Under the pieces are notes generated by a model, which worked only from the letters and a program-made list of their open reading frames with translations, had not been told where the DNA came from and did not search any database. A stretch of DNA of 32,580 nt from Treponema sp. (GTDB taxonomy: Bacteria > Spirochaetota > Spirochaetia > Treponematales > Breznakiellaceae), in contig JAAYUZ010000194.1 of the NCBI GenBank assembly GCA_012517385.1, forward strand, positions 1-32,580, in the 5' to 3' direction. Both the position numbers and the translations under genes were made by a program. This document shows positions 1 to 32,580 of this stretch, piece after piece. Position 1 is the stretch's first letter, and every line of letters begins with the position of its first letter.

Positions 1-162
1 ACCGCAGGTCCTACCAGGGTAGCAGCAATCTCTAACCGGGCCCTGCGGGATATTTACAAGGCTGATGTAAGCACCTTTTCCATGATTATTATGAATCTGG
101 CCCGGGACCTGTCCCGCAGACTCAGACGTATGGATGAGCTTGCCTGCGAAGAAAAGAAATAA
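1..162 (+). CDS. Cyclic-nucleotide-binding-domain protein, C-terminal fragment
   Basis: The reading frame is open from the left edge to a TAA at 160-162 and gives 53 residues. The pattern of a short strand, then a helix reading FSMIIMNLARDLSRRLRRMD, matches the C-terminal helix of Crp/Fnr-type cNMP-binding domains, where a line of the form NLAR.LSRRLR is typical. No DNA-binding helix-turn-helix follows, so the protein either ends at the sensory domain or carries other domains upstream, outside the window. A strong hairpin terminator follows directly. The ligand cannot be inferred because the phosphate-binding cassette is not in the window. The family call is by resemblance only. Confidence 0.6.
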   Translation, partial: TAGPTRVAAISNRALRDIYKADVSTFSMIIMNLARDLSRRLRRMDELACEEKK

Positions 163-163
163 A

Positions 164-188
164 AAAAGCGCGCTTTGGGCGCGCTTTT
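164..188 (+). terminator. Rho-independent terminator, bidirectional type
   Basis: A perfect 10-base stem, AAAAGCGCGC (164-173) with GCGCGCTTTT (179-188), encloses a 5-base loop. The A-tract and T-tract flank the GC-rich stem, so it can terminate transcription on both strands. It begins two bases after the stop codon of the upstream gene. Confidence 0.9.
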
Positions 189-214
189 AAGTAGCTTCTG
201 TTAGGTGCCTTCTG

Positions 215-247
215 AAAGCGGCTCTCCTTTTGGGGGACAGCCGCTTG
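215..247 (-). terminator. Hairpin downstream of pckG, probable terminator
   Basis: AAGCGGCT and AGCCGCTT pair around a partly paired centre, just after the pckG stop codon. Read on the minus strand only a short T run follows, so it is weaker than a textbook terminator. The strong bidirectional hairpin at 164-188 lies just beyond and may act as the main stop. Confidence 0.5.
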
Positions 248-257
248 TTTAAGGTCC

Positions 258-2078
258 TTATTTGGAAAGCCGTTTTTCGATGGCTTCCAGTTCTTTCATC
301 AGTTCCTTGGGTAGCCGATCGCCGAACTTGGGATAGTGGTTTTCGCGGATGTCCGCAATTTCCTTCTTCCAGCCTTCGATATCGACAGCCAGGAGTTCCT
401 TCATGTCCTCTTCGGAGACACCGGCGGGCCGCTCAATGGCGTCAACGGTGGGCATATAGCCGATGGGAGTCTCTACAGCCTTGCCAGTACCGGCGCAGCG
501 GTCAAAGATCCAGGCCAGGACACGGCTGTTTTCACCGTAACCGGGCCACAGCCACTTGCCGTCCCTGGTCTTGCGGAACCAGTTGACAAAGAAGATCTTG
601 GGCAGCTTGTCGGCACTGGTTTTCTTGCCAATGTTAATCCAGTGCTGGAAGTAATCGCCCATGTTGTAACCGCAGAAGGGCAGCATGGCGAAGGGATCCC
701 GGCGGATGGTGCCAGCCTTAAGGTCCAGGGCTGCGGCGGTGATTTCTGAACCGACAATGGAGCCCATGAAGACCCCATGTACCCAGTCCATAGCCTGATG
801 TACCAGAGGAATGGTGCTCGGGCGGCGGCCGCCAAAGAGAATAGCATCTACCGGCACACCCTTGGGATCTTCCCATTCAGGAGCGATAGCCGGACACTGC
901 CGTGCGGGGGCGGTAAAACGGCTGTTGGGGTGGGCTGCCGGTTCCTGGGCCTTGTTGGCCTTGTCCTGTACCCATTCATTTCCCTTCCAGTCAATGAGTT
1001 TGCCCGGTGCATCGTAGCCGATGCCTTCCCACCATACATCCTTGTCTTCGGTCAGGGCCACATTGGTAAATATGGTGTTCTTTTCGATGGACCGCATGGC
1101 GTTGGGGTTGGAATCCATGTTGGTACCGGGGGCAACACCAAAGAAGCCTGCTTCCGGGTTAATCGCGTAGAGACGGCCATCGGGACCGAATTTCATCCAG
1201 GCAATATCATCACCGATAGTTTCTACCTTCCAGCCGGGAATGGTAGGAACGAGCATGGCCAGGTTGGTCTTACCGCAGGCAGAGGGGAAGGCGGCGCAGA
1301 CCACTTTGGACACACCCTTGGGGTTGGTAATCTTCAGGATAAGCATGTGTTCAGCAAGCCAGCCTTCATCCCGGGCAATAACAGATGCGATCCGGAGCGC
1401 GAGACACTTCTTGCCAAGGAGCGCGTTGCCGCCGTAGCCGGAACCATAGGACCAGATTTCCCGGGTTTCGGGGAAGTGGGAAATGTATTTTTTTTCGATG
1501 GGGGCACAGGGCCATTTGCCATTGTCGCTTTCGCCTTCTGCAAGAGGTTTCCCGACTGAATGGAAACAGGGAACATATTCACCGTTGGTTCCGAGCACAT
1601 CGAGCACCTTGGCGCCTACCCGGGTCATGATATGCATATTGGCCACAACGTATTCAGAATCGGTAATTTCCACACCAATTTTTGCAATATTTGAACCAAC
1701 AGGACCCATAGAGAAGGGAATCACATACATGGTCCTTCCCTTCATACAACCGGAATAGAGTTCCGTCATGGTCTTTTTAAGCTCAACCGGGTCAATCCAG
1801 TTGTTGGTGGGACCCGCTTCTTCCTGGGTTTTGGATGCAATATAGGTCCGGTTTTCTACCCGGGCTACGTCGGAAGGATCGGACCGGAACAGGTAACAGC
1901 CGGGTCGCTTTGCAGGATTAAGGGGAGTAGCGAGTCCGCCTTTAACCAGAATATCAAGCATTCGGTTGTATTCTTCCTGGCTGCCATCGCAGACATAGAC
2001 TGCCTTTGGCTTCATTAAAGCCACTGCCTCTTCGACCCATTTTTTCAGGCCCGCATGTTTTAATTCGTTTAACGTCAT
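258..2078 (-). CDS. pckG: Phosphoenolpyruvate carboxykinase (GTP)
   Basis: Enzyme that interconverts oxaloacetate plus GTP with phosphoenolpyruvate, CO2 and GDP in the cytosol. The 606 residues match the usual length of the GTP-dependent family. Visible signatures are the kinase P-loop AFPSACGKT at about 263-271, the metal-binding GDD at 289-291, the [13 protein letters not shown] segment near 114-126, and a C-terminal FVNWFRK block typical of GTP-type enzymes. The start is set by an AAGGAG ribosome-binding site seven bases before the ATG. A sigma70-like promoter (2136-2164) gives a leader of roughly 50 bases. The gene stands alone, with terminator hairpins downstream. In fermentative spirochaetes the enzyme may run in the carboxylating direction; that is inference. 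Confidence 0.97.
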
Positions 2079-2135
2079 AGGAGCTCCTTGAATAGAATTT
2101 TAGGGGGGCTGCCTTTATTAGAGGCGAACAAGCGT

Positions 2136-2164
2136 ATAGTACAAAAAAGAGCGATTTGATACAA
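2136..2164 (-). promoter_or_regulatory. Predicted sigma70 promoter of pckG
   Basis: On the minus strand a -35 TTGTAT (2159-2164) and a -10 TACTAT (2136-2141) are separated by exactly 17 bases. The predicted start near 2129 leaves about 50 bases of leader with a clear Shine-Dalgarno sequence, unlike the leaderless promoters elsewhere in this window. Confidence 0.65.
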
Positions 2165-2182
2165 GGGGCTGGAAAAATTGTG

Positions 2183-2560
2183 TCAGGCAACCAGATTAAC
2201 TACCATTGGTGCCGGGGCTGGTGGTTTAGGATTATAGGGGAGAGCCTTATTGGCAGCCTGGGCAACTTCAATTTCTTTTTTGTATTGTTCTATAAGGGCA
2301 TCGAGTCTTTCTGTTGATACGGGACTTAAGGGTTCCTTCTTTATCTGGCTGAGATGTTCAATGACTGCATCCAGGATTTTAAGTTTGGTAATGGGGACCC
2401 CTTGCTGACCCTCTGAGGCGGGGAAACCGGAAACATGTTTAAAATGGGAATAGATATAGCTGGAGGGAGCCACGGGCAGAGCTATCCGTGAACTTGCCAT
2501 GGAATTCATCGCAAGGCTGTAATCGGGAATGCTGGTTATCAGGGGGGCAGTATATACCAT
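2183..2560 (-). CDS. Small protein of unknown function
   Basis: A 125-residue protein that I do not recognise. The N-terminal half is mixed and uncharged. Residues from about 58 to 105 are predicted helical and charged (KILDAVIEHLSQIKK, then DALIEQYKKEIEVAQ). The tail is proline-rich (NPKPPAPAPMVV). There is no signal peptide or membrane segment. GAGAGGT upstream of the ATG is a plausible ribosome-binding site. The gene lies 62 bases after the solute-binding lipoprotein gene on the same strand and ends just before the pckG promoter. The shape suggests a small spirochaete-specific cytosolic protein, possibly binding another protein through its helices, but nothing in the sequence proves a role. 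Confidence 0.7.
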   Translation of the reverse strand: MVYTAPLITSIPDYSLAMNSMASSRIALPVAPSSYIYSHFKHVSGFPASEGQQGVPITKLKILDAVIEHLSQIKKEPLSPVSTERLDALIEQYKKEIEVAQAANKALPYNPKPPAPAPMVVNLVA

Positions 2561-2622
2561 GATTCCGACCTCTCTATAGTTTGTATCGGAATCCCGGCTA
2601 AAATTATAAGAAAATCTTTCTA

Positions 2623-3891
2623 CTACTGAGGATTGTTTTTAAGCCACTCCGCGAGCCGTTTCTCCAGGCTTACCAGACTGTCTTTTTTTTCGACCCTGGA
2701 TACTTCATGCAGATAGGGTATAATAACCCGGGTTTTAATGATTTCCCAGTTTTTTGGGAGTATCCCCGGAGGTGTAAGAGTATCCGCTGGGGGGGTATGC
2801 CCTAACAGGATGGGATAAAAGGTTGGGAAAATTTGCTCAGTTACGGTTCGCAGTGCGGAGAACCCATTGGCGATTCCAAAACTATGGTCAAGGAGCCGCA
2901 ATTCCTTGCTTTGCTGAAGTATTTCCCGCTGGTTATCCTCCCGGTAAAACCATTGGATAAAGGCATCTATAGCTTCCTTGGATTTACTTTTCTTGTATAT
3001 ACCAAGGAAGGGGGAGCCTTCCATAATCGGAATGGAGTTGCCCTGTCCTACCCAGCGAAAGTCGAGGCCGGCAAGCCGATCTTCGCTTAAGGCAAACAAA
3101 TCTTGGCTCGAAATATATGCAAAAAGGGTTTTACCGCTGGTCGCAACGACCGCAGGAGGATTATAGAGGTACTTAAACGCAAAATCATCCTCCTTATCCG
3201 GACTACCATTGCTTTCTCTGCTCCATCGCTGGACATAATTCATAGCCCGATCCAGGGCTGCCGCATCCCAGGCGAGGGGATTGCTTTCCCGGTAGGAAAC
3301 ATTAAAAAGACGGGTAACAATAAAGAGAAATTCATCATCCCAGCGGGGCGAAAAACCCATCTGCGTATAGATGCCCTGATTGTTTTGCCGGTTAAAGGCC
3401 TTTCCAAGACTCTGTATGTCATCCAGGGTCAGGTAAAAGGGTTTTGAGATTAAGCTGCTGTTTTCCTTAGAAAAAATGACCGCTGGGATGTTAAAGGAGA
3501 CCGGTAGCAGATACTGTTTCCCATCGATATTGCCCAATCTGAGCAGATTTGTGTAAAAGCTGGTCTGTTTAAGCAGGAGTTCATCAAAAAAATAATCCAG
3601 GTTTTTAAATAATTTACGGGTTTCACTGTTCTTTAAGCCGGTACCAACCACAATATCCGGGAATTTTTTGGTTTTTGACAGGGTATCGGTAAGATTATCA
3701 AAATAGGTAATTTCAATTTTATATTTATTTTGTCTGGTGTTAAAAATTTCTGCATAGACAGCAAAATCGCTCTGGTCTGTCCAGAGGGTGACCGTTTTTT
3801 TTCCGCTGAATTGACAGGAAGACAGCAGGCCAAGCATGAACAGGCTGGCTGTAATACTGTACATTATTCGGAGTGTTTTGATAAATTTCAT
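2623..3891 (-). CDS. Extracellular solute-binding lipoprotein, family 1 type
   Basis: 422 residues with a basic N-terminus, a hydrophobic stretch and a lipobox LLSSC near residue 26, so it is predicted to be lipid-anchored at the cell envelope. The mature part starts KTVTLWTDQSDFAVYAEIFN, which fits the first strand and helix of family 1 (sugar/oligosaccharide) solute-binding proteins. Other blocks also fit, such as PDIVVGTG and an EGSPFLGIYKKSKSKEAIDAFIQWF segment near the C-terminus. No permease or ATPase genes are adjacent, so the substrate and transporter partners are unknown. The ATG at 3891 coincides with the predicted transcription start of a TTGACA-18-TAGGAT promoter. The AGGA inside that -10 could also serve as a weak ribosome-binding site from an upstream start. 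Confidence 0.8.
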   Translation of the reverse strand: MKFIKTLRIMYSITASLFMLGLLSSCQFSGKKTVTLWTDQSDFAVYAEIFNTRQNKYKIEITYFDNLTDTLSKTKKFPDIVVGTGLKNSETRKLFKNLDYFFDELLLKQTSFYTNLLRLGNIDGKQYLLPVSFNIPAVIFSKENSSLISKPFYLTLDDIQSLGKAFNRQNNQGIYTQMGFSPRWDDEFLFIVTRLFNVSYRESNPLAWDAAALDRAMNYVQRWSRESNGSPDKEDDFAFKYLYNPPAVVATSGKTLFAYISSQDLFALSEDRLAGLDFRWVGQGNSIPIMEGSPFLGIYKKSKSKEAIDAFIQWFYREDNQREILQQSKELRLLDHSFGIANGFSALRTVTEQIFPTFYPILLGHTPPADTLTPPGILPKNWEIIKTRVIIPYLHEVSRVEKKDSLVSLEKRLAEWLKNNPQ

Positions 3892-3897
3892 GTTTTT

Positions 3898-3927
3898 ATC
3901 CTATTGTGGTACTTCTTTACTTGTCAA
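3898..3927 (-). promoter_or_regulatory. Predicted promoter of the lipoprotein gene, leaderless type
   Basis: A -35 TTGACA (3922-3927, minus strand) and a -10 TAGGAT (3898-3903) are 18 bases apart. The -10 ends 6 bases before the ATG, so transcription should start at or next to the start codon. The -35 overlaps the TTGTCA of the divergent plus-strand promoter. Confidence 0.55.
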
Positions 3928-3949
3928 TCCCGCCCTGCCGGGATACTAT
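3921..3949 (+). promoter_or_regulatory. Predicted promoter of the 3957 gene, leaderless type
   Basis: TTGTCA (3921-3926), a 17-base spacer and TACTAT (3944-3949) lie 7 bases before the ATG at 3957. The predicted transcription start at 3956-3957 leaves no room for a Shine-Dalgarno sequence and none is visible. Confidence 0.65.
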
Positions 3950-3956
3950 AGTGGTT

Positions 3957-4439
3957 ATGCAGATCCGAGATTCAGAGATTATTAGACTTATTGAACAGAT
4001 TGGAGATCATTATAAGTCTAATATCGCTAACCGTCATTTACGCCCCGCCCTGCTTCATCTTCCCCTGGATAATCAGTCCTGGGATCTTATCGAAACGCTT
4101 ACCGAAAAAAGCGAACAGTATCGATATCAGGGCTTTCATCTTGATGAATTGTATCGTCAGATTGCCGCTGCCGCCCGTTTTATTGGTCTGGCCCGAAAGG
4201 AACTGATCCCTTCCCTCAGAAACCGGCTGAATGCTACCGGCAGGATTGCGGATTCGGATAAGGTGTTGCGGGAGATGGCGATTAACAATTTTCCTTCCAA
4301 CCTTAAAATATTCGCAGACCTGCTGAATGAACTGTATGTTAAACTTGTGGAAATAGATAAAAACGCCAGCGCAGGACACACCCCCCTGTATGCCCAGATG
4401 CCTGAACTAAAGGATCTGGGCCAGCAGCTGGTTTTTTAA
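3957..4439 (+). CDS. Helical protein of unknown function
   Basis: 160 residues, which I do not recognise. The sequence is almost entirely amphipathic helix, with segments such as IIRLIEQIGDHYKSNI near the start and ADLLNELYVKLVEIDKNA near 122-139. It has no signal peptide, membrane segment or cysteines. The open frame extends upstream to an ATG at 3906. The start at 3957 is chosen because a well-spaced promoter ends seven bases before it and an upstream start would lie in front of the promoter. No Shine-Dalgarno sequence is present, so a leaderless mRNA is predicted. The gene is divergent from the lipoprotein gene and convergent with the aminotransferase gene. Confidence 0.7.
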   Translation: MQIRDSEIIRLIEQIGDHYKSNIANRHLRPALLHLPLDNQSWDLIETLTEKSEQYRYQGFHLDELYRQIAAAARFIGLARKELIPSLRNRLNATGRIADSDKVLREMAINNFPSNLKIFADLLNELYVKLVEIDKNASAGHTPLYAQMPELKDLGQQLVF

Positions 4440-4489
4440 TCCCCGAATTACTACTTTATTCCTAAGGGCCGGGTTTAACGTGGTTTATA

Positions 4490-4514
4490 GGGCCTAAGGT
4501 TTCACCTTAGGCCC
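4490..4514. terminator. Perfect hairpin between convergent genes
   Basis: GGGCCTAAGGT (4490-4500) and ACCTTAGGCCC (4504-4514) form a perfect 11-base stem with a 3-base loop. It lies between the converging ends of the 3957 gene and the aminotransferase gene. No T-tract follows on either strand, so it is not a canonical intrinsic terminator. It may protect 3' ends or help termination. Confidence 0.5.
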
Positions 4515-4528
4515 AAAAAGTAACAAGT

Positions 4529-5827
4529 TCAGCGGTTTGCGAGTTCTTCAGCAACCTTAAAGATGGTTTCGTACACAAAGGGGATGTGCTCCGCTTCTAC
4601 ACTGGAAAAGGCAATCCGCAGGTATTGATTTCCCAGGGCAATAGTACCGATCCCATGCTCTTTAAGCAGATTCTGCCTGAGCGTTTCTGGGCTCACTCCC
4701 TTGCAGCGGAAGCTCATGAAGTACCCCGAATTAAAGGGGAGGGCCTGCAGAACCGGGTGATTCGCATGGGTGTTCACCAGTGTTTTTACCAGCTGGTACC
4801 GTTTATGCAGAATTTCCCGGAAACGGGCCTTTTCTTCCTCTGACCGGCTGTCATTCATGGTTTTAAGCATGAGGTACTGGGCTGGAGTATTCGAACAGGA
4901 CACACTGGACCGGATGGTGCCCATGAGTTTTTTAATAAGGGCGTCGTAGTGGCCTTCATTCATCCCCGCCGAACCAAAGGTAACAAAACCCATCCGCAGA
5001 CCCCACACATAGTCTTCTTTGGTGGGCCCATCAATTTTAACAGCCAGAACCCGTTCATGCAGGGTGGCCAGGCGGGCAAAGAGGGATTCGGGGTATATGT
5101 CAGGTTCATAGGCCAGGCCGAAATAGGCATCGTCGGTTATGACAAGTACGTCAGTGCCTGCTTCAGCGATTTCTTTAATCAAATTGATGAGCGCCTCTGC
5201 CTCAGTTTTAGTGGGGGAGTATCCAGAGGGATTATTCGGGAAGTTCAGGATTATCCTGAGGCTCCCTTTTTTAGCCTGCTGCTGGACCGCCTTTTTAATA
5301 CCCTCAAGGTCAAGACCGGGGCCGGATGCAAAGAAGGGGATCTCCGTAACGGTGGCACCCCGTCGATCCGCAAAAATGAGGCCATAGTTATCCCAGCAGG
5401 GATCGCTCACTAGAATTTCATTCCCCTCTTCCAGAAAAAGATCGGCAATGTAGGAAATACCCGCGGTTAAACCGGGAACTACTACCGGGAGGGAAATTTT
5501 GGAACCCTCCAGGCTGGGATTTTTTTTAAGCATCCCATCTTTCCAGGCCTGGCGGGCCGTTTCTACCCCGGCGGTGGGAGCATATGTTACCACTTCTACC
5601 GCAGAAAGGGTTGGCATACCCTCCGCAATGGTAGAAAGAATGAGAGGCCGCCCACCGTCATAGGCCATGCCGATAGTGGCGTTGGCCTTATGGGCAAATT
5701 TCTTTGCTTCCCCCGATTGGGCTATGATGCCCTTGGGAAAATACAACCGTTTACCGAGGCCCGAAAGCAGTCTCAGGGCTACCGTTCCTTCTAACTGGGA
5801 ATTCAGTTCTGTTGCTAAGGTATTCAT
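4529..5827 (-). CDS. PLP-dependent aminotransferase, fold type I class I/II
   Basis: 432 residues of the aspartate-aminotransferase fold. Recognisable features are VPGLTAGISYIADLFLEEG at about 117-135 (cofactor phosphate region), the substrate/PLP-contact NFPNNPSGY at 195-203, the TDDAYFGL block at 231-238, and the probable Schiff-base lysine K270 in GPTKEDYVWGLRMG. The DGPTKEDY context differs from the more usual SxSK motif and points to a divergent subgroup, so the amino-acid substrate cannot be named. No biosynthetic neighbour helps. The start ATG lies exactly 7 bases after the last base of a TAGTCT -10 element, with no Shine-Dalgarno sequence, so leaderless translation is predicted. Confidence 0.88.
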   Translation of the reverse strand: MNTLATELNSQLEGTVALRLLSGLGKRLYFPKGIIAQSGEAKKFAHKANATIGMAYDGGRPLILSTIAEGMPTLSAVEVVTYAPTAGVETARQAWKDGMLKKNPSLEGSKISLPVVVPGLTAGISYIADLFLEEGNEILVSDPCWDNYGLIFADRRGATVTEIPFFASGPGLDLEGIKKAVQQQAKKGSLRIILNFPNNPSGYSPTKTEAEALINLIKEIAEAGTDVLVITDDAYFGLAYEPDIYPESLFARLATLHERVLAVKIDGPTKEDYVWGLRMGFVTFGSAGMNEGHYDALIKKLMGTIRSSVSCSNTPAQYLMLKTMNDSRSEEEKARFREILHKRYQLVKTLVNTHANHPVLQALPFNSGYFMSFRCKGVSPETLRQNLLKEHGIGTIALGNQYLRIAFSSVEAEHIPFVYETIFKVAEELANR

Positions 5828-5833
5828 GGCTTA

Positions 5834-5862
5834 AGACTAGGGTGAAGGATGGGCTGTGTCAA
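5834..5862 (-). promoter_or_regulatory. Predicted promoter of the aminotransferase gene, leaderless type
   Basis: On the minus strand TTGACA (5857-5862), a 17-base spacer and TAGTCT (5834-5839) are followed by six bases and then the ATG at 5827. The predicted first transcribed base is the A of the start codon. Confidence 0.7.
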
Positions 5863-5864
5863 TA

Positions 5865-5893
5865 TTGTCAGAGAAGTTTTGTACCGGTACAAT
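5865..5893 (+). promoter_or_regulatory. Predicted promoter of the moxR-bat operon, leaderless type
   Basis: TTGTCA (5865-5870), a 17-base spacer and TACAAT (5888-5893) are followed by five bases and then the ATG of moxR. The promoter lies back to back with the aminotransferase promoter, the two -35 boxes being two bases apart. Confidence 0.7.
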
Positions 5894-5898
5894 AGGCT

Positions 5899-6894
5899 AT
5901 GGATCAAACAAAACTGGAACAAGCGTCTCGTATCCTTGCAGAGGCTCGTCATGAATTGGCCCTGCGTATTGTCGGGCAGGAGCCCATGATTTCTGGTCTG
6001 TTAATGGCCATGATTGCAGGAGGCCATGCCCTTTTAGAGGGGGTGCCGGGGCTGGCTAAAACACTGGCAGTAAAGAGCCTGGCAGAACTTACGGGCCTCT
6101 CTTTTAAACGGATTCAGTTTACCCCGGATCTGCTTCCCGCAGATGTTACGGGTACCCTCATATGGGATCAGAAGTCGCTCTCGTTTTCGGTACGGCGGGG
6201 CCCGATTTTTGCGAATATCATTTTAGCCGATGAAATTAACCGGGCGCCAGCAAAGGTCCAGTCCGCTTTGCTCGAAGCGATGGAGGAAAAACAGGTTACC
6301 ATTGGTGAAGATTCCATTCATCTGCCGGAGCCTTTCTTTGTATTGGCCACCCAGAACCCTATTGAGCATGAGGGTACCTATCCGCTGCCAGAGGCAGAAC
6401 TGGACCGTTTTCTCCTTAAACTGGTGGTTCGCTATCCATCCCGGGAGGAAGAAGAACAGATTGTCCGCCGCTTAAGCCAGGAGACAGCAGAAAGGGGCAG
6501 CTCTTCCAGGATTAAAAAATGTCTCGATCAGAATACCCTGCAGCTACTGCGGGATGCGGTGGATGAGGTCCGGCTCGATGATGCCCTCGTGGGCTATATT
6601 GTTTCTATCGTATCCGCGAGCCGTCCTGTGGAACGGGCTAAACGGGGCAGCCGGGATGATTTTTATCGCTATATTTCCTTTGGTGCTTCTCCCCGGGCAT
6701 CCCTCGCCTTGTACCGGTGCAGTAAAATAGAAGCCCTGTTTAATGGCCGGGATTTTGTGCTGCCCGAGGATATTAAAGCGGTTGCCCCGGCGGTGCTGCG
6801 GCATCGGCTTGTGCTGTCCTATGAAGCCGAAGCGGATAATATGGATGCGGATAGTATCATTAACCGCATACTGGCCCTGGTACCTCTACCGTAA
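5899..6894 (+). CDS. moxR: MoxR-family AAA+ ATPase
   Basis: 331 residues. The Walker A motif GVPGLAKT is at 48-55, Walker B with the catalytic acid pair LADEINRAP is near 109-117, and the sensor-1 asparagine is in ATQNP at 150-154. The remaining part is the helical lid typical of MoxR proteins. MoxR ATPases act as chaperone-like partners of von Willebrand factor A proteins, and the genes for such partners follow immediately. It is the first gene of an eight-gene operon. It has no Shine-Dalgarno sequence, and its ATG lies 5 bases after a promoter -10 element, so the whole operon is predicted to start as a leaderless mRNA. Function within the family is well supported; the client is not known. 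Confidence 0.95.
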   Translation: MDQTKLEQASRILAEARHELALRIVGQEPMISGLLMAMIAGGHALLEGVPGLAKTLAVKSLAELTGLSFKRIQFTPDLLPADVTGTLIWDQKSLSFSVRRGPIFANIILADEINRAPAKVQSALLEAMEEKQVTIGEDSIHLPEPFFVLATQNPIEHEGTYPLPEAELDRFLLKLVVRYPSREEEEQIVRRLSQETAERGSSSRIKKCLDQNTLQLLRDAVDEVRLDDALVGYIVSIVSASRPVERAKRGSRDDFYRYISFGASPRASLALYRCSKIEALFNGRDFVLPEDIKAVAPAVLRHRLVLSYEAEADNMDADSIINRILALVPLP

Positions 6895-6903
6895 GTTGCT
6901 ATT

Positions 6904-7788
6904 GTGACCCGCGCAGAATTGCTGGAAAAAATCAGTACCTTTTCTCTTTCTGCGGAAAGTCTGGCCGAAGACCTGATTTCCGGCGACTTCCGTTCCATTT
7001 TTCGTGGTCAGGGCATAGAATTCGAAGAGGTGCGGACCTATCAGGTGGGCGACGATATCCGCTCGATCGACTGGAATGTGAGCGCCCGTTTCGGGCATCC
7101 CTATGTAAAGCTGTACCGTGAAGAGCGGGAGATGACGGTTTTTATTATCCTGGATTCTTCTGCCTCCATGAGGACCGGCGGCCCTATCCGCCGGTATGAC
7201 CAGGCCCTCTTTGCGGCTTCCCTGATTGCCTTTTCAGCGGAAAAGGCGGGGCAGCGTTTCGGGGGCCTTTTCTTTAATCGTGAGGTCAGTCGGGTGCTCA
7301 TGCCAAAAAAAGGCCGGGCTGCCGTAATGGCCTGGGTATTGGAAGCCCTGGCTCAGGACCCTGCCGATGCTGCTGACTCGAGCCGCGGATCAGAGCTGGC
7401 AAAGGCCCTGGAAGGCGCAAGCCGCATCCTGAAAAAGCGCAGCCTCGTTGTCATCGTCTCGGACTTTCTCGCCCTGGGTTGGGAAGAGCTCCTGGCCAAC
7501 CTAAGCCACCACCATGATGTGGCGGCGATACGTATCACGGACCCAATAGAAGAAGCCATGCCGCGTCTGGGCCTGGTCACCTTTCAGGACCCCGAAACCG
7601 ATGAGGTGCTCCATGCGCCTACCTCTTTTAAGTCCTTCGAGTCCTCATGGAAGGCCTGGAACAGGGACCGAAGCAGGGTCTGGGATGCTATTTGTACGAA
7701 ATATCGGGTGCCCCATATGGAACTGCTGAGTACTGCAAATCCCGCCACCGAATTAGCCCGCTTTTTTTCAGGGAGGAGCCGCCAATGA
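6904..7788 (+). CDS. DUF58 family protein with vWA-like fold
   Basis: 294 residues starting at GTG, 9 bases after the moxR stop. The family signature runs from FRGQGIEFEEVRTYQVGDDI through RSIDWNVSARFG to YVKLYREERE at about 37-76. After it come a von Willebrand A-like strand and the metal-site motif DSSASM at about 83-88. Such proteins nearly always sit directly downstream of moxR and are thought to work with it. No membrane segment is evident, so it is probably cytosolic or peripheral. The Shine-Dalgarno sequence before the GTG is poor, which suggests translational coupling to moxR. The stop overlaps the next start (ATGA). Confidence 0.93.
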   Translation: MTRAELLEKISTFSLSAESLAEDLISGDFRSIFRGQGIEFEEVRTYQVGDDIRSIDWNVSARFGHPYVKLYREEREMTVFIILDSSASMRTGGPIRRYDQALFAASLIAFSAEKAGQRFGGLFFNREVSRVLMPKKGRAAVMAWVLEALAQDPADAADSSRGSELAKALEGASRILKKRSLVVIVSDFLALGWEELLANLSHHHDVAAIRITDPIEEAMPRLGLVTFQDPETDEVLHAPTSFKSFESSWKAWNRDRSRVWDAICTKYRVPHMELLSTANPATELARFFSGRSRQ

Positions 7789-8780
7789 GCAGGCGTCTTT
7801 TCCTCAACCTGCTGCTCCTTCTGATCCTGGTCCCGCTCCCGGTTCCGATCCCTGCCCCGATACCGCTCCCGCTCCATGTCCCTATGTTTGTTCCGGTTTT
7901 AGTTTTTGGCGAAACTGCAGGGAAAGGGGTGAGCTCAGGGACCAGCGAAATTCTTTCGGCGGTCCAGGTCCCGCCTCAGGTCTATGTGGGTGACAGGGCC
8001 AGGCTTGTGCTTACCATGGTTCCAAAGGCTTCCCTGGGGAACCGGTCCATCGTGATTGATGTGGAGGATAAACTCCCCCAGTCAAAAACCATGCAGATTT
8101 CACGGCTTGAACTGGAACCCCATAGTAAAAACCCGAGAATTATCATCGACTTTATTCCCCTTGAGCCGGGACAGATCACGATGCCTTCCTTTGAAATTGG
8201 TCCCTATTTCGTAAGCAAGCAGGCGGTGGAGGTGAGCTCCGTTCTGGAATCGGGGCAATCGGGGCCGGAGACCGCCCCGCTGGAAGAACCCCTTCTTGTA
8301 CCGGGTACCCGGCTCCTGCTCTATAGCGCCCTGTTCTTTGCTGTTCTTGTGACGGTCCTTGTGCTGGCCCTGTTCATCTGGGGCAGTGCCTGGTATGGGA
8401 AACTGCAAACCTGGGTACGAAAAAAGCGGATGAGCCGGGACCTAAAGCAGACCCTGCAGCGGTTTGAACAGGTTCTTACCCAGGGAGCTTATCCGTCTCC
8501 CGGAGATGTGGGGACCCTGCTTGCATTACTGCGGAACTATCTGGAACTTGTAATGGGATTTCCCTGCGTGGCAAAAACAGGCCGTGAATTGTTAGCTGAG
8601 GCAGGAGGTTCAGGGTTCCCTGAAATCGTGATTCAACTGGGAAATCTGGTAACCTTGTCGGATGCTTTGCGGTTTAGCGGTAAAGAAGCCAGTGCGATGG
8701 ACCTGAGGCAGCTCTGTGCTGACAGCAGGAGGCTCCTCCTTTTGATTGAACAGACGAATAAGGGGAGGCAAAGGGCATGA
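7785..8780 (+). CDS. Membrane protein with BatD-like features and V/L/I-P repeat leader
   Basis: 331 residues. The start ATG overlaps the DUF58 stop and has GGGAGGAG upstream. Residues 5-15 are a leucine-rich signal or anchor. They are followed by an unusual run at 16-41 in which proline alternates with V, L, I or A. An extracytoplasmic domain follows from about 55 to 160 (VPPQVYVGDRARLVLTMVP, then a FIPLEPGQITMPSFEIG strand pattern) and looks like the beta-sandwich of BatD-type proteins. A membrane helix lies at about 184-205 (LLLYSALFFAVLVTVLVLAL). The C-terminal 115 residues are helical and probably cytosolic. It sits between the DUF58 gene and batA. I cannot name the family firmly; it resembles the short accessory membrane proteins of MoxR/vWA operons. 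Confidence 0.75.
   Translation: MSRRLFLNLLLLLILVPLPVPIPAPIPLPLHVPMFVPVLVFGETAGKGVSSGTSEILSAVQVPPQVYVGDRARLVLTMVPKASLGNRSIVIDVEDKLPQSKTMQISRLELEPHSKNPRIIIDFIPLEPGQITMPSFEIGPYFVSKQAVEVSSVLESGQSGPETAPLEEPLLVPGTRLLLYSALFFAVLVTVLVLALFIWGSAWYGKLQTWVRKKRMSRDLKQTLQRFEQVLTQGAYPSPGDVGTLLALLRNYLELVMGFPCVAKTGRELLAEAGGSGFPEIVIQLGNLVTLSDALRFSGKEASAMDLRQLCADSRRLLLLIEQTNKGRQRA
7830..7901 (+). repeat. Hexanucleotide-type coding repeat (X-Pro dipeptides)
   Basis: Codons 16-37 of the membrane protein are built from near-repeats of six bases, such as GTCCCG, CTCCCG, GTTCCG, ATCCCT and ATACCG. They encode VP, LP, IP and AP dipeptides. The first units are the most regular; later ones decay (LH, MF, VL). Confidence 0.7.
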
Positions 8781-9778
8781 ATGTCAGTTTTGAACATCCC
8801 CAATTTGCATTTATTGGTGTCCTGATTGTCGTTGGCCTTTATGTCTATTTTCGTTTTAGAAAAAAGTCCTTTGTACTCGACCTTCCCCTGGGGCCTCCGG
8901 GAGGTGCGGTGTTCCGGTCCCCTGTGCCGGTACAGCTTTTGTTCCGGTTTACCCGGCTACTCGAAGGTTTTGCCCTTCTTCTGCTATTTGTTGCCCTGGC
9001 GGGACCCGTATTTGTGCAGCATAAAACCCTCTGGCTGGATCGGGGGGCCGACGTGTTTTTTGTGATCGATTGCAGTCCCAGTATGTCCGCCCTGGATATG
9101 CAGGGGCAAAGCCGTTTTGCGGTGGCAAAACGGCTGGTTACCCGCTTTGCCCAGCTGCGTCCTTCCGATGCGATTGCACTGGTCGCGATTGGTGCCGATG
9201 GGGCTCTGATTCTGCCCCCCACGGTGGACCGGACCGTGTTTTCTGAACGGCTTGCGGCCCTTTCTATTGCTGAATTAGGGGATGGTACAGCCATCGGTAC
9301 GGGGCTCGCCATTGCGGCGCTTCATCTTCGCAATTCCAGGGCCCAGAAGAAACTGGTAATCCTTTTAACAGATGGGGAAAATAACGCCGGTGCGGTGCAT
9401 CCCCTTACGGGGGCCATCTTGGCCCGGGAGGCGGGGGCAGAGCTCTGGGTGATCGGGATCGGTACCTCAGGCGAAGTTCCCCTGGATTATGTGGACCCCC
9501 TGACGGGACAGCGAAAAACCGGAACCTTTGAATCCCGTTATGATCCTGAGGCCCTCCGTTCAATAGCCCAGGCTGGGGGCGGCACCTTTCTGGTCGCCGA
9601 TTCGACGGGTGCCCTCGAAGACGCCTTTAACCGTATGAATAGTACCGGTATTGCTCCGGGGCGGTCCCGCACCTATCGGGTAAGTCAATCCCTTGCAGGG
9701 TCCTTGCTGTTAGTGGCCCTCCTTTGCATAGCCCTGGCCCGAAGTATCCGGTGGCTTTTCATGGGGGCCCTCCTATGA
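8777..9778 (+). CDS. batA: BatA-like von Willebrand factor A membrane protein
   Basis: 333 residues. Membrane helices lie near 10-25, 60-82 and 308-330, with a vWA domain between the second and third. The metal-ion-dependent adhesion site is complete: D98-C-S-P-S102, a threonine in GDGTAIGTG, and the aspartate of LLTDGEN. Proteins of this arrangement are the BatA subunits of aerotolerance-type complexes and sit in the inner membrane with the vWA domain exposed. The start overlaps the preceding stop as ATGA, which indicates translational coupling. It forms a tandem pair with the next vWA gene, so a heteromeric vWA complex driven by MoxR is likely. Confidence 0.9.
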   Translation: MNVSFEHPQFAFIGVLIVVGLYVYFRFRKKSFVLDLPLGPPGGAVFRSPVPVQLLFRFTRLLEGFALLLLFVALAGPVFVQHKTLWLDRGADVFFVIDCSPSMSALDMQGQSRFAVAKRLVTRFAQLRPSDAIALVAIGADGALILPPTVDRTVFSERLAALSIAELGDGTAIGTGLAIAALHLRNSRAQKKLVILLTDGENNAGAVHPLTGAILAREAGAELWVIGIGTSGEVPLDYVDPLTGQRKTGTFESRYDPEALRSIAQAGGGTFLVADSTGALEDAFNRMNSTGIAPGRSRTYRVSQSLAGSLLLVALLCIALARSIRWLFMGALL

Positions 9779-10758
9779 GTTTTGATAATCCAAGGATTCT
9801 ATGGAGTCTGGTGCCCCTATTTCCCTTGTGGCTTTTATTTATAAAGCATCGTTCAAAGCGGTTGGCTGCCTTTCAGACAATGACAAGCCCTGAAGGATAT
9901 CGTAAACTGCGTTCTTTTTCTATGAATATGGCGATCCTTTTTCTCTTTTGTTTTTCCAGCCTTATTATTGCCCTTGCGGGTCCCCGTTGGGGCGGGCGGC
10001 TTGTGTCCGAATACTCAAGCGGTCTTGATATCGTACTTGCCTTTGATGTTTCCCGAAGCATGGACCTGAAAGATGGGGGCGGAGGCCAGAGCCGTCTTGA
10101 TGCAGCCCGGCAGGCTGCCCTTTCCCTGATAGAGGCCAGGCCCGATTTTCGGTATGCGGTCTGTCTGGGAAAGGGCAAGGGTGTTCTGGGAATCCCCCTC
10201 ACCGATGATCAGGAGGCGGTCATCAACCTTATTGCGAGCCTTTCTTCTGATTCGATTTCAGCCGCTGGGACCAATCTGCAGGATCTTTTGGAAGTTTCCA
10301 GCAGGGCCTTCCCCGAGGAAAGTCCCGGGAAGCGGCGGATCATACTTTTTACTGACGGGGAGGATACCCGGGGAACCATGGATGGTATTGAACGGCTGTT
10401 GAATGCCCGGGGTATCGGGGTGGTAGCTGTCGGGGTGGGAAGTCTCCAGGGCTTACCCGTACCCCAGGCGGATGGGACCTCCTTACTGCGGCGGCCCAAT
10501 GGAACCCCCGTTATAAGTCAACTGCGGGAGCCAGCCCTGCAGCAGCTGGCTGAGTTAACAGGGGGCCTGTATTGGAATGCTTCCCGGGAATCCAGTCCTG
10601 CTCCCGTACTGGCCTATCTGGACTCCCTGGCAAGCAGCCGGTCTTCCCTTGAATACCGTCGTGAAGTTCCATCCCGTCAGGTTTGGTTTATTCTTGCTGC
10701 GCTGGTATGTTTTGCCGCCGCCAGATTCCTGGAGGAGAGTCTATGGAAAAAACGATAG
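9775..10758 (+). CDS. batB: BatB-like von Willebrand factor A membrane protein
   Basis: 327 residues from the ATG at 9775, which overlaps the batA stop. Topology matches BatA: helices near 8-23 and 52-70, a vWA domain, and a C-terminal helix near 304-320. The metal site is D91-V-S-R-S95, with AAGTNLQD and LFTDGEDTRG supplying the other ligands. It is a clear paralogue of the gene before it but differs enough to be a separate subunit. Length and order (batA, batB, TPR gene, batD) fit the Bat operons described in Bacteroides and Leptospira. Confidence 0.9.
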   Translation: MSFDNPRILWSLVPLFPLWLLFIKHRSKRLAAFQTMTSPEGYRKLRSFSMNMAILFLFCFSSLIIALAGPRWGGRLVSEYSSGLDIVLAFDVSRSMDLKDGGGGQSRLDAARQAALSLIEARPDFRYAVCLGKGKGVLGIPLTDDQEAVINLIASLSSDSISAAGTNLQDLLEVSSRAFPEESPGKRRIILFTDGEDTRGTMDGIERLLNARGIGVVAVGVGSLQGLPVPQADGTSLLRRPNGTPVISQLREPALQQLAELTGGLYWNASRESSPAPVLAYLDSLASSRSSLEYRREVPSRQVWFILAALVCFAAARFLEESLWKKR

Positions 10759-11369
10759 CCTCCGCCTTGTTCGTTCTTGGTTTCATATTGATGAGCCTCT
10801 CCTGTTCTTCCAATGGGATGGGTTCATACTATACCTTTGTGGGGACAGTTCAGGCAAAGGACAAGCAGACTTCCAGGGCTATTGCATCCTTTTCACAAGC
10901 CGCTGCCCTGAGTGCCCCGGAGCATCGGCTCTATGCCCGGTACGGACTCGCCACGGTCTACGCCGATATGGGAGAAAACAGGGCTGCCATTGCTCTCTTT
11001 GATGGTATTATTCAGGAACTTTCAAAGGATGGCTCTGAACCCAGGGGCCCCTTTAAGGAACTGCTCTACCGTACCCAGTATAATCGGGGGCTGTGCTTTT
11101 TTGCCCTGGAGGACTTTGATGAAGCCGCGGCGGCCTTCCAGGCTGCCCTCCTCGTCGATGGCAGCCGATGGAATGCAAAGCGTAACCTAGAATTAAGTCT
11201 ATTTGCAAAGACTAAGAAGCATGGTTCCGCCGCTTCTGCAGGGGCCGTTGCAGCACAGAAACAGAGTGTGCCTAATCCGGTACTGTTGGAATATATTCGT
11301 CAGAAGGAGATTGATCGATGGAAGAGTCAGCAATCAAAAGGTACCGAGGAAGATTCCATCGATTATTAA
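10743..11369 (+). CDS. batC: TPR lipoprotein, BatC-like
   Basis: 208 residues from the ATG at 10743, preceded by GGAGGAGAG and overlapping the batB end by 16 bases. It has an N-terminal hydrophobic segment and a lipobox LMSLSC near residues 16-21, so it is a probable lipoprotein facing the periplasm. Two or three tetratricopeptide-type repeats are visible: HRLYARYGLATVYADMGENR, then LYRTQYNRGLCFFALEDFDE followed by AAAAFQAALLVD. In Bat operons the TPR protein BatC sits at this position and presumably scaffolds the vWA subunits. The C-terminal tail is charged and probably disordered. Confidence 0.82.
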   Translation: MEKTIASALFVLGFILMSLSCSSNGMGSYYTFVGTVQAKDKQTSRAIASFSQAAALSAPEHRLYARYGLATVYADMGENRAAIALFDGIIQELSKDGSEPRGPFKELLYRTQYNRGLCFFALEDFDEAAAAFQAALLVDGSRWNAKRNLELSLFAKTKKHGSAASAGAVAAQKQSVPNPVLLEYIRQKEIDRWKSQQSKGTEEDSIDY

Positions 11370-12808
11370 CCTCTGGGATAGTAAGCCTTTTTTTACTTTT
11401 CCCGGTGAGGTTTGCCATCGCCGAATCGACTCCCCAGGAGACGCCACAGGTCCTTGTACAACTGGAAAGTTCAGTCCTGCAATTGGAAAATCCCTGGAAA
11501 CTCACCCTGCTTATTCACTATCCGGAGCCGGATAAGATTCATATTAACCTCCCGCCTCTTTCTGGAGTTCTCGTACTGGACCGGATTAAAACAGCGATCA
11601 GAACCATGGAGCAAGAACCCTGGACCGCAGTGGAATATGTTTTTATTCCAAAACGCCTCGGATCCTTCACCCTGGGTCCCCTGGAGATTCAGATCCCGGG
11701 TAAAAGGATCCTCACCAGTCCCCAGGCCCTTACTGTTCAAGATCCCCTGGAAGCCGCAAGGACCCCTATCCCGAGGCTTTACTGGTCCGATAGCAATGAG
11801 GCTCTGCGGGTTGGTATGCCGGTGACGCTGGATCTGCACCTGAAAGGTTCTTTCCCCCTTACCGATCTGGCCCAGGATCTCAGGACCCTTTCGGTACAGC
11901 TGGTACAAAACGCGCTTGTAGAACCCTTATCGGTACATGAAAAGGACCGGGCTGCGGGAATTATCTATCGGATAGGGCTCACTCCGTTACAGAAGGGGGC
12001 GCTTTTTCTGCCAGAAGCCTCGTTTACAATGGGAAAACAGCTTATCAGATCTGAACCGAAACAACTTATTGTTTCGGAGGGGGCGCCGGAAAGGATCCCC
12101 GCAGTCCAAAATAACAAAGACCAATTGGGCGAAGACCAAATTAACAACAACCAATTCAACAAAGACCAAACCAACAAAGACGCCGCAGGTCCCTTGCATA
12201 CATCCGAACCGCAGACTGCTTTCCCTGCCTTTATACCTGGTTTCCCCTGGAGCGTTATATGGCCCCTTGTAAGCCCCTCTATTCGGCCTGTGCTGCAGGA
12301 GAGTAAGCAGGCCTGGGAGGCAGGGGATCCAGCAAAGGCATTGTCTATACTGAGAAAAAAGGAACGGGATAGTACCCTAGGACCCTTTTACCGTCAGATT
12401 CGAGCCTCAGTAGAAACGGAAGCACAATTGCATACCGGGCCTGAAGAATGGTGGATTCCCCGGGGGGCTTTGTATGTATTGGCGGGTATCAGTCTTGGTC
12501 TGGCCCTAATCGTAGGCCTTATTAAAAGAAAACGGATGGCTGTCCTTGTTCTTGCCTGTTCTGTCCTTATTCTGCTATATTCCGTCCTTGGTCAATCGTT
12601 GCTGGTGCCCCTCATCCGCGGTGGAACTGTTGCTGTTATCAGAGAAACAACAGCCCATACAATCCCCGAAGCTTCCGGAAGCATCAGCACCCGATTTGCT
12701 GGTGGAGAAGCGGTGCTTATCCAGCATAGCACCGACACCTGGGCTTTTATTGTCGCTTCTGGACAACGGTCTGGCTGGGTGCTCCGTTCAGCCCTTGTAG
12801 TGTATTAA
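11318..12808 (+). CDS. batD: BatD-like membrane protein with C-terminal SH3-like domain
   Basis: 496 residues. The start overlaps the TPR gene by 52 bases. A signal peptide (SGIVSLFLLFPVRFAIA near 19-35) leads into extracytoplasmic beta-sandwich domains typical of BatD up to about 260. A pentapeptide repeat tract lies at 266-288. A helical stretch near 325-370 resembles a degraded TPR (AWEAGDPAKALSILRKKERD). Two membrane helices follow at about 386-402 and 406-426. The last 65 residues look like a bacterial SH3 domain (GGTVAVIRETTAHTIPEASG ... WAFIVASGQRSGWVLRS). SH3b folds bind peptidoglycan or proline-rich peptides, which would tie the complex to the cell wall. BatD identity is likely; the SH3 fusion is an inference. 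Confidence 0.82.
   Translation: MEESAIKRYRGRFHRLLTSGIVSLFLLFPVRFAIAESTPQETPQVLVQLESSVLQLENPWKLTLLIHYPEPDKIHINLPPLSGVLVLDRIKTAIRTMEQEPWTAVEYVFIPKRLGSFTLGPLEIQIPGKRILTSPQALTVQDPLEAARTPIPRLYWSDSNEALRVGMPVTLDLHLKGSFPLTDLAQDLRTLSVQLVQNALVEPLSVHEKDRAAGIIYRIGLTPLQKGALFLPEASFTMGKQLIRSEPKQLIVSEGAPERIPAVQNNKDQLGEDQINNNQFNKDQTNKDAAGPLHTSEPQTAFPAFIPGFPWSVIWPLVSPSIRPVLQESKQAWEAGDPAKALSILRKKERDSTLGPFYRQIRASVETEAQLHTGPEEWWIPRGALYVLAGISLGLALIVGLIKRKRMAVLVLACSVLILLYSVLGQSLLVPLIRGGTVAVIRETTAHTIPEASGSISTRFAGGEAVLIQHSTDTWAFIVASGQRSGWVLRSALVVY
12113..12181 (+). repeat. 15-base tandem repeat inside batD (NKDQx pentapeptides)
   Basis: Four full 15-base units and one partial unit encode NKDQL, GEDQI, NNNQF, NKDQT and NKD. 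The base AACAAAGACCAA is repeated with few changes, so the tract arose by tandem duplication in frame. It lies in a linker between folded parts. Confidence 0.88.
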
Positions 12809-12825
12809 AGGAAAGGAAATACAAC

Positions 12826-13464
12826 ATGGATTTTGGCGATATTCTTGATGAATGGGAAAAACAAACCGCGAAACCCGCTGGCAAAAGGGCGATACGGGCA
12901 GCCGAGCGGGCTGCAGCCCAGCGGGCCGCCGAGCAGGCCACAGCCGAGAGAAATGTATCTGTGCAGGCTGGGGGTAAGGATTCTGCAGACCGGCATACCG
13001 AAACCGGGTGGCCCGCTGCCCAGAGGGCTAAGACCCGGGACCCTGCTTCGCAAAAGGTTGACCCCCTGACTGCATGGCTTCGAATTCATGGTGTTCAGGA
13101 TAAAGATAGGGATGCCCCGGATGATGACCTCTCTGATTCGGAAAAACGGCAACGGGAACGGAAACGGCTTATCAATAAGTCTCCCGATGCGGTTTTAGAC
13201 CTGCACGGATTAACCCGGGACGAAGCATGGGACCGTTTGGGAATGTTTTTTTATCAGGCGAAAAGTCATGGTGCAGAGAAGGTCCTTATCATTCATGGAA
13301 AGGGGAACCATTCAGAGGGGGAGGCTATCTTAAAACGGACTACACTGCAATATATTGAACAGTGCCCCTTTGCAGGTCAGCATGGTCATCCCCCCGCCGA
13401 AGGGGGTGGTTCAGGGGCAACCTGGGTTATATTAAAAAAGGATATTACCGCTCGCGATAAATAA
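12826..13464 (+). CDS. Smr-domain (MutS2 C-terminal type) protein
   Basis: 212 residues. The N-terminal 80 residues are alanine/arginine-rich and probably disordered or coiled ([20 protein letters not shown]). The Smr domain occupies about 120-212 with the two hallmark motifs LDLHGLT (124-130) and [10 protein letters not shown] (156-165). Smr domains bind nucleic acid and some cut RNA or branched DNA. The HGKG motif is the one linked to activity. AAGGAAAGGA precedes the ATG, and the gene lies 17 bases after batD, so it is probably the last gene of the moxR-bat transcript. Its last 20 bases overlap the end of infA on the opposite strand. Confidence 0.9.
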
Positions 13465-13669
13465 TACGGCCCCGGCTCAGATCATAGGGGGACAGGGCAA
13501 TCCGTACCCGGTCACCGGGAACAATACGGATGTAATGCTTGCGCATCTTACCTGACAGGTGGGCTAGAATGAGATGTCCGTTCTGGTTATCCAGTTCTAC
13601 ACGGAACATGGTGTTAGGAAGGGCTTCCCGAACGACCCCTTCAACTTCTATAGCTTCTTCTTTCGCCAC
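13445..13669 (-). CDS. infA: Translation initiation factor IF-1
   Basis: 74 residues, normal for IF-1, forming a single OB fold. Diagnostic segments are [20 protein letters not shown] and [20 protein letters not shown]. It binds the 30S A-site during initiation. The start is GTG, preceded by AAGGAG. The window therefore shows an infA gene with a normal Shine-Dalgarno leader beside many genes predicted to be leaderless. It does not lie in a ribosomal-protein cluster. The 3' end overlaps the Smr gene tail-to-tail by 20 bases. Confidence 0.97.
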
Positions 13670-13710
13670 AAAAACTCCTTAAAAATTGAGTCAAATCTAA
13701 TAAATTCAAT

Positions 13711-13739
13711 TTGCAATATGCTTTGCTAGTGCCTATAAT
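13711..13739 (+). promoter_or_regulatory. Predicted promoter of the dksA-like gene
   Basis: TTGCAA (13711-13716), a 17-base spacer and a perfect TATAAT (13734-13739). The predicted start near 13746 gives a leader of about 95 bases before the gene at 13842. Confidence 0.65.
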
Positions 13740-13767
13740 GCTATAGTCAAGTGCTATGCTTTGTCAA
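13738..13767 (-). promoter_or_regulatory. Predicted promoter of infA, overlapping the opposite promoter
   Basis: On the minus strand TTGACA (13762-13767) and TAGCAT (13738-13743) are 18 bases apart; TATAGC with 16 bases is an alternative. The -10 box overlaps the -10 of the plus-strand promoter by two bases, so the two should compete for polymerase. Confidence 0.55.
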
Positions 13768-13841
13768 CTGTGGTAAAAACATCTTGACAAAAGTAAGGAT
13801 GTACGGCAATGTAGCCGGACTTATAGTAAGGGGGGACCGGC

Positions 13842-14198
13842 ATGGATAAAGAATTCGTTGAAAAAATGAAACAATCCTTGATCGATCTCAAGAAGGAGAT
13901 CATCACCAACCTGGTTGCAGGCAATGAGGATTTCAAACAGATTGTAGAAGAAATGGATCCTAAGGACTTTGCCGATATTGCCTCCGATGATATCGATCGC
14001 AAGATGATTGAGGCGATTGGGACCCAGGATGTTAAGCGGCTTAAGGCTATAGATAATGCCCTGAGCCGGATACAGCAGGGGAAATACGGCTTATGTGTGA
14101 AATGTGGTAAAAAAATTCCCCAGGACCGACTGGAAGCAATTCCCTATGCATTGATGTGCATAGAGTGCAAGACTGAAGAAGAGAGGCGTAACCGTTAA
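13842..14198 (+). CDS. DksA/TraR-type zinc-finger protein
   Basis: 118 residues. A helical N-terminal half suggests a coiled coil, and DPKDFADIASDDIDRK near 39-54 holds the acidic positions seen near the coil tip of DksA-type proteins. The zinc finger has C85, C88, C106 and C109 (GLCVKCGKKI, LMCIECK). RLKAIDNALSRIQQGKYG just before the finger is classic for this family. DksA-family proteins bind the secondary channel of RNA polymerase and tune transcription, often with ppGpp. A strong ribosome-binding site (AAGGGGGG) precedes the ATG. Whether this is functional DksA or a shorter TraR/YocK-like regulator cannot be settled from sequence alone. Confidence 0.92.
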   Translation: MDKEFVEKMKQSLIDLKKEIITNLVAGNEDFKQIVEEMDPKDFADIASDDIDRKMIEAIGTQDVKRLKAIDNALSRIQQGKYGLCVKCGKKIPQDRLEAIPYALMCIECKTEEERRNR

Positions 14199-14200
14199 GG

Positions 14201-14226
14201 CGTTATCGCTAAGTCGTTATCGCTAA
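14201..14226 (+). repeat. Two direct copies of CGTTATCGCTAA
   Basis: Perfect 12-base copies at 14201-14212 and 14215-14226 with a 14-base period, starting two bases after the stop of the dksA-like gene. They probably arose by a local duplication. Confidence 0.85.
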
Positions 14227-14233
14227 TCTGAGG

Positions 14234-14264
14234 TTCTTTCAAAACTCAGAGCGTTTTGAAAGAA
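14234..14264. terminator. 12-base perfect inverted repeat between convergent genes
   Basis: TTCTTTCAAAAC (14234-14245) and GTTTTGAAAGAA (14253-14264) pair perfectly around a 7-base loop. It lies between the converging dksA-like gene and the PHP phosphatase gene. It is AT-rich with no T-tract, so its use as a terminator is uncertain. Confidence 0.5.
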
Positions 14265-14267
14265 TAG

Positions 14268-15173
14268 TCAGGGAAGCACCTCTGCAATCCAGCCTTCGGG
14301 CCCTTTTGCATTAGCAAGGGGGCCCATATTTTTTCCAGATCCTGATTTCCCTTGAAAGTTAACAATTTCCCGGTACCCGCTCTGCTTAAGCACCGATATG
14401 GCCCTATCGTAGTGTCCTTTTAAGTGGGCTGTGCTGTGGGCGTCCGCATTGATTGTAACAGGAATTTCGCAGCGGGCCATCTCCTTCAGTATGCCCAGAG
14501 ATGGGTATGTTTCATCCATGGTTCCCCGATTTAAGGCACCGGTGTTTACTTCGACCACCAGGGGCTTTTTACGCAGAGCCTGTATTACCCTTGCCACATC
14601 ATTTTTAAAGCCTTCTGGGGTCTGGTCATGCCACCAGGGCTGGTGGTTCTTTTTAACCAGATCTATATGCCCTAGTACATCAAAGCCCCCGCTTTTCACC
14701 ATAGTTTCTATAGCGGTCCAATAAGCATGGGCGGCTGCTTCATAATCTCCTGAGAAAAGTTCCTGTACCCCATCCTGCCATTCTGTTGCAGGGCCGTCTA
14801 CGGTAAAGTAGTATGACAAATCTGGCTTAGCAAGATAGTGGACCGATCCGATGCGATAATCTAAAGGATAGGTATCGAAACGGTGATCTGCCGGCCCGCA
14901 GACACCGTTGATATAATCAATTTCAAGGCCTACATATATTGCAAGCCTATCTTTCCAGGCAGCCTTTGCATGCTGTACAGCCTCCACATAGGCTTCCAGC
15001 CGTTCCTGGGGTAGATGCCAGTTTGTTTTAATGCCACATTCCACAGGCAGTGGAGCATGGGCGCTGAAGCCAAGTATAGAAAGCCCCTGTTCCCAGGCGG
15101 CCTGACAGAGGGCTTCTACCGTATCTTTGCCATCACAAAACGTGGTATGGGTATGTAAACATGCATATCTCAT
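14268..15173 (-). CDS. PHP-family phosphatase, histidinol-phosphatase type
   Basis: 301 residues of the polymerase-and-histidinol-phosphatase metal hydrolase fold. Metal ligands are visible in HTHTTFCDG (H7, H9, D14), GLEIDY, the SVHYL histidine, GHIDLVKK and the closing NADAHS. The layout matches HisK-type histidinol-phosphatases that remove phosphate from histidinol phosphate. No his genes are nearby, though. The start overlaps the hybrid kinase stop by four bases, so it is made with the signalling pair. A role in hydrolysing a phosphorylated metabolite or nucleotide cannot be excluded. Confidence 0.87.
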
Positions 15174-17698
15174 AGGTTAATCTGTTCCACCCGTTGTTTA
15201 AACCGGCCGTAGGCCTCGGTAAGGGCTTGCAGCGCAGCGGGGATATCCTCCTCTTTTGCTTCCTTTATGTCAAGTTCGAGCCTGGCTGCGCTTTGTCCCA
15301 GGTCCTGGGCTGCCAGGTTTAAGGCACTGCCTTTAATAGTATGGGCTTCTCGGCGGGCTGTTTCCCAGTCTTTTTTTGCAATTAATTCTGGCAGTGCTCC
15401 CAGTTCGGCTTCGGTCCGTTCCATGAATCGTGTAAGCAGTTTTTGAACCGATTCTTTGTTGCCAAAAAAGTTTTCCAGCAGCTGACCCGTATCTAAAATA
15501 GTTTGCGGCAGAATAGTCGTTTTTTTCTCACCAGCTTCACTTGATTCTAAACGTTCCAGTTCATCGGCCTCATTAACTTCTTCAACCTCTTCAAGTTCCT
15601 CAACTTCCTCTATTTCATCCCGGTTTCCGTCCGCCGATTTGGAGTCGGTACTGAGCCATTTCTTGCATATTGCTTCGATATCGGTCCGTTTATAGGGTTT
15701 TATGAGGACATCATTCATACCCGCCTGCATACACTGTTCCCGTTCATCCGCTAAGGCACTGGCTGTGACGGCTATAATGGGCCCTGTAAAGTTCCGCTGA
15801 CGCATTTGGCGGGTAGTCTCGTAACCGTTCATCCGGGGCATCTGTATATCCATAAAAATGATATCAAAGTGGTTGGTTTGGGTTTTTTCCAGCGCATCGA
15901 TGCCGTCATCGGCGGTGCTGATATTTGAAAATCCCAGTTTTTCCAGAATAGTACAGAATAGCTGCTGGTTTACCGGATGATCTTCCACAATGAGGATATG
16001 GGCATCGGCTCTTACACCGTCTGTACCAATGTTCGCTGATTGTTCCGTTCCCTTGTCAGCTTGTGCAACGGCTGCAACCGATCCTGTAACCGGTAGGGTC
16101 TGGTCAACGCTGCCATCCAGGTCGAGGGGGGTAACATCGGCGGTACTAAGGGCTTCATAAAGTTCCCGACGTTTTACGGGTTTAATAATATATGCGTTGA
16201 ACCATCTGAGCAGGGTCATTTTTGCATCCGCCCCAAGGGTCCCCTGGGGAACCATGAGGATGAGGCTGACGCCGTTGATGGCCTTATCGTTATTTATTTC
16301 CGCTGCAAGCCGCCAGCCGTCCATTTTTGGCATGATCATATCGATAAGAGCCACCGAGAAGGGACGGCCCGCAGCAGCTGCGCTTACAAGTTTGCTCAGG
16401 GCTTCTTCTCCGGAGGCAGCCTCTTCTACATGGGCATACCCAATCTCAAGGAGATAATTTACAAGAATGCGCCGGGTTTCTCCGAAATCGTCCACAATAA
16501 GGATTCGTTCATCCGTTTTTATATCAGGATAGGCGGGAGCAAACTCAAATTGGGACCGTTCTACGGGTATGGTAAAACGGAATATGGAGCCTCCGTTTTC
16601 ATTGGGAACCATGGATATTTCTCCATCCATGGACTGAACCAGATGCCGCGAAATTGCTAGCCCCAGACCGGTGCCGCCGAATCGCCGGGTTGTGGAAGGA
16701 TCGCCCTGAAAAAAGGTCGTAAAGAGCCGGGGCCGTAATTCGGGAGCTACCCCAATACCCGTATCAGCGACGGAGATAGTAAGGGCTTCCGATCCCTGAT
16801 ACATAGTCTTTCTACAGGAAACGATGATGCTTCCTTCCCGGGTGAATTTAACCGCATTCTTTACCAGATTGATGATGACCTGCCTGAACCGGTTAGGATC
16901 TCCCTTGATCTGCAGGGCCGCATCCCGGGGTATATCGATGGCAATTTCAAGGCCCTTTTTATGGGCCTCCAGGGAGATCATATCAACCGATTGTTCAATC
17001 ATTTCTTCCACAGAAAAATCGATGCGTTCCAGGCTTAATTTCCCCGCTTCGATTTTGGAGTAATCAAGGATATCATTGACCAGCGAGAGCAGTACATCCG
17101 CAGAAAAACGGATTTGCCGGGTATATTCGCTTTGTTCCCGATCCAGGTGGGTATCCTGCAGCAGTTCGCTCATACCAATGATGGTTTGTATGGGGGTGCG
17201 AATCTCATGGCTCATGTTGGCCAAAAATTGACTCTTTGTTTCCATGGCCCGTTCGGCAATCTCCTTCGCTTCCTGAAGCCGCTTCCCTTCCTGCCGTTCC
17301 TCCGTTTCATCATCCACCAGAACGGCTACAAAGGGCCCCCGTTGATGGGGCAGGGCCTGTTCTTCCTCCGGTATTGCCCAGGCACGGATACTGAGCCATC
17401 GGGGACTGCCCGAGGCGTTCCGAAAGAAGGTACTGAAGCTGACGGATCTGCTAGAGCCAGCTATAAGCCGGGAAAAATGGTATGCAAATTTATAGGCATC
17501 CCGGGAATGAAGAAATTCGGGGAAACTTTCCTCTAATGTGGCTATATCCCGGCCTGAAAGAGAATCGAAGGTCCGTTTAAAGGGTTCATTGGCATCGACC
17601 AGGAAGCCATTCTCATCGAGCAAGGCGATGGCTGCACTGGCATTGGCAAAGAGCCGTTGATAGAGGTTTAAGGGCGAGCTGACCGAATCTTCTTGCAT
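15170..17698 (-). CDS. Hybrid sensor histidine kinase (PAS-HisKA-HATPase-REC-REC-Hpt)
   Basis: 842 residues with no membrane segment, so a soluble sensor. An N-terminal PAS domain spans about 12-130, followed by a short coil. HisKA carries the phospho-acceptor H164 in [10 protein letters not shown]. The ATPase domain shows [15 protein letters not shown] and [10 protein letters not shown] (278-350). REC1 (398-515) has D453. REC2 (567-685) has D617 and the normal TAS and KPY motifs. The Hpt domain carries H786 in [13 protein letters not shown]1 has VP where the conserved Thr/Ser normally sits, so it may be a weak receiver. A glutamate-rich linker at 694-720 is built from EEV/EEL triplets. AAGAAGG lies upstream of the ATG. 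The gene follows the regulator gene by 21 bases. Confidence 0.93.
15548..15620 (-). repeat. 9-base coding repeat (EEV/EEL triplets) in the hybrid kinase linker
   Basis: Codons alternate GAR GAR GTT/CTT, giving [12 protein letters not shown], then decaying to [11 protein letters not shown]. It lies between REC2 and Hpt. The nine-base period and decay at one side suggest expansion by slippage. Confidence 0.65.
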
Positions 17699-17719
17699 GA
17701 ATACCTTCTTATGCAGTGT

Positions 17720-18991
17720 CTACATATTTGGTCGTACCACTTCCATGGTTTTCTTTAATATTTCCAGAGGCTTAAGGGGTTTTATAAGGTAACTTTTTAC
17801 CCCTGCCTGAAAGGCTCGGATCACCGATTCACGCTGTGTAACCGCTGAAAGCACAATAATAGGCAGATGAATATCCCGGGCCTTTAGTTCCTGCAGTACC
17901 TTGAACCCATCAACTTTGGGCATAAGAAGATCCAGAAAAACCAGGTCATACTCCTTATTGCCCACCTGGTTTAGAAAGCTTTCTCCATCCTGGTAGGCAT
18001 CTACCTGGGCTCCGACCTGTTCAAAGGTGGTTTTAACCAGTTCTTGAATGACAAAATCGTCATCCACTGTGGCAATCTTCATGTCTTCCATTCTGTCCCG
18101 CATGTCATCAATGCTGAGGGGCCGTTTTGTATCTTCTGTTCCAAATTTAAGCATAACCGATTCAGGTTCGGTATTGGGTTCTGCCTGCAGGATTTTTTCA
18201 CTGATTATCTCGGCCTTTTTCTCACCAAATTCGGTCCTGCCATCCATTTCGCTGAGGAGACCTTCAAGGGCATACTGGAGATTTGTGGTTACTTCGATAT
18301 CTGCATACTCTTTTCTGCCGGCGATAAATTTTTTTGTAAACTCATCTCTGGTAAGTATACGTATATGGCGCTGCTTTGCCCGGGTTGCCTGGATAACCGT
18401 ATCGAGCAATTTTTGCAGGTTAGTACCATCTGCAAAAGAAAGTTTGATATCGCTCAGCATGATAATTACCTTGGGGACCCTGATATCATACAGATCGATG
18501 AGTTCCAGAATTTTAAAACGGAGCAGGTCCAGCTTTTCCCGGTTCAAGCCCTGGGCGATTTCAATAAATAGTATGTTATCATTAACATGAACTTCTACGA
18601 TGGAAGGGGTATCATCAATATCGAACTGGACATTCAGTAATTCTGAAAGGGTGGCGAAGAGGGCATCGATCTTGATTGGCTTGGTAAATACCTTCTTGAC
18701 GTTATACTGAACTAGTTCGATAATCTTTTTCCGGTCAATCTTCTGGGCCGTCACGATGACCGGGATGGGAGCCGTATTGGGGCTTTTCTTTTTTTCCTTC
18801 AGCACCTCGATACAACTCTGACGGCTCAAGTGGTAATCGATGATAACCAGATCGGGCATGGTGTTGCGGATTTTTGCAATGCCATCGAGGCCGTTAATGG
18901 CAACACTGACTTCGAGTCCCGCATTACTCAGCTTAATGCGGAGGTATTCCCGTAAGAGGGGGGATTCATCAATAATAACAACCTGTTTCAT
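17720..18991 (-). CDS. Double-receiver regulator with a central STAS-like domain
   Basis: 423 residues from the ATG at 18991; the frame stays open to 19054, but the promoter fixes the shorter start. REC1 (2-118) has D52 and the switch threonine and lysine in VTAQ and TKPIK. The middle part (about 125-265) reads as alternating strands and helices (VEVHVNDNILFIEIAQGLN, RVPKVIIMLSDIKLSFADG), like the STAS fold of anti-sigma-factor antagonists. REC2 (304-423) is canonical, with VDDD, D354 in LFLDLLMPKVDG-type context, LSAV and KPLKP. No DNA-binding domain is present, so output is probably through protein contacts. It is the first gene of a three-gene operon with the hybrid kinase, its likely phosphodonor. 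Confidence 0.85.
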   Translation of the reverse strand: MKQVVIIDESPLLREYLRIKLSNAGLEVSVAINGLDGIAKIRNTMPDLVIIDYHLSRQSCIEVLKEKKKSPNTAPIPVIVTAQKIDRKKIIELVQYNVKKVFTKPIKIDALFATLSELLNVQFDIDDTPSIVEVHVNDNILFIEIAQGLNREKLDLLRFKILELIDLYDIRVPKVIIMLSDIKLSFADGTNLQKLLDTVIQATRAKQRHIRILTRDEFTKKFIAGRKEYADIEVTTNLQYALEGLLSEMDGRTEFGEKKAEIISEKILQAEPNTEPESVMLKFGTEDTKRPLSIDDMRDRMEDMKIATVDDDFVIQELVKTTFEQVGAQVDAYQDGESFLNQVGNKEYDLVFLDLLMPKVDGFKVLQELKARDIHLPIIVLSAVTQRESVIRAFQAGVKSYLIKPLKPLEILKKTMEVVRPNM

Positions 18992-19001
18992 AGATAGTAT
19001 T

Positions 19002-19030
19002 ATTCTAGGTGAGACTGGTAGAACCTGCAA
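19002..19030 (-). promoter_or_regulatory. Predicted promoter of the signalling operon, very short leader
   Basis: On the minus strand TTGCAG (19025-19030), a 17-base spacer and TAGAAT (19002-19007). The predicted start near 18995 leaves only about four bases before the ATG at 18991, too few for a Shine-Dalgarno sequence. Confidence 0.55.
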
Positions 19031-19047
19031 GTATAAGGAGGCAGAAA

Positions 19048-19629
19048 ATGGCAAAACGGGTTTTGGAATTTATTGCAGAAGGTTTTGAAGATGTGGAAGC
19101 GGTCACCCCTGCGGATTACCTCCGACGGGCCGGAGTAGAGGTGGTTTTAGCAGCGGTCGGAGCCAGCACAACGGTAAAGAGCAGCCGCGGACTTTCCCTT
19201 GTGGCCGATACTACCCTGGCGGAGCTTGCATCCCGGGGAGCCCTGGATCCAACCGGATGGGACGGCCTTGTTATCCCCGGCGGCATGCCCGGGGCTTCCA
19301 ATATTGCGGGCTCGGTAACGGCGGTGACCTTCTTAAAGGATATGCACAGGGCCGGGAAACTGATCGCAGCAATCTGTGCTTCCCCTGCGGTGGTTCTTGC
19401 TCCCCTGGGGCTCCTTTCCGGCAAACGGTTTACCTGTTTCCCCGGTATGGAAAAGAATGTATCCGGTGCAATCTGGAAGGAAGATCGGGTTGTGGTGGAT
19501 GGCCAGCTGATTACCAGCCGTTCTGCGGGTACCGCCGGTGAATGGGCCTATGAAATTATACATAGGTTGATGGGGCAGGACGGCGCAGATAAGGTAGCCC
19601 AGGCAGTGTTGTTACACAGGGCGGTTTAG
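19048..19629 (+). CDS. DJ-1/PfpI superfamily protein (ThiJ/YajL type)
   Basis: 193 residues from the ATG at 19048, chosen because AAGGAGG lies just upstream. The nucleophile is C110 in the elbow AAICASPAVVLAP, and the conserved acid is in AEGFEDVEAV (E17). VIPGGMPGA near 76-83 is a second family block. Members near this length act as deglycases, chaperones or glyoxalase-like enzymes on damaged metabolites and proteins; the exact activity is open. The gene is divergent from the signalling operon, and its last 18 bases overlap the end of the PfkB gene on the other strand. Confidence 0.92.
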   Translation: MAKRVLEFIAEGFEDVEAVTPADYLRRAGVEVVLAAVGASTTVKSSRGLSLVADTTLAELASRGALDPTGWDGLVIPGGMPGASNIAGSVTAVTFLKDMHRAGKLIAAICASPAVVLAPLGLLSGKRFTCFPGMEKNVSGAIWKEDRVVVDGQLITSRSAGTAGEWAYEIIHRLMGQDGADKVAQAVLLHRAV

Positions 19630-20640
19630 GCTTCGTTTAAAGTGGGCCAGCTTCCGTGTTTCGATGCGAGTGCCGGGAATTCGGATGATTTCCCGGGCAA
19701 GCTGATTCCCCAGCTCTGCACAGTCTGACAGGGAACGGTTCCGAAGCCAGGCGGCAATAAATCCCGCCGCAAAGGCATCCCCCGCACCGGTGGTGTCGAA
19801 GGGTACGATTTTTTGAGTCGGGGCTATATAGGTTTCTCCGTTTGCGAAGACCCGTCCGCCCCGGTCTCCCAGCTTTACCGCAATAATGGGGAAGATATCC
19901 TGTTTTGTCAGGTTCTGCAGGGGCCGGAACCGGTCCGCTTCGTCTAAATCATCCGGATGTAAAAGTCCCATCCGCGGGTCCAGGTAGGTGCAGAATACCT
20001 GAGCTTCGTCTTCATTTAAAAAGAGAATGAGCGGTTTGGTTCGGCAGTAGGTTTCAAGCAGCGGTGCGTGGGCCTGCACCATCTCTCTGGAACCCGCATC
20101 TATGGCGATAAAGGTTCCATACTGTTCCGCCAGACGCAGCACGTGCTCTACCAGGGCAGTACGGCCTAAAATATAACCATCCAGCATGATGAGCCGGGTC
20201 TGGCGGACGAGTTCCGCCTGGATATGTTCTGGCCCCAGTTCTAAAGCAGCTGAAGGGCTTGCAAATATCCGGCTGGGCTCGGCCCCTTCCGCTTTAAGGA
20301 TGACACAGGCGCCGGTGGCCCTATCGGTCCGTACCAGTAAAGGCTTTGCCCCCGCCGTTTCCAGTTCCCGTGCAAAGGCTGCACCCCAGCCGTCATCACC
20401 TACACTGCCGATAAAGGCGGTGTTAAGCCCCAGCTGGGCGGCCAGTTTCACCGTATTGGCCGCCCCGCCACCGGCGCACAGTACCGGTTCATGCAGCTGT
20501 TGGACCAGAGCGGCGAGCTGCTCCACGGGGATGTGGCGGCCTTTAGATGCTTCGGGCAGTGCGAGGGTAGCTTCTTTTTGAGCAAAAATATCCACCAGGG
20601 CGTTGCCAATTCCTACAAGTTCAAAGTCCGCCGTATCCAT
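19612..20640 (-). CDS. PfkB-family carbohydrate/nucleoside kinase
   Basis: 342 residues of the ribokinase fold. The N-terminal GIGNALVDIFA and the AGGGAANTVKLAAQLG block form the substrate side. GAGDAFAAGF near residue 290 carries the catalytic aspartate and anion hole. The start of the protein resembles adenosine-kinase-like members that phosphorylate sugars or nucleosides with ATP, but the substrate cannot be named. It lies 11 bases after ackA with only a weak ribosome-binding site, so it is probably translated from the ackA transcript. Confidence 0.88.
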   Translation of the reverse strand: MDTADFELVGIGNALVDIFAQKEATLALPEASKGRHIPVEQLAALVQQLHEPVLCAGGGAANTVKLAAQLGLNTAFIGSVGDDGWGAAFARELETAGAKPLLVRTDRATGACVILKAEGAEPSRIFASPSAALELGPEHIQAELVRQTRLIMLDGYILGRTALVEHVLRLAEQYGTFIAIDAGSREMVQAHAPLLETYCRTKPLILFLNEDEAQVFCTYLDPRMGLLHPDDLDEADRFRPLQNLTKQDIFPIIAVKLGDRGGRVFANGETYIAPTQKIVPFDTTGAGDAFAAGFIAAWLRNRSLSDCAELGNQLAREIIRIPGTRIETRKLAHFKRSLNRPV

Positions 20641-20651
20641 TCATCAACCTG

Positions 20652-21989
20652 TTATTTTGCCTTGGCTAGTAAAGAAGCCAGGGCAGGATTTTTAACCAGA
20701 TCATTTTTTAGTCCCTCCGCCCGGGCTTTATTTACATAGTCAGGGTGCTGGAAGGTATAGGTAAAGTTAGTGTGGATGTCATAGGTCCCCGCCATGAGGG
20801 CATAGGCATCTTCGGTCATCACCAGTTCCTCATCGGTGGGGATGATGAATATGGGAATTTTGGAATTGCTTGCCGCAATGTTCGTTTCCGCATTCCGGCT
20901 CCGGGCGATGGCATTCTTTTCAGGATCGTAGACGATGCCAAGTCCTTCCAGGCCCTCCAGCACCTTTTTCCGGATAAAGGGGGCCATTTCGCCGACGCCG
21001 GCGGTAAAGACCAGGGCATCCACCCGGCCGAGGGCTGCCATGTATGCGCCGATGTATTTCTTAAGCCGGTAGGCTTCGATATCCTGGGCGAGCTCTGCCC
21101 GTTTATCACCCTTTTCGACCGCAGCCTGAATATCCCGGCGATCCGTATATAGCCCGGTAATACCCAGGAGGCCCGATTTCTTGTTAAGAGTGCTTTCTAT
21201 TTCCGAAGCGCTGGCACCGGTCTTCCGCATCATGTAGAAGGGAACCGCCGGGTCCACATCGCCGGACCGGGTGCCCATGACGAGGCCTTCCAGGGGAGAG
21301 AGTCCCATGGATGTATCGAAGGAGCAGCCGTCCTTTACCGCATTAATGGAGGAGCCGTTGCCGATATGGGCGATGATAAGGTTCACATGGTGAAAGTCCT
21401 TGCCCAGGAGCACCGCAGCCCGTTTAGAGGTGTAGAGGAAGCTGGTGCCATGAAAACCATAGCGGCGGACCGCATGCTGTTCGTACCAGTCATAGGGAAC
21501 CGCGTAGAGGTAGCTCGATTCGGGCATGGTCTGGTGCCAGGCGGTGTCCATGATGGCGCAGTGGGGCACATTGGGGAGCACCTTTTTTGCCGCCTCAATA
21601 CCCATGATGTTTGCGGGATTGTGGAGCGGTGCCAGGTCGGAGACTTCATGAAAGGCCTTCATGACCTCATCGGTAACAATCACCGACTTGATGAATTTAG
21701 AACCGCCGTGAACAACCCGGTGTCCCACAGCCTTAATCATCCCCATATCGTGGATGACCCCATGGACCGGATCGGTCAGGGTCTTGATGATGAGATCCAC
21801 CGCCTCGGTGTGGTTCGGGCAGTTGTGCTGTAATGTGTATTCTTCTTTTCCCTTTGCCTTGTGGGTGATAAAGGAATTGCCCTGGGTAACCCGTTCTACG
21901 ATACCTACCGCCAGGACTTCCTTGGCATCCCAGTCATAGACCTGGTATTTTGCGGAGGAAGATCCGCAGTTGAGTGTTAAAATAACCAT
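20652..21989 (-). CDS. ackA: Acetate kinase
   Basis: 445 residues, longer than the roughly 400 of many acetate kinases. The start [20 protein letters not shown] is diagnostic for the ASKHA acetate kinase family. Further blocks are VGHRVVHGG near 116-124, RYGFHGTSF with the catalytic histidine near 180, and HIGNGSS. It makes ATP from acetyl phosphate and ADP, the last step of acetate fermentation. GGAGG precedes the ATG. No phosphotransacetylase gene is adjacent. The upstream 86 bases to the guanylyltransferase stop contain G-rich runs but no clear terminator. Confidence 0.97.
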
Positions 21990-22075
21990 GAAAACCTCCA
22001 GAAAATGTGTGCGATTATCAAAAAAGGGAATGGTTCTAGTGATGGCTTAGGGCTCCCATAGGGGATCCCCCCATC

Positions 22076-23257
22076 CTATAAAAGATCCCCCCGATCAGCT
22101 TTACGTATCTCTTCTACTATAGTTTTAACCTGCTGGCTTTCGCCTTTTTTGCAGATTAATACCGATGGCGGTCCCCCGTCGTTCCCGGACCGTATCACAA
22201 CGATAAGGTCCTCTACTCCGCAGAGAGCCACGGGAATGTCAGAATTAACAAAACAGTTTGATGAACCTGCGGTGAACACCGGTGCGGTATCTGAGTTGTG
22301 AACGGCCCCATCCTGTTCAAGGACTTTGGCATACTCATCCCAGCTGCCCACATCGGTCCAGTTAAAGCGGGCCGCTACCATGGCCACGGAGGAACATGTT
22401 TCGGCAATTGCGTAGTCGATAGATATGGACTTAACCGTCTGGTACGCTTCTGGTAAGCCGGGCCAGCGGCTCAGGATGGCTACCCCATCACGGGTCTCGT
22501 ACTGTTCATCTGTTATCGGGGGCAGCGCTTCGTAGGGCGCCAGGGTTTCCGGTGCATGCTGCATGAACTGGGAGCGCATAAAGTCCACATCAAAGGCGAA
22601 CATGCCGGAGTTCCAGTAAAAGCTGCCCCTGGCAAGAAAGGTCCGGGCTGTAGCCAGGTCGGGCTTTTCCCGGAAGCTTGTAACGTGGTACGCCCGGGCG
22701 TCAAGGGCGGTGATGCTCGTGCCCGCCTCGATATAGCCAAAACCCGTTTCGGGACGGGTCGGCGGAATGCCAAAGACCACAAGGAAGCCCGATGCGGCGA
22801 GCTGCGCCGCTGCCAGGGCATCGGCAACAAAATCCTTGAGGGGTCCGATAATATGGTCGCTTGTGAGGACCAGGGCAGTTCTTTTTGCCTGAACCGGGCC
22901 CTGCGAAGCCCCGGGGGCTTGGGTTCTATCAGCCCCTGTTTTTGCCAGGTAGCTTACCGCACAGGCGATGGCCGGAGCGGTATTTTTCCCAACCGGTTCG
23001 GGTATAACGACAACCCGGCGCCGCTGAGATTCCGGCAGGGCGGCACAGGCCTTTACCACATGGGGCACATGGGAAGCTCCGGTTACAATGATGAGCTTGC
23101 CTTCCGGTACAATGACCGCAAAGGCCCGTTCCAGGGCAGCCTGAAAAAAGGTGCCCCCGCCAGGGAGGGCTAAAAACTGCTTGGGACAGCGGGAATTGCT
23201 TGCGGGCCAGAGCCGGGTGCCTGAACCGCCAGCCATGATGATGCAGTCGGTAAACAT
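22076..23257 (-). CDS. manC: Mannose-1-phosphate guanylyltransferase (nucleotidyltransferase domain)
   Basis: 393 residues from the ATG at 23257. The nucleotide-binding signature AGGSGTRLWP is at 9-18 and PKQFLAL near 25-31. VIPEPVGKNTAPAIA, FGYIEAG and FREKPD complete the sugar-nucleotide site. It makes GDP-mannose from mannose 1-phosphate and GTP, a precursor for surface glycans. The isomerase half found in bifunctional ManC/AlgA proteins is absent. A longer open frame begins at 23323. The chosen start lies 6 bases after a perfect TATAAT and agrees with the family, where the GG motif follows the N-terminus closely. No Shine-Dalgarno sequence is present, so leaderless translation is predicted. 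Confidence 0.9.
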   Translation of the reverse strand: MFTDCIIMAGGSGTRLWPASNSRCPKQFLALPGGGTFFQAALERAFAVIVPEGKLIIVTGASHVPHVVKACAALPESQRRRVVVIPEPVGKNTAPAIACAVSYLAKTGADRTQAPGASQGPVQAKRTALVLTSDHIIGPLKDFVADALAAAQLAASGFLVVFGIPPTRPETGFGYIEAGTSITALDARAYHVTSFREKPDLATARTFLARGSFYWNSGMFAFDVDFMRSQFMQHAPETLAPYEALPPITDEQYETRDGVAILSRWPGLPEAYQTVKSISIDYAIAETCSSVAMVAARFNWTDVGSWDEYAKVLEQDGAVHNSDTAPVFTAGSSNCFVNSDIPVALCGVEDLIVVIRSGNDGGPPSVLICKKGESQQVKTIVEEIRKADRGDLL

Positions 23258-23263
23258 TGCTCG

Positions 23264-23293
23264 ATTATACGCCATTATGGCTGTTTGCCGCAA
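23264..23293 (-). promoter_or_regulatory. Predicted promoter of the guanylyltransferase gene, leaderless type
   Basis: On the minus strand TTGCGG (23288-23293), an 18-base spacer and TATAAT (23264-23269). Six bases separate the -10 from the ATG at 23257, so the A of ATG is the predicted first base. Confidence 0.68.
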
Positions 23294-23301
23294 CTGTTCT
23301 G

Positions 23302-23310
23302 TGGTATCAT
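23302..23310 (+). promoter_or_regulatory. Predicted extended -10 promoter of the methyltransferase gene
   Basis: TGG followed by TATCAT (23305-23310) is an extended -10 element with no good -35. Six bases later comes the ATG at 23317. It is back to back with the guanylyltransferase promoter. Confidence 0.55.
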
Positions 23311-23316
23311 ACACCC

Positions 23317-24270
23317 ATGGCAAGGCAGAAAGATGATGAATGGTTCCAGGATGAGGCCTTTTGGGATCGCTTTGCGCCGATCATGTTCGATGAACAGCGC
23401 TGGGCGGAGGTCCCCGCCGTGGCCGATGGCATAGAGGCGATCTATCGGTCCGTCGCAGGGGCGGGTCAGAATGGCTCCGCAGGCACCGGCACCGGCCAGC
23501 ACGGCGGGGCAGCTGGCATTAGCGCCGCCGATGACACTGGCGCCGCCTCTGGATCTGGCGCAGTCGCAGGCACCGGCACCGGCCAGCAAGTCGCGGCCGT
23601 TGATACCGGTGCTGCCCCCAGCGGTAACCGGGCTGCGCTGGTGAGCTCCAGCACTGGTCTAGCCATTCTGGACCAGTGCTGTGGTCTTGGCCGCCTTTCG
23701 GTGGAGCTGGCCCTTCGGAGGCACCGGCTCACCGGCATCGATATTACCCCTTCCTATCTTGAGGCCGCCCGGGAAAGTGCGGATGATGAGGGCCTTTCTA
23801 TCGAGTTTATACAGGTTGATGTGCGGCGCTTTGTCCGGCCAGATTTTTATAATCTCGTGCTGAACCTCTATACCTCATTCGGCTACTTTGCAGATGCTTC
23901 GGATGACCGGCAGGTGGTTGCTAACGCCTATGAATCCCTGGTGCATGGAGGGCTTTATATCATCGAGACCCTGGGCAAGGAGATAGCGGTGCGGGATTTT
24001 ACCGAAGGTGAATGGTTTGAACGGGCCGGGGCGGTGGTCCTTACCGAGTTTGAGCCAGTCAACGGCTGGGAATACCTTAACAATCGCTGGATTCTGCTCC
24101 AGGGCGGTGAGCGTTTTGAACGGACCTTTAAGCAGCGGCTCTATGCAGCGACAGAACTGCGGCGCCTCATGCTGGATGTGGGCTTCACCGCTGTCTCTGT
24201 CTATGGCGACTGGGATAGAAGGCCCTATGATTACAGAGCCCTTAAGTTAATCGTGGTGGGAAAAAAATAA
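23317..24270 (+). CDS. Class I SAM-dependent methyltransferase with G/A/S/T-rich insertion
   Basis: 317 residues from the ATG at 23317; an upstream ATG at 23257 lies before the promoter. The N-terminal WFQDEAFWDRFAPIMFDEQ segment is typical of a methyltransferase subgroup with a helical lid. The SAM site is AILDQCCGLGRLSVELA at 116-132 (motif I), with GIDIT as motif II. Residues 47-113 are a low-complexity run rich in G, A, S, T and Q, with GTGTGQ twice, where a short linker would be expected. The substrate is unknown. No Shine-Dalgarno sequence precedes the start. Confidence 0.88.
   Translation: MARQKDDEWFQDEAFWDRFAPIMFDEQRWAEVPAVADGIEAIYRSVAGAGQNGSAGTGTGQHGGAAGISAADDTGAASGSGAVAGTGTGQQVAAVDTGAAPSGNRAALVSSSTGLAILDQCCGLGRLSVELALRRHRLTGIDITPSYLEAARESADDEGLSIEFIQVDVRRFVRPDFYNLVLNLYTSFGYFADASDDRQVVANAYESLVHGGLYIIETLGKEIAVRDFTEGEWFERAGAVVLTEFEPVNGWEYLNNRWILLQGGERFERTFKQRLYAATELRRLMLDVGFTAVSVYGDWDRRPYDYRALKLIVVGKK
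23478..23588 (+). repeat. 24-base direct repeat in the methyltransferase linker
   Basis: Two perfect 24-base copies, at 23478-23501 and 23565-23588, lie 87 bases apart, an exact multiple of three. Both encode the A-GTGTGQ segment. Inside each copy GGCACC/GGC units repeat again, so the tract looks like nested in-frame duplication. Confidence 0.88.
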
Positions 24271-24301
24271 GCTGGACAGGACCCGGAGAGCCCTATCCAG
24301 C
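24261..24301 (-). terminator. Terminator of the modular envelope protein gene
   Basis: GCTGGACAGG (24271-24280) and CCTATCCAGC (24292-24301) pair with one mismatch. Read on the minus strand the stem is followed by TTATTTTTTT, which is the complement of the last codons and stop of the converging methyltransferase gene. Confidence 0.75.
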
Positions 24302-24325
24302 CCGTAAATTGTACAGGTGTACCCT

Positions 24326-27300
24326 TTATTTAATCAATATGAATTCTACTCTCCGGTTCTTCCACCAGTTATCCCGGTCTTCATATTTTACCACTGGCCT
24401 GGTACCGCCCATGCCGACATAGGTTAAGCGGTTCTTGTCGACCCCAAACTCGATGAGTTTATCCACAATAGCCTTAGCCCGGGCTTCGCTTAAGGGTTGG
24501 AGTTCCTCCGTTTCTTCCTTTGCAGTCCGTGTAACCGGGTTCGCATGGCCCTCTACCTTAACCTTATACTCCTTAAATTTATTCAAGATTTCCGCAATCC
24601 GTTTTAACACCCGCAGGTTATTATCAACCTTATCTTGTGGCAGGGTATTAAAGTCTGCGCCATTTTCACGGAATATAATGGACGGAACCTTAATCTTTAG
24701 GACATCCCCTTCCCGGATTACGAGCACATCCACCCCGATGGTGGCAGAGCTGCTGCTGCTGTTACCAAGGGTGTCGGTGGCCTGGATCTGGACGGGGTAG
24801 TCAGTGGCGGCCTGTACAAGCTCTCCCTTATTACTCCTTCCATCCCAGGTGTATTTAGCAGAGGGTGTCCCCTTACCTTCGATCCGATAGAAAAGCTGTT
24901 TCGGTCCCTCCGGTTCACGGATTTCCAGGGACCATGAAGCTATGGGGGAAGCATCCTGAACATTGATGTTCATAGTAAGTTCATCATCAACACCATCGTT
25001 GTCGGGACTAAAGTACTGAGGAGTAGCGGAGAAACTCAGTTTCGGTCCCGTAATATCCACGAGTATCCCTGGGATGCTTTGATCTATGACATCACCCTTG
25101 GTATAGAGCACCTGGAGCCGGGCTGTATAGGTGCCTTCTACAACCTGGCCGGCATCGTTTTTGCCATCCCACATAAGGGTCTCCGGGGGTGTTGATTTCC
25201 CGGACCCGAGGGTTCGATTGACAGCACCTGCAGCTCCCACCAGTTCCAGTTTCCAGGAGTCTATACCGTCCCTGGGATTCAATATGACAGAGAAGGTGGT
25301 CGTATCGAACTTACCGTCCCCGTTAGGGGAGAGTCCTGTGGCAGAGGCAGTAAAGAATGCCCGGGGAACGCGGGCATCCACCGTTATGGGTTCCAGGGTT
25401 TTACTGGTCTTGTTGCCCGCCTCATCGGTGGAGCTTACGGTAAACCGGTAATTGCCGTCTGCAACCTGGTTACCCGCACTATCGGTGCCGTTCCAGCGGA
25501 TATCCGGGGCTGAACCCTTCCATTCCCAGCTTATCAATGTTTTTCCCGTCATATCGATGATCTCAGCCTTCCAGCTGTCTTCCCCTGGGGTTTTAATATC
25601 CACCGGGAGGAAATCCTTCTTACCATCCTGATTCGGTGAGAACAGGGTATAGGGCGCAGAAAGGCTCAGTTCAGGCGCAACCGTATCTACCACAAAGGTC
25701 TGGGATGTGGCTATTGGATTGTTCCCATTGATATATTTAATATCCGCCCGACCTGTATACTGTCCATCGGGCACCACCGTTCCGGCATCGCTCCTGCCGT
25801 TCCATGAAATGCTTTCGGGTGTCTTACCCCGGCCTTCGAAGCTGCGAACGCTTTTTTGTGCCCCGTCAAAAATTTCTACCTTCCAGGTCTGGATGCCATC
25901 CTTAACCTGAAGCTGAGGCAGCAGAGTAACAGTATCCTTGACTCCGTCTCCGTTGGGCGAGAAGGCCCGGAGGTCCGTGCTGAGGAGTACCGGTGTATCG
26001 GCGGTGCTTAGGGTAATACGTACCGAGTTGGAATAACCCGTGTTTCCTGCTCTGTCGGTGGAGACCAGTCGGTATTCATAGTCCCCGTCGCTGGCAAGCC
26101 GGCCAGAATCGTCCCGGCCGTCCCAAACCAGCCGCTTGTCTGGCTGGCCCGCAAAACTAAAGGATTTTATAAGCACTCCGCTGCCTTCTTTATAAGCCTG
26201 GCCTTCGCCTGTTACCCTGCGGATTTCGCCCTTCCAGCTTTGCTCTGTAGTTCCTTCCTGGATAAAGACCATGGTATCCTGTTTGCCATCGTTGTTGGGC
26301 GAAAAGGCGGGGTATTCAGTCTGTACCGCACCGGAAGGGGGTGTGATGTCCATGATAAAGGTCGGAGAAAGGGTGGTGGCCACATGGCCGTTCTGATAGG
26401 TAACGGAAAGTTCTGCCTGGTATGTTCCCTCCGCAATCAGGTCTCCCTGGTCATTTTTACCATCAAAATCGGTCTGGGGCGGTACGGACTGTTTTCCTGT
26501 ATAGGTCCGGACCACAGAACCGGACTGGTTTTTCACCGTGATTTTCCAATCGACAATACCTTCTTTTACCGGGACCCCGGGGCTGAGCCTCAGGGTATCC
26601 TTAATCGCATCCCCATTGGGAGAGAAGTAGCTATCTCCGATAAGGAGACTCACCGTGGGCTGTAAGGTGTTTACGATGATGTTGTCCAGTTTCGTATTTC
26701 CCGAGTTCTGGGCCCTATCGGTGGCACTGATCTGATATGAGTAAACCCCATCGGGGACTATGGCTCCCGTATCGTTTTTACCGTCCCAAATAATGGGTTT
26801 CGGTTCATCCTTTGTCACATTAAAGGACCGGATCTTTGTCCCCGCAGCAGTGTAAATCCCCGCATCCCAGAGATCTTCCCTGGAACCCTTCTGAACTATT
26901 TCAAAGGTATCTTTGTTGCCGTCCCCATCGGGGGAGAAGATCATCAGTTTTGTAAGGTCCGCTGAGTCGCCGGCAGCGGTAATTTCTACCGCCGGGGGTG
27001 TATTATCTACAATTACCTCATAACGGGGTGATGTGGCGGTGTTTCCATTATCATCGGCTGCGGAGAGGGTAAAGAAATAGCTCCCGTCAGGTGCTACCTG
27101 CCCCGATTCCAGAACGCCATCCCAGCGGAGGGTTTCGGGAACCGCTACCCCGGATTTTACATCCAGAAGCCGGTCCAGTACATTCCGGAAGCCCTGGGTT
27201 TCGGGACGCCGCTCCTTGTTGCGGTAGGTCCTGACCAGGTTGTTCTGGCTGTCAAAAATTTCCAGCTTCCACCAGTCCACATATCGCTGATCGGTTATGC

Positions 27301-28348
27301 TGACAGGAAATTCCAGGGCATCCGCCTTGCCATCGTTATTTGGTGAAATATAGCGGGTCCCAGGATAGTCTACGGTGATAACCGGCGGCTTTTTATCCGC
27401 CACACCCATGGTCCAGGATGCACCGGTTCCAATGGCCCATATATCATTATAAAGGGGCTTAGCCGCCAGGGTTGCCCCAATGTCACCCTGCTGGTTTTTA
27501 CCAGTTCCCTGCAGGACAAAGTTGGCAGTAATGCCCACCGAGGGAATCCCTGAAACGTGTTTACCCAGCAGGGCTTCTTCTATGTTAAGGCCGGTAGAGG
27601 CAGAAACGGTTATCAGCTGTGCTATGGTTGCATTAAGTCCCAGCTTCCAGGTCAGGTTCATAAAGCCCGGTAAAGCCAGGTCTGTGGCAAGCCCCAGCCT
27701 GAGCGGGTCCGGTTTTCCATCCTTGCCTGGGATACGGAGGTAATCGAAGGAGACGCCCCCCGCAAGGGTAAAGGGGGAGGGGATGAAACTTTTGCCAAGC
27801 CCTCCAAACACGACTGCCCAGGTAAAATCATCAAGGATAAGGAGTTTTCCCATATTATACCGGAAACCCAGATCCAGTGCGGCGGTCCAGTCGGTGCCAA
27901 ATCCAAAGTTCAGTCCAGTCCCGACGGTCATGCCGGGGTACAGTTCCTTGGCGACCCCCAGGTCAAGACCAAAGGTGGTCCCGATAGGAAAAGAATTAAA
28001 TGGACTCGAGAGAAGCCGCATGGAACCGGAAAAAACCGCATATTTAGTGGGATAGATGGCCCCCAAAGAAAGGGCGTGTCCAATTCCCGGTTCTGAACCA
28101 AGCCCGGTAAGGAGCAGATAGCCCGCATCCAGGACCGTTCTCTGTGCCTGGCCTGCACTGGCGGGATTGAGCGACTGGGCCGCAGAGGAGCCTGCAGAGG
28201 TTGTAAAAAGCCCAGCCCCTGCCGCCTGGGGTGAATAAAGATCCTGGGCGGTGTCGACACCGACGGTCTGGGCAAATAGGGGGAGTCCGCCCATCAACAT
28301 ACGTATCATCAAAAGAACTGAACATTTCAGCCGGGGGGATAGGTGCAT
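24326..28348 (-). CDS. Large modular envelope protein: beta-barrel-like N-terminus, eight SPNxDG modules, OmpA-like C-terminus
   Basis: 1340 residues from the ATG at 28348 (GGAGG five bases upstream). An in-frame ATG at 28360 is an alternative start. A signal peptide ends near LPLFAQ. Residues to about 320 are glycine-rich alternating strands (NFGFGTDWTAALDLGFRYNM), like PorV/UPF0164-type outer-membrane proteins. From about 335 to 1190, eight modules of roughly 100-115 residues each open with SPNxDGxxD and contain WDGKNDxGxxVxDGxY, as in FlgD-type Ig-like repeats. The last 120 residues are OmpA-like (VEGHANPV, LSEARAKAIVDKL, YVGMGGTRPV) and should bind peptidoglycan. It probably links the outer membrane and wall. 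The function is not known. Confidence 0.88.
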   Translation of the reverse strand: MHLSPRLKCSVLLMIRMLMGGLPLFAQTVGVDTAQDLYSPQAAGAGLFTTSAGSSAAQSLNPASAGQAQRTVLDAGYLLLTGLGSEPGIGHALSLGAIYPTKYAVFSGSMRLLSSPFNSFPIGTTFGLDLGVAKELYPGMTVGTGLNFGFGTDWTAALDLGFRYNMGKLLILDDFTWAVVFGGLGKSFIPSPFTLAGGVSFDYLRIPGKDGKPDPLRLGLATDLALPGFMNLTWKLGLNATIAQLITVSASTGLNIEEALLGKHVSGIPSVGITANFVLQGTGKNQQGDIGATLAAKPLYNDIWAIGTGASWTMGVADKKPPVITVDYPGTRYISPNNDGKADALEFPVSITDQRYVDWWKLEIFDSQNNLVRTYRNKERRPETQGFRNVLDRLLDVKSGVAVPETLRWDGVLESGQVAPDGSYFFTLSAADDNGNTATSPRYEVIVDNTPPAVEITAAGDSADLTKLMIFSPDGDGNKDTFEIVQKGSREDLWDAGIYTAAGTKIRSFNVTKDEPKPIIWDGKNDTGAIVPDGVYSYQISATDRAQNSGNTKLDNIIVNTLQPTVSLLIGDSYFSPNGDAIKDTLRLSPGVPVKEGIVDWKITVKNQSGSVVRTYTGKQSVPPQTDFDGKNDQGDLIAEGTYQAELSVTYQNGHVATTLSPTFIMDITPPSGAVQTEYPAFSPNNDGKQDTMVFIQEGTTEQSWKGEIRRVTGEGQAYKEGSGVLIKSFSFAGQPDKRLVWDGRDDSGRLASDGDYEYRLVSTDRAGNTGYSNSVRITLSTADTPVLLSTDLRAFSPNGDGVKDTVTLLPQLQVKDGIQTWKVEIFDGAQKSVRSFEGRGKTPESISWNGRSDAGTVVPDGQYTGRADIKYINGNNPIATSQTFVVDTVAPELSLSAPYTLFSPNQDGKKDFLPVDIKTPGEDSWKAEIIDMTGKTLISWEWKGSAPDIRWNGTDSAGNQVADGNYRFTVSSTDEAGNKTSKTLEPITVDARVPRAFFTASATGLSPNGDGKFDTTTFSVILNPRDGIDSWKLELVGAAGAVNRTLGSGKSTPPETLMWDGKNDAGQVVEGTYTARLQVLYTKGDVIDQSIPGILVDITGPKLSFSATPQYFSPDNDGVDDELTMNINVQDASPIASWSLEIREPEGPKQLFYRIEGKGTPSAKYTWDGRSNKGELVQAATDYPVQIQATDTLGNSSSSSATIGVDVLVIREGDVLKIKVPSIIFRENGADFNTLPQDKVDNNLRVLKRIAEILNKFKEYKVKVEGHANPVTRTAKEETEELQPLSEARAKAIVDKLIEFGVDKNRLTYVGMGGTRPVVKYEDRDNWWKNRRVEFILIK

Positions 28349-28367
28349 GTATACCTCCATACTACTT

Positions 28368-28376
28368 ATTATAACA
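28368..28376 (-). promoter_or_regulatory. Predicted extended -10 promoter of the modular envelope protein gene
   Basis: On the minus strand TGT precedes a perfect TATAAT (28368-28373), an extended -10 element with a poor -35. The predicted start at 28360-28361 coincides with the upstream in-frame ATG (28360). The second ATG (28348) has GGAGG inside a leader of about 12 bases. Confidence 0.65.
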
Positions 28377-28430
28377 ATCGGTCATGGTAGTCCGATACAA
28401 AAGGCCAAACAATTATAATATATCAGTATG

Positions 28431-28439
28431 TGGTATACT
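28431..28439 (+). promoter_or_regulatory. Predicted extended -10 promoter of ogt, leaderless type
   Basis: TGG followed by TATACT (28434-28439), with six bases to the ATG at 28446. No Shine-Dalgarno sequence and no clear -35 are visible. It is divergent from the promoter of the modular envelope protein. Confidence 0.6.
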
Positions 28440-28445
28440 AAACCT

Positions 28446-28919
28446 ATGAGAAAAGAAACATTTCTGAATAGTCCTCTGGGACTGCTTAAGATTGTGTATA
28501 ACGAATCTGCTCTGGAAGAAATCCTGTTTTTAGATCAGGTTGATGAAGTGAGGGCCGGTTCTGTGGCAGACCTGCCGCCATTTGTGGGGCAGCTTGCGGC
28601 CGAATTAGAGGCCTATTTTAATGGAAAGCTGCAAACCTTTTCTGTTCCTATCAATCTGGATCGAGGTACCGACTTTCAGCGCCGGGTTTGGCAGGCCCTG
28701 CTCGCCATCCCCTATGGCAAGACAGTTACCTATGGGGAACTAGCCCGCTCGCTCGGCCTTTCCGCTGGGGCAAGCCGGGCGGTCGGCAATGCCTGCGGGG
28801 CGAACCCCCTTCCCATTATCGTTCCCTGTCACCGGGTTGTGGCTGCCAACGGGAGCCTTGGGGGATATTCAGGGGGCCTCTGGCGCAAAGAAGGGCTGCT
28901 AAAAGTAGAAAGGCAGTAA
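28446..28919 (+). CDS. ogt: Methylated-DNA--protein-cysteine S-methyltransferase
   Basis: 157 residues. It repairs O6-alkylguanine by moving the alkyl group onto its own cysteine, C128 in the invariant PCHRV motif. Supporting blocks are FQRRVWQALLAIPYGKTVTY, the helix-turn-helix LARSLGLSAGASRAVGNACG, and GGYSGGLWRKEGLL at the end. The start at 28446 is preferred over the ATG at 28428, because the latter lies upstream of the -10 box. The shorter start gives the usual length of the Ogt class with a small N-terminal domain. The stop and following A-run serve as the T-tract of the converging gcv terminator. Confidence 0.95.
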   Translation: MRKETFLNSPLGLLKIVYNESALEEILFLDQVDEVRAGSVADLPPFVGQLAAELEAYFNGKLQTFSVPINLDRGTDFQRRVWQALLAIPYGKTVTYGELARSLGLSAGASRAVGNACGANPLPIIVPCHRVVAANGSLGGYSGGLWRKEGLLKVERQ

Positions 28920-28947
28920 AAAGGGGCTCTCTGCTGCAGAGAGCCCC
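28918..28947 (-). terminator. Rho-independent terminator of the gcv operon
   Basis: GGGGCTCTCTG (28923-28933) and CAGAGAGCCCC (28937-28947) form a perfect 11-base stem with a 3-base loop. On the minus strand TTTTT (complement of 28918-28922) follows. It terminates the gcv transcript after about 165 bases of 3' untranslated RNA that contain the hairpin array. Confidence 0.85.
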
Positions 28948-28959
28948 AAACAGGCAGTT

Positions 28960-29099
28960 GGTCAACAACGCCGGTCAACAACGCTGACGGCAACATCGCC
29001 GTCGATCAGCGACACCGCCTGGCAACATCGCCAGCCGGCAATAAAACCGTCGGTCAACTTCGCCGGCCGTCAACAACGCCGACGGCAACATCGCTGGCC
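28960..29099. repeat. Array of about eight 13-32 base hairpin-forming units
   Basis: Units start GGTCAAC or GGCAAC and end in CGCC or similar, mostly 13-17 bases long (28960, 28973, 28989, 29021, 29037, 29052, 29069, 29084). Several fold into small stems: GACGGC-AACATC-GCCGTC (28986-29003), CTGGC-AACATC-GCCAG (29019-29034) and GCCGTC-AACAACGCC-GACGGC (29066-29086). The loops stay the same while the stems change in step. The array lies wholly between ogt and gcvPB, inside the predicted 3' untranslated part of the gcv mRNA. Confidence 0.8.
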
Positions 29100-29115
29100 C
29101 GGGTCTACCCCTTAA

Positions 29116-30567
29116 CTACCCCTTATAGCAGAGCACGGGTTTTCGGGCCGCGGTTGTTTCGTCGAGCCGGCCCACGGGGGTGTGGTGGGGGGCCGATTTC
29201 ACGAGCTCCGGATTATTCTGGGCTTCTTCGGCGATGGCGAGCAGAGCCTGAGCAAAGGCTTCCAGGGTTTCCGGGTTTTCGGTTTCCGTGGGTTCCACCA
29301 TAAGGGCTTCCTTAACAATGAGGGGGAAGTAAATGGTTGGCGGATGGAACCCATAATCGATGAGCCGTTTGGCAATATCCAGGGTGTGGATCCCATTGGC
29401 CAGTTCCGGGGATGCCACAAATTCGTGCATATTCCACCGGCCTGCTCCATACACCGCAGGATAGTGTTCCTGTACAAGGCTCCTCAGATAGTTGGCATTA
29501 AGGACCGAGTATTCGGCTACCCTGCGCAGGCCATCGGCCCCGAGGCGTCTGATATAGGCATAGGCCCGGACCAGTACGGCAAAGTTGCCGTAAAAGGCCT
29601 TAACCCTGCCAATGGAGCGGGAAGGCATTCGGAAGCTATAGCCTTCGGAGGTTTTTGCAGCCACCGGTCCGGGGAGAAATTCTGCCAGTTCAGCCGAAAC
29701 GCCCACCGCACCAGCACCAGGACCGCCCCCACCATGGGGAGTCGAGAAGGTCTTGTGCAGGTTCAGGTGCATCACATCAAATCCTAGATCTGCGGGTTTT
29801 ACAATGCCCACCAGGGCATTCATGTTAGCTCCGTCACCATACACGAGGCCGCCAGCCCGATGTACTATGGAAATAATCTCCTTTATATTCCGTTCAAAAA
29901 GGCCCAGGGTACTGGGATTGGTTATCATGAGTCCCGCTACCGTTCTGGCATTTTCTCCGGAACAGGCAGCCCGCAGGGCTTCCAGGTCTACCCCTCCGGA
30001 TGAATCGGAAGGGATAGTTTCCGCCACGAGGCCTGCCATGGTACAGCTTGCGGGGTTTGTGCCATGGGCAGAGTCGGGAATGAGTATCCGTGTGCGGTTC
30101 GTTTCCCCCCGGCTTGTATGCCAGGCTCGGATAACCAGAACCCCCGTAAGCTCCCCATGGGCTCCCGCCGCGGGCTGGAGACTGACGGCCTTAAAGCCCG
30201 TGATTTCCTGCAACGCAGCCTGCAGTTCGTAGATAAGAGCCAGGGAGCCCTGGGATAAGGATTCCGGGGCCAGCGGATGGGCCCGGCGGAACCCTCCGTA
30301 GGAAGCGGCCTCTTCGTTCATCTTGGGATTATACTTCATGGTACAGGACCCCAGGGGATAGAATTGACCGTCTATCGAAAAATTAAGATGGGAAAGCCGG
30401 GTAAAGTGGCGGACCACCGAGAGCTCATCCAGTTCGGGGAGTTTTGGCGGCTCCCTGAGGAGGTCCCCGGGGAGGGCCGTTTCAGGGACTGAAGGTTCAG
30501 GCAGCTGTACCGCCCGCCGTCCGGGCATACTTTCTTCCTGCAAAAGGGGAACCAGGGTTTGCATCAT
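29116..30567 (-). CDS. gcvPB: Glycine dehydrogenase (decarboxylating) subunit 2
   Basis: 483 residues, the C-terminal half of the split P-protein of the glycine cleavage system. The PLP lysine is K272 in NLHKTFSTPHGGGGPG. Other marks are PLGSCTMKYNPKMNE near 71-85, the glycine-contact AHGTNPASCTMAG and DGANMNAL. With subunit 1 it decarboxylates glycine and passes the aminomethyl group to lipoyl-GcvH. The start overlaps the gcvPA stop (ATGATG) and has GGAGG upstream. It is the last gene of the operon. Confidence 0.97.
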   Translation of the reverse strand: MMQTLVPLLQEESMPGRRAVQLPEPSVPETALPGDLLREPPKLPELDELSVVRHFTRLSHLNFSIDGQFYPLGSCTMKYNPKMNEEAASYGGFRRAHPLAPESLSQGSLALIYELQAALQEITGFKAVSLQPAAGAHGELTGVLVIRAWHTSRGETNRTRILIPDSAHGTNPASCTMAGLVAETIPSDSSGGVDLEALRAACSGENARTVAGLMITNPSTLGLFERNIKEIISIVHRAGGLVYGDGANMNALVGIVKPADLGFDVMHLNLHKTFSTPHGGGGPGAGAVGVSAELAEFLPGPVAAKTSEGYSFRMPSRSIGRVKAFYGNFAVLVRAYAYIRRLGADGLRRVAEYSVLNANYLRSLVQEHYPAVYGAGRWNMHEFVASPELANGIHTLDIAKRLIDYGFHPPTIYFPLIVKEALMVEPTETENPETLEAFAQALLAIAEEAQNNPELVKSAPHHTPVGRLDETTAARKPVLCYKG

Positions 30568-31892
30568 CCTGCAGCCTCCTGTAAAGCCTGTACCAGGTCT
30601 TCGATATCAGAGCGGTTATGTTTTTCGGTAACACAAACAAGGAGTTCCTTATTACGCTCAGGATAATACCGGGAAAGAGGAAGGCCAGGAACAATCTGTT
30701 TTGCATAGAGCCTTTCAGCCAGGGTCTCCGCATCTATGGGGGTACGGACCACAAATTCCTTAAAGAAGAGACCCTGCTCTACCGAGAAGCCGGGAATTTC
30801 GGCGATTTTTCTGGCCGCAAAGTGGGCATTGTGCCAGCAGAGTTCCGCCGCCTCCCGTAAGCCCTGCCTGCCCATCATGGCTAGATAGATACAGGACCGC
30901 AGAGCCATGAGTCCCTGGTTGGAACAAATGTTGGAAACCGCCTTCTCCCGCCGGATATGCTGTTCCCGGGCTACCAGGGTAAGGACAAAGCCCCGTCTGC
31001 CCTGGCTGTCTTTGGTTTCACCCACAAGCCGGCCCGGTAACCGGCGCACCAGGGCGTTGGTGGTACCCATGATGCCGAGGAAGGGTCCCCCGTAGTTCAG
31101 GTCGTTCCCCAGACTCTGGCCTTCGGCGGTCACCACATCGGCCCCCCATGCTCCCGGGCTCTTAAAGAGTCCCAGCATGATGGGGTCTGCATGAACCACA
31201 AAGAGTCCGCCCTTTGCATGGACCGCCTCTGCGGCTCCCTGAAGTTCAGGGATAATACCGAAAAAGTCAGGATAGGAAGCTACCAGTACCGCCAGGTCCT
31301 GCTCAGGAAGTGCAGCCGCAGCGTCGGCCGGTCTCCCCGAGTATTCCTGGATAGTGCACTCAAATGCAGAAAGGTAGGTTTTGATGACCTCCTTGTATTC
31401 TGGATGCAGGCCCCGGGGCAGCAGTATACGGGTATGGCCTTCAGTGTTCTTAAGCCCCATCAGGACCGCCTCGGCCAGGGCTGTTGCCCCGTCATAGTGG
31501 CTTGCATTCACCGCGTCCATCCCGGTAAGTTCCGCCACCATGCTCTGGTATTCAAAAATAGCCTGCAGGGTCCCCTGACTTACCTCAGGTTGATAGGGTG
31601 TATAGGCGGTGAGAAATTCACCCCGGCTTGCCAGGGCTGGCACGACCGCAGGAATAAAGTGGTCATAAGCCCCGGCCCCAAGGAACCAGCGATAGGTATC
31701 TGCCTGGGCATTGGAATTGGCCAGGGTGGCCAGTTCCCGCAGGACCTCCAGTTCGCTCCTGCCCGCGTCCAGGGCCAATTCAGGGAAACGATGTTCCTGG
31801 GGGATGTCTGCGAACAGGTCCTCCAGGGAAATTATGCCAAGCCGGTGGAGCATATCCTCCCGCTGGGCATCGGTAACCGGGATGTAGGGCAC
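30564..31892 (-). CDS. gcvPA: Glycine dehydrogenase (decarboxylating) subunit 1
   Basis: 442 residues, the N-terminal half of the split P-protein. It starts with PYIPVTDAQREDML, followed by FLGAGAYDHFIPAVVP and TAYTPYQPEVSQGTLQ, which are hallmark segments of GcvPA. This subunit shares the fold of subunit 2 but lacks the PLP lysine and shapes the active-site interface. The start codon is GTG, with GAGGA just upstream, two bases after the gcvH stop. The gene overlaps gcvPB by four bases, which suggests coupled translation in equal amounts. Confidence 0.97.
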   Translation of the reverse strand: MPYIPVTDAQREDMLHRLGIISLEDLFADIPQEHRFPELALDAGRSELEVLRELATLANSNAQADTYRWFLGAGAYDHFIPAVVPALASRGEFLTAYTPYQPEVSQGTLQAIFEYQSMVAELTGMDAVNASHYDGATALAEAVLMGLKNTEGHTRILLPRGLHPEYKEVIKTYLSAFECTIQEYSGRPADAAAALPEQDLAVLVASYPDFFGIIPELQGAAEAVHAKGGLFVVHADPIMLGLFKSPGAWGADVVTAEGQSLGNDLNYGGPFLGIMGTTNALVRRLPGRLVGETKDSQGRRGFVLTLVAREQHIRREKAVSNICSNQGLMALRSCIYLAMMGRQGLREAAELCWHNAHFAARKIAEIPGFSVEQGLFFKEFVVRTPIDAETLAERLYAKQIVPGLPLSRYYPERNKELLVCVTEKHNRSDIEDLVQALQEAAG

Positions 31893-31894
31893 GA

Positions 31895-32278
31895 TTATTC
31901 CTCCGCGGCTATCTTTTCATACTCTGCAGGGCTCAGGAGGCTGTCAAAGGCTGCGGGATCTTCGGGAACAAGGCGGATAATCCATCCATCACCATAGGGA
32001 TCCTTGTTGATAAGGTCCGGTGCATCCTGAAGCTGGGTGTTTACCGCAGTAACCTTGCCTGCCACAGGCACATAGATGTCGCTGGCAGCCTTTACCGACT
32101 CTACGACCCCAAAGGCGGCACCCTTTCCAAAACTGACACCGACCTTTGGCAGGTCCACGAATACAATATCCCCCAGGCTGTGCTGGGCATGGTCAGTAAT
32201 ACCGATGACCAGTTCACTGCCATCCCTCCGGGCCCATTCATGGGTTTTTGCATAACGACAGCGTTCATCTAATTTCAT
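31895..32278 (-). CDS. gcvH: Glycine cleavage system H protein
   Basis: 127 residues. The lipoyl lysine is K63 in VVESVKAASDIY. YAKTHEWARRDG near the start and GDGWIIRLVPEDP near the end are typical of GcvH. It carries the aminomethyl intermediate from the P-protein to the T-protein. The ATG overlaps the gcvT stop as ATGA; AGGAGA lies upstream. Confidence 0.97.
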   Translation of the reverse strand: MKLDERCRYAKTHEWARRDGSELVIGITDHAQHSLGDIVFVDLPKVGVSFGKGAAFGVVESVKAASDIYVPVAGKVTAVNTQLQDAPDLINKDPYGDGWIIRLVPEDPAAFDSLLSPAEYEKIAAEE

Positions 32279-32580
32279 TTGGTTCTCCTGTAGGTTGGAA
32301 CATATAAGGGCCGTTGTACAACGACCGCCGGTTTTGCACTTCCGCGGATAGAAACTGCCATTTCGGTTCCCACCTTTGCAAAAGCGGGGGGAACGAAAGC
32401 GTTGGCTGAATAGGTTTCCGTGGTAGGGCAGTACATGCCCGCCACACAGTTTCCTATTTCATGGCCTTCCTGGTCAAGAACGGGGTAGCCCTCCCGGGGA
32501 ACCCCACCCTTTACATTGATGGTAACCAGTTTCCGGGAAAGTCCCCGGGATTTCAGATCCAGCAGGGCTGCCTTGCCGAT
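32275..32580 (-). CDS. gcvT: Glycine cleavage system T protein, C-terminal part
   Basis: 101 residues from the right edge to the TGA at 32275-32277. The frame begins IGKAALLDLKSRGLSRKLV, then GVPREGYPVLDQEGHEIG, and ends in AFVPPAFAKVGTEMAVSIRG, the C-terminal barrel of aminomethyltransferase. The family's usual TSGTFSPTLG stretch is replaced here by VAGMYCPTTETYS, a divergent variant. T-protein releases ammonia and makes 5,10-methylenetetrahydrofolate. The order gcvT-gcvH-gcvPA-gcvPB is standard for operons with a split P-protein. The folate-binding N-terminus lies outside the window. Confidence 0.93.
   Translation of the reverse strand: MGKAALLDLKSRGLSRKLVTINVKGGVPREGYPVLDQEGHEIGNCVAGMYCPTTETYSANAFVPPAFAKVGTEMAVSIRGSAKPAVVVQRPLYVPTYRRTK

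Follow-up and report, generated by a model that had tools for sequence, protein, structure and literature searches.

A tandem array of short quasi-palindromic units in the gcvPB/ogt gap of a Treponema genome

REPs, palindromes of 20-40 bp, carry a terminal GTAG or CGTC tag and occur as many dispersed copies (PMC3733652), and the palindromic elements of Rickettsia are about 150 bp long (PMC10969869). In the open-access literature, we found no paper on repeats of the kind described here in treponemes, and none on the hairpin arrays of their family described below. Here we analysed an array of short hairpin-like units located at positions 28960-29099 of the window, by which we mean the whole stretch of 32,580 nt of Treponema sp. 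DNA under analysis, which corresponds to contig C114 in a draft genome of 2.97 Mb (G000). We consider it probable that the gap between the convergent gcvPB and ogt was filled by a tandem array that is young and restricted to this lineage, with short units that are GC-rich and quasi-palindromic; this most likely happened after the split from the congeners.

The gap is delimited by ogt, encoding a methylated-DNA--protein-cysteine methyltransferase (28428-28919, plus strand; TIGR00589, 5e-32), and by the convergent gcvPB, encoding an aminomethyl-transferring glycine dehydrogenase subunit (29116-30567, minus strand; NF003346, 8e-210). The array sits between the stop of gcvPB at 29116 and the intrinsic terminator of the gcv operon on the minus strand (28923-28947, with an 11-bp stem and a T tail on that strand), hence it would be transcribed. 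Precisely, it is part of the predicted gcv 3' UTR, and the gcv transcript should cross it before ending; the original prediction had placed the array there, and the position of the minus-strand terminator bears this out. Right beside the array, the 3' end of gcvPB, stop codon included, carries an 11-base tandem duplication (CTACCCCTTAA / TTAAGGGGTAG, 29105-29125, found by a TRF-type tandem repeat search) that resembles a slippage-like scar.

Two further features of the window were recorded. The minus strand encodes at 24326-28360 a protein of 1344 aa that combines FlgD-like repeats with an OmpA domain at its C-terminus and is related to proteins of the Lsa66 type; its start region adjoins ogt also in the congeners G002 and G003. 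At 14184-14226 there is another tandem repeat, with a 14-base unit (AGGCGTTATCGCTA, 3.1 copies), just ahead of the end of a minus-strand gene and adjoining a hairpin of 12-13 bp; the layout resembles that of the gcv/ogt gap, whereas the sequence differs.

On the basis of TRF, of a core pattern and of a direct reading of the units, the array consists of about eight degenerate units of 13-16 bases with core CAACWWCGCY, that is CAAC(A/T)(A/T)CGC(C/T), one of the units being degenerate with respect to this core. The eight cores, at 28964-29092, read AACAAC, AACAAC, AACATC, AACATC, AATAAA, AACTTC, AACAAC and AACATC, with spacings of 13, 15, 32, 16, 16, 16 and 15 along the array. A pattern of two consecutive cores matched six times in the array and had no further match in the genome (2.97 Mb), and its reversed control did not match at all, so the repetition is not due to chance. 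The presence of about eight units of mostly 13-17 bases, as originally predicted, is thus confirmed by the eight cores. A short unit repeated head to tail at one locus qualifies the array as a tandem repeat (minisatellite).

TRF reported an exact 13-base tandem duplication at 28960-28984 of the plus strand (GGTCAACAACGCC, 100% match, 1.9 copies), which we regard as recent, and a degenerate 16-base array at 29023-29099. Moreover, the 31-base segment at 28969-28999 (plus strand) occurs again 95 bases on, at 29064-29094, with 90% identity, as a higher-order duplication within the array (our repeat family D3). Both the exact 13-base copy and this internal repeat count in favour of a young tandem array.

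Genome-wide statements on G000 rest on pattern, BLAST and model searches. By BLAST there was no second copy of the array in the genome, the best other match having E=0.2. The unit pattern, searched with at most one mismatch, occurred genome-wide at control frequency (16 matches against 15 for the control), and a covariance model search of G000 gave no hit. Unit matches on contigs C74, C153 and C84 were rejected as further arrays, being isolated single matches with no array around them, and a BLAST of the array region against plasmids gave no match. These searches place the array at a single locus and rule out a dispersed family within this genome.

Three congeners were compared at the same site. 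In G002 and G003 ogt and gcvPB meet tail to tail, with the stop of ogt falling within the final codons of gcvPB and no gap left (as read from the sequences), and in G001, a complete genome of 3,239,340 bp, other DNA is found at the gcvPB/ogt site; the array is absent from all three. Judged from these sequences, this species is the only one of those compared to have the array and its gap, and a loss from the congeners, instead of a gain in this species, could also account for this. The single locus, the absence from the congeners and the recent exact 13-base copy argue for a lineage-specific local tandem repeat and not for a dispersed REP-like family. The suggestion that the units are miniature repetitive extragenic palindromes, forming a family within this genome, was therefore abandoned, as neither a second array nor a BLAST copy was found. 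The opposite case considered in the original prediction, a local tandem duplication lacking other copies and missing from relatives, describes well the situation in the genome and in the genus, but not in the wider family, since related arrays exist in other genera.

We propose that a seed unit, which probably belonged to the same type as the tandem hairpins of other genera described below, expanded by replication slippage in a gap free of coding constraint, with hairpins on single-stranded DNA aiding the duplication, and that the array is now degenerating; we infer both the growth by slippage or hairpin-assisted duplication and the current decay. In the RNA, the units would form Watson-Crick and G.U pairs with one another, giving the 3' UTR a single compact structure, which would follow from the palindromic units.

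The array had also been described as a series of hairpins with a constant AACATC or AACAAC loop and stems changing jointly by compensation, and this part was not supported. In a search for hairpins with stems of at least 5 bp, we found only three perfect ones with at least five pairs, all read on the plus strand and with stems of 5-6 bp: GACGGC-AACATC-GCCGTC (28986-29003), CTGGC-AACATC-GCCAG (29019-29034) and GCCGTC-AACAACGCC-GACGGC (29066-29086), the last one with a 9-base loop. Hairpin counts are modestly above those of dinucleotide shuffles, with two stems of at least 6 bp against 0.22 (P=0.024) and three of at least 5 bp against 0.80 (P=0.056). When the eight right arms were re-paired in all 40,320 possible ways, the mean was 27.4 pairs, and the actual pairing gives 29 (P=0.24), which is no significant evidence of compensating change within this single array. 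The arms pair with their own partners no better than with those of other units, and the 'covarying' stems therefore mostly reflect a small vocabulary (GGC, GCC, GTC, GAC) common to all the units.

Outside the genus, two hits were obtained when 200 genomes of the family were searched with the array by BLAST, and one of them (L250) was dismissed, lying inside clpX. The other one (L249, in genome G049, E=4e-6) lies in a convergent gene gap of another genus and aligns with 29056-29099 of the plus strand over 45 columns, with three units in register and a score of 51, against a maximum of 33 in 3000 shuffles. A control query, in which all but a few bases at the ends were reversed, matched nothing in these 200 genomes. 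With a model of the hairpin class described below, trained without G000 and G049, L249 reaches 32 bits (E=7e-5) and so scores as a member of that class; inspection by eye also showed candidate inverted repeats on its outer sides, TCTGTCCG/CGGACAGA.

A search begun from this lead revealed tandem hairpins of the type GYCAAC-NNN-GTTGRC, with a spacing of 15-18 bases, in several other genera. In this way the array led to a class of hairpins that are often carried by short elements with inverted repeats and in some cases lie within genes, in frame. In G109, G121 and G205 the hairpins lie within elements of about 80-100 bp with ends like GGGCAACGCTGATTAA / TCAGCGTTGCCC; precisely, L327:538-630 (in G121) and similar loci in G109, G205 and G107 have these ends in inverted orientation, enclosing two or three GCCAAC-NNN-GTTGGC hairpins. 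When one such element was used as a BLAST query, 15 of the 200 family genomes gave matches, many of them over the ends only. Five loci from several genera (L286, L288, L361, L363 and L364) carry CAAC-NNN-GTTG hairpin units of 15-18 bases inside open reading frames, and intergenic members of the class occur in convergent, divergent and co-directional gaps alike. An outer stem position covaries from C-G to U-A (score of 0.098 against 0.067 +/- 0.008 for shuffles, rows from the same genome not being independent), and one genome (G196) carries CAGC-AAA-GCTG versions. Tandem 15-18-base hairpins across genera are apparently unreported as a class.

The tie of the window array itself to this class is weak. 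A covariance model (R1) trained on other genera gave it 13.8 bits, which falls short of significance (E=0.08 when the window was searched, E=1.4 for 420 kb); its training loci had been found by window-derived patterns, so the score is partly circular as a proof of membership. Likewise, the best four R1 hits in the window all fall within the array, which had inspired the R1 search patterns. Pairwise alignments of the array with individual arrays from three other genera remained within the shuffle range, and no perfect GYCAAC-NNN-GTTGRC hairpin is present in the window array, the nearest ones, GTCAAC-AAC-GCTGAC and GGCAAC-ATC-GCTGGC, being imperfect. The link to the class through G049 is suggestive. 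We hold only tentatively, and as rather unlikely, that the window array and those of the other genera belong to one lineage of very small mobile palindromes, whose 15-18-base units would multiply in tandem, undergo compensating changes in the stems and settle across the family both between genes and in frame inside them.

An alternative origin is that a mobile hairpin-array element of the family, with terminal inverted repeats around GYCAAC-NNN-GTTGRC units, was inserted in the gap and then decayed with the loss of its ends. Intact elements do exist in several genera, and the closest match to the array, L249, likewise occupies a gap between convergent genes, shows candidate inverted repeats on its outer sides and is recognised by the model trained without it. 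Nevertheless, neither terminal inverted repeats nor a target duplication were seen around 28960-29099, no related element occurs elsewhere in the genome or in the genus, and the array has about eight units against the two or three of intact elements, so that we consider this origin unlikely. By its structure the array was also rejected as a MITE, with no terminal inverted repeat around it and no BLAST match in G000 of the element having such repeats.

The array could also be a functional 3' UTR element, in which selection would keep a compact RNA fold that slows 3'-5' exonucleases or binds a protein. The expected folding in the gcv RNA is indeed strong: in this single sequence, on which the evidence from folding is based, the minus-strand RNA of the array region has an MFE of -72.9 kcal/mol, against -56.6 +/- 3.4 for shuffles (z -4.7, 0/200), and in a scan of 676 windows one was equally stable and five had as low a z. 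The plus-strand RNA is weaker (z -2.6), and as single-stranded DNA the array folds with z -0.9 on the plus and -3.1 on the minus strand. Moreover, the plus-strand unit GGC-AACATC-GCC holds A.C mismatches that become G.U pairs on the transcribed gcv strand, and the site is transcribed upstream of the terminator. On the minus strand this unit reads GGCGAUGUUGCC and is self-complementary over all its 12 bases if G.U is allowed, so minus-strand units can also pair with one another. Tandem repeats of any self-complementary unit fold well anyway, hence the stable fold is no proof of selection.

Against a selected element there are also the absence of the array from all three congeners compared, the lack of covariation among its stems and the outcome of an Rfam 15 search, in which no family reached the gathering score; the minus strand at 28908-28998 gave a sub-threshold match to the suhB/mmgR sRNA (24.6 bits against a gathering score of 41), probably due to the terminator. 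We therefore regard selection for such an element as distinctly improbable. The array may stabilise the gcv message, but this would largely duplicate the action of the terminator; since the downstream terminator hairpin already protects the 3' end, any influence of the array on the decay of gcv mRNA is likely to be mild and a by-product.

The remnant of a coding tandem repeat, for instance a decayed linker rich in alanine, glycine and asparagine, would agree with the mostly coding nature of similar patterns elsewhere and with a coding 18-base repeat with similar words in the same genome, but the spacings (13, 15, 16 and 32) mostly are not multiples of three, no long frame crosses the array, which indicates that it is not coding, and the congeners have no matching coding repeat at the locus, making this origin extremely improbable. 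The coding repeat of the same genome (L319, on contig C27 at about 150-500) encodes ANTAGx-type hexapeptides with words like GGGCGAACATCGCC and sits near the C-terminal part of a long ORF. Homologous arrays across bacteria were sought with a three-core pattern in 84,980 genomes and in viral contigs, and the candidates were rejected: among the matches listed, they were mainly coding-type repeats with spacings multiple of three, and the remaining ones were simple minisatellites of 13-17 bases keeping one unit sequence.

Our preferred reading, a young local tandem repeat, can finally be set against the known systems. Taken alone, the array is a minor feature that would give the gcv mRNA a structured tail, and the class of tandem 15-18-base hairpins would be useful for studies on the spread of minimal palindromes and on the way in which their stems are kept. 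As with REPs and BIMEs, which are short GC-rich intergenic stem-loops, tolerant of G.U in the stems and sometimes clustered (PMC3733652), the array has short stem-loops between genes, but it occupies a single locus with 13-16-base units, stems of 5-6 bp and no constant tag; single copy, short stems and the lack of GTAG or CGTC rule out its assignment to them. The resemblance to the Rickettsia palindromic elements is that relatives of the array unit are found also in frame inside genes (L286, L288, L363 and L364), while the units of the family measure 15-18 bases and the window array is non-coding. With the hairpin arrays of the family it shares a spacing of about 15-18 bases, a CAAC-NNN-G(C/T)(C/T)G core and an often intergenic position, the copy in G049 acting as a bridge over three units; in intact elements the hairpins are instead perfect, two or three in number, and the ends are of the GGGCAACGCTGATTAA type, whereas the array has about eight degenerate units, GC-rich arms, no ends and a single copy. 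Ordinary bacterial minisatellites show the same direct tandem repetition of 13-16 bases, with exact copies of the slippage type, at a single locus and restricted to a lineage, and the array departs from them in its quasi-palindromic units, which lead to an unusually stable RNA fold. The array is thus a tandem repeat with palindromic units, and it looks like a mostly ordinary, young repeat, although related bacteria of the family carry clearer tandem hairpins of this sort.
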